A DNA stretch of 64,000 nucleotides from Eubacterium sulci ATCC 35585 (GTDB lineage: Bacteria; Bacillota; Clostridia; Peptostreptococcales; Anaerovoracaceae): assembly GCA_001189495.1 (NCBI GenBank), contig CP012068.1, positions 1,364,001-1,428,000 of the forward strand, in the 5' to 3' direction. The notes beneath the pieces are model-generated. The model was given only the letters and a program-made list of their open reading frames with translations. It did no database searches and was not told where the DNA came from. The translations under genes were made by a program, and so were the position numbers. This document shows, one piece after another, positions 1 to 64,000 of this stretch (positions are counted from its first letter, which is position 1; every line of letters starts with the position of its first letter).

Positions 1-425
1 TCAACCTTTGTCTCCTTAGAAATCATCTTACCGAGTTCTGCACCTACTGCAGCAGCTATGAATGCGCCTGCAGGACCGCCTGCGGCAGCTCCCATCATAC
101 CAGTTACACAGCAGCTTATCATAACCAGCGCTGGAGCCTTAAGTCCAAAGGCAACTGCAACACCTATCGCAGCTCCCATGAGCTCCATCGCCTTACCACC
201 TATCTCAATAAGTGTGTTTGCAATTGTTGTCTCCCCAAAGAAATTAATGGACTGCTGTCCAATTGTCTTCAGGATTAGACCTACAAGAAGCGAACAAAAT
301 AATCCCATTGCCATCGCAGATAGAGCATCCTGAAGATATCTCTTACTGCTAAACTCTATATCCTTTCTCTTTAGAAAGGCTCTAAACCCCTTTGAATTTC
401 CTACAGTATTGCTTATTTCTGTCAT
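1..425 (-). CDS. PTS_EIIC-like integral membrane protein (C-terminus off the left edge)
   Basis: Translating the minus strand from 425 gives an open frame that runs off the left edge. After a charged start of about 25 residues it becomes a hydrophobic, Gly/Ala-rich membrane protein, with stretches such as MGLFCSLLVGLILKTIG and GAAAGGPAGAFIAAAVGAELG-like segments. This matches my memory of the PF13303 'PTS transporter subunit IIC' family, which lacks the usual phosphotransfer domains. The ATG at 425 is chosen because GGAG lies six bases upstream; in-frame ATGs at 437 and 446 lack a ribosome site. It is divergent from niaR and has its own promoter. Substrate unknown; shared control with niaR would make a vitamin or precursor transporter possible, which is inference. 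Confidence 0.6.
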   Translation of the reverse strand, partial: MTEISNTVGNSKGFRAFLKRKDIEFSSKRYLQDALSAMAMGLFCSLLVGLILKTIGQQSINFFGETTIANTLIEIGGKAMELMGAAIGVAVAFGLKAPALVMISCCVTGMMGAAAGGPAGAFIAAAVGAELGKMISKETKV

Positions 426-466
426 GTTCTTCTCCATAGTTAACATAAAAATATTTGACAAAGACT

Positions 467-495
467 ATTGTATACACTGTACAGTCTATTGTCAA
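467..495 (-). promoter_or_regulatory. Promoter of the PTS_EIIC-like gene with candidate operator
   Basis: On the minus strand there is TTGACA (490-495), a 17-base spacer and TACAAT (467-472), a near-consensus sigma-A promoter. The spacer and -10 contain the palindromes TGTATACA (469-476) and TGTACA (478-483), and CTATTGT is repeated at 465-471 and 486-492, 21 bases (two helical turns) apart. That is a plausible repressor site, perhaps for NiaR, but I cannot confirm the motif. Confidence 0.6.
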
Positions 496-517
496 GACAC
501 CTATCAACCCATTATAT

Positions 518-546
518 TTGTAATAATTGCACCATCGTGATATAAT
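518..546 (+). promoter_or_regulatory. niaR promoter
   Basis: TTGTAA (518-523), a 17-base spacer and TATAAT (541-546) form a good sigma-A promoter, about 60 bases before the niaR start. It is separate from, and divergent to, the promoter at 467-495. Confidence 0.65.
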
Positions 547-607
547 ACACTAGAATTCAAGAAATAATTATTAAACACTCTATAATCCACTTATATAGGA
601 GTATTTT

Positions 608-1120
608 ATGAATGTAGCAGAAAGACGTGGTGAGATAAAAAAAATACTTTTAGCTAACGAAACTGCAATTTCAGCTGCTAAGCTTGCTGAGAAGCTAAAT
701 GTAAGCAGACAGATTATAGTTGGAGATATTGCACTTATGAGAGCAGAGGGCATGGAGATAAAATCAACTCCAAGGGGATATATTCTCACTCATAAGACAG
801 ATGTCTATCCATATATCGGAACCATTGCTTGTAAACATTACTCAGATAATATGCTTGATGAACTTTACACCATAGTTGACTTTGGTGGAACCTGTATAGA
901 TGTCAAGATAGATCATATCATCTATGGCGAAATCACAGGTCAGCTTGATATTTCATCTAGATATGACGCAGATGTCTTTATGAGTAAGATAAATGAGGCA
1001 GATCAGCCACTTAGCAGGCTATCTGATGGGATCCACGAGCATCGTATAGGGTGCAGAGACAAAGAAATCTTTGATATGATCCGAAAGGAACTGCTTGCCA
1101 AAAAAATAATAATTGAGTAA
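608..1120 (+). CDS. niaR: NiaR-type transcriptional repressor of NAD/niacin genes (HTH_11 + 3H domain)
   Basis: This 170-residue protein has an N-terminal helix-turn-helix of the HTH_11/DeoR-like type (about residues 5-55, ending in SRQIIVGDIALMR). A C-terminal 3H domain follows (about 75-168) with spaced histidines in ACKHYSD and DGIHEHRIG. Length and order match NiaR (YrxA), a niacin-responsive repressor of NAD biosynthesis and niacin uptake genes in Firmicutes. GGAG stands six bases before the ATG. It is monocistronic, with its own promoter and a downstream terminator. The only neighbouring candidate target is the divergent membrane protein gene at the left edge; no nad genes are visible. 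Confidence 0.85.
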   Translation: MNVAERRGEIKKILLANETAISAAKLAEKLNVSRQIIVGDIALMRAEGMEIKSTPRGYILTHKTDVYPYIGTIACKHYSDNMLDELYTIVDFGGTCIDVKIDHIIYGEITGQLDISSRYDADVFMSKINEADQPLSRLSDGIHEHRIGCRDKEIFDMIRKELLAKKIIIE

Positions 1121-1130
1121 GAAGACGATA

Positions 1131-1166
1131 AAACCGCTGAATGCATAGCACTCAGCGGCTTTTGTT
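1131..1166. terminator. Bidirectional terminator between niaR and the flavodiiron gene
   Basis: The inverted repeat CCGCTGA (1134-1140) / TCAGCGG (1152-1158) has A-rich sequence on its left and CTTTTGTTT on its right. It can end niaR (+) and the convergent flavodiiron gene (-). Confidence 0.8.
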
Positions 1167-1192
1167 TGCTTATACTACTTTGATAAACTGAA

Positions 1193-2386
1193 TTACTCAG
1201 CAATCTCTTCTACGAACTTACGTCCGTACTCTCTAAGCTGCTCGATAGTCTCCTGATCTGGCGCCCAGTTTACACGGATACCATCGTTTACGATTGCAAA
1301 CTTTGATTCCTCTAGGAATTCCCTGATTAGCTTAGCAGCCTCTCCGCTCCATCCGTAGCTTCCGAATGACGCAGCCTTCTTGTTCTTGAACTTAAGACCC
1401 TTGATCATTTCTAGAATACCAGCGATAGCGTATGAGAAACCGTTGTTGATTGTAGGTGATCCAACAAGGATAGCCTTTGACTTAAATACTTCTACAAGGA
1501 TATCATTCTTGTCGTTCTTTACAGCGTTAAGTATCTTAATCGTTGTATTTGGACTTGCCTGCTGAATACCCTCAGCGATAGCTTCTGCCATCTTTCTTGT
1601 TGACTGCCACATTGTATCATAGATAAGTGTGATCTGGTCTTCCTGATAGTTGTTAGCCCACTTAGCGTATAGATCCATGATTAGACCAATGTTCTCACGC
1701 CAGATGATTCCGTGGCTAGGTGCAACTAGATCAATCTTTAGGTTCATTCCCTGAACCTCAGCTAGCTTCTTTGTTACGAATGTGCTAAATGGTGTGATGA
1801 TGTTTGTGTAGTACTTCTCAGCCTCATGAAGTAGCTTTGAAATGTCATCCATATCATCATAAAGCATTTCTGATGCATAGTGCTGACCGAATACGTCGTT
1901 ACTGAATAGAATGTTGTCTCCTGTCATGTATGTCATCATTGTATCTGGCCAGTGAAGCATTGAGGCCTCAACGAATACAAGCTTGCTATCACCGATTTCT
2001 AGCTCGTCGCCAGTCTTAACATTTACATAGTTCCAATCCTGGTGGTAAAGACCTCTCAGAATTGACTCACCCTTCTTTGTGCAATAAATAGGTGTATCTG
2101 GAATTTCTCTCATCAAAGCAGGAAGTGTTCCACTGTGATCTGACTCATTGTGGTTCATTACGATGTAGTCGATTTCCTTTAGGTCGATTTCTTCCTTTAG
2201 TCTGTTTACAAATTCTGTATCGTATGGACCCCAAACAGTGTCTATCAATACAGTCTTCTTATCGCGAATCAGATATGAATTGTATGACGATCCTTCCATT
2301 GTTGAAAGCTCATCTCCATGGAATTTCTTTAGTTCCCAGTCAATCTTACCAACCCATGTTACTTTGTCCGTTACTCTTTTACTCAT
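1193..2386 (-). CDS. A-type flavoprotein / flavodiiron protein (FprA family)
   Basis: A 397-residue protein with a metallo-beta-lactamase-like diiron domain (1-245) followed by an FMN-binding flavodoxin domain (about 250-397, YDTMWQSTRKMAEAI). The diiron ligands are visible: H79-N-E81-S-D83-H84, H145 in MLHWPD, D164 in FSNDVFG and H225 in PSHGIIW. Proteins of this kind reduce O2 to water (and sometimes NO) in the cytoplasm of anaerobes, using electrons from rubredoxin or reduced flavin. No rubredoxin domain is fused. It is the last gene of the minus-strand series here, 41 bases after dusB. Confidence 0.92.
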   Translation of the reverse strand: MSKRVTDKVTWVGKIDWELKKFHGDELSTMEGSSYNSYLIRDKKTVLIDTVWGPYDTEFVNRLKEEIDLKEIDYIVMNHNESDHSGTLPALMREIPDTPIYCTKKGESILRGLYHQDWNYVNVKTGDELEIGDSKLVFVEASMLHWPDTMMTYMTGDNILFSNDVFGQHYASEMLYDDMDDISKLLHEAEKYYTNIITPFSTFVTKKLAEVQGMNLKIDLVAPSHGIIWRENIGLIMDLYAKWANNYQEDQITLIYDTMWQSTRKMAEAIAEGIQQASPNTTIKILNAVKNDKNDILVEVFKSKAILVGSPTINNGFSYAIAGILEMIKGLKFKNKKAASFGSYGWSGEAAKLIREFLEESKFAIVNDGIRVNWAPDQETIEQLREYGRKFVEEIAE

Positions 2387-2427
2387 TAAATAACCTCCTA
2401 GTTAAACAATCACTCAAACTTTACCCA

Positions 2428-3468
2428 TTAAATTAGTTCTTCGATAATACTACAAAATTGTTCTTTAGTATCTACTGAGTTGATTTTTGCCCTTACCGCA
2501 GAGCTACCCTTAATCCCCTTTAGATACTTTGCTGTGAATTTGCGCATCTCTCTGACTGCAACATATTCACCCTTGTACTCACAAAGCTCAAGCATATGGC
2601 GAACTATCATGGATTTTATATCCTCTACGCTCACCTCTTCCTGAAGCCTTGCATAGCTTGCATCTATATAATCCGAGCTTTCAGCGTCGGTATTTGTCAA
2701 ATTAATTCCTTCTTGCTCCTTCATATAAGCCTGCCTTAGTTCCCTGAAAATCCATGGATTTCCTAGCGATGCTCTTCCGACCATTATGAAATCACATCCG
2801 GTCTTATCAAACATATTCTTGGCATCTTTATACGAGCAAACGTCCCCGTTTCCGATTACAGGAATTGATACTGCCTTCTTGACCTTTGCAATCTGCTCAA
2901 GGTCAGCTTCTCCGCTGTAGTACTGCTCACGTGTTCTTCCGTGTACAGCCACCACGCTGCCACCTCCAGCCTCTATGGCCTGAGCAGCTTCTACTGCAGC
3001 ATTCTCAGAGCAGCCTTGTATGCCTATCCTTATTTTAGCAGAAACTGGTTTATTTGTCTCTGCTGTCATCGCCTTTATTATTCGATAAATTAGCTCAGGA
3101 TCTCTAAGAAGTGCAGACCCTTCACCGTTCTTTACGATTTTTGGCACTGGACAGCCCATATTTACATCAAGGATTACATTTGGAAGCTCGTTCAGCATGG
3201 ATGTTGCTCTTGCCATGATATCTGGTTCTGAGCCAAATATCTGCACTGCAACAGGAACCGTCTCTCCCTCCATATCGAGAAGCTTTGGCGTTTTTCTATC
3301 GCCATAGCACAGTCCCTTAGCGCTCACCATCTCTGTATAGACCATGGAAGCACCCATCTCTGCACAAAGCATTCTGTATACCTTATCAGTAAAACCCGCC
3401 ATAGGCGCAAGAAAAAATGGTGTTTCAAACTCTAAACCTTGAATTTGAAGCATTCTCCCATTACTCAT
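2428..3468 (-). CDS. dusB: tRNA-dihydrouridine synthase
   Basis: A 346-residue FMN-dependent TIM-barrel enzyme that reduces uridine to dihydrouridine in tRNA D-loops. The N-terminal APMAGFTD (21-28), the catalytic cysteine C106 in VNMGCPVPK, and VVAVHGRTREQYY and PVIGNGDV are all typical of the DusB group. An insertion of about 25 residues around residue 255 (NLTNTDAESSDYIDAS) precedes the C-terminal helical domain. The start overlaps the end of coaX by eight bases, so the two are probably translated from one message. Confidence 0.9.
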   Translation of the reverse strand: MSNGRMLQIQGLEFETPFFLAPMAGFTDKVYRMLCAEMGASMVYTEMVSAKGLCYGDRKTPKLLDMEGETVPVAVQIFGSEPDIMARATSMLNELPNVILDVNMGCPVPKIVKNGEGSALLRDPELIYRIIKAMTAETNKPVSAKIRIGIQGCSENAAVEAAQAIEAGGGSVVAVHGRTREQYYSGEADLEQIAKVKKAVSIPVIGNGDVCSYKDAKNMFDKTGCDFIMVGRASLGNPWIFRELRQAYMKEQEGINLTNTDAESSDYIDASYARLQEEVSVEDIKSMIVRHMLELCEYKGEYVAVREMRKFTAKYLKGIKGSSAVRAKINSVDTKEQFCSIIEELI

Positions 3469-4288
3469 TTACTGATTCTCCCGTCTTCGGGCAATTGTGT
3501 CTTGGAGTCTTTTTGTTCTTCTGATAGATGATTTCTAGACCCTCTAGTGTCAAAAGCTTATCCACATAGTCGATGCAACCAACACCGCTATCAATCAAAG
3601 CAGAGAAGCCTCCAGTTGCAACGACAGTTATCTTCTTGTCACCGACATACTCCTGCATCTCTTTCTTCATCTTTCGCACTATATAATCACATATACCCAT
3701 ATGACCGTAAACTAACCCAGATTGCATACTTTCTACCGTATTTCTGCAAATAGTTTTTCCTGGTTCTTCGATTTCTACCTTAGGTAGCTTTGATGTCTTC
3801 TCAAAAAGTGCCTCTGATGAAATCTTAAGTCCTGGTGCAATAGTTCCTCCAAGGTATTCGCCCTTATCGGTAATTGCGCAGAAGGTAGTCGCTGTTCCTA
3901 GGTCGATAATGATCAGTGGTCCGCCATATTTGTGGATAGCTGCAACCGCATTTACTATTCTATCTGCTCCAACCTGCTTAGGATTATCGTACTTGACAAT
4001 AAGGCCAGTCTTAACGCCTGAAGCAACTACGATTGCCTGCTTTCCGAAGTATTTTACTGCCATGTGCTGAAGTGTGAATAGCACCGATGGAACTACTGTC
4101 GATATAATCATATCATCGATTTCGCTCATGTCTATCTTCTCGTAGTCGAATAGCTGTTTTAGCAGCATTCCGTACTCGTCAGCACTCTTTCTTGTGTCTG
4201 TCTCTATACGCCAGTTTGTTAATAGTACTCCGTCCTTAAATACTCCAAGGACTGTATTACTGTTGCCTACATCAAAGGCTAATAGCAT
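3461..4288 (-). CDS. coaX: Type III pantothenate kinase
   Basis: A 275-residue protein that phosphorylates pantothenate in the first step of coenzyme A synthesis. The actin/ASKHA-fold motifs are clear: DVGNSNTVLGVF at 6-17, VGADRIVN at 106-113 and IDLGTATTF at 128-136. AGGAG stands six bases before the ATG. A charged tail after residue 255 (KNKKTPRHNCPKTGESVNE) extends past the usual end. In Firmicutes coaX is often linked to dusB and ftsH, as here. Confidence 0.93.
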   Translation of the reverse strand: MLLAFDVGNSNTVLGVFKDGVLLTNWRIETDTRKSADEYGMLLKQLFDYEKIDMSEIDDMIISTVVPSVLFTLQHMAVKYFGKQAIVVASGVKTGLIVKYDNPKQVGADRIVNAVAAIHKYGGPLIIIDLGTATTFCAITDKGEYLGGTIAPGLKISSEALFEKTSKLPKVEIEEPGKTICRNTVESMQSGLVYGHMGICDYIVRKMKKEMQEYVGDKKITVVATGGFSALIDSGVGCIDYVDKLLTLEGLEIIYQKNKKTPRHNCPKTGESVNE

Positions 4289-4341
4289 ATTGTTCTCCTC
4301 AATCTTTAGCGCTAATTTACTTGATTTAGCTCGCTCTACTA

Positions 4342-5922
4342 CTAGTTAATTACTTTTTCTAATCTCTTTAGTGCAAGTGCAATTGTAAGCCCTGGAATCA
4401 CGCGGTTTCCCGTTATATCGGCTCCAAGCACCTCATTTATCTTCTTGAGTCTATATTGCACAGTGTTTGTATGTATGCCCATGAACTGCGATGTCTTACC
4501 GCTATTCATCCCCGCATCTATAACAAAGGTTTCTAGCGTCTCTAGGAGCTGCTTAGCTTTGTTTTCGCCCATTTCCTTGTTAAATGCATCGAGCAAATCT
4601 AGATAGTTCTTTTTGATATATCCACCCTGCACCTGAATATTGATACAGTTTGAAACAAGCACCATCTCATACTTGGAGAAAACTCTTTTGAACGGGAACA
4701 CACTCTCAACTAGAGTCCATGTCTCGCTGATGAGTCTAAATCCGTCTCCAGCTCCCTCAAGTCCATCAAGTCCTGTTGTGTGGAAGATTCTAACTCCCTT
4801 TCCTAATTCCTTTAGACTATCGTAAAGCTCTATGCAGCTGAACTTAGTGCCAGAATGCTCATCCTTAGGCTTACCGAGAAGAACTAGTCCGTAAGTCTCA
4901 GCTCCATCCTGTATGCTTAAAACCTCGTTCCCACTGCGTTCCTCATATCCAGCCATCTTCTTACGAGCATCTGATGTATTAACACCCTTAGCATAAAATA
5001 CGCTCAAAATGTTATCTGCTTTGATACCCATAGTGTCCTTTAGCGAATATGCAAGGCTCTTATTTCCTCTTATCAAGGCTTTGATAAACTCAGCCTTCAC
5101 ATCACGCTCAGGCGTGTACTTCCACATTCCTATCGCAAGTTCAATAATTTCAGCTAGCTTAGTTATCTCGACACTAGAATATCTATCATCGTTATCTACT
5201 ATTAGGAGGAAGTATTTCTCGTCTCCGATGTTAACAGCTCCCCAATATGTTATAACGCCATCTAGATTTGTCATTGAGTACATAGCTCCAGCTTCACTGC
5301 TAGATTTCTTTTGGAGTATTCTAACAGCATCCGCGACGGTAACATTGTTTCTTGTCTCAACGACTAAAATCGGATTGAAGTCCTTAGATATAAGGGCCAT
5401 CTGAAAATCATTACTTACTGCCGCTTCCTTGACAGCTGCCTGAAAGGTCTTATGCTTCTCAAAGTCCAAAAGATGATATATCGTGTTGTTTATCAAATTG
5501 TTATTAAATGTTGCTCCGAGAAGAAGTTTATCCATAATCTGCTCTATGGCATCAGCATATCCGTAATCGCTTCCTTCTGGAATGAATATCAAAGGCATTC
5601 CCATAGCCTCTGCTATTTCAATCATCTGCACATAATCTTCCCTATCTGCGTCGCTTACATGAAACACGATAAGTGCCGCTATTCCGCAAGCAGCAAGCTC
5701 CTTAACAGCCTGCGCCTGCTTTAGCGTATCGTTTTTCATTGCATAAAAAGACGTCAGAACAACTTGCTCCCTAACACCGTTATTTGCAACTGCAGTCTCC
5801 ACGTCTGCAGCATCCATAACAGAAACTGTGCGTACGCTGTTTTCTAAATTTCGCTTTCCCGCGACGATTTTACAGTTTTTAAATATATCTAGTTCTAGAC
5901 AATCTTTGACAGTAATCTTCAT
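4342..5922 (-). CDS. PucR family transcriptional regulator
   Basis: A 526-residue protein with an N-terminal PucR/purine-catabolism-type sensor domain (about 1-125), a middle GGDEF-like CdaR region (about 280-400), and a C-terminal HTH_30 DNA-binding domain (about 455-520, with HTNTVQYRLKKINEVLG). Such proteins usually activate local catabolic or stress genes in response to a small ligand. The ligand is unknown. It sits between coaX and ftsH in the same direction, so it is not next to an obvious purine operon. An AGGGGA ribosome site precedes the ATG. Confidence 0.85.
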   Translation of the reverse strand: MKITVKDCLELDIFKNCKIVAGKRNLENSVRTVSVMDAADVETAVANNGVREQVVLTSFYAMKNDTLKQAQAVKELAACGIAALIVFHVSDADREDYVQMIEIAEAMGMPLIFIPEGSDYGYADAIEQIMDKLLLGATFNNNLINNTIYHLLDFEKHKTFQAAVKEAAVSNDFQMALISKDFNPILVVETRNNVTVADAVRILQKKSSSEAGAMYSMTNLDGVITYWGAVNIGDEKYFLLIVDNDDRYSSVEITKLAEIIELAIGMWKYTPERDVKAEFIKALIRGNKSLAYSLKDTMGIKADNILSVFYAKGVNTSDARKKMAGYEERSGNEVLSIQDGAETYGLVLLGKPKDEHSGTKFSCIELYDSLKELGKGVRIFHTTGLDGLEGAGDGFRLISETWTLVESVFPFKRVFSKYEMVLVSNCINIQVQGGYIKKNYLDLLDAFNKEMGENKAKQLLETLETFVIDAGMNSGKTSQFMGIHTNTVQYRLKKINEVLGADITGNRVIPGLTIALALKRLEKVIN

Positions 5923-5966
5923 ACAGGTCCCCTTAATAATTCTATTGCTTATTTTCTAGCTATTAA

Positions 5967-7979
5967 CTATTCCTCATCTCTGCGATGTGTTGTACCGTCT
6001 GCGCTCACATACTGATTTCTGAGTCTCTCTATCTCTTCCATTAGACGTTCCTCAGCTTCGCGTCTTAGTTTTTCGCTTTCCTCAGCCTCCTGAGCATTAA
6101 CCTTCCTTATCTCTGCTTCCTTTTCCATTACATCGTTTTCGATGTCTTCAGCAGACTTCTCCCCTGTGTATAGCTGCTCAAACTGCTGTCCATCAAGTGT
6201 CTCAACAGCAAGCAGTGCCTGAGCTACACGCTCTAGCTTATCGAGGTTTTCAGAAATTATCTTCTTAGTCTCCTCAAATGCCTCTTCAACTATTCTTCTG
6301 ATCTCGTGATCTATCTCAGCAGCAACCTCTTCAGAATAAGATTTTTTGCTTGAGAAATCGTTACCTAGGAAAACTTCCTCAGAATCAGAGTAGTTAACTG
6401 GACCAAGCTTATCTGAGAATCCATACTTTGTAACCATAGCTCTTGCTACATCTGTTGCACGCTGAATATCGTTGCTTGCACCTGTGCTGATATCATCAAG
6501 TGTCAAAAGCTCTGCAACTCTTCCACCAAGCAAATGCTTAATATCGTTTAGCATCATGCCCTTTGTTGCATACTGCTTATCTTCCTCAGGAAGCTGCATT
6601 GTAAATCCGCCTGCTCCTCCACGAGGGATTATTGTAATCTGGTGCACAGGGTCTGATCCAGGGATGCTTCTCATCACAATTGCGTGACCCGCCTCGTGAT
6701 AAGCTGTGAGCTTGCGCTCCTTCTCTGTGATAACTCTGCTCTTCTTAGCAGGTCCAGCGATAACCTTTGTTGTCGCCTCTTCTATCTCAGCCATTCTAAT
6801 GAATCTGCCATTTCTTCTAGCTGTAATCAAAGCAGCCTCGTTTAGCAGGTTCTCAAGATCAGCAGGTGTAAATCCTGGAGTTCTTCTTGCGATGATTGCT
6901 GGTGATACCTCATCAGCAAGAGGCTTTGTCTTAGAATGAACCTTGATTATCTCTTCTCTACCCTTAACATCAGGTCTTCCGATTACAACCTGTCTATCAA
7001 AACGTCCTGGTCTTAGCAGTGCTGGGTCGAGTACGTCAGGTCTATTAGTTGCAGCGATGATGATGATTCCGGAGTTCTCACCAAAACCATCCATCTCAAC
7101 GAGTAACTGGTTAAGTGTCTGCTCTCTCTCATCGTTTCCGCCACCAAGTCCTGCACCACGCTTACGTCCTACCGCATCAATTTCATCGATGAATACGATA
7201 CAAGGTGCGCTTCTCTTAGCCTGATCAAATAGGTCTCTTACTCTGGAAGCACCAACTCCGACGAACATCTCTACAAAGTCTGAACCACTTATTGTAAAGA
7301 ATGGCACTCCCGCTTCTCCTGCTGTTGCTCTTGAAACATAAGTCTTACCTGTTCCCGGAGGGCCTACTAGAAGAACGCCCTTAGGTATTCTAGCTCCGAC
7401 CTCCTGATACTTTCTCGGATCTCTTAGGAAGTCTACAATCTCCTGTAGTTCCTCCTTCTCCTCCTTGAGACCAGCTACATCATCAAAGGTAATCTTGCGA
7501 CCCTCACCGCGATATAGTCTCGCCTTGCTCTTTCCGAAGGAAAATGCCTTGCCATTACCTCCCTGATTCATCATAAGGTAAACTAGGAAACCTAGTGAAA
7601 CTATCATGATTATGCTTGGAAGAATATTGATCAGCATAGATGAAGCTGAGCTTGGGTCATCTGTCTCAACCTTGAGTTTGCCTTTCTGCATCTGTGGATA
7701 TATATATTCTTTCTCAAGATGATCTATCTCTGTGATATATGGAGCATATGTGTAAACATACTGCTTCTTTCCATTAACCTTTGTCTTTAGTAATCCTGTC
7801 ATCTTAGTGTTTGTGATATTTACCTCGCTAAATTTCTCATTCTTGAGGTCATTAGCAAATGTTGAATACTTCACCTTCTTTACTTGATCAGAATCGCCAC
7901 CCTTGTAGAAGTATGCCACTCCAAGGATGATTGCGAAGATAAGCAGATATACAGTAAAATTCTTTCTAAACTTCTTCAA
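5967..7979 (-). CDS. ftsH: ATP-dependent zinc metalloprotease FtsH
   Basis: A 670-residue membrane-anchored AAA+ protease that degrades misassembled membrane proteins and regulatory proteins. Membrane segments lie at 9-25 and 115-137 with an extracytoplasmic domain between. Walker A GPPGTGKT is at 206-213, Walker B IVFIDEID at 261-268, the second region of homology around [19 protein letters not shown]-like sequence at 310-328, and the zinc site HEAGH at 428-432. The start is TTG at 7979 with AGGAGG upstream. The tail after 630 is a charged Glu/Arg-rich helix. In many Firmicutes ftsH follows tilS, as here, usually with hpt between; no hpt is present. Confidence 0.96.
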
Positions 7980-8064
7980 TTAATATTCCTCCTGTAATAA
8001 CTAGATATGTGTACTTTGATTACTCAAAATTTGTTCTTCCCAACAAAATAGCCATTATATTTTA

Positions 8065-9525
8065 TCATACCGGCACAGTTAGTTCAACCGATATATATGT
8101 TTTTGTATCGGCGTCAAACCTTAAAATATCGGAGACTTCCGCGAATTTCGCCTTGCCGTTAGATAGACTATTTTCGTCAACAAGAAAATATCCGAGAACC
8201 TCGTTTCCTATTGCTAGAATCAAAACCTGATCTCTATCAAATTTTGGTATCTTTCTGTCGACAAAAAGGTTCTGTATCTTCTTGTGACCAAAGGAGAATC
8301 CCATGGTATCTCCATGTCTTCTATATCTTATCTTGATCAAAGAAAAGGCATCATCTCCATGCTTTTCCTTGAGCTTGTCTGCATCCATCAAGAGTAGCTT
8401 AACTGCCTTATTTTCTGAGCCACACTCACCTGCGCTCCTGACTTTGATAGATATATGCTCTATGTATTGATCTGCACCAAAGGTATTTGCCTTCATCAGA
8501 GCAACATCCGCATATTCCTTGCAAATCATATATCCGTTTGGCAAATTAGCACTCGCCGATGCAAGCTTACTCGAAACGATATCCTCACAAGCCTTGTAAT
8601 GTGCGAAGCCCATGTCTGAACTCATGCCGATTTTCTTTAGCGCCTGCACTATGACTCTTCTCCTAATGCTAGGCTCTAGCTTTGATATATCTACACCTGA
8701 AAGGACGATTTTATTCGCCTCTTTACTAAAGCTTTTCGTAATTTCCTCCAGCTCTTCACATGCGATTTTTTCTAGGAAGTTCCTATCCTCCTCGGCGCTC
8801 AAGGCAAGCCTATTCAAAGCCTTTTTGAACTCCGGATTATACTGATTCTCTATCAAAGGAATTAGTGAAAGCCTTATCCTGTTTCGATTATATATCTCCT
8901 CAAAATTTGTCTTATCAACTTGGGGCTCAAGTCCCTCAAGCTTGCAGTACTCATTTATATCCGCCTTATATGTATCCAGCAGCGGTCTTATAATAAGCCT
9001 TCCTTGCTCATCGCTTCTGATATGGTTTATTCCTACAAGACCGTCGGTTCCAGTTCCTCTCATAAGCCTAAACAAAACGGTCTCGGCCCTGTCATCTGCG
9101 TTTTGGGCAACGGCAATCTTTATTTTTTCACTTGGGACTCCGCCCTTTGCTATCTCATCAAAGACCTCAGCAAAAGCAGAATATCTAAACAATCGACCGG
9201 CCTCTTCGGTTGAAAGCCCTTTTGACTTTGCATATGCCTCGCAATCAAAATTATAAACCTTGCATTTTATGTTTCTATCGGCACAAAATTTTACGCAGAA
9301 TTCCGCGTCATCGCTAGCCTCTTTTCTTAGCCCATGGTTTATGTGAACTGGATAAAGCTTTAGATTCATGCTATCTGAAACTCTGCACAATATATCAAAA
9401 AGGCACAAAGAATCCGCCCCTCCAGAGAGACCGATTACAATGTGCTCGTTTTCGCTTATTAAACTGTATTTGGAAATAGTCCCTAGGACGCTTCCGTAAA
9501 CAATATTATCTTCACCTTGTTTCAT
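8065..9525 (-). CDS. tilS: tRNA(Ile)-lysidine synthetase
   Basis: A 486-residue N-type ATP pyrophosphatase that converts the wobble cytidine of the CAU tRNA-Ile to lysidine. The PP-loop SGGADS is at 34-39; HINHGLRKEASDDAEF-like sequence, DDRAETVLFRLMRGTG and the C-terminal TilS domain with HKKIQNLFVDRKIP are all present. It begins inside the end of tatD (14-base overlap), which suggests coupled translation. It is an essential gene in most bacteria. Confidence 0.93.
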   Translation of the reverse strand: MKQGEDNIVYGSVLGTISKYSLISENEHIVIGLSGGADSLCLFDILCRVSDSMNLKLYPVHINHGLRKEASDDAEFCVKFCADRNIKCKVYNFDCEAYAKSKGLSTEEAGRLFRYSAFAEVFDEIAKGGVPSEKIKIAVAQNADDRAETVLFRLMRGTGTDGLVGINHIRSDEQGRLIIRPLLDTYKADINEYCKLEGLEPQVDKTNFEEIYNRNRIRLSLIPLIENQYNPEFKKALNRLALSAEEDRNFLEKIACEELEEITKSFSKEANKIVLSGVDISKLEPSIRRRVIVQALKKIGMSSDMGFAHYKACEDIVSSKLASASANLPNGYMICKEYADVALMKANTFGADQYIEHISIKVRSAGECGSENKAVKLLLMDADKLKEKHGDDAFSLIKIRYRRHGDTMGFSFGHKKIQNLFVDRKIPKFDRDQVLILAIGNEVLGYFLVDENSLSNGKAKFAEVSDILRFDADTKTYISVELTVPV

Positions 9526-10357
9526 AGTTTAATCCGTAAAATCTCATAGCGTTTTCAAAGGTCTTCTTAGAAGCCTCCTCAAAGCTTATCCCCTTTATCT
9601 CAGCAACTTTTGCAGCTGTGTGTTCAACATACCAAGGCTTGTTAGGTCTTCCCCTATACGGCTCAGGCGTCAAAAATGGCGCATCTGTCTCAACCATAAT
9701 GTATTCTAGTGGAATTTCCTCGACTACCTTGATAGTCTTCTTGTTGTTCTTGAAGGTTACAGGTCCGCAGATTCCTATCGTTGCTCCAAGCTTAACATAC
9801 TGCTTAGCCAGCTCGCTGCTTCCTGAAAAACAGTGTATATCAACCCTGCAATCAGGTGCTTGCTTACCGTATGCAAGCATGCGCATCGGAAACATCGCTG
9901 CTCTTTCATCGCCAAGCGCCCCTTCTTCGATCAAGATATCCATTGTCTCTTGATCTGCTTCTCGCGAATGAACAACTATTGGCATCTTTAGCTCGTTTGC
10001 TAGCCTTATCTGCCTTCTAAACCAATACCTCTGGTCCTCCTTGCTTGAGCGCATATAGTGATAGTCAAGTCCAATCTCACCGATGGCCTTAACGCCCTCC
10101 TGCGCAGCAAGTGATTTTATCTCCTCATAGATTGCCTCCGTCATAGAGCCGCTATCATGAGGATGAACTCCTACAGCAGCCACACACCACGGATTTTCCA
10201 TGGCGTGCTTTGCTGCAAGCTTTGACGACTTAAGGTCATACCCTATATCAGCTACATATTTGAGCAGCTCGCTATCCTTTATTCCATCTATCAAAAGCTT
10301 TCTCTCTTCACTAGAGAAAGAGTCTTCATTCAGATGTGTATGTGAGTCAAATAACAT
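9512..10357 (-). CDS. TatD family metal-dependent hydrolase
   Basis: A 281-residue TIM-barrel metallohydrolase with FDSHTHLNEDSF at the N-terminus (metal-binding H6 and H8), IGEIGLDYHY, VHSREADQ, DIHCFSGS and VETDAPFLTPEPYRG. The family has 3'-5' exonuclease or DNase activity on damaged nucleic acids. The start at 10357 is preferred because GGAGGAG lies seven bases upstream; an in-frame start at 10381 lacks a ribosome site. It lies between metG and tilS, a common order in Firmicutes (metG-tatD). Confidence 0.92.
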   Translation of the reverse strand: MLFDSHTHLNEDSFSSEERKLLIDGIKDSELLKYVADIGYDLKSSKLAAKHAMENPWCVAAVGVHPHDSGSMTEAIYEEIKSLAAQEGVKAIGEIGLDYHYMRSSKEDQRYWFRRQIRLANELKMPIVVHSREADQETMDILIEEGALGDERAAMFPMRMLAYGKQAPDCRVDIHCFSGSSELAKQYVKLGATIGICGPVTFKNNKKTIKVVEEIPLEYIMVETDAPFLTPEPYRGRPNKPWYVEHTAAKVAEIKGISFEEASKKTFENAMRFYGLNYETR

Positions 10358-10399
10358 GCTTTGCTCCTCCATATGTTTCAATTGGCAACTTTGAATTTA

Positions 10400-12322
10400 C
10401 TAGCAAACAGGATTTCCATCAGGAGCTTCTGTTGTCACTAGCTCAAGCTTCTTATCTCCGTCTGCAAAGATAATCATTCCGTTTGACTCCTCACCTCTAA
10501 TCTTGCGAGGCTTCAAATTTGCCACTACTACTACTTTCTTTCCTACCATTTCTTCTGGCTTATAGTGCTCTGCAACACCTGAGACTATCTGTCTAGTCTC
10601 TGTTCCAAGCTTAACCTTGAAAACAAGAAGCTTCTTGGCATCCTTATGCTTAGCTGCCTCAAGAATTGTTCCGACTCTCATGTCAATCTTATCAAAATCA
10701 TCAAACTCAATCTCAGGCTTTAGCTCTAGCTTCTCTTCCACCTCTGCAGGTGCAGGCTTAAGAGCCTCCAGCTCAGCAAGTTCCTTTTCTATATCTAGTC
10801 TAGGGAATATAGCATCACCCTTGCGAACCTGAAGTCCAGCCATCATATCAAAGCGATATGCATCTTCCCAAACTATATCTCCATCGATACCTATCTGCTC
10901 TCTAACCTTCATAGTTGTAGAATGCATGAAAGGATAAATCAAAATTGATACAACTCTTAGAGCTTCTGCAAGGTGGTGCATGCAAGTGTTCAGTGAATCA
11001 ACCTGACTCTCATCCTTTGCAAGAACCCAAGGCATCTTCTCATCAACATACTTGTTAGCACGTCTTACAAGAACCCATACTTCCTCAAGCGCATTGCTGA
11101 AAGAGAACTTGTCCATCTGTGCGTTAACCTTATCAGCAGCTTCAAGAGCAATTTTTTCTAAATCTGCATCAAACTCATCCTTGCTAGCTGCAGCAGGAAT
11201 TACTCCACTGCAATATTTTTCTATCATAGAAACAGTTCTCGAAACTAGATTTCCTAAATCATTTGCTAAATCGTAGTTCATACGCTTTAACATGATTTCA
11301 TTTGTGAATATTCCATCCTGTCCGAATGTATACTCTCTGAGAAGGAAATATTTTAGTGCATCGATTCCATATCTTTCGATAAGCATTACAGGGTCAACCA
11401 CGTTGCCCTTTGATTTACTCATCTTACCACCGTCTATCAAAAGCCATCCGTGTCCAAGAACCTGCTTTGGAAGCGGCTCATCCATAGACATCAGCATAGC
11501 TGGCCAAATGATGCTGTGGAATCTCACGATTTCCTTGCCTACTAGATGAACATCTGCAGGCCAATACTTGTTGTATTCAGCTCTGTCATCTGGATATCCT
11601 AGAGTTGTTATGTAGTTGCTAAGCGCATCTAGCCATACGTAGATTACATGCTTTTCATCGATAGGTACCGGAATACCCCAATCAAAGCTTGTTCTTGAAA
11701 TACATAGATCTTCAAGACCCTGATTGATGAAAGCTCTCATCTCATTTCTTCTCGACTCTGGCTCTAGGAACTCTGGTCTTTCATCATATAGCTTAAGAAG
11801 CTTATCTCCATACTCTGAAAGTTTGAAGAAGTAGGCCTCCTCATGAGCTGGCTCAACTGCTCTTCCGCAGTCTGGACAGTTTCCGTCTACTAGCTGACTC
11901 TCAGTCCAAAAAGCCTCGCAGTCAGTACAGTAAAGACCCTCGTACTGTGACTTATATATGTCGCCCTTCTCGTACATCTTCATAAAGATTTCTTGAACAC
12001 GCTTAGTATGTCTTGGTTCAGTTGTTCTTACAAAGTCATCGTATGATATCTCCATAGTCTCCCAAAGCTTTAGGATTCTGCTTACGACATCATCTACATA
12101 GGCCTGTGGAGTTACTCCATTTGCCTCTGCCTTCTTCTGTATCTTCTGACCATGCTCATCTGTACCAGTCTGAAATCTTACGTCATAGCCCTGAAGTCTC
12201 TTAAATCTAGCCATTGCATCAGCCATAACTGTACAGTATGTATGTCCGATATGCAGATCCGAGCTTGGATAGTATATCGGCGTAGTAATATAATATGTGC
12301 CCTTGTTATTATTTGCGCTCAT
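10400..12322 (-). CDS. metG: Methionyl-tRNA synthetase
   Basis: A 640-residue class I aminoacyl-tRNA synthetase. The HIGH motif is at 24-27, the KMSKS loop is in GGKMSKSKGNVVDP, and a zinc knuckle with YCTDCEAFW and NCPDCGRAVEP is present. The C-terminal tRNA-binding (OB-fold, EMAP-like) domain covers about 535-640. GGGAG is four bases before the ATG. The 5' leader contains a short hairpin, CGAAGCC-TT-GGCTTCG (12336-12351), just upstream of the ribosome site. Confidence 0.96.
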   Translation of the reverse strand: MSANNNKGTYYITTPIYYPSSDLHIGHTYCTVMADAMARFKRLQGYDVRFQTGTDEHGQKIQKKAEANGVTPQAYVDDVVSRILKLWETMEISYDDFVRTTEPRHTKRVQEIFMKMYEKGDIYKSQYEGLYCTDCEAFWTESQLVDGNCPDCGRAVEPAHEEAYFFKLSEYGDKLLKLYDERPEFLEPESRRNEMRAFINQGLEDLCISRTSFDWGIPVPIDEKHVIYVWLDALSNYITTLGYPDDRAEYNKYWPADVHLVGKEIVRFHSIIWPAMLMSMDEPLPKQVLGHGWLLIDGGKMSKSKGNVVDPVMLIERYGIDALKYFLLREYTFGQDGIFTNEIMLKRMNYDLANDLGNLVSRTVSMIEKYCSGVIPAAASKDEFDADLEKIALEAADKVNAQMDKFSFSNALEEVWVLVRRANKYVDEKMPWVLAKDESQVDSLNTCMHHLAEALRVVSILIYPFMHSTTMKVREQIGIDGDIVWEDAYRFDMMAGLQVRKGDAIFPRLDIEKELAELEALKPAPAEVEEKLELKPEIEFDDFDKIDMRVGTILEAAKHKDAKKLLVFKVKLGTETRQIVSGVAEHYKPEEMVGKKVVVVANLKPRKIRGEESNGMIIFADGDKKLELVTTEAPDGNPVC

Positions 12323-12371
12323 CTATCTCCCTTTCCGAAGCCTTGGCTTCGCAATTTATTTATTCAAGCCT

Positions 12372-12407
12372 AAAAAAGCGGCAGCGCAGTATCTTGGTGC
12401 GCGCCGC
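12372..12407 (-). terminator. Terminator after the 71-residue protein gene
   Basis: On the minus strand a two-part stem (GCGGC/GCCGC at 12403-12407 and 12378-12382, with GCGCA/TGCGC inside) is followed by TTTTTT (12372-12377). It separates this small operon from metG. Confidence 0.85.
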
Positions 12408-12425
12408 TATAAATATACAGTTTGC

Positions 12426-12641
12426 TTACGAGTCTAGCTCTTCCTCAGCCCAGTCGTCATTTGACCACTCTTCTGCCGGCCAGTCCTCATTTACGAAGAT
12501 TTTCTTCATGACTCTATCAAGTCCTACAACGATAGTAGCACCTGCTGCTGCACCAAAGCCCAAAACAACTAGGCTTGTCTTAAGCGCCTTCTTAGCCTTA
12601 CAGCTCTTATTAGCTTTTTCTGCCCTCTTACTCTTCTTCAT
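12426..12641 (-). CDS. Small single-pass membrane protein, unknown
   Basis: A 71-residue protein, not recognised. It has a very basic N-terminus (residues 1-20, Lys-rich), one hydrophobic segment rich in small residues (about 22-40, TSLVVLGFGAAAGATIVVGL), and an acidic, Trp-rich tail (NEDWPAEEWSNDDWAEEELD). This charge pattern suggests a single-pass membrane protein with the acidic tail outside, but topology is inference. An AGGAGG ribosome site and the 12-base gap to the kinase gene support a real gene, cotranscribed with it and ended by the terminator at 12372. Confidence 0.7.
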   Translation of the reverse strand: MKKSKRAEKANKSCKAKKALKTSLVVLGFGAAAGATIVVGLDRVMKKIFVNEDWPAEEWSNDDWAEEELDS

Positions 12642-12653
12642 TTCAAATCCTCC

Positions 12654-13268
12654 TTATTTGTACAATCGTCTCTTTACATATTCGACAATAAGGTTTGCTG
12701 CTTCCTCATCGCTGATGTAGCTAGTATTTATAGCTAGATTATAGTTCTCGTAGCTACCCCACTTCTTTCCGGTATGGAAGCTGTAGTAGTTAACCCTTGC
12801 CTTTCCATAGTCAGTGATGAGCTTCTTTACCTTGGATGGATCTTCGCCGTACATCTCTACACAGCGCTTAATCTTATCATCCATCTCAGCATATATAAAT
12901 ACGTTGGTTACACCGCTGACATCCTCGAGAATATAATCTGCACACCTGCCAACTATTACTCCCTCTCCAGTATCAGCAATCTGTCTTATTACCTCAGATT
13001 GCGCTACAAATAACTTCTCATCTACTGAAACAGGGTCTGCAGTAAAGGCTTCTCCAAAGGTCATCGCTGATGCAAATGTGTAGGACAAGCTGCTCTTTGC
13101 TCTAAGCTCTGCTGACTCTATTATCTCAGGAGATAGACCGCTCTTTTTGGATGCTAATTCAATGATTTCCTTGTCGTAAAGAGGAATATTTAGCTTCTCA
13201 GCGACGAGACGACCTATCATTCTTCCGCCACTGCCATATTCTCTACTTATGGTAATTATATTTCCCAT
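12654..13268 (-). CDS. Cytidylate kinase-like protein
   Basis: A 204-residue P-loop protein of the cytidylate-kinase-2 family (PF13189). ITISREYGSGGRMIGRLVAEKL at the N-terminus holds the nucleotide-binding loop (SGGR in place of a classic Walker A). VIVGRCADYIL, the lid-like region RCVEMYGEDPSKVKKLI and YYSFHTGKKWG follow. Members are common in Clostridia but their true substrate is mostly untested, so CMP kinase activity is only suggested. AGAGGTG precedes the ATG. Confidence 0.8.
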   Translation of the reverse strand: MGNIITISREYGSGGRMIGRLVAEKLNIPLYDKEIIELASKKSGLSPEIIESAELRAKSSLSYTFASAMTFGEAFTADPVSVDEKLFVAQSEVIRQIADTGEGVIVGRCADYILEDVSGVTNVFIYAEMDDKIKRCVEMYGEDPSKVKKLITDYGKARVNYYSFHTGKKWGSYENYNLAINTSYISDEEAANLIVEYVKRRLYK

Positions 13269-13352
13269 AAAATCACCTCTCCGTCAGGCTGTATGCCATT
13301 ACAATATTATTTATATATTATATACCATTTAGGCGATTATGTGAACCATATC

Positions 13353-15188
13353 TTATTCTAGCTCCTCAAATTGAGAGTTGTATAAATCTGCGTAGAAACC
13401 ATTTGCTTCAAGAAGCTTCTCGTGGCTTCCCTGCTCTATGATATCACCGTCCTTCATAACGAGAATTATATCGGCGTTTTTGATGGTCGAAAGCCTGTGA
13501 GCTATGATAAAGCTGGTGCGTCCCTGCATAAGCTTGTCCATGGCTTTTTGTATCATTACTTCAGTTCTAGTATCAACCGAAGATGTCGCCTCATCAAGTA
13601 TCATGAGTTTCTTGTTAGCAAGTATTGTTCTTGCTATTGTTAAAAGCTGCTTTTGACCCTGTGAAACATTTGATGCATCCTCATTTAACTCCATATTGTA
13701 GCCACCCGGAAGAGTTCTGATGAACTTGTCAGCATAAGCTGCCTTTGCTGCCTCAATAACCTCTTCGTCCGTGGCATCAAGTCTTCCGTATCTGATATTT
13801 TCCATGATACTGCCCTTAAATAGCCAAGTATCTTGAACAACCATACCGAAGTTCTTTCTGAGCTCGCGTCTATCTATATTATTGATATTTATTCCATCAA
13901 GCTTAATGGCACCTGCATCCACATCGTAAAATCTCATCAAAAGTTTTACTATCGTAGTTTTTCCGGCACCTGTAGGTCCTACAATTGCAATTTTTTGACC
14001 TGGTTCAACACGAACTGTAAAGTCCTTAATTACCGGCTGGTCTACCTTGTATCCGAACCTTACATGCTCAAAATCTACAGATCCTGAAAGTTCACCATCT
14101 ATGGTAACCGCATCACGCGTAGCTTCTTCCTCTTCCTCCTCAAGGAACTCAAATACTCTCTCAGCTGCTGCAGTCATTGACTGCACCTGGTTTACAACCT
14201 GAGCAACCTGCTGCATTGGCTCTGTCAAATTCCTTACATACTGGATGAAGGCCTGAATGTCACCAATTCCTATACGGCCTTTGATTGCCAAAAATCCACC
14301 TGAAATTGCTACGCCAACATAGCCTAGATTTCCAACAAAGCTCATAAGCGGCATCATTATTCCTGAAAGGAACTGAGATTTTTTCGCGCTCTTAAATAGC
14401 ACTTCGTTTGTCTCATCAAAAGCTTCAATGGTTTCAGCCTCTTTGTTAAATGCCTTTATAACTAGCTGTCCCGAATAGTTTTCCTCAACCATTCCATTGA
14501 TTTTTCCAAGATATTTTTGCTGAATGCTGAAATAGCTCTGCGACTTCTTTATAACAGTTCCAAGAAGAACTGCTGAAACTGGTAAGATACAGAATGTAAT
14601 CAAGGTCATTAAAGGTGAAATTGTCAGCATCATTACTATGGTTCCTATGATGGTTGCAAAGGACGTTATGATCATTGTAAAGCTTTGATTTAGCCCTGTT
14701 CCTAGAGTATCTACGTCATTTGTTATACGAGAAAGCACATCGCCGTAAGGCCTGCTCTCGAAGTATTTCATAGGCATGCGGTCAATCTTTTCGGATATCT
14801 CTCGTCTCATCCTGTAAGCGAGCTTCTGAGTTATTCCAGTCATTATCCAGCCTTGAATGAAACTGAATGCAACGCTCGTCACGTAAAGAGCCAAGGTTAT
14901 AAGCAGGATTTTACCTATCAGAGTAAAATCAATTCCTCCAGTACCATTCACCTTCTTCATAAGGCCATTTGCAAGCTCCGTTGTCGCCTTACCCATAACC
15001 TTAGGACCAGCAACTGAGAACACTGTCGAAATAGCCGCCATGACCATCACTGCAACTATCGCATACTTGTATCTGCCCATATATTTGAAGAGTTTTCTGA
15101 GCGACTTTCTAAAGTTCTTTGGCTTATCGACAGTCATCCCTCTTCCCATTTTGCTACGAGGCGCACGATTGTTATTCTTATTTGCCAT
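13353..15188 (-). CDS. ABC exporter half-transporter (ATPase-competent partner)
   Basis: A 611-residue fused membrane/ATPase protein with six predicted membrane segments (about 40-330) and an ABC ATPase domain (about 375-605). Walker A is GPTGAGKTT, the signature is NVSQGQKQL (LSGGQ variant), and Walker B with catalytic Glu is MILDEATSSVD. It pairs with the next gene upstream, which has an altered catalytic residue, so together they look like a heterodimeric exporter of the TM287/288 or LmrCD kind. The start is two bases after the partner's stop codon, with GAGGAGG upstream. The substrate is unknown; the MarR regulator suggests drugs or a toxic metabolite. Confidence 0.88.
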   Translation of the reverse strand: MANKNNNRAPRSKMGRGMTVDKPKNFRKSLRKLFKYMGRYKYAIVAVMVMAAISTVFSVAGPKVMGKATTELANGLMKKVNGTGGIDFTLIGKILLITLALYVTSVAFSFIQGWIMTGITQKLAYRMRREISEKIDRMPMKYFESRPYGDVLSRITNDVDTLGTGLNQSFTMIITSFATIIGTIVMMLTISPLMTLITFCILPVSAVLLGTVIKKSQSYFSIQQKYLGKINGMVEENYSGQLVIKAFNKEAETIEAFDETNEVLFKSAKKSQFLSGIMMPLMSFVGNLGYVGVAISGGFLAIKGRIGIGDIQAFIQYVRNLTEPMQQVAQVVNQVQSMTAAAERVFEFLEEEEEEATRDAVTIDGELSGSVDFEHVRFGYKVDQPVIKDFTVRVEPGQKIAIVGPTGAGKTTIVKLLMRFYDVDAGAIKLDGININNIDRRELRKNFGMVVQDTWLFKGSIMENIRYGRLDATDEEVIEAAKAAYADKFIRTLPGGYNMELNEDASNVSQGQKQLLTIARTILANKKLMILDEATSSVDTRTEVMIQKAMDKLMQGRTSFIIAHRLSTIKNADIILVMKDGDIIEQGSHEKLLEANGFYADLYNSQFEELE

Positions 15189-15190
15189 GT

Positions 15191-17395
15191 CTACGCCTCC
15201 TCTATTCCTAGTTCCTTGTTAGATAGCTGAGAGCTTGCAATCTGTGCATATACATCGCAGGTCTTGAGCAGGTCCTCATGCTTTCCTGAAGAAACTATTC
15301 TTCCTTCATCTAAAACCAAAATATTATCTGCATTTATGATAGTGCTGATTCTCTGCGCAACAATCAAAACTGAAGCATCTTTAGTTTTTTCGCCAAGCGC
15401 CTTTCTCAGTTTTGCATCAGTCTTCATGTCAAGTGCTGAGAAGCTATCATCAAATACATAAACACTAGGGTCCTTCGCTATCGCTCTTGCAATTGCAAGT
15501 CTCTGCTTCTGTCCTCCTGACACATTGCTTCCACCTTGCGAAATTGAAGAATCAAAACCATCAGCTTTTTCCTCTATGAAATCAAGGGCCTGCGCTATCT
15601 CTGCGGCTTCCTTAAGCTGCACGTCATCTGCTTCATTATTTCCAAAGCGAAGGTTACTTGCTATAGTTCCAGAAAACAAAGTTCCCTTTTGTGGCACAAG
15701 GCCTATCTGATTTCTGAGTTCCTTAAGATCAAGCTCCCTAAGATCGACACCATTTAGCTTGATGGAGCCTTCCGTCACATCGTAGAATCTCGGAATGAGA
15801 TTGACTATAGTGCTTTTTCCTGCTCCCGTACTTCCTATCATTGCTGTAACCGTACCAGGCCTTAATGTGAAGCTTATATCTTCTATTGCATTGTTTTCTG
15901 CACCAGGAAATCTAAAGCTTACATGCTCAAATTCAAGGACTCCGTTTGCTACGCCTGCTTCACCGTTTAACGGCAAGCTCTTAGGCTCTTTGGGGTTCAG
16001 TATTGAAGACTTTGATCTTATAACCTCATCTATTCTATCTGCCGCAACGCTTGCTCTTGGAAGGATGATGGACATTACTGTTAGCATTACAAACGACATA
16101 ACTATCTGAATTGAGTAGCTGATAAATGCAGTCATAGCACCAACTCTTAGCGTTCCCATGTCGATGCGATTTGCGCTTACCCAGGTTATTCCGATAACCA
16201 GAACGTCCATAATAAGTATCATCGTAGGAAACATGAAAGTCATGACCCTATTTGTAAATAGCTGATTTTTTCTTAACTTTTGATTCGCCTCATCAAAGCG
16301 TTTCTCTTCCTCTTCTTCTCTACCAAATGCTCTGATAACAGATAAGCCCGTCAGAATTTCTCTCGAGACTAGGTTCATATCATCGACTAGAACCTGCATT
16401 TTCTTAAACTTAGGCATTGCCACTACAACTAGTAGTGCTATTATCAAAAATATTACAACAAGCGCAACTGCAATAACCCAACCCATCTTAGCACCTGTCT
16501 GAGTTACCTTATATACTCCGCCAAGTCCCATGATTGGAGCAAAGAGGGCCATCCTCAAAAGCATCACACTGACCTGCTGAATCTGCTGAACATCGTTTGT
16601 GCTTCTTGTTATCAGAGAAGCAGTAGAGAATTTATCCATCTCCGCATTTGAAAAGCTGATTACATTTTTGTAAATCTTTGATCTAAGATCTCTACCTATG
16701 CCCGCAGCAACACCAGAAGCTAGGTACGCAGCCATTACAGATACCACTAGCATCAAAAATGAGAATACTACCATTCTTAATCCAGCTGACCATAGGTAGG
16801 ATTTCTGCATAGCATCTATATCGACTCCAGCCTTTTTCTGCATATCAACTGCGTATGCCATGCCCATGGATTTTACAGTTTTTTCACCGACCTTATCTAT
16901 TGTTTTCTCAAGCTTTTCGCGCGCTTTACCTATCTGCTCCTTAAGCGCTACTACCTCAGCTTCCATTGTGCTTGTATTTTCAGTTGCACTAGCATTTTCG
17001 TCTGAGCTTTTGACAGAAGCCTCACCACTCTTTTCTTGCATCTTTACGAACTGATAGCTTAACGCAAGAGGAACAAGGAGCTTATCATCTAGCTTTGATA
17101 GCTCATCATCGCCTGCTTTTAGATCATATGTCTTGCCGTCATCAGACTTTTGGTATGCCGTATCCCAAAGCCTTAGTTCATTGTCATTCATAAAGAGCTT
17201 CGCCTGCTCAAAATCCTCAGATTTTATCTTGCTAGGCACTATGTGCTCCTGACCCTTATTCTGTATTCCGGTATCGATGATATCTGATGTGTACTGTGGT
17301 AGTGAAAGCATGCAATACGCCTGAACCACAAGCAAGATCATTATCATAAACACCGTCTTTTTGTACGGCAAAAAATTCTTAAATACGTTTCTCAC
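15191..17395 (-). CDS. ABC exporter half-transporter (degenerate ATP site partner)
   Basis: A 734-residue half-transporter. Between the first two membrane segments (about 20-200) there is a large charged extracytoplasmic insertion of around 130 residues with coiled-coil character (KEQIGKAREKLEKTIDKVGE). The ATPase domain (about 490-725) has GSTGAGKST and NVSGGQKQR, but Walker B reads VFDDSFSALD, so the catalytic Glu is replaced by Asp. That is a hallmark of the non-hydrolysing site in heterodimeric exporters. It starts with GTG after AGGGG. The operon order is marR, this gene, then the 611-residue partner. Confidence 0.88.
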   Translation of the reverse strand: MRNVFKNFLPYKKTVFMIMILLVVQAYCMLSLPQYTSDIIDTGIQNKGQEHIVPSKIKSEDFEQAKLFMNDNELRLWDTAYQKSDDGKTYDLKAGDDELSKLDDKLLVPLALSYQFVKMQEKSGEASVKSSDENASATENTSTMEAEVVALKEQIGKAREKLEKTIDKVGEKTVKSMGMAYAVDMQKKAGVDIDAMQKSYLWSAGLRMVVFSFLMLVVSVMAAYLASGVAAGIGRDLRSKIYKNVISFSNAEMDKFSTASLITRSTNDVQQIQQVSVMLLRMALFAPIMGLGGVYKVTQTGAKMGWVIAVALVVIFLIIALLVVVAMPKFKKMQVLVDDMNLVSREILTGLSVIRAFGREEEEEKRFDEANQKLRKNQLFTNRVMTFMFPTMILIMDVLVIGITWVSANRIDMGTLRVGAMTAFISYSIQIVMSFVMLTVMSIILPRASVAADRIDEVIRSKSSILNPKEPKSLPLNGEAGVANGVLEFEHVSFRFPGAENNAIEDISFTLRPGTVTAMIGSTGAGKSTIVNLIPRFYDVTEGSIKLNGVDLRELDLKELRNQIGLVPQKGTLFSGTIASNLRFGNNEADDVQLKEAAEIAQALDFIEEKADGFDSSISQGGSNVSGGQKQRLAIARAIAKDPSVYVFDDSFSALDMKTDAKLRKALGEKTKDASVLIVAQRISTIINADNILVLDEGRIVSSGKHEDLLKTCDVYAQIASSQLSNKELGIEEA

Positions 17396-17404
17396 TGTTT
17401 TCCC

Positions 17405-17887
17405 CTATTTCTTTGCTTCTTCTCTTGCTTTCATTTCTTCCTTGCTTGCCTTAACGAAAGCTTCTAGATCCTCAAGCAGCTTATTTGACTTCTCATCTCC
17501 AAGTCTTGCAAATATAGCTTCTGAGAACTCTTCAAATGACTTCATCCAAGCCTTTTGCTGTTCTTCACCCTTTGTTGTAAGCTTTACAAAGGTGTTTCTT
17601 CTGTCCTGTTTATCCGTCTGTCTCTCTATATATTCTTTTTCTTCAAGTGACTTCATAGTTCTTGAGACTGCAGGAGCAGAAAGCTCAAGGTATCTTGCAA
17701 TGTCGCTAACCTTCACATCACCGCTCTTTGATATTCTTGATATAGCAGACATGGTCTTAAACTCAATTTCGCTAACCCCTGTAAGCATGTTACCGAACTT
17801 AAGCTTGTGCATCCTTGCAATTATCGCTGCAAACTTCTGAGAATAGCTCATATTTTCGGTATTTATATTGCCACAATCAAAATTCAT
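17405..17887 (-). CDS. MarR family transcriptional regulator
   Basis: A 160-residue winged-helix regulator: KVSDIARYLELSAPAVSRTMKSLE is the recognition region and DRRNTFVKLTTKGEE the wing with the conserved Asp-Arg. It is the first gene of the exporter operon (10-base gap to the 734-residue transporter), so it most likely represses its own operon. The N-terminus (NFDCGNINTENMSYSQKFA) is longer than average. A perfect 13-base palindrome just downstream of the promoter -10 is the likely binding site. Confidence 0.88.
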   Translation of the reverse strand: MNFDCGNINTENMSYSQKFAAIIARMHKLKFGNMLTGVSEIEFKTMSAISRISKSGDVKVSDIARYLELSAPAVSRTMKSLEEKEYIERQTDKQDRRNTFVKLTTKGEEQQKAWMKSFEEFSEAIFARLGDEKSNKLLEDLEAFVKASKEEMKAREEAKK

Positions 17888-17933
17888 TTTGCCTTTCCTT
17901 CCTCATACGTAAGATACTTATCTTTGTTAATAC

Positions 17934-17946
17934 TTAACTATGTTAA
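17934..17946. promoter_or_regulatory. Candidate MarR operator
   Basis: TTAACTATGTTAA is a perfect inverted repeat (5+3+5). It lies three bases downstream of the -10 of the marR operon promoter, where bound protein would block initiation. A further TTAAC-like half-site follows at about 17925. Confidence 0.55.
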
Positions 17947-17948
17947 TT

Positions 17949-17976
17949 ATTGTATCACAAAAGTATTATTATACAA
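17949..17976 (-). promoter_or_regulatory. Promoter of the marR-ABC operon
   Basis: On the minus strand TTGTAT (17971-17976), a 16-base spacer and TACAAT (17949-17954) form the promoter, about 60 bases before the marR ATG. Confidence 0.6.
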
Positions 17977-17990
17977 GAGTTTTTTGCAAC

Positions 17991-18016
17991 AAAAAACTCC
18001 TTGGATAACCAAGGAG
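17991..18016 (-). terminator. Terminator of the trk operon
   Basis: On the minus strand CTCCTTGG-TTAT-CCAAGGAG (17997-18016) is a perfect 8-bp stem followed by TTTTTT (17991-17996), just after the stop of the distal trkH. Confidence 0.92.
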
Positions 18017-18030
18017 CTTTAATATCAAAT

Positions 18031-19497
18031 TTATCTCGCCTTGTCTGAATCCCAGAAAGATCTTGAGAAAAGTATCAGTATTGCGTACATCTCTAGTCTT
18101 CCAAGTAGCATTATAACCGAGCAAACGAGCTTTCCTGCCGGTGAAAAAATCCTGTAATCAGCATTCACTATCTTTCCAAAACCCGCACCTACATTTGTGA
18201 ATAGAGCGATAGGTGCCGTTAGCGTGGTCTCCATATCCATATTTTCTAGTGAGAGCACTAAAGCCGAAAGCAGGTATACTGCCATGAAAAGTAGTATGAA
18301 CGTCGATATGATTGAAGCCTTGCTTGCTGAAACAGGTTTACCCTGAATGGTAACGGCTTTTATTGACTTTGGATGTATCCTCTTATACACACCTCTAGAT
18401 ATCAGCTTGAGGAATACTACAAACCTTATCACCTTGATTCCGCCACAGGTTGAATTTGCACATCCACCTATTAGGCAAACCGCTATCAAGACAACCTTGC
18501 AAACCGTTGGCCAGGTTCCAACATCGGCAAATAGGAAACCGCTTGTGCATGCAAATGAAACTACACCGTAGAAAGCATTTAAGAGGGATTCCTTGATACC
18601 TGTACTTGTTCCTGAGATAAAGAGTCCTCCAGCAGTAAGCAAAGTTGCTACTGCTATTATTATGAGAAAGGCTCTGCTCTCTATATCTTTGATGATGTGT
18701 TTCATTCTACCCTGATATATGTTGATATATACAAGGAAGTTGAGCGACGAAATTATGGAAAATATTGCAATGACCATCTTCACGTAAGGTGTAAAGTACA
18801 TCTCGACCGTACCGTGATAGTCTAAAATACCAGCCGTACATATAGATGTCATGGTGTTAACTAAGGCCTCATAGAAAGGTACCTTGCCGAGCATAAGAAA
18901 CATTAGCTCAAGCACTGAAATTCCAGCATATATACCATAGCAAAGATATGCGGTTTCCATGATTCTTGCGCTTCCCTGCATAAGTTCAGGGCCTGGAAGT
19001 TCGGCTGCAGCAAGCTTCTTACCACTTGCACCTAGCGACGACATAACAATGATGGCAAGAAGTATTACCCCCATTCCGCCAAGCCAACTCGAGGTAGCCT
19101 TCCAAAGCAAAATTCCTCTAGACATAAGATTAGGATCTATTACCCATGAGCTACTGGTTGTCCAGGATGCAACTGATTCAAATATCGCATCTACTACAGT
19201 AAAGCCCTTTCCTGCAAAAATATACGGTAAAATTCCACCTGTAATTACAGTAAGCCAGCACACTAGTACTACAAAGTAGCTTTCTCTTGATTTTATTACC
19301 TTTCCTGTCTGTTTCTTTGTTAGGAATAATCCTAAGACTCCAAGAAGAGCAAGTATTCCTATCGAGAAAGTCATGGCTCTAAGCGACATAAGGTCGTGGT
19401 CCATGGCTGCGCAAAGAAATGATGGAAGCATGGTTGCACTCTCTAGCAAAAGAAGCGTAGAGATTGTTCTAAATATCAATTTATGATTAAATGACAA
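18031..19497 (-). CDS. TrkH family potassium uptake membrane subunit (second copy)
   Basis: A 488-residue polytopic membrane protein of the TrkH/KtrB superfamily. The four pore-loop repeats are recognisable by TSSSWVIDPNL, TSICTAGILDYHG, GGCANSTCGGIKV and ALFTNVGAGFGK, with a selectivity-filter Gly in most. It starts with TTG after GGAGG. It is cotranscribed with another trkH and trkA (gaps of 11 bases). At about 488 residues it is the usual length. The first pore loop (TTSSSWVI) is less canonical than in the other copy (TTGATIM), so ion selectivity may differ. Confidence 0.9.
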   Translation of the reverse strand: MSFNHKLIFRTISTLLLLESATMLPSFLCAAMDHDLMSLRAMTFSIGILALLGVLGLFLTKKQTGKVIKSRESYFVVLVCWLTVITGGILPYIFAGKGFTVVDAIFESVASWTTSSSWVIDPNLMSRGILLWKATSSWLGGMGVILLAIIVMSSLGASGKKLAAAELPGPELMQGSARIMETAYLCYGIYAGISVLELMFLMLGKVPFYEALVNTMTSICTAGILDYHGTVEMYFTPYVKMVIAIFSIISSLNFLVYINIYQGRMKHIIKDIESRAFLIIIAVATLLTAGGLFISGTSTGIKESLLNAFYGVVSFACTSGFLFADVGTWPTVCKVVLIAVCLIGGCANSTCGGIKVIRFVVFLKLISRGVYKRIHPKSIKAVTIQGKPVSASKASIISTFILLFMAVYLLSALVLSLENMDMETTLTAPIALFTNVGAGFGKIVNADYRIFSPAGKLVCSVIMLLGRLEMYAILILFSRSFWDSDKAR

Positions 19498-19508
19498 TTC
19501 CTACCTCC

Positions 19509-20978
19509 TTAAACCCTATTGCTGTCCCAGTACCTAGGCGAAAATAGGACGAGCAAAGTAAATAGCTCTAATCTTCCAGCAATCATCAAAATGGATAGCA
19601 CAAATGTCGCGTAGTCCGAAAAACCACTGAAATTCATAGCTGGTCCAACACCATTAAAGCCAGGTCCCACATTGCTTAGGCATGTGAGAACTGCAGTAAG
19701 ACTTGTGACAAGGTCTTTACCATCCACGGCAATAAGTAGTGTTCCAACAAAGAGCACTGCTATATAAAGAAAAATGAAATTAACTATATTTGTAACAACA
19801 GACTGCTGCACAGGAATCTTATTAATAGTCATATTAATGATTCTGTTTGGGTGTAGCTTTTGGAAAAATCCACGTTTAACATATTTGATAGCTGCAAGAA
19901 TTCTAATTATCTTGACGCCTCCACCTGTGGAAGACGAGCACGCACCAGTTATCAAAACAATAAATATCAGCATCTTGCAGAAAGCTGGCCAAAGATCAAA
20001 GTCTGTCGTCGCATATCCCGTTGTAGTCATAACGGAAACTATGTGGAAGAAGGAATCTCGTATAGCCTTTGATATGCTTGCATACCCTCCCTGAAGCATC
20101 AGTACGATAGCTGAAGCAAAGGAGAAAACAAAGATAATTCCAAGGTATAGTCTTAGCTCCTCATCTGCAAAAAAATCCTTAAATCTCTTGCGAGGAATAA
20201 AGAAGTAAAGGTTAAAGTTTATTCCGCAAAGCGCCATAAATATGATTATAACCCACTGAATATAAGGACTTGTAAAATGTGCCACGCTGTCTGCATAGTT
20301 TGAAAACCCGCCTGTTCCAACGGTTCCAAATGTATGAATAGCTGAGTCATATGCGCTCATTCCACCGACTACTAACAGAATAAATTCTACTACTGTAAAT
20401 CCTATATAAAGAATATATAGTGTCTTGGAGTTATCTGAAAACCTTGCAGTTACTTTTGTTAGAGTTGGTCCTGGGGTCTCAGCAGACGCAACATTTTGTC
20501 CACCTATTCCTATAGATGGAAGAAGTGCAGTTGCAAGCACAACTATACCCATGCCCCCTAGCCAATGCGTGAATGAACGCCAAAAGAGCACAGACTTAGC
20601 CTGTGACTCTATATCTGTCATTATAGTAGCTCCTGTGGTCGAAAAACCCGAGCATAGCTCAAAGAATGCATCAAAAGGATTTGGGATAGCACCTGTCAAA
20701 ACCATTGGCACAGCGCCGATGATGGAGCTTACAATCCAAATCAAACTAACTATTAAAAAGCCATCCCTCTGCTTAAGCTTAAGGTCACTTGGATTGAAAA
20801 ATTTCATCAAAATAAGCCCTACTATGCCGCACGCTGCCATTGTCCCGCCAAAGCAAAGCCCCTCAAAGTATTCTCCATAGATAAGGGCTATTATTACAGT
20901 CGGTATAAAGGAAATACCAAGCACTACAAATAGAGCCCCCATCATTCTCAGTAAAGCACTGTGTTTCTTAGATGACAT
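19509..20978 (-). CDS. trkH: TrkH family potassium uptake membrane subunit (first copy)
   Basis: A 489-residue polytopic membrane protein forming a K+-translocating pore. Its pore-loop motifs are CSGFSTTGATIMTD, GTVGTGGFSNYAD, TGACSSSTGGGVKI and CLSNVGPGFNGVGP, all with the conserved glycines. It lies directly downstream of trkA (11-base gap), whose cytosolic RCK protein gates it by binding nucleotide. GGAGTG precedes the ATG. The product shares the fold and order of the next gene but is only partly similar, so the pair looks like an old duplication. Confidence 0.92.
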   Translation of the reverse strand: MSSKKHSALLRMMGALFVVLGISFIPTVIIALIYGEYFEGLCFGGTMAACGIVGLILMKFFNPSDLKLKQRDGFLIVSLIWIVSSIIGAVPMVLTGAIPNPFDAFFELCSGFSTTGATIMTDIESQAKSVLFWRSFTHWLGGMGIVVLATALLPSIGIGGQNVASAETPGPTLTKVTARFSDNSKTLYILYIGFTVVEFILLVVGGMSAYDSAIHTFGTVGTGGFSNYADSVAHFTSPYIQWVIIIFMALCGINFNLYFFIPRKRFKDFFADEELRLYLGIIFVFSFASAIVLMLQGGYASISKAIRDSFFHIVSVMTTTGYATTDFDLWPAFCKMLIFIVLITGACSSSTGGGVKIIRILAAIKYVKRGFFQKLHPNRIINMTINKIPVQQSVVTNIVNFIFLYIAVLFVGTLLIAVDGKDLVTSLTAVLTCLSNVGPGFNGVGPAMNFSGFSDYATFVLSILMIAGRLELFTLLVLFSPRYWDSNRV

Positions 20979-20989
20979 CTAACACTCCA

Positions 20990-22336
20990 CTATCTAATCT
21001 TCATAAGTTTCTCTAGATCTGCGATGTCGGATAGTAGCGAGAACATAATCACTCTATCTCCATCTTTGATTCTAGCATTTCCGTCAGGTATGATAACCTC
21101 TCCCTGACGATATATAGAAGCTATAAGAACTCCCTTAGGAAGGTTTAGGTTTTGAAGAGTATCTCCAACCATCTTCATTCCTGGAGTTGCTACAACCTCA
21201 ATAATCTCAGCCTGCCCCTGAACGAGCATGGATGAAATTACTCTCTTCTCGCCCTGGATAATACTGAAGATATAAGCAGCTGTGATATCGAGTGGGTTAA
21301 GCACCATGTCAACACCCATCTCCTCAATCAGTCCAGAATAGCTTTCTCTACTGATCTTAGATATTACATCTTCTATTCCCTTCTGCTTTGCAGTTAGTGC
21401 AAGCAGTAGGTTTTGTTCGTCGTATCCAGTTGCTGTAACAAAGGCATCCATCTCATCGATGTTTTCCTCCTCAAGCATATCCATATCAGTTCCATCGCCG
21501 TGAAGAATCATGACATTTGGTATTCTTGTTGAAAGGTACTGACATCTTTCCTTGCTCTGCTCTACGAGCTTAACTGAAGCTCCAAAATCTGCAAGCCTCT
21601 GAGCTAGATAGTAGCCAGTCTTTCCTCCACCGATAATCATTACCTTCTGAAGATCTGTATACTTGCCCTTTACATGAACCTTTTTGTTAAGTTCCATGAT
21701 TTCATTCTTTTCGCCGACAACGTAAACGGCATCATCTTCGCGGATTTCGTCGTTACCATGAGGTATGATAACCTTACCATTTCTTGATATGGCGGCAATC
21801 AGCATGTCTGGCATAAGCCTTCTAACATCAGGCATCTTAAGGCCGATGAGTTCTTTCTTGCGCTTTGCCTTAAACTCGATAAGTGCAATTCGGCCGCTTG
21901 TGAAAACACCGTTGTTTAGCGTGTATTTTTCTGAGAGATATTTGTATATCTCCATAGTAATAGCAAAATCAGGGTTAACGATGTAGTCGATACCCATTGA
22001 TGTTCTAATGAATTCGAAGTGCTTCATATACTCTGGGTCTCTAACTCTGACTATGACCCTGTGGCATCCTAGCTTCTTAGCGAAGCCACCGATGACAAGG
22101 TTAGTCTCGTCCCTACCAGTTGCAACAAGCACGTACTGGAACTTGTTTATTCCTATCTCTTTTAGTACGTTGATATCTCTGGCATCCTCATTTACAGTCA
22201 TAACGTCAAACTGCTGAGAAAGTCTGTCGAGCAGCGCGTCATTTGTGTCAACAATCGTTATTGAATAATCTCCACCAACTAGCGCCTCGCATACTTTGAT
22301 GCCTAATTTTCCTCCGCCTATAATCGCTATATTCAT
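20990..22336 (-). CDS. trkA: Trk system potassium transport regulatory protein TrkA
   Basis: A 448-residue cytosolic protein made of two RCK units. Each has a Rossmann TrkA_N domain (IIGGGKLGIKV at the start and IIGGGKTGYYLAQRL at about 230) followed by a TrkA_C domain ending near 220 and 448. It binds NAD(H)/ATP and controls the TrkH pore. It is first in the trkA-trkH-trkH group; one gating protein therefore serves two different pore genes. Confidence 0.93.
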   Translation of the reverse strand: MNIAIIGGGKLGIKVCEALVGGDYSITIVDTNDALLDRLSQQFDVMTVNEDARDINVLKEIGINKFQYVLVATGRDETNLVIGGFAKKLGCHRVIVRVRDPEYMKHFEFIRTSMGIDYIVNPDFAITMEIYKYLSEKYTLNNGVFTSGRIALIEFKAKRKKELIGLKMPDVRRLMPDMLIAAISRNGKVIIPHGNDEIREDDAVYVVGEKNEIMELNKKVHVKGKYTDLQKVMIIGGGKTGYYLAQRLADFGASVKLVEQSKERCQYLSTRIPNVMILHGDGTDMDMLEEENIDEMDAFVTATGYDEQNLLLALTAKQKGIEDVISKISRESYSGLIEEMGVDMVLNPLDITAAYIFSIIQGEKRVISSMLVQGQAEIIEVVATPGMKMVGDTLQNLNLPKGVLIASIYRQGEVIIPDGNARIKDGDRVIMFSLLSDIADLEKLMKIR

Positions 22337-22362
22337 CTGGATTCCTACATTCCTTCCACTAT

Positions 22363-23679
22363 CTATGCAAAAGCGTTATAAATCGCTCTGATAGCAGTTT
22401 CAAAATCTTTATTCTCTACTCCGACGATGATATTGATTTCACTTGATCCCTGTTCTATCATCCTCAGGTTTACATTTGCATCAGCAAGTGCTCCAAATAG
22501 CTTAGCTGATACACCCTTACGTCTGTTCATTCCGTGACCTACAGTGGCAATCAGCGCCATATCCTCAAAGCACTCTATTCCATCTGGTTCAAGCTGCTTT
22601 CTAAAAGCATCTACCATATCATCTAGTCTGCCTTTGATAGAGCTATTAGAAATTACTACAGATACCGTATCTATTCCGCTTGGAATGTGCTCAAAGCTGC
22701 AATCAAAGTCCTCAAGTATAGCAAGGATTCTTCTAACAAATCCACGCTCTGTGCTCATCATATGCTTATATAGCGCAATAACTGTAAAGTCCTTCTTGCC
22801 AGCAATACCAGTGATTACATCACTATCAGCTGTATACTCAGGCTCAGCAGTAATCATTGTGCCTGGGTCCTGTGGAAGATTTGTATTTCTGATGTTGATT
22901 GGAATATTTGCAACTCTAACCGGGTAGATAGCATCTTCATGAAGAACTGAAGCTCCCATATATGAAAGCTCTCTAAGCTCCTTGTATGAAATCTTATCGA
23001 TTCTTCTTGGATTATCCACAATATGCGGATCAGCCATCAAAAAGCCCGAAACATCTGTCCAGTTCTCATACACCTCTGCGCCTATAGCTCTAGCAACTAC
23101 AGCACCAGTGATATCCGAGCCCCCTCTTGAGAACGTCTTAACATTGCCTGATGACTTATATGAGCCATAGAAGCCAGGAAGAACTGCATATTCGTGCTTA
23201 TCTAAGCATTCCTTGATAGCCTTATTTGTCTCCTCTTCGAGCATCTTACCGTTATCAGAAAACAAAATGAGCTCCTGCGTATCGACAAAGTCGTAGCCTA
23301 GGAAGTCAGCTGTTAGCATAGCGCTCAAATACTCACCTCGGCTTGCGATATAGTCAGGCGTGCAACCCTTCTCTAGATTCTCTCTGATAATATCAAACTC
23401 CTTAGCGATATTAACCTTTGTATCTAGGTTTGCAGCAGTAGCAGTGAACCTATCCTCTACAACCTGAAGTAGCTGGTTGTACGGGAAGTTATGTTCTCTG
23501 TGCGTATGACAAAGATATAGGATATCCGTCATCTTTGTATCTGTATCAAAACGTTTACCTGGCGCTGAGACAATGACGTATCTTCTGTCCTTATCAGCTG
23601 TAACGATTTCCTTTAATTTTTCGATTTGAAACTTGTCGGCAACGGAAGAGCCACCGAACTTAGCTACCTTAACTCCCAT
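22363..23679 (-). CDS. lysC: Aspartate kinase
   Basis: A 438-residue protein that phosphorylates aspartate, opening the pathway to lysine, threonine and methionine. KFGGSSVADKFQ is at 8-19, the ASRGEYLSAMLTADFLG substrate loop around 120, and FSRGGSDITGAVVARAIGAE at about 185. Two ACT domains at the C-terminus (about 300-438) suggest feedback control by an amino acid. AAAGGAG precedes the ATG. It is 26 bases upstream of trkA, so these may share a message. It lies close to metK, which uses methionine from the same pathway. Confidence 0.92.
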   Translation of the reverse strand: MGVKVAKFGGSSVADKFQIEKLKEIVTADKDRRYVIVSAPGKRFDTDTKMTDILYLCHTHREHNFPYNQLLQVVEDRFTATAANLDTKVNIAKEFDIIRENLEKGCTPDYIASRGEYLSAMLTADFLGYDFVDTQELILFSDNGKMLEEETNKAIKECLDKHEYAVLPGFYGSYKSSGNVKTFSRGGSDITGAVVARAIGAEVYENWTDVSGFLMADPHIVDNPRRIDKISYKELRELSYMGASVLHEDAIYPVRVANIPINIRNTNLPQDPGTMITAEPEYTADSDVITGIAGKKDFTVIALYKHMMSTERGFVRRILAILEDFDCSFEHIPSGIDTVSVVISNSSIKGRLDDMVDAFRKQLEPDGIECFEDMALIATVGHGMNRRKGVSAKLFGALADANVNLRMIEQGSSEINIIVGVENKDFETAIRAIYNAFA

Positions 23680-23762
23680 GTGTAAAATTCTCCTTTTGAT
23701 AAGCCAATTTTGAGCTATCTATATATTATATCAAAAACAATTCTCAATGCAAATAAAATAGC

Positions 23763-23793
23763 TCGATATATGAGTAAAATACCCATATATCGA
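23763..23793 (-). terminator. Probable terminator after metK
   Basis: TCGATATATG-centred arms (23763-23775 and 23781-23793) form a 13-bp hairpin with one G-U pair. On the minus strand it is followed by a T-rich run interrupted by A (CTATTTTATTT). The AT-rich stem makes it weaker than its neighbours. Confidence 0.6.
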
Positions 23794-23833
23794 ACTTTTC
23801 TAGTCTGTCAATTTAATCTTGTTGTCAATTCAA

Positions 23834-25012
23834 TTATAGTTCTGCCTTTAGGGCATCTACCTTGTCTAGTTTTTCCCAAGGTAGCTCAACATCTGTTCTT
23901 CCGAAATGTCCATATGCAGCAGTCTTTCTGTAGATAGGTCTTCTTAGATCCAAATCTCTGATAATAGCTGCTGGACGGAAGTCGAAGTTCTTCTCTACGA
24001 TCTTTGCAATTTCCTCATCGTCGAGCTTTCCTGTACCGAATGTATCAACCATGATGGAAACAGGCTTAGCAACACCGATTGCATAAGCAAGCTGAATCTC
24101 GCAGCGGTCTGCAAGTCCTGCGGCAACTACGTTCTTAGCTGCATATCTAGCTGCGTATGATGCTGAACGGTCTACCTTTGTTGGGTCCTTACCTGAGAAT
24201 GCACCACCGCCGTGTCTTGCAAATCCACCGTATGTATCTACGATGATCTTACGTCCTGTAAGCCCTGAATCTCCGTGAGGTCCACCGATTACGAATCTGC
24301 CTGTAGGGTTTACGAAGTACTTTGTCTCATCATCAAGAAGCTCTGCTGGAATTGATGCCTTGATTACCTTCTCAATGATATCCTTATGAATCTGCTCCTG
24401 ACTAACATCAGGATCGTGCTGTGTTGAAATCAAAACAGTATCAATTCTCTTAACCTGATGTCCATCGTACTCTACTGTAACCTGGCTCTTTCCGTCAGGT
24501 CTTAGGTATGAAAGCTCTCCGCTCTTTCTCACCTCTGTGAGCTTTAGAGCTAGCTTGTGTGCTAGTGAAATTGGCATAGGCATAAGCTCTGGTGTCTCGT
24601 TGCAAGCATATCCGAACATAAGTCCCTGGTCTCCTGCACCAACCTGCTCAATTTGGTCATTGAGAGTACCTTCCTTGTACTCAAGTGCGTGGTCAACGCC
24701 CATAGCGATATCTGACGACTGTTCGTCGATAGCTGATAGAATTGCGCATGTGTTTCCATCAAAACCATACTCACCCTTGTTATATCCTATGTCGTTGATT
24801 ACACCTCTAACGATCTTTGGGATGTCAATATAGCAGTTTGTGCTAATCTCACCCATTACCATTGCATATCCTGTTGTTGTAGTTGTTTCGCAGGCAACTC
24901 TTCCCTGTGGATCTTGCTCCATAATTGCGTCCAAAATCGCATCTGAAATTTGGTCACAGATTTTATCTGGATGTCCTTCTGTTACTGACTCTGAAGTAAA
25001 TAGCTTTCTCAT
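23834..25012 (-). CDS. metK: S-adenosylmethionine synthetase
   Basis: A 392-residue enzyme making SAM from methionine and [20 protein letters not shown] at the N-terminus, [19 protein letters not shown], and [13 protein letters not shown] mark the ATP, metal and phosphate sites. The ATG at 25012 is chosen because AGGAG lies just before it; a GTG at 25030 would overlap that ribosome site. The gene is preceded by a SAM-I riboswitch with its own terminator and a strong promoter, so the product shuts off its own synthesis. Confidence 0.96.
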
Positions 25013-25040
25013 TTTTGCTCCTTTCCTCACCTTATCAAAA

Positions 25041-25071
25041 GAAAAAACCTTTCCTCAAAAAGAAAAGGTTT
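25041..25071 (-). terminator. SAM-I riboswitch terminator (expression platform)
   Basis: On the minus strand AAACCTTT (25064-25071) pairs with AAAGGTTT (25045-25052), followed by a T-rich tract (TTTTTTC). It sits between the aptamer and the metK ribosome site and is the switching element. Confidence 0.85.
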
Positions 25072-25086
25072 GAACTCACAATTCAT

Positions 25087-25194
25087 TCCTCATCTTTCAG
25101 ACTGTTATCTGTAGGATGTAGCACCTTTCCGTGCCTATCAGCACATAGGTTGCCGGGCATCGCAGGGCCTATTCCCTCCGCCGCTCTTGATAAG
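25087..25194 (-). ncRNA. SAM-I (S-box) riboswitch controlling metK
   Basis: The minus strand shows the conserved S-box core: CTTATCAAGAG at the 5' end (P1), GGAGGGA, GGCCC, GATGCCCGGCAACC, then the 3' P1 strand GATGAG, which pairs with CTTATC. SAM binding stabilises P1 and lets the terminator at 25041-25071 form, which stops transcription before metK. Confidence 0.96.
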
Positions 25195-25206
25195 GATTAT
25201 ACCCAA

Positions 25207-25234
25207 AGTATACAGATTTTAACAAATTTGTCAA
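25207..25234 (-). promoter_or_regulatory. metK promoter
   Basis: TTGACA (25229-25234), a 16-base spacer and TATACT (25207-25212) on the minus strand, starting the SAM-I leader. Confidence 0.8.
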
Positions 25235-25280
25235 GGCAAAGTAAATGAGATTTTAATATATTAAGTACGCAAAATCAAAG

Positions 25281-25313
25281 CAAAAGAGGGCCGAAGTTTA
25301 TTTCGTGCCCTCT
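25281..25313 (-). terminator. Terminator of the surface protein gene
   Basis: On the minus strand AGAGGGC (25307-25313) pairs with GCCCTCT (25285-25291), followed by TTTTGCTTTGATTTTG. It is about 80 bases after the stop codon. The intervening stretch holds no gene I can see. Confidence 0.75.
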
Positions 25314-25391
25314 CTGTGCTGCACTTCACATATTAAAGTCAGCTAAGACTTGTGGAGTATTTGGGTTTAACTATATATTAGGAATATAAGT

Positions 25392-28300
25392 CTATTTCTT
25401 AAGTAATTTGTTAGCAGCTTCGCTCGAAATCAAATCATCTCCGCCCAATACAAAGCACTTTTGAACCTTTGCCTTAGATATATACGCAGCTGCTTCAGAT
25501 AAATTGCTATTACTTACTAAAAGTAGAGGGCTATTATCAATAGCACATAATACACCTGCACAAAGGCCATCTGGAAAGTTAAGACCATATGTTAAGTATA
25601 CCTTTTTGTGTTCTCCTGCAAAGAATTTTTCAGCCACTACTCTTGATGTAGCAAACCTATCTGAACCTTCTAGACGTTCAACATTGCCAAGCTTTGATAC
25701 TGCATTTTCAACATTTTTGCTAACAACATCACTTCCACCTATCAAATAGAACTTCTTGCCGTTATGAGTTTTTAAGTATGCTATCTGATCATCACTTAGC
25801 TTGCTTCCTACTAGCATTATTGGCTTACCTGCTGCTGATGCCGAAAGTGCATCAGCAAAATTGTATGCGTTACAAAGCGCGATATCCTCACCATGAGCAC
25901 CAGATGCCTTAAGAACCTCTAGATTTGTTTCAAATCTTGTGCCACCCTCAAGTCTATGTTTTTTTCCTGGCATCATATCAGCAATTTGCTTTGATACGAC
26001 ATCTTCTCCTCCTATGATATAGATATTTGCATTTTCCGATGCATTCTTTTTTACATAAGCACTTATGTCATTTGCACTTGACTTATTTACTATCAAAACA
26101 GGAGCATTCTTTACCTTTGCAAGATATGTAGCCGAAAGTGCATCCGCAAAGTTATCACCGTTTGCAATTACAATATTATCGAACTTCTCCACACCAAGTT
26201 TTTCTTTTAGCTTATCCGCTATTGCCATTGAAGTTTCAAAACGAGTTTCTCCTGCAATTCTCTCTGTGCCCTTATCTTTATCGTTCTTTAATCTTTCAAC
26301 CTCTTCTGCAAGCTCTTTAACCTTTGCTTCAGCAGCTCTTTTATCGGCCTCTGCTTTCTCTGCCTTTGCAATAGCATTATTAAGTTCAGCTTCAGCTTTT
26401 TCTGCTCTTGCTTCTGCTGCCTTCTTAGCAGTTTCTGCCTTTTCAGCCCTTGCCTCTGCTACCTTCTTATCGGCCTCTGCCTTTTCAGCCTTTGCTTCAG
26501 CTAATTTCTTTTCTGCTTCTGCTTTTTCTGCCTTAGTTACAGCCTTATCCTTTTCTGCCTCTGCAGATGCAAGCTTATCTTGAGCCTTTTTCTTTTCACT
26601 TTCAGCCTGAACAAGTTTTTCTTCTGCCTGCTTCTTATCCTCTTCAGCTTTTGCTAACTTTTCTTCAGCTGCATTCTTTGCTTTTTCGGCATCCGCTGCC
26701 TTTGCCTCTGCTGCTTTTTGAGCCTTCTCTGCCTCTGCTGCTTTTAGCTCTGCATCCGCCTTACCTTTTTCTATGTCGGCAATCTTCTTATTCAGAGCAT
26801 CCTCGTCGATTGTCTTTTCTATCGATACTGTTAGTTCCTCTTCGGTTGTAAGCTTAGCTGTAATCTCATAAACACCTTGATCATTTGGTATAATCTCTGT
26901 GCCATCAACACTTACTGTGTACTTATATAGCTCTTTCTTATTGATCTTAAAGCTTAATTCACTTCCCTGTGAGCAATATCTTGGGTTTTCGCCCTCGACA
27001 TCCTTTATTCCGCTTCCGACAAAATCCACCTTGCACTTCTTTGCCAGCTTAATTTTAATATTTGGCAAGCTGCTAAGGTTTCCTGATACAGTATCTGCGT
27101 TCAAATTAGGGTTCAATCCCTGTGAATATGTTAGGTTTCTATGTGATCCTGGATTACTTCCAAATCCATTGCTCTCTAGGCAACCGTTAACTAGCTCAAG
27201 TTCATCTCCTTCGATGTTATCTGGAATAGTCAATGAAACTAGCTGTTGCTTTGGATTTCCACTAAAGTCGTAAACACCGAAAGGACTTCCAGGAACGGAT
27301 TTGTATGATTTCCCATTCTTATCCTTATATGAAATTGTTGTATTTCTGTTATATACACCTGCTAGCTTTTCCACTGGATTTAAAAGACCATTGAACTGGA
27401 TATTTATCTTATCTCCAGCCTTCAGTTTTGTTGTATCCGTTATCTTGTTTCCATTTGTGTCAAGGATTTCATAGTTCATCTCTCTTGCATTTATTACTTG
27501 ATATGTTGTCTTACCATCCTTTTCTACTTTAATGATATGTCTTCCCGTTGTTAACTTTGATACTGTAACTTCACCACTTGCATTTGTATTAACACCATCA
27601 TTAGTGAATCCTTTATACTTAAGGCTTTCTTCCACTACGCTTCTGTTGACAGTCACTGTGCTACCAGCTTCTGGCTTAAACGAATAGCTTGCACCATTTT
27701 CACCTTTTAGATAGTAAATTGTGTCATGTTCTGCATCGATTGGCATCATCTTGACCCCACGATTGATATTCATATTTGTCTGTATTGATGAATCGTTATT
27801 GCCAACTTTAACCATAAACACACCAGTTAGTTCTGGCCAGATTGCTGAGAAGTCAGTTCCTCCTTGAGCTTCTGAGTGTATTACTGCATCGTATTTTACG
27901 AGTACAATTGCTGTTCCGCTATGATTTGCTTTGATCTTTGCTACAGCCGAATTATTCTTATTTGCTGTTACTGATACTACATCTGAAGCATTTCCGTTCT
28001 CGTCTATTACCTCGTAGTGGAAGTCTGGAATTGCAATTTTGCTGTTCATGAAGTTTTCTATAGGCTGCCAGTTTCTAACACAGTTTAGTTCATAGCTTCC
28101 GCCCTCTGCCATCTCAAGGAAACCCTTTTGATTTATGTTGATATAGACATTTGCCATGTCGTGAACATTCTTATTGAATCTGTAAACAGTATCCTTCTGA
28201 TAGCTGCTATCTCCGATATGCAAATCCTTTTCTGTAACTTCGATTGGTTCTGTAACATTAAAGTTCTTTGGAAATGCCCAGTATGTAACACCCTTAGGAT

Positions 28301-30029
28301 TCTGTACACGATAGAAATACTTGCTCTGGCCTTTAGCCATCTTGAATCTTGCTACAACTCCATTTGATGTTTCTGTAACTTCAGGCTCTACGAAGTTATA
28401 CTTATAGTAATTTCTACCATCACCATAACCTGCTGACACCTTTGAACCCTTTGGTGCAATTATCGTTAGATCTGTGATTTCAGGCATGGTAGCACTTATA
28501 TCGGTGTTGCTGTTTGTCTCGTTTGCGGTCTTTACGACCTTAGTACTAGTATGAGTTTTCGCCTTATCTCCTATAGGTGTCAGACTTGCCTCTACTGTAT
28601 CCCTATCCATATATAGGAATGAAAGCTTATTATTCTCATTTTTACCAAAGCTTATAGTTCTGAGAGTTCCATCATTTCCGCTCACCTTGACATCGAGCTT
28701 ATAGTCTTTGTCCTGCACCCATCCTGAGTTTCCTATATTGAAGTCCCATATTCTATGCAGAGTTACGCTGTTATTTTCTTTTGTGAAACTCAGCTTTATG
28801 CCACCGTTCAGCTCATCGTTAGGACCATAGCCTTCGAACCAGTAGTCTCCTGCCGGAAGCTCCGTCTTATACTGCAATGCCCAGTTATCCGGCGATGTAC
28901 CGATGCCTTCCAGAAGGTTTTTGTCTCCCTTAACACCATTTTTGAAAGTGTAGAGTTTTCCGCTCTTAATCTGCCTTGAATGCAAGCCTTTTATTGTAAT
29001 CGGGAATTTTTCCTCAGGCTGTTCTTCCTCAGCTCCGGTTACATCTAAAATAGCTACCGCCGGTGTTGATACAACCTTATCCTGCTCTGGATCTATTTGA
29101 CCTTCCATAGCGATATAGTATCTGCCAGTAGCCATACCAGCCGTATCTAGATCAAAGCTACCATCTTCATTCTTATCTAATGTCTTTAGTGCATTGCATT
29201 CGCTAAGCTTCTCGTGAGTAAAGTCAGATGCTTTTATTACCTTTAGCTGTTTGACATTTGATTGGAAAATTCCTGTTCCGGAGCTTTCTGAAGACATTAT
29301 GTCCTGCCAATGACGCTCTGCAGTTATGTTTAGTAGTTCACCTGCATTAACCTCTGACTTACAATTAAGTGCATTAAATCCGGCTAGCTTGCTACCATAG
29401 AAGTTAGTGTTTGAAAAATGTCCTATCTGAACGTCATCGCCATCATTTAACTCAATTTGATCTGCCGTTGCTCCCCAACCTTCTGAAGCTTGCGGAAACT
29501 TGCCATTTACATAGTAGTTGAGATTGCTATCAAAGTTTAGAAACCCTGTAAAATACATGCTTCCTGCTTTTCCACTCATAGAAAAGAGTTCTGTTCCTAT
29601 ATGATCCCTAAGGGCACCTTCTCCTACATTATCAGGATCAATGCCTAGGTAGTAAACCTCTGCCATATATATGTAGAGGTGAAGCAAGGTAATGTGACCC
29701 TTTGCAGTTTCTGCTGTACCCTTTACCTCATCATCTTTACCGTATGAGCCATTATGGAAATAGAAATTTTCTAATCCATAGTTTGCTAAATCAAAGTATT
29801 TTAGTTTTACTCTTTCCTTTGCCATGGGCTTACTCGATAAGCCACCATGATTCTTTGCTACGACAAAGTTTTCATCATGTGAAAATGAAAACTGTACATC
29901 GATACCATCAGTTTCTTTATTTGCATCACGTACTTGAGCAAAAGCTGATGTTGGAATCAACGATAGGATCATGAAAACGCTCAGCAATAAGGCGAGCAAT
30001 TTCTTGTATCCATGTTTTCTGTATGCCAT
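25392..30029 (-). CDS. Giant cell-wall-bound surface protein with a transcobalamin-like (DUF4430-like) N-terminal region
   Basis: A 1545-residue secreted protein. Residues 1-31 are a signal peptide (basic start, LLALLLSVFMIL, TSAFA). Residues about 75-215 resemble DUF4430/transcobalamin-like domains: GHITLLHLYIYM helix, YYVNGKFP (172-179), LNDGDDVQIG (194-203). The long middle (about 360-1060) looks like beta-rich Ig-type modules without families I recognise. Residues about 1066-1250 are a charged coiled coil with five 14-residue repeats at 1167-1236. Residues about 1252-1545 hold three cell-wall-binding type 2 repeats (RIAGETRFETS, RLEGGTRFETN, RLEGSDRFATS), which bind wall polymers non-covalently. 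The start at 30029 follows AGGA; the longer open frame runs into the riboswitch terminator. It is monocistronic under a cobalamin riboswitch, which fits a role in capturing B12 or another corrinoid; this is inference. Confidence 0.85.
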   Translation of the reverse strand: MAYRKHGYKKLLALLLSVFMILSLIPTSAFAQVRDANKETDGIDVQFSFSHDENFVVAKNHGGLSSKPMAKERVKLKYFDLANYGLENFYFHNGSYGKDDEVKGTAETAKGHITLLHLYIYMAEVYYLGIDPDNVGEGALRDHIGTELFSMSGKAGSMYFTGFLNFDSNLNYYVNGKFPQASEGWGATADQIELNDGDDVQIGHFSNTNFYGSKLAGFNALNCKSEVNAGELLNITAERHWQDIMSSESSGTGIFQSNVKQLKVIKASDFTHEKLSECNALKTLDKNEDGSFDLDTAGMATGRYYIAMEGQIDPEQDKVVSTPAVAILDVTGAEEEQPEEKFPITIKGLHSRQIKSGKLYTFKNGVKGDKNLLEGIGTSPDNWALQYKTELPAGDYWFEGYGPNDELNGGIKLSFTKENNSVTLHRIWDFNIGNSGWVQDKDYKLDVKVSGNDGTLRTISFGKNENNKLSFLYMDRDTVEASLTPIGDKAKTHTSTKVVKTANETNSNTDISATMPEITDLTIIAPKGSKVSAGYGDGRNYYKYNFVEPEVTETSNGVVARFKMAKGQSKYFYRVQNPKGVTYWAFPKNFNVTEPIEVTEKDLHIGDSSYQKDTVYRFNKNVHDMANVYININQKGFLEMAEGGSYELNCVRNWQPIENFMNSKIAIPDFHYEVIDENGNASDVVSVTANKNNSAVAKIKANHSGTAIVLVKYDAVIHSEAQGGTDFSAIWPELTGVFMVKVGNNDSSIQTNMNINRGVKMMPIDAEHDTIYYLKGENGASYSFKPEAGSTVTVNRSVVEESLKYKGFTNDGVNTNASGEVTVSKLTTGRHIIKVEKDGKTTYQVINAREMNYEILDTNGNKITDTTKLKAGDKINIQFNGLLNPVEKLAGVYNRNTTISYKDKNGKSYKSVPGSPFGVYDFSGNPKQQLVSLTIPDNIEGDELELVNGCLESNGFGSNPGSHRNLTYSQGLNPNLNADTVSGNLSSLPNIKIKLAKKCKVDFVGSGIKDVEGENPRYCSQGSELSFKINKKELYKYTVSVDGTEIIPNDQGVYEITAKLTTEEELTVSIEKTIDEDALNKKIADIEKGKADAELKAAEAEKAQKAAEAKAADAEKAKNAAEEKLAKAEEDKKQAEEKLVQAESEKKKAQDKLASAEAEKDKAVTKAEKAEAEKKLAEAKAEKAEADKKVAEARAEKAETAKKAAEARAEKAEAELNNAIAKAEKAEADKRAAEAKVKELAEEVERLKNDKDKGTERIAGETRFETSMAIADKLKEKLGVEKFDNIVIANGDNFADALSATYLAKVKNAPVLIVNKSSANDISAYVKKNASENANIYIIGGEDVVSKQIADMMPGKKHRLEGGTRFETNLEVLKASGAHGEDIALCNAYNFADALSASAAGKPIMLVGSKLSDDQIAYLKTHNGKKFYLIGGSDVVSKNVENAVSKLGNVERLEGSDRFATSRVVAEKFFAGEHKKVYLTYGLNFPDGLCAGVLCAIDNSPLLLVSNSNLSEAAAYISKAKVQKCFVLGGDDLISSEAANKLLKK
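26322..26531 (-). repeat. Five tandem 42-bp units encoding a 14-residue coiled-coil repeat
   Basis: Residues 1167-1236 of the surface protein consist of five units of the form AEKAEAEKKLAEAK, with variants at a few positions. Exactly 210 bases are covered. The DNA units have diverged at silent positions, so this is an old array; the 14-residue unit equals two heptads of an alpha-helical rod. Confidence 0.85.
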
Positions 30030-30052
30030 TTGTTCTTCCTTTCTGCTGCAAT

Positions 30053-30088
30053 AAAAAAGACCGCAGCACATAAATAAAAGCTGCAGTC
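30053..30088 (-). terminator. Cobalamin riboswitch terminator (expression platform)
   Basis: On the minus strand GACTGCAGC (30080-30088) pairs with GCTGCGGTC (30059-30067) through a 12-base loop, followed by TTTTTT (30053-30058). It lies between the aptamer and the surface-protein start, so B12 binding should end transcription here. Confidence 0.9.
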
Positions 30089-30136
30089 CGTTTTCCCGCA
30101 ATAAAATAAACTAAGTGCCTTCCTGCACTTAAATCT

Positions 30137-30308
30137 CGATTACGAGCAGGTCTCCTGACTTATGTCTCAATACAGCATTAACCTTCTCGGATAAAATCCA
30201 ATGGTTGCGCTTGCCCTAATGCTGCTCTTCATTTACAGTGGCGGAATCCGTCTCGGATTTACACCGAGTTCCCTCTTAGCTATCTCCTAAGGTGCAATCT
30301 CAAACCTT
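30137..30308 (-). ncRNA. Cobalamin (B12) riboswitch
   Basis: The minus strand carries the cobalamin-aptamer landmarks in order: GGTTTGAGATTGCACC near the 5' end, GAGGGAACTCGGTG, AATCCGAGACGGATTCCGCCACTGT-type core (GCCACTG at about 30237-30243), AGGGCAAGCGC, and the B12 box AGTCAGGAGACCTGC near the 3' end (30147-30161). Downstream is a strong terminator, so this is an off-switch controlling only the surface protein. Confidence 0.96.
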
Positions 30309-30339
30309 TCTGATAGAACTCATAATGTACAACAGATAA

Positions 30340-30368
30340 ATTTTAGCACATTCACCATAATCAGTCAA
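30340..30368 (-). promoter_or_regulatory. Promoter of the cobalamin-riboswitch transcript
   Basis: On the minus strand TTGACT (30363-30368), a 17-base spacer and TAAAAT (30340-30345), about 25 bases before the aptamer. Confidence 0.75.
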
Positions 30369-30416
30369 ATCTAATTTTTCCTTCTAATACACCTTTTGAG
30401 TACACTATAAGCATCT

Positions 30417-30445
30417 TTGCATTTTGTTGTGCAAGCGATTATAAT
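30417..30445 (+). promoter_or_regulatory. Promoter of the 416-residue protein gene
   Basis: TTGCAT (30417-30422), a 17-base spacer and TATAAT (30440-30445) on the plus strand, 27 bases before the TTG start. It is back-to-back with the riboswitch promoter. Confidence 0.75.
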
Positions 30446-30471
30446 TATATAAAAAAACAAGAGGTATTTTT

Positions 30472-31722
30472 TTGAAAAAAGATAATATAAACAGTAGCAT
30501 CCCAAGATTTTCAGTTATTGAAGGTGGTTTGAAAACCAAGCCTCCTACTTTGGTTGACGAACTTAGGGCTTCGCTCAAAAACAGTTGCTTTGAGATTAAG
30601 GCAACTAATACTAGGCTTATGGGGGTGGTTGGGCTCATGCTATCATATAACATGATTGGCCACCGTTTCACTCAGCTTTTTATCCTCGACTATGAAGAGT
30701 ATGGCATAGCAGACTATGTTGGACTATTTACAGATTCTGAGGAGGAAATAGAAGCTCATGCAAATACCATGTTCGGCGCTCTTGGCGGCGAATGGGTCGA
30801 AATTAGTGCCGAAGAAAGCTGGGCACTGATAGCAAGTGCAGATAGAATAACCGAAGAATATGGTGCTGAGTTTCCCGAAGACTACCTGCAGTTTCGCGAG
30901 GCCATTAAAGGTGCTGACGATGACAAAGAAACATATATCTCTGCGCTTTCAAAGGTATGTATTAGACTAAGGTCAGATGATGAGCTAGTCAACTACTTTA
31001 TTATGCGCAGTGTTGGAAAGGATAAGGCTCCTCTTAGCATACTTTGTTCAGATGACTTCCTTTATAGTACTGATGGCGAAACTTCCCCATACGAAGAATT
31101 CTCTAAGGGGCTCAAAATAAACAATCCATCCACTCTTTTTAAGAATGATGTGGAAAAGACAGGTCCAAGAAAGTATATATGTAAATCTCTAGTCGAAGAC
31201 GATGGTCTTTTTTACCTCATAATTACTGAAGTTCGTGTTGTGAAAGATGTGATTAAGTCGGCTAAAGTAATTTCTTGTATGGAAATCACTGTTTGGGAAT
31301 CTGCTATGCAGCTTCGCCGAATAGACTATGTTTTGACAGCAGAGTGCAAATGCAGTCAGGATGAGTTTTCAAAGCTCATAAGCAAGACATTCCACACTGT
31401 GAACTCTCACTCCCACGAAAACGGCATGCTATACATGATATATAGGAACAATAACGACCATGTGTGCAGTCCTCACTTTAGACTGGATGCTGATCTAATA
31501 GGAAGTGTATTCTTCATCGATGGAAAAGAAGCTATAGTCTCCTCAGCAGAGCCAGGCGATACCGATATAATATCAAAAGTGCTATTCCTATCCGATTACT
31601 TTAGAGGAAATGATAAGCTTGGCAAAATCGAGAGATTTAAATTCGACGATAAGATTATAGGTCCTTTCATCGATAGCGGTATGGATGATTTTAGGGAATT
31701 TATAGAATTTTATAAGGGTTAA
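30472..31722 (+). CDS. Unrecognised 416-residue protein
   Basis: I do not recognise this protein. It looks soluble and cytosolic: no signal peptide, one moderately hydrophobic stretch (LMGVVGLMLSYNMIGH, about 49-64), and an acidic overall composition. Cysteines are scattered without a clear metal motif (CECKC-like TAECKCSQDEF near 300). The start is TTG at 30472 with AAGAGG upstream and a strong promoter, so it is likely expressed. It lies alone between the divergent cobalamin riboswitch and the DnaA-box region. No function is proposed. Confidence 0.75.
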   Translation: MKKDNINSSIPRFSVIEGGLKTKPPTLVDELRASLKNSCFEIKATNTRLMGVVGLMLSYNMIGHRFTQLFILDYEEYGIADYVGLFTDSEEEIEAHANTMFGALGGEWVEISAEESWALIASADRITEEYGAEFPEDYLQFREAIKGADDDKETYISALSKVCIRLRSDDELVNYFIMRSVGKDKAPLSILCSDDFLYSTDGETSPYEEFSKGLKINNPSTLFKNDVEKTGPRKYICKSLVEDDGLFYLIITEVRVVKDVIKSAKVISCMEITVWESAMQLRRIDYVLTAECKCSQDEFSKLISKTFHTVNSHSHENGMLYMIYRNNNDHVCSPHFRLDADLIGSVFFIDGKEAIVSSAEPGDTDIISKVLFLSDYFRGNDKLGKIERFKFDDKIIGPFIDSGMDDFREFIEFYKG

Positions 31723-31800
31723 GTAGTGTTTTTTTAAAAAAACTTACTCAGTTCCTTGAATATGTTTTATGTCAACCTTTGTTCGTTTTTCCATCAAAGG

Positions 31801-32040
31801 TTTTCAACATAAGTAAATCCATATTTTTCAACAATATGAGTACTTATCCACAGCAAACACAAAAATCGTATACAATTTTGTCCTTTATTGCCTGTGGATA
31901 AGTTTCTAAAAGAAAACCGCTATATTTCAACGAGTATTCTGTTTTTCTGTTTTGTCAATAGCAAGTTATCCACAGATTTTATAATAAAAAAAATAAAAGT
32001 TTTGTTCTTTAGGAAAAAAATGGTAGAGCGTTCATAGTTT
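31801..32040. other. DnaA-box cluster with AT-rich flank: candidate replication origin or DnaA-binding control site
   Basis: This is part of a 373-base gap without a gene. Three perfect DnaA boxes are present: TTATCCACA at 31844-31852 (+), its complement TGTGGATAA at 31893-31901, and TTATCCACA at 31966-31974 (+). Weaker TTTTCAACA-type sites lie at 31801-31809 and 31825-31833. A very AT-rich tract follows the last box (31975-32040) and could unwind. dnaA is not in the window, so origin identity is uncertain. Confidence 0.5.
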
Positions 32041-32095
32041 GAAAGCCTGACAGTTAAAAAAAACAAATTATCTAGCAAAAAAGGAAGGATTTTTT

Positions 32096-33292
32096 ATGAA
32101 AACCATCAAACTTTTTCAAAGCGATGTATATAGACGCATTGCTGACGCAGTAGTTTTACAATTTGATAAGAACCATTCAAAAAATACAAGTTGCCTGGTT
32201 TTGGATAGCACTATTTTCTTCCCTACTGGTGGAGGCCAAAGCTGTGATTTAGGAACAATAAATGGATTTGAAGTAATAGATGTCTTTGAAAAAGAAAATA
32301 TCGTCTACCACATTCTAAAGGGATGCGATGCTAGTATTGAGACCGGAGACACTGTTAGTTTAGAGATAGACTGGGATAGACGTTTTGATAACATGCAAAG
32401 ACACTGCGGAGAGCACATCCTTTCTGGAATCTTCTTTAGACTCTTTGGCGGAGTCAACCGAGGCTTCCATATGGGAGAAGACTATATGACTATTGATATA
32501 AGTCTTGAAGCTGACGAGAACTATAGTGAAATCAACTGGGAAATGGCCATGCAGGCAGAACTAGAGGCAAATAAGGTTATATGGGGAAATACCAAAGTCT
32601 CTGCTTACCACTTTGATACTAAGGCGGAGGCCGAGAAAATGCCTCTAAGAAAGGCTTTAAGCCTAGAAAATGATATAACGATTGTAACAATAGGAGACAT
32701 CTCTAATCCAGCAGACTCCGTCGCATGCTGCGGAACCCACCCATCAACAGCAGGTCAGGTTGGGATGGTCAAGATTTATAAGATTGAGCCTAACAAGGGT
32801 ATGTTTCGCATCTTCTTCGAAGCAGGACAAAGAGCTCTAGCTCACTACGATACTCGTTTTGATATAATGACAAAGCTAGAAAACGACCTATCAGCAAGCC
32901 ATACTAATCTCTTATCAAAATATGAAACCCAAAAGGAAAAAGCAAGACAGATCAAAGATAGGCTTTACCACTTAAGCAAGGAATTCATAAGACGTGAAAT
33001 TTTGGATTTGAAAGAGTCTAACGATAGAATAAGGCAGTATAATTTCCTAGATTCAAACGACATAATGGAGATTGGAAATGCAATGAGTCCTGAAATAGAC
33101 GATATTCTTTTCCTCATAGACGATATCACAAACACGGTATTCATATTCTCAAGCAAAAACGACTGCGGCGCCCTCGTAAAGGAATACGCTCCTTCCCTAG
33201 AAGGCAAAGGCGGCGGAGGCAAGAACTTTGCTCGCGCAGTCTTCCCAAGTTCTGATAGAGCTTTGAGCTTTGTTGAGATTATAAACAAATAA
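32096..33292 (+). CDS. AlaX-type alanyl-tRNA editing protein (with DHHA1 domain)
   Basis: A 398-residue protein related to the editing half of alanyl-tRNA synthetase, which hydrolyses mischarged Ser-tRNA(Ala) or Gly-tRNA(Ala). FFPTGGGQSCD (about 41-51), the zinc-site HCGEHILSG (about 102-110) and CCGTHPSTAGQVG (about 218-230) are conserved. A coiled helical region (265-310) and a C-terminal DHHA1-like domain with KGGGGKNFARAVF follow. The synthetase domain is absent. AAGGAAGGA precedes the ATG. It is monocistronic, ended by the terminator at 33304. Confidence 0.88.
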   Translation: MKTIKLFQSDVYRRIADAVVLQFDKNHSKNTSCLVLDSTIFFPTGGGQSCDLGTINGFEVIDVFEKENIVYHILKGCDASIETGDTVSLEIDWDRRFDNMQRHCGEHILSGIFFRLFGGVNRGFHMGEDYMTIDISLEADENYSEINWEMAMQAELEANKVIWGNTKVSAYHFDTKAEAEKMPLRKALSLENDITIVTIGDISNPADSVACCGTHPSTAGQVGMVKIYKIEPNKGMFRIFFEAGQRALAHYDTRFDIMTKLENDLSASHTNLLSKYETQKEKARQIKDRLYHLSKEFIRREILDLKESNDRIRQYNFLDSNDIMEIGNAMSPEIDDILFLIDDITNTVFIFSSKNDCGALVKEYAPSLEGKGGGGKNFARAVFPSSDRALSFVEIINK

Positions 33293-33303
33293 ACACACAT
33301 ACG

Positions 33304-33346
33304 AAAAAGGACCCGCAGTTCATTTTACTGTCAGGTCCTTTGCTTT
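33304..33346. terminator. Bidirectional terminator between alaX-like and PsiE-like genes
   Basis: AAAGGACC (33306-33313) pairs with GGTCCTTT (33334-33341), with CAGT/ACTG extending the stem inside. Poly-A lies on the left and TGCTTTTT on the right, so it can serve both convergent genes. Confidence 0.85.
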
Positions 33347-33348
33347 TT

Positions 33349-33795
33349 CTATTTTGTTTCCGTTTCTTCTTCGGTTTTATTAGACTTCTTTTTGAAGAAG
33401 TTTAAATCACTTCCCATAAACAAGAATCTTCTTATTGCAAACAATACTCCTATCGCACAAACCGCTACGAGCATTGAAGTCATCGGTAAATGTTCAACCA
33501 CCATCTGCCTAGCAGTTGCAAGCATCATAACGTCTATGACATCCTCTAATCTATGCCTTATCAAAAGCTTTACAAACTCTATACCTACAGATACTACTAG
33601 AAGATCGCCAAGCAGCCTGTTAAACTCTTCTGTTGACATCTTAGTAAATCCACCGTCTTCAATCAGACCTATACAGATTCTGATAAGTACCCCTGCTGCA
33701 ACAATTACAATTATAATCGCTGCAAGGATCTCTACAAAAGACGATATCTTTGTAATAAGTATATCAAACTTATATCTTATCTTTATGTAATTCAT
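33349..33795 (-). CDS. PsiE-like membrane protein
   Basis: A 148-residue membrane protein with about four hydrophobic segments (20-45, 62-80, 88-98, 105-125) and a polar Lys/Glu-rich tail. The central IEFVKLLIRHRLEDVIDVMMLATARQM region resembles the phosphate-starvation-inducible PsiE family (PF06146), whose biochemical role is unknown. It follows the aminotransferase gene by 24 bases and probably shares its transcript. Confidence 0.6.
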   Translation of the reverse strand: MNYIKIRYKFDILITKISSFVEILAAIIIVIVAAGVLIRICIGLIEDGGFTKMSTEEFNRLLGDLLVVSVGIEFVKLLIRHRLEDVIDVMMLATARQMVVEHLPMTSMLVAVCAIGVLFAIRRFLFMGSDLNFFKKKSNKTEEETETK

Positions 33796-33819
33796 TGTAC
33801 CCCTCTCAAATATAAAAGA

Positions 33820-35088
33820 TTAGACTAATTTTTCTAATGCTGCAAGCTTTGCACAAACGCAGAATACATCCATGGCATCCTCAAGCTCTTCTACTGGAGG
33901 AAGCGAAGGTGCTATTCGGATATTGCTATCTTGAGGATCCTTTCCGCATGGGAATGTTGCTCCCGCAGGCGTCATCTCAACACCAGCCTCCTTAGCAAGC
34001 TCGAGCACGCGCTTTGCTGTATGTTCCATAGCTTCATAGCTCACAAAGTATCCTCCCTTAGGAACCACCCAGCTGCCAATTCCAAGCGGAGCAATTTCTC
34101 TATCTAGATACTTGATGACCGTATCAAACTTTGGCTTCATAATCTTAGCATGCTCTCTCATCAAAGCGAGAGTATTTGCCTTATCCTTAAGGAACTTGAC
34201 ATGCCTTATCTGGTTAACCTTATCAAAGCTTATAACCTGAACACCGAAGCTCTTTGTCAGATATTTGATATTCGCCTCGCTTGATGCCATAACCGATATA
34301 CCGGCTCCAGGGAATGTCACCTTTGATGTTGAAGCAAACTCATATGCCATGTCTGCATTTCCATACTCCTTACAGAGTCCAATTATATCTGGAAATTCTA
34401 CAAAGTCCCCATCAAATTCGTGGATGCAGTAAGCATTGTCCCACATTAGCATAAAGTCCTTAGCTGCAGGCTTGAGTGCTGCTAGTCTTCTCACGGTTTC
34501 TTCGCTATATATTATGCCTTGCGGATTTGAAAACTTAGGCACGTTCCACATACCCTTGACGCTCTCATCCTTAACCAGCTCCTCAACAAGATCCATATCA
34601 GGACCCGTCTTTAGCATAGGTATATTTATCATCTCAAAGCCTAGTTTTTCGGTAATCTTAAAGTGCCTATCATATCCAGGAACAGGGCATAGCCACTTTA
34701 TCTTATCCAGCTTAAACCATGGTTTTTCGCTATTCAGAAGGCCATTTGTAAACGCTTCGCTAACAGCCATATACATTAGCTGAAGACTCGCGTTTCCACC
34801 AATGAAACACTCGTTTTCCTTAACGCCGAGAATCTCCGAAAAGTACTTCTTAGCTTCAGGCATTCCCGAAAGTTCACCGTAGTTTCTTATGTCTACATTT
34901 CCGAGTTCGCACTCAGAAGGTTCTACCAAAATATCCAAAAGCCCACTTACGAGATTAAGCTGACTCTTACCAGGCTTTCCTCTTGCCATGTTAAGATTAA
35001 GGTTCTTTTCTTTAAGTGCCTTGAACTTTATTTCGAGTCTGTTTTTTTCATCTAACAACTCTTCTCTTGACATTTCACTATATCTCAT
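33820..35088 (-). CDS. Class I PLP-dependent aminotransferase (AspT/MocR-like, PF12897 type)
   Basis: A 422-residue PLP enzyme. NMARGKPGKSQL, NYGELSGMPEAKKYF, NVPKFSNPQG and the lysine in ASTSKVTFPGAG (about residue 255, the Schiff-base lysine) are visible. The pattern fits the subgroup found as aspartate aminotransferase (AspT) in Corynebacterium rather than the classic AspC type. It would exchange amino groups between aspartate and 2-oxoglutarate, but substrate is inferred from family only. A GGAGG ribosome site precedes the ATG. Confidence 0.8.
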   Translation of the reverse strand: MRYSEMSREELLDEKNRLEIKFKALKEKNLNLNMARGKPGKSQLNLVSGLLDILVEPSECELGNVDIRNYGELSGMPEAKKYFSEILGVKENECFIGGNASLQLMYMAVSEAFTNGLLNSEKPWFKLDKIKWLCPVPGYDRHFKITEKLGFEMINIPMLKTGPDMDLVEELVKDESVKGMWNVPKFSNPQGIIYSEETVRRLAALKPAAKDFMLMWDNAYCIHEFDGDFVEFPDIIGLCKEYGNADMAYEFASTSKVTFPGAGISVMASSEANIKYLTKSFGVQVISFDKVNQIRHVKFLKDKANTLALMREHAKIMKPKFDTVIKYLDREIAPLGIGSWVVPKGGYFVSYEAMEHTAKRVLELAKEAGVEMTPAGATFPCGKDPQDSNIRIAPSLPPVEELEDAMDVFCVCAKLAALEKLV

Positions 35089-35180
35089 GAATTCCTCCGA
35101 GCGATAAATTTCCTTTTAATAATATAGCATTATAGCCCTTTCTACAATAGAAAACTTCTAGTTTTTTACATTTTACAATC

Positions 35181-35224
35181 AAAAACCGATAAGCCTAGCA
35201 TAATTACACTAGTATTATCGGTTT
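35181..35224 (-). terminator. Terminator of ribU
   Basis: On the minus strand AAACCGATAA (35215-35224) pairs with TTATCGGTTT (35183-35192), with further pairing in the loop (ACTAGTG/TATGCTAG), followed by TTTTTG. The remaining gap to ribU (35225-35306) holds only a weak CCTAAA/TTTAGG hairpin. Confidence 0.85.
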
Positions 35225-35306
35225 ATACACATTATTATAATTCCTAAATCAAAACTTTAGGCTAATTTACTTAATCTCAGCTTTAGACACTGTGAGAATA
35301 CATATC

Positions 35307-35945
35307 TTATGCATCCTTGAAAATCAGGTGCTTAAGTCTCTTATACACTAGGAATGTCACTATAGATACCACACCAAACTTAATTAGGTTAAATGGCAGT
35401 ATCGATAAAATCATAAGTGAACCCAAGCTATTAATATGTGAGTTTATCGCATGTCCCATTCCTATAATTGCATCCATTGGTATTCCATATAGCTTGGAGT
35501 ATGCTGGGAATATGAAGAATAGGTTGCTAAGTACACATACTATGCTTACTGTAATTGTTCCGACTGTTAGAGCAATAGCTGCACCCTTCTTAGTTCTCTT
35601 AAAATGATATATGAGTGCGGCAGGAACCATATACGCTATAGCTGCGATAAGGTTAGCTAGCTCTCCAACGAAAGCAGTCTCTGTTCCCCTTATCATAAGT
35701 CTAAGTGCAAGCTTTACTATACATACTAGTATACCCTCTATAGGTCCCATCATGAAAGTTGCTAGCATAGCAGGTAAATCTGCAAAGTCAAACTTCATAA
35801 AACCAGGGGCAATCGGAATAGGAAAATCCACCATCATAAGAGCCATACTGATAGCTCCAAACATCGCAACAAGAATCATATTTTTTGTTGTGAATACCTT
35901 GTGTTTTTCTTTGTTTAAATTCATTACGTTTTCATCTCTTTCCAT
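35307..35945 (-). CDS. ribU: ECF transporter S component for riboflavin
   Basis: A 212-residue integral membrane protein with about six hydrophobic segments. The N-terminal FTTKNMILVAMFGAISMALM and the loop PGFMKFDFADLPAMLATFMMGP-type sequence are typical of RibU substrate-binding subunits. It needs the shared EcfAA'T module, which is not in this window. The ATG at 35945 is chosen for its GGAGG ribosome site; the longer frame starting at 35984 lacks one. The FMN riboswitch upstream supports the riboflavin assignment. Confidence 0.92.
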   Translation of the reverse strand: MERDENVMNLNKEKHKVFTTKNMILVAMFGAISMALMMVDFPIPIAPGFMKFDFADLPAMLATFMMGPIEGILVCIVKLALRLMIRGTETAFVGELANLIAAIAYMVPAALIYHFKRTKKGAAIALTVGTITVSIVCVLSNLFFIFPAYSKLYGIPMDAIIGMGHAINSHINSLGSLMILSILPFNLIKFGVVSIVTFLVYKRLKHLIFKDA

Positions 35946-36008
35946 TTGAGATACCTCCAAAATATATTGCTTCGGTTTTCTCAAGGCTCATTGGCAAGAA
36001 ATGAACAT

Positions 36009-36055
36009 AAAAAAGCCGAGCTACCATCAATTGATGGAACTGATGACGCCCGACT
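36009..36055 (-). terminator. FMN riboswitch terminator (expression platform)
   Basis: On the minus strand AGTCGGGC (36048-36055) pairs with GCTCGGCT (36014-36021) with G-U pairs; inside lies the palindrome CCATCAATTGATGG, and TTTTTT follows (36009-36014). It sits between the FMN aptamer and ribU. Confidence 0.85.
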
Positions 36056-36082
36056 CAAAAATAGCCTATATCTATCCATTCC

Positions 36083-36240
36083 ATCTTTTCCCATCCGGAC
36101 TAACCAACTAGCTGTATTAACTCGCAGAACCAAGCCAATATCAAATGTTGGAATACCGTCGGTTTCGGAATTTCACCGAATCAGCCTAAAAAGGTTTGTG
36201 GACTATACCACCGGTCAGGACTCTCACCTGCCTCAAAGAT
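36083..36240 (-). ncRNA. FMN riboswitch (RFN element) controlling ribU
   Basis: The minus strand contains the RFN hallmarks: ATCTTTGAGGCAGGTGAGAG, CCTGACCGGTGGTATAGTCC, GATTCGGTGAAATTCCGA, AACCGACGGTATTCC, and AGTCCGGATGGGAAAAGAT, with ATCTTT/AAAGAT closing P1. FMN binding should favour the terminator at 36009-36055 and shut off riboflavin import. Confidence 0.97.
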
Positions 36241-36293
36241 AGTTGCATTCAATTATCTACTCGCTGCACATCTATTGCCTGTGCAACACTATC

Positions 36294-36322
36294 ATGTTAA
36301 TACCCATACAACTAGATGTCAA
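36294..36322 (-). promoter_or_regulatory. ribU leader promoter
   Basis: On the minus strand TTGACA (36317-36322), a 17-base spacer and TAACAT (36294-36299). Confidence 0.75.
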
Positions 36323-36491
36323 CCTTTTCGAGTAAAAACTATGCATGAATTTCCATAAAATATCTTTGCTTTACCTATGAACTTAAATGTCAACATTAAA
36401 TAAATAAGAAAATCATTGTCGGAGCAGACCGTAAAAATTGAACGATTTAGTATCTGAATAAAAACTTTGTTAAAAACTTTGCTCAATGTCG

Positions 36492-36520
36492 TTGACAAGC
36501 CCATTTCCTTGTGGTAATAT
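36492..36520 (+). promoter_or_regulatory. tRNA-Lys promoter
   Basis: Consensus TTGACA (36492-36497), a 17-base spacer and TAATAT (36515-36520), 26 bases before the tRNA. Confidence 0.85.
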
Positions 36521-36546
36521 ATTCCTTGCGTTAGACAAGCAAATAT

Positions 36547-36622
36547 GTGTCATTAGCTCAGCTGGCAGAGCACCTGACTCTTAATCAGGGTGTCCAGGGT
36601 TCGAACCCCTGATGACGCACCA
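36547..36622 (+). tRNA. tRNA-Lys (anticodon CUU)
   Basis: A complete 76-base cloverleaf. The acceptor stem GTGTCAT pairs with ATGACGC, followed by encoded ACCA. The D-arm contains AGCTCAGCTGGCAGAGC. The anticodon stem CCTGA/TCAGG holds the loop CTCTTAA (anticodon CTT, reading AAG). The T-arm is CCAGGGTTCGAACCCCTG. It is a single-gene transcript with its own promoter and terminator. Confidence 0.98.
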
Positions 36623-36624
36623 AG

Positions 36625-36654
36625 AACCTCGGAATTTAGTTCCGAGGTTTTTTA
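36625..36654 (+). terminator. tRNA-Lys terminator
   Basis: AACCTCGGAA (36625-36634) pairs perfectly with TTCCGAGGTT (36640-36649), followed by a T-run, three bases after the CCA end. Confidence 0.95.
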
Positions 36655-36741
36655 TTTAGCTAGGCCTGCCCTTGCATAAATATTTATATTATGCTATAAT
36701 TCCTACAATATTTTTTGTTATTTACTAAGGAGAATTTAATT

Positions 36742-37341
36742 ATGAAGTTAGTTTGTTTAGATCTAGAAGGCGTTCTCGTTCCTGAGATTTGGATTGCCTT
36801 TGCTGAAGAAACAGGCCTAGAGGCACTTAAGAAAACAACGAGAGACGAGCCAGATTACGACAAGCTCATGCAATACAGACTCGATATCTTGGCAGAAAAT
36901 AATCTCGGACTAGAGCAGATTCAAAATACAATTGAAAAGATAGATCCTCTTCCAGGTGCTATCGAGTTCCTAAACGAGCTCAGAGAGCTTACACAGGTTG
37001 TAATCATCAGTGACACATTCAGTGAATTCGCAAAGCCTTTGATGAAGAAGCTCGGATACCCTACTCTGTTTTGTAACGAGCTAGAGGTTGCAGCAGATGG
37101 CAAGATTACAGGAATCAAAATGAGACTAGAAGATTCCAAGCTAAACACTGTAAAGACGCTTCAGCTTGCAGGTTGTGAGACAATCGCATCAGGTGACAGC
37201 TTTAACGACCTAGGAATGATTAAGCAGAGCGAGTACGGATTCCTATTCAGAACCACAGACTCAATTAAGAAGGATCACCCAGAGGTTCCAGCATTTGAAG
37301 AATATGACGAGCTGCTTGCAGCAATCAAAAAATCCCTATAA
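36742..37341 (+). CDS. thrH: HAD phosphatase, ThrH-like phosphoserine phosphatase/homoserine phosphotransferase
   Basis: A 199-residue HAD-superfamily enzyme. The nucleophile motif DLEGVLVPE is at 6-14 (Asp-Leu-Glu replaces the usual DxD, typical of ThrH), motif II is VVIISDTFSEFAKPLM, and motif III/IV is ASGDSFNDLGMI. ThrH in Pseudomonas dephosphorylates phosphoserine and can transfer phosphate to homoserine. The ATG at 36742 follows AAGGAG; an earlier in-frame TTG/ATG lacks a ribosome site. Monocistronic, with a terminator overlapping the stop. Confidence 0.85.
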   Translation: MKLVCLDLEGVLVPEIWIAFAEETGLEALKKTTRDEPDYDKLMQYRLDILAENNLGLEQIQNTIEKIDPLPGAIEFLNELRELTQVVIISDTFSEFAKPLMKKLGYPTLFCNELEVAADGKITGIKMRLEDSKLNTVKTLQLAGCETIASGDSFNDLGMIKQSEYGFLFRTTDSIKKDHPEVPAFEEYDELLAAIKKSL

Positions 37342-37353
37342 AGGGATTTTTTT
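37327..37353. terminator. Terminator overlapping the thrH stop codon
   Basis: AAAATCCC (37329-37336) pairs with GGGATTTT (37343-37350) with T-runs on both strands. It ends thrH (+) and can also serve the convergent membrane-protein gene. Confidence 0.8.
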
Positions 37354-37357
37354 ATAC

Positions 37358-37684
37358 CTATAATACCTTGTGCAAAATAGTCGTATATATCAAAATCAGA
37401 GTCACGTTACCTACTATTAGACCAAAAGTCGCAAGCAAGGTCTTTGCTGTACCCGGCTTAAAATCTGCACTAATCAAATATGGCCAAAAACATACCATTG
37501 GGAAAATGGCTATTAATACGCATACATAGGTAGGAAAGCTTGTCCAAAGAAAGCGTGTCGTCTCTAACCAGTGACCCCATGAAGGTATCACTATTTTGCT
37601 TATAGTGAAAAGTATGCATATAAGATGGACAACAAGAAGATAAATGGCATACTTTGTCTTGTTTAGCGTTTTTTTATTTTTCAT
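37358..37684 (-). CDS. Small membrane protein, unknown
   Basis: A 108-residue, very hydrophobic protein with about three membrane segments (12-32, 50-72, 80-105) and a Lys-rich start. No family is recognised. It follows the 337-residue membrane protein gene by 27 bases on the same strand and is likely cotranscribed with it. Confidence 0.6.
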   Translation of the reverse strand: MKNKKTLNKTKYAIYLLVVHLICILFTISKIVIPSWGHWLETTRFLWTSFPTYVCVLIAIFPMVCFWPYLISADFKPGTAKTLLATFGLIVGNVTLILIYTTILHKVL

Positions 37685-37711
37685 TTTATCTAAGTATCCT
37701 TGCTAATTCTT

Positions 37712-38725
37712 CTATCGCTCAGCTGCAATATTAGAACTAAAATTAAAATTAACTATATCATTATTCGAATCAAGTTCTAAATTCATAAAATAATGATTCC
37801 AAAAGAATTCATTGTTACCTGCTCCCCACTGCACGCCATAATGACCCAAATATTCATCTCTTGGCTCGCTTGGAGTCAGCCATATTTTTTTCCCAAATAC
37901 TTTCGTGAACTCGTTTTCGTCAAGCTTCTTTAGCAAATCTATACCATCTATATTATATGAAATTCCATATTTTTTGGCAACAGCTGTGCATTCAGAGTCA
38001 AAGCAAACCTGCGTAACTACACAGTCCTTCAGCTCCGTATTCTTCCTCTTATCTCCGTATACACCTATACATCCGAGAACTACATTCTTCTTTACAAGAA
38101 GATAGGTAGATCGCGTAACTGCGGAGTCATATGACTTAAAGCCGCTTGGTACGCTAACCCCAGATCCTTGGTATTTAGAATAGCTTCCCGTTGTCAAAAG
38201 CTCGTTATAATTAGGATAATCATGTCTATCATTTGACACATAGATTTCAAACCCCTTGTCTATCAAATCCGAAATCTTAGTCTCTGTAAGATGAATTTCC
38301 GTTCCGTCAATTTTAAGTGGAGGTGCGTTATCAGGTAGACCTATAATTATATATACAAACATCAAAAACACGAATACCATAAGCACTGCAACGATACCTA
38401 TCCAAGATTTCCCGGTTCTCCTTCGTGCATTGAAAAGCGACATTATAGAAGGCGTGATTATAGCAGCACCAATTGGCGCCGCCCCATGACGGAACATGCT
38501 CATGACCCTAAAGGCAATTACAGCGCTAATTAGTATTAAAACTATGTGAACTGCATACTCTCCTACGCTTAGCTTACTCGTCCTAGTCTGATTATTTGCT
38601 GGGGCATCGTACACTGGAACACCGTTCTCAAAGGTGTTCTTCATTCTAAAACGCAGCCAAAACAATATTCCAATAAACACAAATGCCAAGAACACTAGCA
38701 TTCCGATAAAAACCAATTTTTCCAT
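37712..38725 (-). CDS. Membrane protein with a large extracytoplasmic C-terminal domain, unknown
   Basis: A 337-residue protein with four hydrophobic segments in its first half (about 3-25, 57-75, 83-100 and 112-130). A polar domain of about 200 residues follows, beginning LKIDGTEIHLTETKISDLIDKGF. The 'VxLxETKISDLIDKGF' style resembles other clostridial extracytoplasmic proteins with unknown roles, so I do not assign a function. The polar half contains three cysteines (GCIGV, KDCVV, CFDSEC) and a Trp/Tyr-rich end. Confidence 0.65.
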   Translation of the reverse strand: MEKLVFIGMLVFLAFVFIGILFWLRFRMKNTFENGVPVYDAPANNQTRTSKLSVGEYAVHIVLILISAVIAFRVMSMFRHGAAPIGAAIITPSIMSLFNARRRTGKSWIGIVAVLMVFVFLMFVYIIIGLPDNAPPLKIDGTEIHLTETKISDLIDKGFEIYVSNDRHDYPNYNELLTTGSYSKYQGSGVSVPSGFKSYDSAVTRSTYLLVKKNVVLGCIGVYGDKRKNTELKDCVVTQVCFDSECTAVAKKYGISYNIDGIDLLKKLDENEFTKVFGKKIWLTPSEPRDEYLGHYGVQWGAGNNEFFWNHYFMNLELDSNNDIVNFNFSSNIAAER

Positions 38726-38861
38726 CTGTAACCTTTTCTCTGACCTAGTTATCGTCCATCAAAATTCATATCTAGTCTACCACATTTTGAAATTGTTTTA
38801 CAATATTTACATACTTGTGCACGAATCATTAATGTATACAAGCTTTTCAGAGTATTTATTC

Positions 38862-38890
38862 TTTACACCTCTTTTCTGCTATGTTAAAAT
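38862..38890 (+). promoter_or_regulatory. ATP synthase operon promoter
   Basis: TTTACA (38862-38867), a 17-base spacer and TAAAAT (38885-38890). Transcription would start near 38897, giving a leader of about 140 bases before the first gene. Confidence 0.7.
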
Positions 38891-38891
38891 T

Positions 38892-38907
38892 GTATTAAGT
38901 TTAATAC
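38892..38907. promoter_or_regulatory. Candidate operator at the ATP synthase start site
   Basis: GTATTAA-GT-TTAATAC is a perfect 7+2+7 inverted repeat covering the predicted transcription start. Its position suggests a repressor site; the regulator is unknown. Confidence 0.45.
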
Positions 38908-39003
38908 TTGTTTTATTCTAAAAAACGCGCATCATTTTAGCGCGAAAAACAAATTTAATTCCGTTGTTTCTGTAGTTAACTTTTTTATCAAAGTAATTCA
39001 GGA

Positions 39004-39024
39004 ATCCTATATTAAATATAGGAT
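39004..39024 (+). promoter_or_regulatory. Perfect 21-base hairpin in the ATP synthase leader
   Basis: ATCCTATATT-A-AATATAGGAT (10+1+10) ends 13 bases before the first ATG and includes the only AGGA-like ribosome site in its right arm, so folding would hide it. A shorter CGCGC/GCGCG hairpin lies at about 38925-38945 in the same leader. No other features are seen in the 312-base gap. Confidence 0.5.
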
Positions 39025-39037
39025 GCATTAATCAAAT

Positions 39038-39412
39038 ATGAATATTAATCGTAATGCTTTAGGTGTTTTAATACCGTTCAGCCTGTATTGTGCTATCTGC
39101 ACTATTATATGTCTGATAATTTCGTCAAATTTAATTCTAGCGATTGGCGGTATATTAATCGGATATCTGATAGCACTCACAAACTGGTTTCTTCTAAATT
39201 TGACCGTTCGATGGTTGTTTAGTTTCAATCGTCTTCTTGCGGTACAGTTTATGATATTCAGGTTGCTCATCTACATATTTGGCGCATGGGTCTGTACGCA
39301 GATAGGCTTTCAGTCCGTGCTCCTCTTCGCTATAGTCATCACAGGCTTTAGCTTAGTTATCTTTGTTGAATTCGGATTAAAAGGAGGCCTTTGTTTTGTT
39401 AAACATAAATGA
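39038..39412 (+). CDS. atpI: AtpI-like ATP synthase assembly protein
   Basis: A 124-residue membrane protein with four hydrophobic segments and little else. It is the first gene of the ATP synthase operon, the usual place of atpI, whose product helps assemble the c-ring (and may move Mg2+). Sequence similarity to AtpI is weak, so the name rests on position and topology. It overlaps atpB by 17 bases. Confidence 0.65.
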   Translation: MNINRNALGVLIPFSLYCAICTIICLIISSNLILAIGGILIGYLIALTNWFLLNLTVRWLFSFNRLLAVQFMIFRLLIYIFGAWVCTQIGFQSVLLFAIVITGFSLVIFVEFGLKGGLCFVKHK

Positions 39413-40142
39413 ATTAGGTGCCAGGATAATATTTAGTTTTGGCGACGGTAAGCTTTTCATTACCGAAAGTACCCTATTCGGAATCTTGATAGCCGCCTTT
39501 CTCGCAATACTGGGAATATGGCTAGGTAGTAGGCTTGAGACTGTCCCGCGTGGCAAGCAGGTCTTTGCGGAATTTATAGTCGAATGGGTTTATAAGTTCA
39601 CAGAAAAACATATGGGAAAAGCTAATTCTAACTTTGCCCCATATATAGGTACTCTTCTTGCCTTCGTATTTTGTGCAAGCTCACTAGGTGTTTTCGGTGT
39701 AAGACCGATAACTGCAGACCTTAATGTTGCCTTTGCACTATCCATTATGACGATGGTGATGATCATTTTTAATTCAACAAGGGTTCACGGCTTTAGAGGC
39801 AGACTAAAGCACATGTGCGAACCATATGTCTTCATGCTGCCACTCAAAATCTTAGAAGAAATTTCCCTCCCTATTTCGCTTGGGCTTCGTATCTTCGGTA
39901 ATATCTTAGGAGGCTACATCATAGTCGAGCTATGGATGCACCTCATGACAAAGCTCAGTAATTTTTTCAGCGATGTGCCATTTTTACGCGCTATCACAGT
40001 TATACCTCTGAATGCTATCTTTGACATAGCAGAGCCGGCAATTCAGACCTTTATATTTATAATTTTGACCGTTATTAATCTTGCCGCAGCTATGAAGATT
40101 ACAGCTACAGTAAGCAATAATGAAAATAGAGAAGAACTTTAG
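39396..40142 (+). CDS. atpB: ATP synthase subunit a
   Basis: A 248-residue membrane subunit that forms the ion half-channels. LGLRIFGNILGGYIIVE (about 162-178) contains the essential stator arginine, and IQTFIFIILTVINLA is the last helix. It is cotranscribed with atpE. The start is TTG at 39396 with an AAGGAGG ribosome site inside the end of atpI. Confidence 0.93.
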   Translation: MLNINELGARIIFSFGDGKLFITESTLFGILIAAFLAILGIWLGSRLETVPRGKQVFAEFIVEWVYKFTEKHMGKANSNFAPYIGTLLAFVFCASSLGVFGVRPITADLNVAFALSIMTMVMIIFNSTRVHGFRGRLKHMCEPYVFMLPLKILEEISLPISLGLRIFGNILGGYIIVELWMHLMTKLSNFFSDVPFLRAITVIPLNAIFDIAEPAIQTFIFIILTVINLAAAMKITATVSNNENREEL

Positions 40143-40153
40143 GAGGAGAATCA

Positions 40154-40369
40154 ATGGAATTTATTGGAATCGGTTTAGCAATGGGACTTGCAGCACTTGG
40201 CATTGGCCTAGGCCAGGGTATTGGATTGAGCAAGGGGCTGGAAGGTATTTCAAGACAACCTGAAGCTACAAGCAAGATTCAGACCGCTATGATTGTAGGC
40301 ATGGCGCTCATGGAGACCATAGGTATTTTGACATTTGTAATTGCTATAATGCTAAGCAATAAATTGTAA
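40154..40369 (+). CDS. atpE: ATP synthase subunit c (Na+-type signature)
   Basis: A short 71-residue two-helix proteolipid that forms the rotor ring. Helix 1 has GLGQGIGLSKGLEGISRQPEA, with the Gln of GQG at about 21, and helix 2 has GMALMETIGILTF with Glu followed by Thr (about 54-55). Gln in helix 1 plus Glu-Ser/Thr in helix 2 are the Na+ ligands known from Ilyobacter tartaricus, so this ring may use Na+. GGAGGAG precedes the ATG. Confidence 0.94.
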   Translation: MEFIGIGLAMGLAALGIGLGQGIGLSKGLEGISRQPEATSKIQTAMIVGMALMETIGILTFVIAIMLSNKL

Positions 40370-40396
40370 CTTAAATTCCTGAAGGAGGCACGAACT

Positions 40397-40918
40397 TTGG
40401 ATATTAATAAACACCAAGACCTGCTTACTATAAACTGGAATCTTATCTTTTCGGTTATTACTGTTTTAGTTCTCATTTTGATATTAAAGCATTTTTTCTT
40501 CGAAAAGGTAAAGAAGTTCATGGATGAACGAAAAGCACAGGTCGAGGAGCAATTCCAAAAGGCAGACGAAGCCGAAAATCAAGCCCGCAAAAAACTTGAT
40601 AAATACAACGAAATACTCGCTGGTGCCGAAAAAGAAAAGCGTACAATAATTGCAGGTGCAATGGAAAACGCAAAGATTCAGGCAGACTCTGTATTAGACG
40701 AAGCCCGCAAAGAAGCTGCTGACATTCGTGAGAAATCAAGAATTCAGATTGAAAGAGAAAAAGCTGCGGCGAGAAAAGAAATCCACAACGAAGCCAGCGA
40801 ACTTGCAGTTCAGGTCGCTGAAAAGATTTTGGAGAACAAGCTTGACGCCGATGCTCAGGCTTCAGTAATAGATGAAATAATCAGTAGATCAGAGGCAAAC
40901 AGTGAAACAGAAAAATAG
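40397..40918 (+). CDS. atpF: ATP synthase subunit b
   Basis: A 173-residue peripheral-stalk subunit: one N-terminal membrane helix (about 14-34, IFSVITVLVLILILKHFFF) followed by a long charged coiled coil (KADEAENQARKKLDKYNEIL). It dimerises to connect subunit a to F1. It starts with TTG after AAGGAGG, in the normal atpE-atpF order. It overlaps the next gene by 17 bases. Confidence 0.92.
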   Translation: MDINKHQDLLTINWNLIFSVITVLVLILILKHFFFEKVKKFMDERKAQVEEQFQKADEAENQARKKLDKYNEILAGAEKEKRTIIAGAMENAKIQADSVLDEARKEAADIREKSRIQIEREKAAARKEIHNEASELAVQVAEKILENKLDADAQASVIDEIISRSEANSETEK

Positions 40919-41363
40919 CAATAATTTAGAGGCACTCTGCGAGCAGCTAGATAGAGCCACAGAAAGCCTACGAGATTTACGCAATCTCATCAAAGAGACT
41001 AATGGTGAGTATCGTGACCTACATACCTACGCATTAGAAAAGCGCACCCTGCACGAACAAGAGGAAATGTATGCCTTTATCGAAGCCCTAAGTGAGGGTC
41101 TTCGCATATTTGATAAAAGAGAAGAAAACAAAATCAAAGGTATAGTTTACTCGGCTATACCTCTTGACCGTGAAACAATTCAGAGGATGGAAATACAGAC
41201 CTCTAACCTTATCAAAAAGGACTGTGTTTTGACAAATCGCATAGACGAAAAAATCATCGGTGGCTTCATCATCTCCATCGACGATAAGCTTATAGATGCT
41301 TCGATACGCAAGCGTATGGAGGATATGCGCCTGCACCTGTCTTACAATACTAATTCTAATTAA
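40902..41363 (+). CDS. atpH: ATP synthase subunit delta, highly divergent and short
   Basis: A 153-residue protein in the atpH position between atpF and atpA. Its last 35 residues (IIGGFIISIDDKLIDASIRKRM) match the conserved C-terminus of delta, which binds subunit b. The N-terminal part lacks the usual ARRYAxAL-type start and six-helix bundle signature, and the protein is about 25-30 residues shorter than normal. It starts with GTG. Delta joins the stalk to the top of F1, so the altered N-terminus is notable. Confidence 0.78.
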   Translation: MKQKNSNNLEALCEQLDRATESLRDLRNLIKETNGEYRDLHTYALEKRTLHEQEEMYAFIEALSEGLRIFDKREENKIKGIVYSAIPLDRETIQRMEIQTSNLIKKDCVLTNRIDEKIIGGFIISIDDKLIDASIRKRMEDMRLHLSYNTNSN

Positions 41364-41375
41364 TTGGAGATGCGC

Positions 41376-42882
41376 ATGAAAATTAATACTGATGAAATCC
41401 TAAGTAATATAAAGGACAAAATAGAAAGCTTTACCTCAGAGCTTGAGATAACCGATTTCGGTCAGGTTATCGAGGTTGGCGACGGCGTTGCTCATATAGA
41501 CGGCCTAAAATCCTGCTTTGCTGGTGAACTTTTAGAATTCCCAAATGGCAGCTACGGAATGGCCATGAACCTTGACGACGACATGGTCGGCGCTGTAATC
41601 ATAGGCTCAGACCGCGGAATTAGGCAGGGAGACATAGTTAGACCTACAGGTAGAGCCATGGAGGTCCCAGTAGGCGAAGAGCTTCTTGGACGAGTAATCG
41701 ATCCTCTCGGAAGCGCAATAGACGATAAGGGAAAGATTATCTGTAGCGAGGCAAGGCACCTCGAAAGCGATGCTCCAGGAGTTCTCGACAGACGCTCAGT
41801 ATACCAGCCTCTTCAGACTGGTATTAAAGCCATAGACGCCATGATACCGATAGGCAAAGGTCAAAGAGAGCTGATTATCGGAGACAGGCAAACCGGTAAA
41901 ACCGCAATCGCCATAGACACTATAATAAATCAAAAAAAGCAGAACGTAATATGCATCTACGTTGCCATAGGTCAGAGAAAGTCAACGGTTGCACAAATTG
42001 CAAAGACTCTAGAGGACCACGATGCAATGTCGCATACCATCATAATCTCTGCTACCGCAAGCGAAGCTGCTCCAATACAGTACATCGCTCCATATTCAGG
42101 CTGTGCAATTGCAGAGTATTTTATGCACAAGGGAAAGGACGTTTTGATAGTTTACGATGACCTATCAAAGCACGCCGTGGCCTACAGAGCCATGTCCCTA
42201 TTGCTCCGCAGACCACCAGGACGTGAAGCCTACCCAGGAGATGTCTTCTATCTGCACAGCAGACTTTTGGAGCGTGCTGCTAAGCTATCTGACGAACTTG
42301 GAGGAGGCTCAATCACAGCCCTTCCAATAATAGAAACCCAGTCAGGTGACGTGTCTGCCTACATCCCAACAAATGTAATCTCCATCACAGATGGACAGAT
42401 ATTCCTAGAGAGCAATCTCTTTTTCTCTGGTCAGATTCCAGCAGTAAATGCAGGAATATCTGTTTCCCGTGTCGGAGGAAATGCCCAAATTAAGGCGATG
42501 AAAAAGGTTTCAGGTACAATGAAGCTCATTCTCGCCCAGTTTCGCGAGCTTCAAAGCTTTGCTCAGTTTGGCTCAGATATAGACTCAGATACCACAAAGC
42601 GTCTTGAGAGCGGCAAGAGACTAATGGAGATACTCAAGCAGAAACAGTACTCCCCTATCTCAGTCGAAAACCAAATCATGATAATATACGCTGCAATAAA
42701 CGGCTACCTAAATGATATTGAGCTAGAGCGCATAGCCTCCTTTGAGGATAGTCTATATGAGTTTATGGCTATGAAATATCCAGAGATAAGCCAGGAGATC
42801 GTGGCTACAGGCAATATGTCTGCTGAAACGGAAAAACTTTTGATACAGGGCATAGAGGAATGCAAGAAAGAAGGTAAATATA

Positions 42883-42890
<8 letters not shown>
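41376..42890 (+). CDS. atpA: ATP synthase subunit alpha
   Basis: A 504-residue F1 subunit with the non-catalytic nucleotide site: Walker [12 protein letters not shown] (about residue 165), [15 protein letters not shown], and the signature [17 protein letters not shown]. The ATG at 41376 is chosen because GGAG is six bases upstream; a TTG at 41364 and an ATG at 41370 are in frame. It overlaps atpG by eight bases. Confidence 0.96.
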
Positions 42891-45569
<2,679 letters not shown>

Positions 45570-45631
45570 GTATTCTGATACAATCGAATTTTATCATTGT
45601 TAAATTCCTATCAAAATTATTTAAAATGGGG

Positions 45632-45660
45632 TTCCCATGCACATGAAAATATAGTATGAT
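45632..45660 (+). promoter_or_regulatory. Candidate hydrogenase promoter
   Basis: TTCCCA (45632-45637), a 17-base spacer and TATGAT (45655-45660), 65 bases before the hydrogenase ATG. No terminator is obvious between atpC and this gene. Confidence 0.4.
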
Positions 45661-45724
45661 ATGTAGGGTTTAAATTTAATTTATAAGTAAAATTGTATTC
45701 ATTATACATCGGAGGTTTTTAAAC

Positions 45725-47266
45725 ATGCGTGACATATACACAAGAATTAATAATTTGCGCCGTCAGGTTTTCTCTGCAGTAGCAAATCTTGCGTACGAAG
45801 ATCGTGATCTTAGTGAAATCGTAGAAATTCCATTTGAGATTCTTCCTGGCGAAATAGCATCAATCAGAGAGAGCGTATTCTTAGAGAGAGCTATCCTCGG
45901 AGAAAGAATTCGTGCAGCTCTTGGACTAGATATTCAGCCAGCAAGAGAGCACATCTCAATCACAACAGGTATTGACGAAATCGTAAAGGGCGAAAACTAC
46001 TATAAGGCTCCACTGATCAACATCATCAAGTTTGCATGTCATCAGTGCCCAGAGAAGCTCATCAAGGTTACTGACATGTGTCAGGGTTGTATTGCTCACC
46101 CATGTACTGAAGTCTGTCCTAAGAATGCTGTTGATATTATCAACGGTAAATCTTTCATCGACCAGGACAATTGTATCAAGTGTGGAAGATGCGTAACTGC
46201 CTGTCCATACAATGCTATCATCAAGATGGAAAGACCATGTGCTGCTGTATGCGGAATGGATGCAATCAGCTCAGACGAATACGGTCGCGCAGACATAGAC
46301 GAAGATAAGTGCGTAGGATGCGGAATGTGTCTAACACACTGCCCATTTGGTGCTATCGTAGATAAGGCACAGCTATTCCAGACTATTACAGCAATCAAAA
46401 GCGATACACCAGTATATGCTGCAGTTGCACCTGCTGTTGCGGGACAGTTCGGAAACGGTATCACAATGGAACAACTAAAGGTTGCTCTTAGAGAGCTTGG
46501 CTTTACAGATGTACTTGATGTAGCTGTAGGTGCTGACCTTTGTACAATTCAGGAGGCTCACGACTTCCTAGAGAACGTTCCAGCAGAGATTCCTTTCCTT
46601 GCAACATCATGCTGCCCATCATGGTCAGGCATGGCAGAAAAGCTATTCCCAGAGCTACAGGGACACATCTCAATGGCTCTTACACCTATGACACTAACAG
46701 GTATGGTTCTTAAGGAGCAGCACCCAGGATGTAAGGTTGCATTCATCGGACCATGCGCTGCTAAGAAGATTGAGGCAACAAGAGAAAATATCAGACCATA
46801 TATCGACTTCGTTCTTACATTCGAGGAAGTAATCGGAATGTTCGACTCAAGAGGAATCGATCCTAAGAAGGTAGAGGTTGACGAAAATGAAACAGCAACC
46901 GGAAGCTCAGCAGGAAGAAACTTCGCCGTAAGCGGTGGTGTAGCTAACGCTGTAGTTCAGGTAATTTCTAGGCTAGAGCCAGAAAGAGAAATGAAGATTG
47001 CAAACGCTGACGGTCTCGCAAACTGCCGTAAGCTTCTTCAGGCTGCTAAGCAAGGTAAGTACGATGGATACCTACTTGAGGGAATGGGTTGCCCAGGCGG
47101 ATGCGTCGGTGGTGCTGGAACAATGATTTCTCTAACAAAGGGTAACAACGCAGTTGCTAAGACAACTAAGGAAGCTCCGTACGAGAATCCACTAGATAGT
47201 GAATACTCAGATTACCTAAGAATCGTTGAGGAAAATCAGGGTACTGATAGCGAATCAGCTAAATAG
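45725..47266 (+). CDS. Monomeric [FeFe] hydrogenase
   Basis: A 513-residue protein that evolves H2 from reduced ferredoxin. Residues about 100-215 are ferredoxin-like, with CPEKLIKVTDMCQGC, CIKCGRCVTACP and CVGCGMCLTHCP clusters. The H-cluster domain (about 230-480) has motif L1 TSCCPSW (about 295), L2 GPCAAKK (about 342) and L3 EGMGCPGGCVGG (about 452). L2 with GPCxAKK and L3 with GC instead of MPC/AC resemble group B enzymes such as Clostridium pasteurianum CpIII rather than the classic CpI. CGGAGG precedes the ATG. No maturation genes (hydE, F, G) are in the window. Confidence 0.88.
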   Translation: MRDIYTRINNLRRQVFSAVANLAYEDRDLSEIVEIPFEILPGEIASIRESVFLERAILGERIRAALGLDIQPAREHISITTGIDEIVKGENYYKAPLINIIKFACHQCPEKLIKVTDMCQGCIAHPCTEVCPKNAVDIINGKSFIDQDNCIKCGRCVTACPYNAIIKMERPCAAVCGMDAISSDEYGRADIDEDKCVGCGMCLTHCPFGAIVDKAQLFQTITAIKSDTPVYAAVAPAVAGQFGNGITMEQLKVALRELGFTDVLDVAVGADLCTIQEAHDFLENVPAEIPFLATSCCPSWSGMAEKLFPELQGHISMALTPMTLTGMVLKEQHPGCKVAFIGPCAAKKIEATRENIRPYIDFVLTFEEVIGMFDSRGIDPKKVEVDENETATGSSAGRNFAVSGGVANAVVQVISRLEPEREMKIANADGLANCRKLLQAAKQGKYDGYLLEGMGCPGGCVGGAGTMISLTKGNNAVAKTTKEAPYENPLDSEYSDYLRIVEENQGTDSESAK

Positions 47267-47285
47267 AAATTCACATTAAGATAAC

Positions 47286-47318
47286 AAAAAATCGGTGCTG
47301 CAAGGCACCGATTTTGTT
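47286..47318. terminator. Bidirectional terminator between hydrogenase and LysR gene
   Basis: AAATCGGTGC (47289-47298) pairs with GCACCGATTT (47305-47314), with A-run on the left and T-rich on the right. It serves both convergent genes. Confidence 0.92.
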
Positions 47319-47335
47319 TTGCTCATATTTTAGGA

Positions 47336-48256
47336 CTACTCTGTAACACCTAGATATTTCTTGAGATGCTCTATGTATTCATCTCCTGTATGGCTTAAGC
47401 TTACACCCTTTTTCTTGATATATCCAATCTCCATAACGCTGTTCGGATTTTGCTTATCCTCGTAAGGAACAGCTATATAGTCATCTCCATTTAGTTCCTC
47501 GCAAATGATTCCTGAACAAAGCGTGTAACCGTTTAGGCCTATCATTAGATTCAGCATGGTTGCACGGTCGTTAGCTTTGATGGTTCTAGGATACTCGTTT
47601 GTTGTTAGAATTTCCTCAGCAAAGTAGAACGAGCTGTTCTCCCCCTGCTCAAAAGAAAGGCAAGGATAGTCCTTTAGCTGGTCGAAGTTAATCGACTTTT
47701 CATTGGCTAGGGGATGACCCTTCCACAGATATACGAAGGCATCGCAGTCTATGAGCTTGGTAAAGCTTATATTTGAGGCATTAAGTAGCTTCATCAAAGC
47801 CTTGCGATTAAAGTCACTCATATAAAGGAGTCCTATCTCACTTCTGAGATTAGCAACATCAGAGATAACAGTTCTAGTTTGAGTCTCTCGAATTGCAAAC
47901 TCATATTCTGCCGTATCAAAGCTCTTTACCATCTCTACAAATGCCTTTATCGCAAAAGAATAGTGCTGAGTCGAAACGCCAAACTTCTTCTTTATCTTTG
48001 CGCCATCGCCGTACTTTTCCATCAAGGTCTCGTAGCTACCATAGACCTCCTTTGCGTACATCAAAAATTCTACGCCATCAGGTGTTAGGCTCACGCCCTT
48101 ACCACTACGATTAAATAGGCTAAAGCCAAGCTCCTTCTCTAGCTCTTTGATTGCACCCGTCAAAGATGGCTGGGCCACATAAAGCTGCTCAGCAGCCTTG
48201 TTCATGGAGCCACATTCAACTATTTTTATAACATAGTTTATCTGTGTCAGCGTCAT
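47336..48256 (-). CDS. LysR family transcriptional regulator
   Basis: A 306-residue protein with an N-terminal HTH (about 1-60, MNKAAEQLYVAQPSLTGAIKELEKELG) and a LysR substrate-binding domain (about 88-300). The start at 48256 follows AGGAG; the longer frame to 48298 lies in the upstream gene. It overlaps the AI-2E permease gene by four bases (ATG/stop), which indicates translational coupling. Ligand and targets unknown. Confidence 0.88.
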   Translation of the reverse strand: MTLTQINYVIKIVECGSMNKAAEQLYVAQPSLTGAIKELEKELGFSLFNRSGKGVSLTPDGVEFLMYAKEVYGSYETLMEKYGDGAKIKKKFGVSTQHYSFAIKAFVEMVKSFDTAEYEFAIRETQTRTVISDVANLRSEIGLLYMSDFNRKALMKLLNASNISFTKLIDCDAFVYLWKGHPLANEKSINFDQLKDYPCLSFEQGENSSFYFAEEILTTNEYPRTIKANDRATMLNLMIGLNGYTLCSGIICEELNGDDYIAVPYEDKQNPNSVMEIGYIKKKGVSLSHTGDEYIEHLKKYLGVTE

Positions 48257-49452
48257 TGTACTTCTCCTGACTTTTCTAGTTTCTTGGCCTCGCGCCAAGC
48301 TATGAATCTATCAAATTCTTTCTTCAATAGGGCTGCCATCGGAACCGCTGTTAGCATTCCTAAAAGTCCTCCAAGTGATGCTCCTATCAAAAGAGCTATA
48401 ATTACAAGTATAGGATTTACCGAAATACTGTTTGATAATAGCTTAGGATTTATAAAGTTTCCATCTAGTCCCTGGATAACCAAAACCACAATAAGTCCGA
48501 TTACCATCTTTTTGAAGTCCCCATCAACTATGCAAGCTAGGGTTGTTCCGCCATAGGCAAATATTGGTCCTACATAAGGGATTAGGTTTCCAATTCCCGT
48601 TAGGATACCTATTAAGATGCTGTATTTTACATTTACTATTGAAAGTCCTACACTAACTAGTACAGCCATTACACAGGCATCTAGGAACTGGCCTTTGATA
48701 TAGCCTGAGAAACAGTAGTCTGCATCCTTAAGGAAAGTTGATACGGCACCATAGCTGCGGTTTCCTAGCAGTGCTCCCGCAACCTTCTGCCAGTATTTTT
48801 TCAGATTATCTAAGTCGATAAGCACATATATTGATAGAACCATAGCGATTAAGAACTTTGATATTGCGCTTCCTACATTTGATACAAACGAGAAGGCACC
48901 GCTTGCGATACTTGTAGTGCTGTCATTTATCCAGCTAATCAGCTTATGCTGATACTCGCTTAGATTTGCAGACTTGATGCCAAACTGATCAAGCTTGCTC
49001 GTTACAGCTTTGATGAACTCCTTGCCTGAGTTTAGAAGCGAAAGCGCTATGTTCTTGAGGCTATCGGTATCAGCTAATTGTATTTCTTTAGCAATAGATG
49101 ATATGATTGCAGATAGAATCAGGAAAATGCATCCTGCAACTATAAGGTATGTAATCAAGACTGATAAGCTTCTAAATGATAGCTTGTCTTTCTTGCTTTT
49201 TAAAATGATTCCAAAGCTTTTGTAAAGTATCTTTTCTATACGGTTTACAATTGGATTTAGCAGATAAACTATTGCAAGTCCGACTATAAATGGTGAAATC
49301 AGCGAGAAAAATGTCGAAATAAAACTCATTCCCTTTGGCACTATCACGCCGATATTAAGCAGCAAAAAGAGCATAACTAAGATGCTAAATGCTCCAAGTA
49401 GTACATACAAAAGTATCTGTTGATATTTTTCATTTCTATCAGGTAACTTCAT
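48253..49452 (-). CDS. AI-2E family transporter (permease)
   Basis: A 399-residue polytopic membrane protein of PF01594, with about seven hydrophobic segments. GNLIPYVGPIFAYGGT and the end LLGMLTAVPMAALLKKEFD are typical. The family was named for autoinducer-2 export but members also act as Na+/H+ antiporters or lipid-related proteins, so substrate is open. Upstream and coupled to the LysR gene. Confidence 0.87.
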   Translation of the reverse strand: MKLPDRNEKYQQILLYVLLGAFSILVMLFLLLNIGVIVPKGMSFISTFFSLISPFIVGLAIVYLLNPIVNRIEKILYKSFGIILKSKKDKLSFRSLSVLITYLIVAGCIFLILSAIISSIAKEIQLADTDSLKNIALSLLNSGKEFIKAVTSKLDQFGIKSANLSEYQHKLISWINDSTTSIASGAFSFVSNVGSAISKFLIAMVLSIYVLIDLDNLKKYWQKVAGALLGNRSYGAVSTFLKDADYCFSGYIKGQFLDACVMAVLVSVGLSIVNVKYSILIGILTGIGNLIPYVGPIFAYGGTTLACIVDGDFKKMVIGLIVVLVIQGLDGNFINPKLLSNSISVNPILVIIALLIGASLGGLLGMLTAVPMAALLKKEFDRFIAWREAKKLEKSGEVQ

Positions 49453-49499
49453 TAATCCCTCCCATTAACTGTAGTTTAATTTACTACAGAAATAATCTA

Positions 49500-50342
49500 T
49501 CACACTTCAGCAGTCTTTTCAATCAAGGCAAAGTTTGCTGCTCTTTTGGTATAGTTTGTTTCTAACATTCTTACGTGAGATAGGAACGCCTCATCATCAA
49601 AATACTTTGCTCCACTGTGGCATTTTATAACGCAGGCCTGACATTTGATGCATGGCCCTGTAATCGTCATATAATCTGAAGAAATACTAGCTACTGGACA
49701 GGCTTTGACGCAGACTCCGCAGCCATCACATAAGGCTTCTACCGTCTTTGGCACCGCCTTTAGGAATTTTGCAGGCTGCATATCCTCACCTAGTGGAATA
49801 TAGTAAGGCTTTACTTCGGATTCAGCAAGTATATTTCTTTGTTCTATGCTATTTGCTTCCGATTTTGATAGCCACTGCGCTATGCTTAATGCAAATTTTT
49901 CTATTTCAGCTATATCATCATTGTCTGGTCTTGCCGTTCCTATTACTTTGGAGAAGTGATGCTGACAGGCAAATGAAGCTGCTGCAAAGACATCAAATCC
50001 GTTTTGATATAGCTCTAGCGATAGCTCAGTCAAAGAGCTGTCAAAGCTTCTGTTTCCGAATGTGGTAACAGCAACTGCCTTTGTGGCATTCCCCTTAAAA
50101 CCATTCTGAAGAAAAGCCAGGAGCTTGTTTGGAACTCTTCCAGCGTAGGTTGGCATACCGAAAATCACAAGTGCATCTTCATCGAAGCTGTACTGCGCGT
50201 TTCTCATCTCAGGTGATGTGAAGTCAATTGCGTATGCTTCAGCGTCTAGCTCACCAGCTAACTTTGTTCCGATGAGCTTTACTACTTTTTCCGTATTTCC
50301 GCCTGGGCTAAAATAAACTAGATATATTTTTTTTATGTCCAT
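49500..50342 (-). CDS. Flavodoxin-ferredoxin fusion (EFR1 family)
   Basis: A 280-residue cytoplasmic electron carrier. Residues 1-160 are a flavodoxin-like domain with YFSPGGNTEKVVKLIG (FMN loop) and VIFGMPTYAGRVP. Two [4Fe-4S] clusters follow (CDGCGVCVKACPVASI and CIKCQACVIKCHSGA). The ATG at 50342 follows AAGGTGG; a GTG at 50351 would add three residues. The EFR1 name is for the fused domain architecture; partner enzymes are unknown. Confidence 0.85.
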   Translation of the reverse strand: MDIKKIYLVYFSPGGNTEKVVKLIGTKLAGELDAEAYAIDFTSPEMRNAQYSFDEDALVIFGMPTYAGRVPNKLLAFLQNGFKGNATKAVAVTTFGNRSFDSSLTELSLELYQNGFDVFAAASFACQHHFSKVIGTARPDNDDIAEIEKFALSIAQWLSKSEANSIEQRNILAESEVKPYYIPLGEDMQPAKFLKAVPKTVEALCDGCGVCVKACPVASISSDYMTITGPCIKCQACVIKCHSGAKYFDDEAFLSHVRMLETNYTKRAANFALIEKTAEV

Positions 50343-50365
50343 AGTTTCCACCTTCTCCTGAGGTT

Positions 50366-51052
50366 TTACTTTATCTTTAGTCCTCTTAGATATTCCTTTT
50401 GCTCAGGGCTTATTCTATAGCTTTCTATCGCCTTTTGTATGGTCTTATTATGAGTCCATTTTGATAGTCTATTATTTTCTAGATAAACTATTGCACTCTC
50501 CCACTGCTTGGCAAGGGCAGTTGCAAAGAACCAGGCTATCATCATGTTAAGATAGTATTCCTCGCTTTTAACACTAGCTGGAAGCTCAAAATATTCCTCC
50601 TTAAATTCATCATCGAGGAAATAGCTCATCAGCATCTCCATGCCAAATCTACTTGTATAAAGATGTTCCGATCTAATCCATGACCTGATACAAGCGAGAA
50701 AGCGCTCTTTATCCTTTGCTAAAACCTTAGGATTCATAATATCGCAGCTTGCCCAGTTATCGACATAAGGAAGAAATTCCTCAAGTCTAAAAAGACAATC
50801 CTCCTGAGACTTCATATTTGAAATTACGATTCCGTGCAAAGTATTCTCTTCAAGGTATTTGTGAGGAAGGTCAGAGAGCCAGTCTCCTAAATCCTCAGTT
50901 CTAAGCTCCTTTTCGAGCTTCCTGAGCGCAGGAACTCTAACGCCGATCACAAGGCTTTCGTCGACGTTTGGAATTAGCTTTGAATTAAAGACCTTATATT
51001 CCTCATCCTTTAGATCCATAAGTCTATTTCTGATATCTTCAGCGGTAGTCAT
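50366..51052 (-). CDS. AlkD-like DNA alkylation repair protein
   Basis: A 228-residue all-helical (HEAT-repeat) protein of PF08713. VIGVRVPALRKLEKEL, the YVDNWASCDIMNPKVL segment (with catalytic-region Trp and Asp) and RFGMEMLMSYFLDDEF match the AlkD family of glycosylases that remove bulky or positively charged alkylpurines. It follows the ABC-F gene by 12 bases. Confidence 0.85.
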   Translation of the reverse strand: MTTAEDIRNRLMDLKDEEYKVFNSKLIPNVDESLVIGVRVPALRKLEKELRTEDLGDWLSDLPHKYLEENTLHGIVISNMKSQEDCLFRLEEFLPYVDNWASCDIMNPKVLAKDKERFLACIRSWIRSEHLYTSRFGMEMLMSYFLDDEFKEEYFELPASVKSEEYYLNMMIAWFFATALAKQWESAIVYLENNRLSKWTHNKTIQKAIESYRISPEQKEYLRGLKIK

Positions 51053-51064
51053 GAAACTCTCCTT

Positions 51065-52621
51065 TTATATCAGCCTTGTCGTCCACTCTGAAAGGTCCCA
51101 AATTTCCGTGGCAAGTCCTTCGTAGAACTCAGGCTCGTGGCATACCATCAAAATACTGCCATTATATTCCTGAAGTGCGCGCTTTAGCTCTTTCTTTGCT
51201 GCAACATCAAGGTGATTTGTCGGCTCGTCTAGCACAAGTAGGTTGGAAGGTCTGTTAATCAGCTTGCAAAGCCTTACCTTTGCCTGCTCTCCTCCTGAGA
51301 GGACTTTTACCTTACTCTCTATGTGCTTTGTTGTAAGACCACACTTTGCTAAAGCAAGTCTTACCTCAAACTGAGTCCATGCCTGAAAATCCTGCCAGAT
51401 TTCGTCTATACAGGTCTTTTCTCCATCACCAGAGCTTTCCTGCTCGAAGTAGCCAAGTTCGATAGAATCGCCCATTTTAGCCTCTCCAGACACCGCTGGT
51501 ATCAGGCCAAGAAGGCTCTTAAGCAAAGTAGTCTTTCCGATGCCATTTGCACCCTCGATTACTATCTTCTGCTTACGCTCCATGTATAGATTCAAAGGCT
51601 TACTGAGCGGTTCATCGTAGCCTATGACTAGGTCTTTAGTCTCAAATATAACCTTGCCGCTGATTTTGCTCTCCTTAAAATCAAACTCAGGCTCAGGTGC
51701 CTCAGTCGGTCTTGAAATCAGCTCCATATTATCCAGTTTCTTCTGCCTAGACATCGCCATATTCCTAGTCGCAACTCTGCTCTTGTTTCTGGCAACGAAG
51801 TCCTTAAGCTCTGCGATTTCTGCCTGCTGTCTCTTGTAGGCAGCCTCCTGCTGTTCCTGCTTAACCTTGAATACCTCCATGAACTTATCGTAGTCTCCGA
51901 CATATCTATCGAGATTCTTGTTATGCATGTGGTAGATAAGGTTTACAACACTATTCAGAAACGGTATATCGTGGCTTATGAGGATGAAAGCATTCTCATA
52001 TGACTCAAGATATCTTCTCAGCCATTCGATATGCTCCCTGTCGAGATGGTTTGTAGGCTCGTCGAGCAAAAGGATATCTGGCTTTGATAAAAGTAGTTTC
52101 GCAAGAAGCACCTTGGTTCTCTGTCCACCAGAAAGCGCAGAAACATCGGTATCAAGACCTAGCTCCATAAGTCCAAGAGCCCTTGCTACCTCGTCCACCT
52201 TGACATCTATGCTGTAGAAGTCGTGCGCCATCAAAAGCTCCTGAAGAACGCTAGCTTCCTCCATCATCTCATCCATCTTATCAGGGTCAGCGCTTCCCAT
52301 CTGCTCATAAAGCTCATTCATCTGCTTTTCCATATCAAAGAGTGAGTCAAAGGCCCCTGCTAGCGCCTCTCTGATGGTCATGCCCTTCTTGAGCACAGCA
52401 TGCTGATCCATATAGCCTACGCTCACATTCTTGGACCACTGCACCGTTCCCTCATCTGGCATAAGTTTGCCCGTGATTATGTTCATAAAAGTCGACTTTC
52501 CCTCGCCGTTTGCTCCTATGAGGCCTATATGCTCGCCCTTGAGAAGTCTGAAGGAAACGTCGTTAAATATAGCTCTATCGCCAAAGCCATGCGATAGGTT
52601 TTTCACTGTCATAATGCTCAT
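51065..52621 (-). CDS. ABC-F family ATPase
   Basis: A 518-residue soluble protein with two ABC domains and no membrane segments. The first has GANGEGKST, LSGGQRTKVLLAKLLL and LLLDEPTNHLD; the second has GANGIGKTT, LSGGEQAKVRLCKLI and LVLDEPTNHLD. The P-site tRNA interaction linker is around 245-310 (charged helix). Proteins of this family act on ribosomes and can protect them from antibiotics or aid elongation; this one resembles the YkpA/YbiT kind, so resistance is not implied. Confidence 0.88.
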   Translation of the reverse strand: MSIMTVKNLSHGFGDRAIFNDVSFRLLKGEHIGLIGANGEGKSTFMNIITGKLMPDEGTVQWSKNVSVGYMDQHAVLKKGMTIREALAGAFDSLFDMEKQMNELYEQMGSADPDKMDEMMEEASVLQELLMAHDFYSIDVKVDEVARALGLMELGLDTDVSALSGGQRTKVLLAKLLLSKPDILLLDEPTNHLDREHIEWLRRYLESYENAFILISHDIPFLNSVVNLIYHMHNKNLDRYVGDYDKFMEVFKVKQEQQEAAYKRQQAEIAELKDFVARNKSRVATRNMAMSRQKKLDNMELISRPTEAPEPEFDFKESKISGKVIFETKDLVIGYDEPLSKPLNLYMERKQKIVIEGANGIGKTTLLKSLLGLIPAVSGEAKMGDSIELGYFEQESSGDGEKTCIDEIWQDFQAWTQFEVRLALAKCGLTTKHIESKVKVLSGGEQAKVRLCKLINRPSNLLVLDEPTNHLDVAAKKELKRALQEYNGSILMVCHEPEFYEGLATEIWDLSEWTTRLI

Positions 52622-52728
52622 CTGGCATCTCCTAACTGTTAGCTGTTTTTATAAACGATACCATATAAATGGCAAATTTTCAAGATTTATGGCTGCACAG
52701 ACATCCAAAGGCTCATATGTTTTACAAC

Positions 52729-52748
52729 AAAAAACAGCCTTTTGGCTG
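52729..52748 (-). terminator. Terminator of the TetR-ABC operon
   Basis: On the minus strand CAGCC-AAAA-GGCTG (52735-52748) is followed by TTTTTT (52729-52734), 27 bases after the last ABC gene. Confidence 0.82.
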
Positions 52749-52775
52749 CCTTTTGATATTTTCTATTTCTTTCTC

Positions 52776-54497
52776 CTAATAATTGAACTCCTCTGCAAGC
52801 TTAGTTTTTTGAATTAGGTTTTTATATACCTTTGATTTATTCATTAGTTCATCATGTGTGCCTGAAGTTTCAACAACACCATTATCTATTACAACAATCT
52901 TGTTAACATTTTCTATGGATTTCAACCTATGAGATATTATAATTACAGTCTTATTTTTAATCAGCTTGTTTAGGCTCTCTTGAATCTTCTTCTCGTTATC
53001 AACATCAAGACTAGCTGAAATCTCATCTAAAATCAGTATTGGTGCATCCTTGAGGAATGCCCTTGCAATCGAGAGCCTCTGCCTCTCACCACCAGAAAGC
53101 TCTGCGCCATTTTCACCTATAGCAGTATCAAAGCCTTCAGGAAGCCTTTCAATAAAGTCCATGCAATTAGCAAGCTCGGCAGCCTTCCTTACCTCTTCAT
53201 TGCTTGCATCTTCTCTTCCAAGTCTGATGTTTTCCATAACACTTGTATTAAATAAGGTCACATCCTGAAATACAATTGAAACATCCTTGAATAAAGAATC
53301 CGTCGATATATCTTTGATGTCTTTTCCATCTATCAAGATACTTCCACCATCGTAGTCGTATAATCTTGATATCAATCTCAAAATGGATGTTTTTCCAGAG
53401 CCAGATGCACCTACAAGAGCAGTAACCTCGCCCTGATTTGCTGTAAAACTCACGTCTTTTAATACCTGTGTGTCATTGTCGTACGCAAATGATACATTTT
53501 TAAACTCAATGTTGAAGTTAGAAAGCTTAACATCCTTACCATTCTGCAATACAGCATTCTTAATCTCTTTTATGCGTCTTACTGCTGGCTCAATATAGTA
53601 CATTTCGAGGATACCTTCTTTTGATATATCAAAGATTTCCTTGACCTTTATGGCAGCTATAATGTAGAGCACGAGGTATAACAAAGAAATTTCACCACGC
53701 ATGAGAAGTTCTATTCCGACAAGTATTACCACTGCTACACTGATATATGCAAAAAGTGTAGATATCGCAACAAGAACCATCGACATCATCTCGACATTGA
53801 AGTGAATTTTCTCACTTTCCTCCATCTTTTTATAGAGATTTTCCTTAACATTCTTAGATTGATTAAAGCTGCTTATTTCTTGCTGCAGCTCAATGGTCTC
53901 CTGAAACAGCTCAGAGTTTTCTCTCAAAACCTTGTAGTACTTACTGTTAGCTGTGATTTCTTTCTTCTTGCTCAACGGAATTACTATAAAGCTCACAAGT
54001 GTAGGAATTATTGTTGCAAGTCCAAGCTTCCAGTTTCCAATTACAAGCATTAGACCCATAATAGGAAAGAAAATCCACATACCGACAACCTTAGGTATTG
54101 AATGGCTCAAGGCATGTTCAATCGAATTCACATCGACCATGATGGTTTGAGATAAATCTGATAGATCATGCTTTGAAAAGTAAGCAAGTGGTAAGTCTGC
54201 AAGATTCTCAGCGATATCTGTTCTCAACTTTGCAGACTCCTTGTATGTAGCGTTATAAAGGCTAACATACTCTTTTGATAGGAGTAAATACATTATTATC
54301 AGTGTAGCTATTGACATGCAGATATATTGCCAAGTAGCATGCACATTCCCCAGAATCAGCTGATCGAACACTATCATTAAAATGAACATAGGTGCAAGAT
54401 TTGCAAAGTAAGTAAGTGTACAATTTAAAGATGCAGTAGTAACATTTTTTGCACCCTGCTCGGATAGGGCATATCTTCTTTTAAAATAGTTTTTCAT
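52776..54497 (-). CDS. ABC half-transporter, second of a pair
   Basis: A 573-residue protein: six membrane segments (about 25-300) then an ATPase domain (about 340-570) with GASGSGKTS, LSGGERQRL and LILDEISASLD (catalytic Glu present). The ATG at 54497 follows GGAGGG and begins right at the end of the partner gene. With its partner it resembles the paired transporters of siderophore uptake systems (IrtAB/YbtPQ-like), but nothing here ties it to iron. Confidence 0.85.
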   Translation of the reverse strand: MKNYFKRRYALSEQGAKNVTTASLNCTLTYFANLAPMFILMIVFDQLILGNVHATWQYICMSIATLIIMYLLLSKEYVSLYNATYKESAKLRTDIAENLADLPLAYFSKHDLSDLSQTIMVDVNSIEHALSHSIPKVVGMWIFFPIMGLMLVIGNWKLGLATIIPTLVSFIVIPLSKKKEITANSKYYKVLRENSELFQETIELQQEISSFNQSKNVKENLYKKMEESEKIHFNVEMMSMVLVAISTLFAYISVAVVILVGIELLMRGEISLLYLVLYIIAAIKVKEIFDISKEGILEMYYIEPAVRRIKEIKNAVLQNGKDVKLSNFNIEFKNVSFAYDNDTQVLKDVSFTANQGEVTALVGASGSGKTSILRLISRLYDYDGGSILIDGKDIKDISTDSLFKDVSIVFQDVTLFNTSVMENIRLGREDASNEEVRKAAELANCMDFIERLPEGFDTAIGENGAELSGGERQRLSIARAFLKDAPILILDEISASLDVDNEKKIQESLNKLIKNKTVIIISHRLKSIENVNKIVVIDNGVVETSGTHDELMNKSKVYKNLIQKTKLAEEFNY

Positions 54498-54498
54498 T

Positions 54499-56235
54499 TT
54501 ACACCCTCCAATCATTTGCTGTTTCATATAGACGAAGTAGCCTGCTATATATTCCTTGCTTTTCAATCAAGGAATCATTACTTCCACGCTCGACCACCTT
54601 ACCGCCTTCCAAAACTATTATTTCATCAACATTTTGAATACTACTTAGTCTATGGGCAATCATGATTACTGTTCTGTCCTTCATGAGATTCTTAAAAGCT
54701 TTTTGTAATTCGTACTCGTTATCAGCGTCTATAGAGGCACTCGCCTCATCCATTATTACTATAGGTGAGTTCTTCAAAATGGCTCTTGCAATTGCAATTC
54801 TCTGCTTTTCTCCTCCCGAAAGATAAACCCCCTTTGAGCCGATAATTGTATTTTCCTTATCCTTAAACTTAGCTAAAATCTCGTCGCAACCAGCTAAACT
54901 CAGTGCCTTCATGACATCTTCTCGATTCGCACTTTCATCTGCTATGGCAACATTGTCAAATATTGACTTTTTGAATAGCTTGCTATCTTGAAACACAAAT
55001 GAAATATTGCGTATGATTGCTTCCTTAGTATATTCCTCAAGAGGGTATCCTCCTATTTTGATTGTTCCAGCATCAAGCCTATAAAATCCAGATAGCAGCT
55101 TTGCTATTGTTGATTTACCAGAACCTGAATGTCCTACGAGTGCGTAAGTTCGCTTTTCGAGAAGCGAGAACGAGAGGTTTTCGATTACTGTATTTTCTCC
55201 ATATGAGAATGTCACATTTTTAAAATCTATATTATAGTTATCAAAACGTGTTCTGCTTCCATATGTCAACCTATCCTCCTGCATTTTGTCATACAAGGCT
55301 TCTAGATTATCAATTGCATATTTAGCATTGAAAATATTCATGCTCGCCCACATGATTTTCATGAAAGAAACCATTATTACACCACTGATAAAAAATATCA
55401 TAATCAGCTCAACAGTAAAATTCTTAGGACTTCCCATACCTGTAATGAAAAAACTTAGCGGTATGCTGATAATTGCAATTAAACCGAGAAAAATCAATTG
55501 ATATATGACATATGGTTTTTTGCAGGAAAGTGAGTAGTCATATGCATATTTCGAATAGTTTTTTATAGACTCGTCAAGAGCTTTGAATGAGTTTAGCTTT
55601 GTCCCAAAAATTTTGACAACCTGCATGCCTCTTATGTACTCTACTGTCTCTGAACTGAGCTTGTCTAGTGCCTCCTGATATACCTTCATAAACTCAGAAT
55701 TACCCATCATAGCTTTTAGTATTAGAGCACTTACAAGGGTCAAAATAACTATGATTATCCCTACTCTAATGCTTACCGAGAAGGCTAGAACTATTGCAAG
55801 TATAGGTGTCAAAAATGCCTGCGAGTTATCAGGGATCATGTGCGCAACAGCAGTATGTGTCATCGCTGCGTTATCATCTATTGTTTTTCTAATCTGACCT
55901 GACGGATTAGTATCAAAGAATCTGAAGCTCGAATCTGTTAGGCCATCGATTCCTCTTTTTCTAAGATTGGTCTCTAACCTAAAAGCTAGCTTGTGTGAGG
56001 CTAACCCAGAGATTAGGTATAATATAGCCGCTAAAGTCAAATAGATTACAATCTTTATTGCATAAACGCTTGCATTTTCAAGGTTGTCTTTGACTATAAC
56101 TTCATCAAAGAATTTATATATGTAATGGTATCCAAGCACCATAATAAATGCCGAAATAGCAGATATTAGGACTGCTAAATAACCAAACACCCTATACTCG
56201 GGTACGTATCTAAACGATTTCTTATATATGTCCAT
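54499..56235 (-). CDS. ABC half-transporter, first of a pair
   Basis: A 578-residue half-transporter, with six membrane segments (about 15-310) and an ATPase domain (about 335-575): GHSGSGKST, LSGGEKQRI and VIMDEASASID. Both ATP sites of the pair look canonical, unlike the exporter at 13-17 kb. The stop codon is one base from the partner's ATG. It follows the TetR gene by one base, giving the operon tetR-ABC-ABC. Confidence 0.86.
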   Translation of the reverse strand: MDIYKKSFRYVPEYRVFGYLAVLISAISAFIMVLGYHYIYKFFDEVIVKDNLENASVYAIKIVIYLTLAAILYLISGLASHKLAFRLETNLRKRGIDGLTDSSFRFFDTNPSGQIRKTIDDNAAMTHTAVAHMIPDNSQAFLTPILAIVLAFSVSIRVGIIIVILTLVSALILKAMMGNSEFMKVYQEALDKLSSETVEYIRGMQVVKIFGTKLNSFKALDESIKNYSKYAYDYSLSCKKPYVIYQLIFLGLIAIISIPLSFFITGMGSPKNFTVELIMIFFISGVIMVSFMKIMWASMNIFNAKYAIDNLEALYDKMQEDRLTYGSRTRFDNYNIDFKNVTFSYGENTVIENLSFSLLEKRTYALVGHSGSGKSTIAKLLSGFYRLDAGTIKIGGYPLEEYTKEAIIRNISFVFQDSKLFKKSIFDNVAIADESANREDVMKALSLAGCDEILAKFKDKENTIIGSKGVYLSGGEKQRIAIARAILKNSPIVIMDEASASIDADNEYELQKAFKNLMKDRTVIMIAHRLSSIQNVDEIIVLEGGKVVERGSNDSLIEKQGIYSRLLRLYETANDWRV

Positions 56236-56236
56236 A

Positions 56237-56830
56237 TCAATTCTCCTTTCCTTCTTTAAATATACTGAGAAACATCCTCTCTAGAAAATGTCTGTTTTTT
56301 GTGAAGTTATCTCTAGCTCCTAAAATATTAGATGCAAGGATAAGTGCATTCATTACATCAGTAGAAACATTAAATATGTTTACATCAAATGACCACCCTA
56401 ATTCATCACCCATGTCCGTGCTAAACCTATCGCTAGTCAGCTCCTGAAGCTCCTGCATCATTTTCTCTAGCTCAGGATTTCTTTTCTTTGCAATAAGAAA
56501 CTCAACATAAAGTGGCATATAAGGGTTATCATCTATGATTTTATCAACAAATTGCTTTGCTATAAATTCCATTTCGTGACCCTTTTTACACTCATCCATA
56601 TGCTCTTTTATAATTGTTTTTCTATATTCAATTCCTGAGATCATAATGTCTTTAAAAATCTCGTTGACGTTTTTATAATAGTGGTAGACACCACCTTTTG
56701 ATAAACTAGTACCAGCAATAATCTCTTCCATCGTTGCATTTTCCAGACCTTTTTGGGTTATTACATCGACAGCAGAATTCATAATTTCATTTTTTCTTTC
56801 AGACTCACTAAGTCTACGTGCAGCACACAT
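56237..56830 (-). CDS. TetR family transcriptional regulator
   Basis: A 197-residue protein with an N-terminal HTH (about 8-55): ATMEEIIAGTSLSKGGVYHY, then a helical ligand-binding domain. The ATG at 56830 is chosen because AGGAGG lies just upstream; the longer frame to 56959 covers the promoter. It heads the ABC operon and most likely represses it. A perfect 7+4+7 palindrome sits between its promoter and ribosome site. Confidence 0.88.
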   Translation of the reverse strand: MCAARRLSESERKNEIMNSAVDVITQKGLENATMEEIIAGTSLSKGGVYHYYKNVNEIFKDIMISGIEYRKTIIKEHMDECKKGHEMEFIAKQFVDKIIDDNPYMPLYVEFLIAKKRNPELEKMMQELQELTSDRFSTDMGDELGWSFDVNIFNVSTDVMNALILASNILGARDNFTKNRHFLERMFLSIFKEGKEN

Positions 56831-56849
56831 ATGAATACCTCCTATTTTA

Positions 56850-56867
56850 ACCGACGCGTCCGTCGGT
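56850..56867. promoter_or_regulatory. Candidate TetR operator
   Basis: ACCGACG-CGTC-CGTCGGT is a perfect 18-base inverted repeat, GC-rich in an AT-rich gap, placed immediately downstream of the -10 of the tetR promoter. Strong candidate for autoregulation. Confidence 0.7.
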
Positions 56868-56873
56868 ATCTTT

Positions 56874-56902
56874 ATTATACATAAGTTAGTTATATCTAAC
56901 AA
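56874..56902 (-). promoter_or_regulatory. tetR-ABC operon promoter
   Basis: On the minus strand TTGTTA (56897-56902), a 17-base spacer and TATAAT (56874-56879). Confidence 0.8.
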
Positions 56903-56957
56903 GTGGTTTTTTAATTTTTTCAATCTATATTTTAGTGCATCCTTAGTTTGAGACATC

Positions 56958-56985
56958 AAAAAAGCACCTACTATGTAGATGCTTT
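56958..56985 (-). terminator. Terminator of the small-gene cluster
   Basis: On the minus strand AAAGCATCTAC-ATA-GTAGGTGCTTT (56961-56985, one mismatch/G-U) is followed by TTTTTT. It lies about 40 bases after the 44-residue reading frame and before the tetR promoter. Confidence 0.75.
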
Positions 56986-57024
56986 CCCTTAATAATGCTA
57001 TTTCCCCTTAAATTATCACCACTT

Positions 57025-57159
57025 TTAGGTTTTTACTTCTTTATATAAAATATCGCTACCTTCTAATGAACTCACTTTAGTACTCAGAGCATCCTTAAAC
57101 TCACCCATTTTAGCTAAAATATACTTGCAAGCCTCTTCAAATATCTCAAAATTCTCCAT
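57025..57159 (-). CDS. Possible 44-residue peptide
   Basis: A minus-strand frame of 44 codons beginning ATG-GAG-AAT at 57159 and ending TAA at 57025. The ATG overlaps the stop of the 88-residue gene (TGATG), which suggests re-initiation. The peptide is amphipathic and starts MENFEIFEEACKYILAKMGE. No family recognised. The terminator at 56958 fits it as the last gene of the group. Confidence 0.45.
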   Translation of the reverse strand: MENFEIFEEACKYILAKMGEFKDALSTKVSSLEGSDILYKEVKT

Positions 57160-57425
57160 CAGCCCTTTTTAAACGACCCTCCACCTCTATATGTATTTAC
57201 AACACTGGTAAATTTCTGCCCACATTTAGGACATTCAATGACATGGTAGATAATGTCATCTACCCAGTACCCATCACGCTTATAACCATCTACAGGGCAG
57301 GTGCCATCTACTAGCAGAAAACCGTCTTTTTCTATCAGCTTTCCAATGTAAGCCATAGTTTTTTCATAGTCTTTCGGAGACTTAAAGTCTTGAACTAAAG
57401 TAATTTTCTCACAACAATTACACAT
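57159..57425 (-). CDS. Small Cys-rich (zinc-ribbon-like) protein, unknown
   Basis: An 88-residue protein with MCNCCEKITL at the start and HVIECPKCGQKFTSVV near the end, so four cysteines could bind zinc. The middle (GTCPVDGYKRDGYWVDDIIY) is aromatic and acidic. It resembles small proteins often found near toxin or secretion loci as possible immunity proteins, but I cannot name the family. It follows the 79-residue gene by 20 bases. Confidence 0.6.
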   Translation of the reverse strand: MCNCCEKITLVQDFKSPKDYEKTMAYIGKLIEKDGFLLVDGTCPVDGYKRDGYWVDDIIYHVIECPKCGQKFTSVVNTYRGGGSFKKG

Positions 57426-57445
57426 TTTCTGCCTCCAATACCGGG

Positions 57446-57679
57446 TTAATCTTCATAATGATACCATTCAAAAATAAATTTCTCCGGATGTAGCCTAATA
57501 TACTCTATTATCTCATCCTCACCTGTTTGTACACAAACAAGAGTATCCGCCTTAGCTAACAACGCATCAAATCTTTTATCTCTCGAAAACTTATATACCA
57601 ATATATAACGTTCATCTTCATCAAATGGAAGATTTCCCCCTAAATAGTCTATCAATTTTTGCAAATTATCAGCGTCCAT
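57446..57679 (-). CDS. Small acidic protein, unknown
   Basis: A 77-residue protein from the ATG at 57679 (a TTG at 57685 is the alternative). No clear ribosome site precedes it. It is rich in Asp/Glu and Tyr and ends FIFEWYHYED. Not recognised. It may be the end of a once longer gene, as there is only a palindrome and no gene upstream. Confidence 0.45.
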   Translation of the reverse strand: MDADNLQKLIDYLGGNLPFDEDERYILVYKFSRDKRFDALLAKADTLVCVQTGEDEIIEYIRLHPEKFIFEWYHYED

Positions 57680-57696
57680 TGTCAACTACGCTGACC

Positions 57697-57724
57697 ATAA
57701 TCACTCGGAATTCCGAGAGATTAT
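57697..57724. repeat. 28-base palindrome upstream of the small gene cluster
   Basis: ATAATC-A-CTCGGAATTCCGAG-A-GATTAT: the 14-base core CTCGGAATTCCGAG (57704-57717) is perfect and the flanking ATAATC/GATTAT pair, with one mismatch between. It may be an operator or a small terminator/insertion scar. The rest of 57725-57830 is AT-rich with nothing recognised. Confidence 0.4.
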
Positions 57725-57880
57725 TAATATTTAATTATATTTAGATGCTATCATATGTAAAAAATTCTGTCAATATCGTGGACCCTCGGTGCTTCGAAAT
57801 GCTTTTTAGACACTCGTCTATATAAACAGATTGCATTTTTCTTTGCATAGAAATTTATTATTATATTCTATAAGCACAAA

Positions 57881-57908
57881 TTCTTGGGAACAGCGTAAGT
57901 TGGGGGAT
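57881..57908 (+). repeat. hsdS repeat R1, copy a (plus orientation)
   Basis: TTCTTGGGAACAGCGTAAG followed by TTGGGGGAT, encoding the SWEQRKLGD edge of a target-recognition domain. Inverted copies lie at 59823-59850 and 63583-63611, with only one or two differences each. Confidence 0.85.
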
Positions 57909-58325
57909 GTGTTTAAATATGAGCAACCCCAGACGTATATTGTAGAAAATACTGAGTATGATGATAAAAATAAAATCCCTGTTTTGACTGCAGGTCAAAG
58001 CTTTATTTTAGGATATACTGATGAACATTTTGGCATAAAAGAAGCAAATCAGAGAAACCCAGTAATTATATTTGATGACTTTACAACATCATCACACTAT
58101 GTGGATTTTCCGTTCAAAGTCAAGAGTTCTGCTATAAAACTTCTTACTTTAAGCACCACGAAAGATAATGTGTATTGTGCTTATAATGTTCTAAAAAATA
58201 TCAGTTACTTACCTGTTAGTCATGAGCGTCATTGGATTTCAACGTTTACTAAATTTGATATACTGTTGCCGAAATCTGTTGATGAACAGGAACTTATAGG
58301 AGAATATTTTAAGCTCCTAGATAAG

Positions 58326-58349
58326 CTTATCACTCTTCATCAGCGTAAA
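58326..58349 (+). repeat. hsdS repeat R2, copy a (plus orientation)
   Basis: CTTATCACTCTTCATCAGCG-TAAA, encoding LITLHQRK. Its exact 24-base inverted copy is at 59321-59344, on the other side of the recombinase gene; 23-base inverted copies are at 63109-63131 and 63712-63734. Confidence 0.9.
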
Positions 58350-58381
58350 TCACAATATTATATAAGGAGGATAAGAAAGTA

Positions 58382-59308
58382 ATGCTTAATGATACAAAAA
58401 ATACCGATTTATTTCACGAATATTATTCCCAATGGATAGACGTATATAAATCTGGCGCAATCCGTAAAGTTACAATGGACAAATATATTTTGACAAGCAC
58501 ATGGGTAAAAAAATTAATCCCTGAATTGAAAATTAATGAAATAAATAGGCTGACCTACCAGCAACTTCTCAATGACTTTGCAGAATTTCACGAAAGACAA
58601 ACAACAATGGATTTTCACCACCAACTTAAAGGTGCAATATTAGATGCTGTTGATGAGGGGCTTATTGAAAGAGATCCAACTAGAAAAGCAATTATAAAAG
58701 GGAAAATACCACGCGTAAAGAAAACAAAATATCTTAATCAATTTGAACTCCATAAGTTATTGCAAGATTTAAACTTAGCAACCGATATAAATTGGGATTG
58801 GTTTATTCTACTTGTTGCAAAAACAGGATTAAGATTCTCTGAAGCTTTAGCACTTACGCCAAGTGATTTTGATTTTCCTCATCAGTCTCTATCAATAAGC
58901 AAAACCTGGGATTACAAAGGAAATAGTGGATTCCTTCCAACTAAAAATCGTTCATCTATAAGAAAAATCCAGATTGATTGGCAGCTCATCGTACAGTTTT
59001 CTGAATTACTCAAGGGGTTACCAAAAGACGAGCCCATATTCATCAAATCGCGTGTATTTAACTCAACCGTAAATAATGCACTAGAAAGACATTGCTTACA
59101 TGCTGAAATCCCAGTTATTTCAGTTCATGGACTCAGACATACACATGCCTCACTTCTACTGTTCGCAGGGGTATCAATCGCTAGTGTTGCTAGAAGACTA
59201 GGTCATTCTAGTATGACAACCACACAAAAAACATATCTTCACATTATTCATGAGCTAGAAAATAAGGATATTGATCTCGTAATGCGCTCACTTTCTAGTT
59301 TAAGTTAA
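58382..59308 (+). CDS. Tyrosine recombinase/integrase associated with hsdS
   Basis: A 308-residue site-specific recombinase with an N-terminal SAM-like binding domain (about 10-100) and a catalytic domain. The active-site residues are visible: Arg in TGLRFSEAL, Lys in the beta-hairpin, HGLRHTH (His and Arg), GH and the nucleophile Tyr in KTYLHI. It lies between two inverted hsdS half cassettes, like the PsrA/CreX recombinases that shuffle hsdS genes in other Firmicutes. AGGAGG precedes the ATG inside the cassette end. Confidence 0.88.
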   Translation: MLNDTKNTDLFHEYYSQWIDVYKSGAIRKVTMDKYILTSTWVKKLIPELKINEINRLTYQQLLNDFAEFHERQTTMDFHHQLKGAILDAVDEGLIERDPTRKAIIKGKIPRVKKTKYLNQFELHKLLQDLNLATDINWDWFILLVAKTGLRFSEALALTPSDFDFPHQSLSISKTWDYKGNSGFLPTKNRSSIRKIQIDWQLIVQFSELLKGLPKDEPIFIKSRVFNSTVNNALERHCLHAEIPVISVHGLRHTHASLLLFAGVSIASVARRLGHSSMTTTQKTYLHIIHELENKDIDLVMRSLSSLS

Positions 59309-59320
59309 AATGTCAAATGA

Positions 59321-59344
59321 TTTACGCTGATGAAGAGTGATAAG
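59321..59344 (-). repeat. hsdS repeat R2, copy b (minus orientation)
   Basis: Exact 24-base inverted copy of 58326-58349; together they flank the recombinase gene. Confidence 0.9.
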
Positions 59345-59822
59345 GTTGTCAAGACTCCTAAAATATGCTCCAATAAAAGCTTGTTCTTCCTCTGATTTGG
59401 GCAAATATAAATCAATATCAAAGAAATCCTCTGCAGATATATTTAATAGTCCATGGTTTCTTGCACCTTCTGCAGCTCGTTCAGACACACCTTTATGCCA
59501 TCTGTCAGTATCAAAGAAAACTGTCAAAAAATCGCTATTAGTTTTTGCTTTACCTTTTATGTTAAAAACGATGTAAAGTGTTGATAATACACCTTTTTTA
59601 TACAAGTCAAGCCTCTTTACTGTACCAAACGGAAAACCATCGGAGGTACTTTTGTTATAGGCAAATTCACCATTCAAAACCAAGTAATATTTACTCACAT
59701 CTCGACTTGCAACACGGTTGTTAAAGTATGTGACTTGGTCTACCAATCCATACTGGGCCGAGATAGTCAGTGGCAAAGTTGATTCATTATTTATATTCTT
59801 ACGAACAACTCTATCAACAATA

Positions 59823-59850
59823 TCCCCCAGCTTACACTGTTCCCAAGAAA
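59823..59850 (-). repeat. hsdS repeat R1, copy b (minus orientation)
   Basis: On the minus strand TTCTTGGGAACAGTGTAAGC then TGGGGGAT; two differences from 57881-57908. Confidence 0.85.
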
Positions 59851-59875
59851 AAGCCATATTCGCGAAGAATATGGC
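59848..59875 (-). terminator. hsdR terminator overlapping the start of the silent cassette
   Basis: On the minus strand GCCATATTC-TTCGC-GAATATGGC (59853-59875) is a perfect 9-bp stem followed by TTTTTC. The right arm contains the ATG of the inverted hsdS cassette, and the T-run is made by its FSWEQ codons. Confidence 0.8.
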
Positions 59876-59882
59876 CTAATCA

Positions 59883-62800
59883 TTAATTTTCTTTTTTCCC
59901 TAGATAGATATCAAATCCGCCACGTAGGATAAATTCCTTTAGCAGTTTTGATGTTTTTTGATTTACTTTCACCTTTGTTAGTTCCGTTTCATCTAATTTC
60001 TCAAAGTACTCCTTAGCCTTTGATTTATCAACGGTACTTTTTAGGTCATCAAACATTCCGAATTCGTTTAAATTTGCTTCTTCTGGATGTTTTTCAATCA
60101 TATTTTTCAATTTTGTTTCATCAACACCTAAGGCTTTTACTAGCTTTTGGATTTGCGTATCCTTATCCTTAGTCTTGTACTTTACAATCTGCTCTCTGAA
60201 AGATAGAGATATATCCTTAACCTCTCCCCTCTCAATATCATGTAAGAAAATATTTGCATATTTCTGATCTTCTTGGCTTAGCGTAGCAAAAGTCTTATGC
60301 AACTGTTCCTTTGCTTGCTGAACTTGGTAGTTAGAATTATCGTCTGTTTGGAGAAGCTTAAGATATTTTTCAAACCTTGAATTCATATAGTCAGCATCAA
60401 TCTTATCTGTATCAATTTCTGTGATATATCCCTTTATATCATATGTACCTTGAGGATTAGAATTACCATCTGGGTCGATTAATTCTTTATATCTTTGTAC
60501 CAATATTAAGTATGTGTTTTCATCAAGTTCTAATGAAACAGTATACCCACGACCATCTTCATCTGTAAATTCATATTCTTTTTTACTAAAAGTCATGCCC
60601 TGTATATTTGCTGCATCAATATGCTTTTTCAACTCATTGAAAAGCTGAGAGAACTTTCTTTTCTCAGCTACATCATCAGGAAGCTTTTCAAAATCCACGA
60701 TGCCAGCATTATGAAATAGATATTTTATATCACTAAAAATCTCGTTAACCTTTTCTAGGTTACGATTTAGCTTATTCACAAATAAACCTAATGGCTTATC
60801 ACCTGAATAAAGCTTTACTGCCGCATCTATGTTTCTTTCCATTGTATGAGGCTTTCTATAGTACTTTATAGTTCCGAAAGGTTTCAAATCTTCACGGCAT
60901 AGACGATTTGTTCTAGAAAATGCTTGAATAAGGTTTTCATATTCTATTATCTTATCAAGGTATAGTGTATTAATCCACTTTGAATCAAATCCAGTAAGCA
61001 TCTGATTAACGACAATTAAGAGATCGATTTGTTTTTCTGGTGTAGTTCCCACTCTCTGATATGGTGTCTTATGTGCAAGCCTTGCTGATATATCCTTCTT
61101 CATCTTGGGCCAAGTTGCCAAACTGAACTGATCTGCTTGAAAGAAATTGACATTATAGTCCTCTATGATTTCCACTAATCCATCTTCTTTAAAAGCAAAT
61201 CCTTCTTCGTTATCTATGCTAGGATCAAATAAGGCTGTAACTTTTAAATTGATATCTGCTTTTTTAAATAGTCTATAGTAGTCTATTGCTTCCGGAATGC
61301 TATTAGTCGCAAAGATTCCATGGAGTTTATTTCCCCTACTTAGAGTTGTCCAATTTTCAACGATATCCTCAACAACCTTACTTTTGTGCTCTTCTCCCGT
61401 ATACTGAGCCATAGGTATATAGTCTTCTATACCTTTTCTATATTTACCACTTGAATCAAATGAGCCAGCCATAGGAACATCGTTCATATAGTGATAATAT
61501 ATCTTTGATTTTTCGCTATTTTTAATTGCCTCGTCTTCTGTTTTTGCTTTAGCTTTATCCAATGCTACAGCTTTTCTAAGGTCCTTGTCTCTATAAGTTA
61601 GTATTTTATATGGATCAAAACCCAGAACATTCTTATCTCTTATTCCATCTGCGATACTGTAGCGATGTAATTCATTGCCAAAAATATCTGATGTTGTATT
61701 CAACTTCTTTTGATTTTCATCTTGTATTGGAGTCCCCGTAAACCCAAAGAATATAGCCTTTGGGAAGGTTTCTTTGATGCTTGTAAGCATTTCTCCAAAT
61801 GTTGATCTATGGCATTCATCTACAATAAATACTATTCGTTTAGTATTCATTCTCTTAATATCGGCATCCTTAAGTCCATCATTTTCCTTGTTGATATTGC
61901 TCATTTTTTGAATAGATGTGACAATCAAGGTATTAGAAGGATTATCACTCTTTAATTTACTAACAAGTACGGATGTATCCTCAGTCTCCTGTACTTCCTC
62001 GTTTTCTTCTGCGAAGCCTCTATATTCTTTTAACGACTGAGTACCAAGCTCAATTCTGTCCATTAGAAAAACCACTTTATCAGCGTCTTTAGAACTTGCA
62101 ATTAGTTGCGCTGACTTAAAGCTTGTCATAGTTTTTCCAGATCCCGTTGTATGCCAAATATATCCACCGAGTTGGTTTTTATCATCCCACTGAATCTTAG
62201 AAACCTTATCGGATATTGCATTCGCAGCATAGTATTGATAACTACGTAAAACCTTTAATACTCCATCCGCATTATCTGCTACTGTGTAAAAACCTATTAG
62301 TTGATGTGCCATTGGAATAGATAGTAAAGTTGAAGCTATGACATTCCAATCATTAATAGGCTCATTGTTAAAATCCGCCCAGTGGAAATAGAAATCTGAG
62401 TTGAATTTATTCTCGGGTCCTGGATTTGCAAAGTACTTGGTCTCATTTGGTTCCATTGCAACAAAAATCTGTACTAAAGAAAATAATCCAGTAAATACAC
62501 CTTCATACGAATATTTTTCTATTTGATTAGTCGCCTGTGAAACTGGTATACCTGACCTTTTTAACTCTATGTGAACAACTGGCATACCATTGATCAAAAG
62601 CATCAAATCCCCTCTACGATCATTTAGCACTTTTGATTTAGCATTAAAAACAGGCTGACGCGCAATCTGATAGCGACTTTCTCCAGCAGCAATTTCACGC
62701 CTGTTATATATTTTAAGGCTTACTTCCTTACCTAGGTGATTTACATCATCTGGATTATCTCTTTTAATAGAAACGCTACCACCATTAATGAACCCACTAA

Positions 62801-63035
62801 GCCTAAGTGGAGTTCTTAAAGAAATAACTTGATCTAAAACTTGCTTCATTTCGCTATCAGTTAAAGGATAATCATTTAACCTATCTATGCCTCTGTTGTT
62901 TTCATATAGGATGTTAGCCCAATTTCTTAGCAAATCATCTTCCGTTGGATTTTTCAGTATAGTATTCTCCCAACCATGCTCTACTAAAACTTTAATCAGA
63001 GCCTCTTCAAAGTCAGCTTCTTTACTAAATATCAT
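59883..63035 (-). CDS. hsdR: Type I restriction enzyme, restriction/translocase subunit R
   Basis: A 1050-residue protein. The N-terminal nuclease domain has HIELKRSG (about 152-160), then two RecA-like helicase domains: Walker A TTGSGKTMTSFKS (about 297), DECHRS (about 410), FFGFTGTPIQ and the later QAFSRTNR. A helical C-terminal domain (about 790-1050) binds the methylase. It needs HsdM and HsdS to restrict foreign DNA; hsdM is not in the window and probably lies off the right edge. GGAGG precedes the ATG, 18 bases after hsdS. Confidence 0.94.
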   Translation of the reverse strand: MIFSKEADFEEALIKVLVEHGWENTILKNPTEDDLLRNWANILYENNRGIDRLNDYPLTDSEMKQVLDQVISLRTPLRLSGFINGGSVSIKRDNPDDVNHLGKEVSLKIYNRREIAAGESRYQIARQPVFNAKSKVLNDRRGDLMLLINGMPVVHIELKRSGIPVSQATNQIEKYSYEGVFTGLFSLVQIFVAMEPNETKYFANPGPENKFNSDFYFHWADFNNEPINDWNVIASTLLSIPMAHQLIGFYTVADNADGVLKVLRSYQYYAANAISDKVSKIQWDDKNQLGGYIWHTTGSGKTMTSFKSAQLIASSKDADKVVFLMDRIELGTQSLKEYRGFAEENEEVQETEDTSVLVSKLKSDNPSNTLIVTSIQKMSNINKENDGLKDADIKRMNTKRIVFIVDECHRSTFGEMLTSIKETFPKAIFFGFTGTPIQDENQKKLNTTSDIFGNELHRYSIADGIRDKNVLGFDPYKILTYRDKDLRKAVALDKAKAKTEDEAIKNSEKSKIYYHYMNDVPMAGSFDSSGKYRKGIEDYIPMAQYTGEEHKSKVVEDIVENWTTLSRGNKLHGIFATNSIPEAIDYYRLFKKADINLKVTALFDPSIDNEEGFAFKEDGLVEIIEDYNVNFFQADQFSLATWPKMKKDISARLAHKTPYQRVGTTPEKQIDLLIVVNQMLTGFDSKWINTLYLDKIIEYENLIQAFSRTNRLCREDLKPFGTIKYYRKPHTMERNIDAAVKLYSGDKPLGLFVNKLNRNLEKVNEIFSDIKYLFHNAGIVDFEKLPDDVAEKRKFSQLFNELKKHIDAANIQGMTFSKKEYEFTDEDGRGYTVSLELDENTYLILVQRYKELIDPDGNSNPQGTYDIKGYITEIDTDKIDADYMNSRFEKYLKLLQTDDNSNYQVQQAKEQLHKTFATLSQEDQKYANIFLHDIERGEVKDISLSFREQIVKYKTKDKDTQIQKLVKALGVDETKLKNMIEKHPEEANLNEFGMFDDLKSTVDKSKAKEYFEKLDETELTKVKVNQKTSKLLKEFILRGGFDIYLGKKEN

Positions 63036-63053
63036 CGGTTTTCCTCCGCAAAA

Positions 63054-64000
63054 TTATACAAACATGTTATCCAACATGGATTTTTTTATATTTTTTAATT
63101 TATCTAGCTTACGCTGATGAAGAGTGATAAGGTTGTCAAGGTTGCGGAAATATGTTCCGATTACCTTCTGTTCATTTAATTTTGGTATCCAAGTTTCGAG
63201 TCCTGAGAACTCTGTACGATTTATAATCTGCATTGTTCCAGCTGCTGCCGACTTCCTCATTTGAGCAGACCATATCTCACTTTCTATCAAAAGAAAATAA
63301 GGCTCATATTTATTTTCGTTTGGCGTCAATCCATTAATCTGCTGATTGAAACTGCCCGTATTTCCAAGCATTGTGTTCTTTCCGATACTCGCAATGCATG
63401 TTACGAGTATGGTATTTTTCGGAACAACACGTCCAACCTGTTGACCTAATTCGCTCAACTTTCTTGCACTTTTAAATGTTATGTTCTCGCTTATATCCGT
63501 CGGAGTAACCCATATGATTCCATCATCTGAATAGTAGTCGGGAATAGATGTTGATGGTGTGCTACCAGTCGTAATTGTTCCTATATCCCCCAGCTTACGC
63601 TGTTCCCAAGCATCAGTAAATCCCTTAAATCTTATTTCAGGAACAACTTCACCATCTTTAGGGAACATTTTATCAAGCATAGATTTTTTTACATTTTTCA
63701 ATCGTTCTAACTTACGCTGATGAAGAGTGATAAGGTTGTCGAAGCGCTTAATATACATTCCAATTGCTTTTTGTTCATCATAACTTGTAAAAGGAATTTT
63801 TACTGTTTTCATTCCCTCTACATCAACACTACGACCATCTCGGATTCCATATACATGAGGTTTTAAGTCAATATCGATAAATTTTTTTGAACGAAAATAC
63901 GAATAATAAAATCTTGAATCTGTATTTTCACCATGAAATGTATGGTAAGCAGGACTTATTATTCCAATGTTTGTTGCCATTTCCAAACCACCTTCAAAGG
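63054..64000 (-). CDS. hsdS: Type I restriction specificity subunit S (N-terminus off the right edge)
   Basis: The minus-strand frame is open to the right edge. It contains the end of target-recognition domain 1, the central conserved region [18 protein letters not shown], the second domain beginning [18 protein letters not shown], and the final [20 protein letters not shown]. That is the two-domain form, so this is the likely active gene. Its two copies of R2 and one of R1 match the cassette repeats. Expressed upstream of hsdR on the same strand. Confidence 0.9.
   Translation of the reverse strand, partial: FEGGLEMATNIGIISPAYHTFHGENTDSRFYYSYFRSKKFIDIDLKPHVYGIRDGRSVDVEGMKTVKIPFTSYDEQKAIGMYIKRFDNLITLHQRKLERLKNVKKSMLDKMFPKDGEVVPEIRFKGFTDAWEQRKLGDIGTITTGSTPSTSIPDYYSDDGIIWVTPTDISENITFKSARKLSELGQQVGRVVPKNTILVTCIASIGKNTMLGNTGSFNQQINGLTPNENKYEPYFLLIESEIWSAQMRKSAAAGTMQIINRTEFSGLETWIPKLNEQKVIGTYFRNLDNLITLHQRKLDKLKNIKKSMLDNMFV
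63109..63131 (-). repeat. hsdS repeat R2, copy c (minus orientation)
   Basis: 23 bases identical to the core of R2, at the end of the second target-recognition domain of hsdS. Confidence 0.88.
63583..63611 (-). repeat. hsdS repeat R1, copy c (minus orientation)
   Basis: On the minus strand GCTTGGGAACAGCGTAAGC then TGGGGGATA, at the start of the second target-recognition domain; one base differs from R1a in the core. Confidence 0.85.
63712..63734 (-). repeat. hsdS repeat R2, copy d (minus orientation)
   Basis: 23 bases identical to R2, at the end of the first target-recognition domain of hsdS. Confidence 0.88.

Follow-up and report, generated by a model that had tools for sequence, protein, structure and literature searches.

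A gene for a large wall-bound surface protein in Eubacterium sulci ATCC 35585 stands behind a cobalamin riboswitch, and the same pairing of riboswitch and N-terminal head recurs in other Clostridia. We give a probability of roughly 0.62 to the reading that the gene and its leader form one unit of a regulon in which cobalamin riboswitches control corrinoid catchers displayed on the wall; the ligand, its affinity, the partner and the hand-over are what we infer. For Bacteroides, BtuG has shown how corrinoids in short supply are caught outside the cell membrane, but for Gram-positive anaerobes little is known of this, to our knowledge. The analysis suggests that members of the Clostridia respond to low B12 by displaying proteins that catch it at their surface.

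A riboswitch-led wall protein

The window, that is, the whole stretch of 64,000 nucleotides that was analyzed, contains the following features, listed in the order of transcription.

30340–30368, minus strand: promoter-like TTGACT-17-TAAAAT (consensus scan, 10 of 12 letters; weak by itself)
30139–30325, minus strand: cobalamin riboswitch aptamer (RF00174, 88.1 bits, E 2.1e-20)
30053–30089, minus strand: intrinsic terminator, the predicted expression platform (10-pair hairpin at 30058–30089, U run to about 30053)
25392–30029, minus strand: surface-protein gene, 1545 amino acids from ATG (open frame and translation)
29937–30029, minus strand: signal peptide, residues 1–31 (by eye: basic start, hydrophobic run, AFA-Q)
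29367–29924, minus strand: predicted transcobalamin-like beta-grasp head, residues 36–221 (predicted fold and hhalign)
28995–29366, minus strand: Ig-like domain, residues 222–345 (model of residues 36–345, pLDDT 87)
27015–28490, minus strand: middle beta-rich module, residues 514–1005 (alignment of 7 proteins; blastp)
26274–26834, minus strand: Ala/Lys/Glu-rich, Gly/Pro-poor rod, residues about 1066–1252 (composition)
25395–26261, minus strand: three CWB2 repeats in tandem, residues 1257–1545 (PF04122, 163.3 bits, 3 stretches)

An earlier note, made from the letters of this DNA, had described a promoter, a B12 aptamer and a terminator ahead of a secreted protein of 1545 residues with wall-binding repeats, and each of these parts was recovered. 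In the covariance-model search the aptamer covers positions 14–178 of the 189 in the RF00174 model and lies above the gathering score of 31.5 bits, and in a whole-genome search the same element scores 89.3 bits. The terminator region folds at −23.6 kcal/mol over 71 nt (z −4.3), the matching leader stretch of a relative (L033) has a similar fold (z −3.4), and another genome, G005, which encodes an orthologue of the protein with about 80% identity, carries both aptamer and hairpin. A simple terminator scanner, which allows loops of at most 8, listed another hairpin, at 30111–30132, and passed over the one at 30058–30089, whose loop is 12. The scanned stretch holds four promoter-like sites, where shuffled sequences hold 2.0 on average. 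Since the action of cobalamin riboswitches is known to be OFF for the RNA class and a terminator is present, expression of the surface protein is predicted to be repressed by B12.

Searches of the whole protein against Pfam, NCBIfam and PDB sequences returned CWB2 and otherwise only weak or below-cut-off matches, largely to coiled coils. Residues 222–345 have Ig-like and macroglobulin-like matches in the structure search. The rod of about 185 residues foreseen in the earlier note is visible in the composition and is probably a coiled coil, judging from the sequence, with matches to coiled-coil families below cut-off. For the middle of the protein, which had been called of unknown family, no Pfam family scores above cut-off; blastp and the seven-protein alignment place this module in other large surface proteins as well, several of them riboswitch-led. 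Its presence in several riboswitch-led proteins made it a candidate for the functional part, but it belongs to no named family. As had been remarked, no transport or cobalamin gene adjoins the 1545-residue gene among neighbours named by eye.

The pairing recurs in other Clostridia

An independent set of loci was assembled by protein pattern alone, yielding 42 loci, 15 of which were dropped because their contigs had the same length as one studied before. In 20 of the 27 retained, the head gene has an RF00174 match no more than 2 kb upstream on its own strand, at a median riboswitch–gene distance of 562 bases; about 0.1 such loci would be expected, and chance pairing is rejected on this count. 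Other placements occur once each, at 5.7 kb, on the opposite strand, and also downstream, and the seven loci with no confident riboswitch within 2 kb include one (L200) that is cut by the contig start. When heads are clustered at 70% identity, which takes care of near-identical sequences, 12 of 18 clusters have a riboswitch. The link of the head to B12 is thus far stronger than a single locus could show.

A first set, with 28 matches to the N-terminal module (alignment A1, comprising head and Ig-like part, some rows weak or partial) in 25 genomes, had 14 modules with no confident riboswitch within 10 kb. That set covers only genomes searched for riboswitches, omits two weak rows (G362:C50:20034 and G156:C1:2201184), and its count is not independent, as G000, G005, G006 and G030 were already known to have riboswitches; in many of its genomes only 68 first-look candidates were scored, and riboswitches may have been missed. 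Among 20 loci taken with 1.5 kb flanks, the window included, a riboswitch was found in five.

A divergent head with a predicted transcobalamin-like fold

The N-terminal region had been assigned to a transcobalamin-like DUF4430 domain, with an HMM search and structure prediction proposed as checks. The transcobalamin-like fold stood in the predicted structure and in profile–profile comparison, and the assignment to the Pfam family fell: PF14478 (cut-off 23.8 bits) has no match in the protein at E ≤ 10 and matches none of 16 head-family members at E ≤ 1, so that membership is rejected.

Models were built of residues 36–345 and of the head alone (36–221; pLDDT 82, pTM 0.83), and the two overlapping stretches gave the same elements. 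The head model contains, in order, E8-16, E37-41, H80-92, E114-117, E124-128, E137-139, E145-147 and E163-167, a predicted beta-grasp core that carries a beta-hairpin insert behind the helix, as in the transcobalamin-like SLBB group. Since the Ig part filled the list obtained with residues 36–345, which holds mostly Ig-like domains, matches to cobalamin carriers appeared only with the head modelled alone. Among 152 chains compared by VIA-align, the top 14 entries are all haptocorrin, transcobalamin or intrinsic factor, at Z 8.1–9.3, values barely above the level that can reflect a common arrangement, with rmsd 2.3–2.9 over 95–99 residues and 7–14% identity over the aligned residues; a Ruminococcus gnavus protein (3u7z, Z 7.9) and Urm1 (7.5) come next, and MoaD-like and SAMP chains score lower. 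Haptocorrin also ranks first in Foldseek, with a weak E-value of 0.27. Both lists contain 5np4, which according to its title is the isolated beta domain from human transcobalamin in complex with cyanocobalamin, and hence a beta domain by itself can bind the ligand. In animal carriers much of the grip on B12 is supplied by an alpha/alpha toroid, which is common, though not universal, in the same chain within the transcobalamin-like SLBB clade; Pfam and further family searches recognized none in the window protein.

By hhalign the head aligns to a profile of 24 DUF4430 sequences with E 4.3e-5 and a probability of 69%, the correct columns being paired; this is of moderate strength, against 8.3e-3 for the best of 30 column shuffles, 0.11 for the reversed profile and 0.076 for the Ig part. 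A plain HMM of the same 24 sequences misses the head (window protein E 8.7), and a profile of the 16 family members found nothing convincing among PDB sequences. Together, model and profile comparison support the head as a divergent transcobalamin-like family outside the reach of Pfam. The failure of PF14478 and the weak Foldseek E-values are what one would expect if the pairing at the window locus were accidental or decayed and the fold prediction misleading; with aptamer and hairpin present in G005 too, shared elements in the two models, and the recurrence in the independent loci, such a coincidence is scarcely credible.

Operons with transporter genes

In at least one case the operon continues directly past the head gene: in L197 a riboswitch is tightly followed by genes for the head protein, a cohesin-domain protein, DUF4430, a CbiQ-like protein and an ECF ATPase. 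In L155 a riboswitch comes ahead of a gene whose protein matches the head weakly (17.7 bits, E 1.5e-6), and genes for a toroid-like lipoprotein, DUF4430, CbiQ and an ECF ATPase follow. The head gene follows cobT/U/S on the same strand in L174 and btuR/cobO in L182. A separate toroid-like lipoprotein (L031, 714–1805) is indicated by weak, below-cut-off matches. That relatives have such genes in one operon with those of ECF transporters supports the inference that corrinoids would be captured and handed to an importer.

Genes of the CbiQ/CbiO type are named for cobalt, and the regulon in E. sulci includes a NEAT-like small protein (L026, 8130–8771; PF05031, 22.4 bits, below the cut-off of 32.8), NEAT domains being binders of haem. 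The protein might accordingly capture a different tetrapyrrole or metal species (for example haem, cobalt or products of corrinoid breakdown), and B12 would serve only as the regulatory readout. We regard this as improbable, given that cobalamin carriers rank first among the 152 chains of the structural comparison and that the ECF gene sets carry DUF4430 and toroid-like parts.

Proposed mechanism and relation to known systems

The system is best read as B12-repressed, wall-displayed corrinoid capture, which would make it a functional Gram-positive counterpart of Bacteroides BtuG. At high levels of cobalamin in the cell the aptamer would bind it and the leader would terminate; as the level falls, the surface-protein gene would be transcribed. 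The product would be exported, held to the wall by its CWB2 repeats and extended on the rod, and the divergent SLBB beta-grasp head at its tip would bind corrinoids alone or against a partner, possibly the toroid-like lipoprotein that another locus of this genome encodes, before they pass to DUF4430/ECF or BtuFCD-type importers. More tentatively, many large surface proteins whose divergent heads resemble haptocorrin may form, together with DUF4430 proteins, lipoproteins of toroid-like type and perhaps beta-propellers, a clostridial wall relay with the logic of Isd, the haem relay of Gram-positives, in which cobalamin riboswitches would release all parts together when B12 falls and corrinoids would end at ECF/BtuFCD importers. 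If so, heads in animal-associated species could conceivably compete with host haptocorrin or intrinsic factor, since they resemble the beta domain of these carriers.

Burroughs and colleagues (2007; PMC1796856) predicted that low-GC Gram-positives scavenge B12 by means of transcobalamin-like SLBB proteins at their surface. These proteins share with ours secretion or wall anchoring, a beta-grasp whose helix is followed by a hairpin, and, for the family, genes near CbiO/CbiQ-like transporters, whereas the window head is missed by PF14478, has a longer helix–hairpin stretch and no fused toroid. The head family goes with cobalamin riboswitches, and the word riboswitch occurs nowhere in the available text of PMC1796856; what is added to the known prediction is this tie and the divergent family, which also bears on the proposal, made there, that animal B12 carriers derive from low-GC Gram-positives. 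The vertebrate carriers themselves have a beta domain resembling the predicted head at the low identity given above, and differ from the window protein in their toroid.

BtuG, as described in the accessible part of PMC6143338, is likewise a surface protein of a B12-riboswitch-regulated system, and capture for an importer, proposed here, is proven there. It is, however, a seven-bladed beta-propeller lipoprotein of Gram-negatives, whereas our protein is wall-bound, Pfam finds no propeller family in it, and the models, which span residues 36–345, give the head as a beta-grasp. For C. difficile the review PMC11477304 lists three riboswitches of the same RNA class, which lead cbiMNQO, a BtuCDF-like operon and genes of cobalamin synthesis, and no surface protein is among their targets; those in the available part of PMC5644110 precede cbiL, cbiB and mutA. 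A partial literature search found no account of Gram-positive surface proteins that cobalamin riboswitches control. Large surface proteins would join transport and synthesis as a gene class under these riboswitches, and the riboswitch-tagged heads offer candidates for testing across many Clostridia.

Other riboswitches of the same genome

The E. sulci genome has ten confident RF00174 matches, that of the window included, and two weak ones. Five of the ten precede large surface proteins, and the others a CbiK gene, a BtuF-like/FecCD operon, an AP_endonuc_2 gene and two opp-type ABC operons. The CbiK gene, identified by search, leads a cbi operon whose other genes were named by eye, and the organism may therefore not depend on scavenging.

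Riboswitch-led proteins of this genome carry LRR_5, GLUG, SHIRT and Big modules, which, with the adhesin-like CWB2 anchor, rod, Ig-like and beta-rich modules of the window protein and the varied ligands of the SLBB superfamily (PMC1796856, in its available part), would fit a B12-responsive adhesin. Low B12 would then be only a signal, for example for settling by corrinoid producers or host tissue, and the head would bind protein or glycan. This is unlikely in view of the recurrence of the head with cobalamin riboswitches, the L197 operon, and the cobalamin carriers that are its closest listed folds. The interpretation in the earlier note is partly supported overall. Beyond what a single locus offered to that note are the nine further confident and two weak riboswitches and the sharing of the middle module by other large proteins. 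Two of the riboswitch-led proteins, an LRR_5 protein of 886 residues and a propeller protein of 1794 residues, have no such head; the latter was considered as a candidate Gram-positive BtuG.

A riboswitch-led gene for a wall-bound protein

Positions 25392-30368 of the minus strand hold, in order, a promoter-like site, a cobalamin aptamer, a terminator hairpin and a gene of 1545 codons, and the earlier note had described leader and product correctly.

Elements of the leader and of the 1545-residue protein
30139-30325, minus strand: cobalamin aptamer (RF00174, 88.1 bits)
leader, minus strand: terminator hairpin, then U (71-nt stretch, -23.6 kcal/mol, z -4.3)
N-terminus: signal peptide (by eye)
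residues 36-221: head (AlphaFold2 model)
residues 222-345: Ig-like domain (model of residues 36-345)
residues 346 to about 513: intervening stretch
residues 514-1005: beta-rich module
residues about 1066-1252: Ala/Lys/Glu-rich rod (composition)
residues 1257-1545: three CWB2 repeats (Pfam)

Pfam recognized nothing above its cut-offs in the whole protein apart from the CWB2 part, which bears out the proposed cell-wall-binding repeats. The rod, also proposed in that note, stands as a matter of composition, and the beta-rich middle, then assigned to no family, is a module common to other large proteins. The gene is alone, as had been noted, with no transporter or cobalamin genes alongside: one flank is a SAM riboswitch (25087-25196) preceding metK (by eye), the other a divergent gene of a kind not recognized. 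The SAM riboswitch is ordinary-looking, as is an FMN riboswitch at 36079-36244. In G005, which the genome taxonomy search places in the same genus, the order of elements is identical (aptamer 87.5 bits, comparable hairpin z -3.4), and the encoded counterpart shows 80% identity across residues 1-1155, with 87% in the CWB2 part.

Family and fold of the head

The N-terminus had been read as DUF4430-like and transcobalamin-like. By the curated test the head is not a DUF4430 domain: at E<=1, PF14478 hits none of the 16 sequences that make up its family, taken over head and Ig-like part; a plain HMM built from 24 DUF4430s likewise misses the window protein (E 8.7). The transcobalamin-like part of the claim, however, is supported by profile comparison and predicted fold. 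The pattern NLxYYVNGxYP...GWGATAD...L.DGD is conserved in the 16-sequence family, with its motifs in the same order as in DUF4430s from the same genomes, and profile-profile alignment with the 24 DUF4430s gave E 4.3e-5 (probability 69%, head columns 75-162), compared with 8.3e-3 for the best of 30 column shuffles, 0.11 for the reversed profile and 0.076 when the Ig part of these proteins took the place of the head.

AlphaFold2 produced good models both of residues 36-345 (pLDDT 87, pTM 0.86) and of the head alone (pLDDT 82, pTM 0.83). Foldseek returned no match to the head alone at E<=0.001; its first-ranked entry was haptocorrin (E 0.27), with transcobalamin at ranks 5, 6, 7, 11 and 13 and MoaD/Urm1-like proteins between. 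In a VIA-align 2 comparison with 152 chains, haptocorrin, transcobalamin and intrinsic factor accounted for every one of the first 14 entries (Z 8.1-9.3, with rmsd 2.3-2.9 across 95-99 residues), followed by the Ruminococcus gnavus protein 3u7z (7.9), Urm1 (7.5) and others lower, where a Z below 8 can reflect a common arrangement and a shared fold shows no function. This specific ranking of cobalamin carriers is an argument, at the level of models, for a transcobalamin-like head. The predicted order of strands and helix includes a hairpin after the helix, the feature that, according to Burroughs and colleagues (PMC1796856), marks out the transcobalamin-like clade of the SLBB superfamily.

Recurrence with cobalamin riboswitches

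Head and Ig-like part together form the N-module (alignment A1). At E<=0.001, with partial matches counted, it was found in 37 of the family's 349 genomes and in 19 of 291 genomes sampled across the class, three genomes being shared. Twenty loci were inspected first, with flanks of 1.5 kb, and five of them, the window's included, had RF00174. Riboswitch positions were then compared for 28 N-module matches in 25 genomes, a set partly seen before and so not independent, and for DUF4430 matches in the same genomes.

Matches with a confident same-strand RF00174 upstream (expected number in brackets, for N-modules by density), and other placements
within 2 kb: N-module 8/28 (0.08); DUF4430 9/77 (0.20)
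within 5 kb: N-module 13/28 (0.21); DUF4430 15/77 (0.49)
within 10 kb: N-module 14/28 (0.41); DUF4430 19/77 (0.99)
opposite strand: N-module 0/28; DUF4430 2/77
downstream: N-module 1/28; DUF4430 7/77 (within 5 kb)

No confident RF00174 lay within 10 kb upstream of the single N-modules of G016, G151, G158, G301, G308, G659 and G367 (the last with a 22-bit candidate), of both in G153 and in G159, of one of two in G675, or of the second matches in the window's genome and G005 (26.5- and 28-bit candidates). In G376 (C18 37032-38972), three strong cobalamin riboswitches stand in series within 2 kb, about 3 kb before an N-module match.

To obtain an independent set, GTDB species genomes were scanned with a protein pattern for the head by itself, which yielded 42 loci, 27 of them on contigs new to the study. 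A same-strand cobalamin aptamer lies within 2 kb upstream in 20 of these 27, at a median of 562 bases from the match; one locus has it at 5.7 kb, one on the opposite strand, and one has an extra aptamer downstream. Assuming even placement and independent loci, the chance of at least 20 is about 1e-40 at a generous ten riboswitches per 2 Mb, and about 4e-24 for heads clustered at 70% identity (12 of 18 with aptamer). The seven loci without an aptamer within 2 kb upstream are L172, L175, L179, L186, L195, L200 and L210; L200 is truncated where its contig begins, and an aptamer is present in both of its near-copies, L197 and L202. By label, the head loci come from Lachnospiraceae, Oscillospiraceae, Ruminococcus, Tyzzerella, Eubacterium minutum, Hornefia and others. 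At L189 a TwoAYGGAY RNA (5245-5757, 86.8 bits) immediately precedes the cobalamin riboswitch of the head-protein gene.

Operons in relatives

At L197, in a Ruminococcus MAG, the aptamer leads a series of genes that overlap or lie about 20 bases apart; they encode a head protein (112.6 bits), a cohesin-domain protein, a DUF4430 protein (61 bits), a CbiQ-like protein and an ECF ATPase. L155, in G156, begins with an aptamer (12553-12805) and a gene whose product matches the head weakly (17.7 bits, E 1.5e-6). After a gap of about 490 bases come genes for a lipoprotein that weakly resembles squalene cyclases (E 1.9e-4, far under the cut-off), a DUF4430 protein (70.8 bits), CbiQ (29.7 bits) and a double ECF ATPase. 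The L197 CbiQ-like protein, without a Pfam match at 1e-4, is 36% identical to its L155 counterpart, and the ATPases are 47% identical. At L154, also in G156, an aptamer (3268-3461) precedes a 1261-aa protein and a head protein (255 bits). The head gene follows cobT, cobU and cobS on the same strand at L174, with an aptamer and two short frames between, and btuR/cobO at L182.

The cobalamin regulon of the window's genome

The whole-genome search gave ten RF00174 matches above cut-off and two weak ones; five of the ten lead large surface proteins.

Large surface proteins and their riboswitches (profile E-values against a 28-protein set)
1545 aa: window protein, CWB2 and head; confident RF00174
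1147 aa: GLUG and DUF4430; confident RF00174
847 aa: SHIRT and Big_2, DUF4430 profile E 1.5e-8; confident RF00174
1794 aa: CWB2 and PQQ-type propeller match, L029 7834-13218 (G000:C1 about 255.8-261.2 kb); confident RF00174, 44.7 bits
886 aa: LRR_5 surface protein, L030 7367-10515; confident RF00174, also matched as an AdoCbl-type riboswitch (RF01482)
1529 aa: CWB2, head profile E 1.8e-8; weak RF00174
646 aa: weak RF00174

The same profiles detect head- or DUF4430-like domains in the 1545-, 1147-, 847- and 1529-aa proteins and none in those of 1794, 886 and 646 aa. Among the genome's five CWB2 frames, those of 1545 and 1794 aa have confident riboswitches and that of 1529 aa a weak one; the frames of 1179 and 704 aa have none among the RF00174 matches. 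The 1794-aa protein has a relative near the N-module gene in G016 (29.6% identity over 490 residues), and G156 encodes another propeller-like protein. A raiA RNA lies just after the 886-aa gene.

Candidate importer genes, which the earlier note had suggested seeking elsewhere in the genome, are present. One RF00174 precedes the gene of a small secreted protein, accompanied by BtuF-like, FecCD and ATPase (by eye) genes. At about 334.8-341.8 kb (L151, L031), behind none of the RF00174 matches of the whole-genome search, lie a CbiQ-like protein (21 bits, below cut-off), an ECF ATPase, an ECF S component, a DUF4430 protein and a toroid-like lipoprotein. Another confident RF00174 leads CbiK and a cbi operon (by eye), and five B12-binding-domain matches suggest a demand for the cofactor.

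Proposed function and known systems

Cobalamin riboswitches are described as OFF switches of transport and synthesis genes (PMC11477304). The leader here contains a terminator; read most simply, plentiful cobalamin would terminate transcription there and scarcity would lead to display of the protein. Wall anchor, rod and terminal head would suit capture outside the membrane. The head might bind corrinoids without a toroid, because 5np4, matched by both Foldseek and VIA-align, is, by its title, human transcobalamin's beta domain with cyanocobalamin bound; the genome may also encode a toroid-like partner. Given the operons shared in relatives and the regulon shared here, captured corrinoids would then pass to ECF or BtuFCD importers.

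Transcobalamin-like SLBB surface proteins of low-GC Gram-positives were predicted to be B12 scavengers by Burroughs and colleagues in 2007, with CbiO/CbiQ neighbours noted; the word 'riboswitch' has 0 occurrences in the text of that article as available (PMC1796856). The owners of those proteins are described there as usually without key B12 synthesis enzymes; the window's genome encodes CbiK at least, within a cbi-like operon. BtuG of Bacteroides is proven to catch B12 at the surface, comes from loci under B12 riboswitches (PMC6143338) and differs in fold from the head; as BtuG is a propeller too, the 1794-aa protein is a candidate second B12 catcher. Within the reach of our searches, the following is new: the head belongs to a family that Pfam fails to recognize, this family is strongly tied to cobalamin riboswitches in Clostridia, and in one genome half of the confident riboswitches of this class stand before large surface proteins.

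Other members of the regulon and a recurrent neighbour

Two oligopeptide/nickel-type (opp-type) ABC operons, one with a methyltransferase, each follow their own RF00174 (L023 4079-9969 and L025 4382-9374; 110.5 and 98.8 bits), to our knowledge an unusual transporter type for a cobalamin regulon. An AP_endonuc_2 TIM-barrel protein behind a 106-bit riboswitch (L024 8082-8885) is 31% identical to the protein heading the cobTUS operon of L174 and is a candidate CbiR, the cobamide-remodelling enzyme of the AP_endonuc_2 superfamily (PMC7733943). Three secreted proteins of the regulon may handle corrinoids or haem: one with a below-cut-off NEAT match directly after CbiK (L026 8130-8771), one that matches FMN_bind and follows a weak riboswitch (L032 6663-8603), and the 252-aa protein preceding the BtuF-like gene (L027 7661-8419). 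A trio of MoxR ATPase, DUF58-like and transglutaminase-like genes (named by eye) repeatedly adjoins these surface-protein genes, at L031 1818-6275, L154 9250-13404 and L156 9984-14177, and divergently at L180 2-5352 and L189 3-5174.
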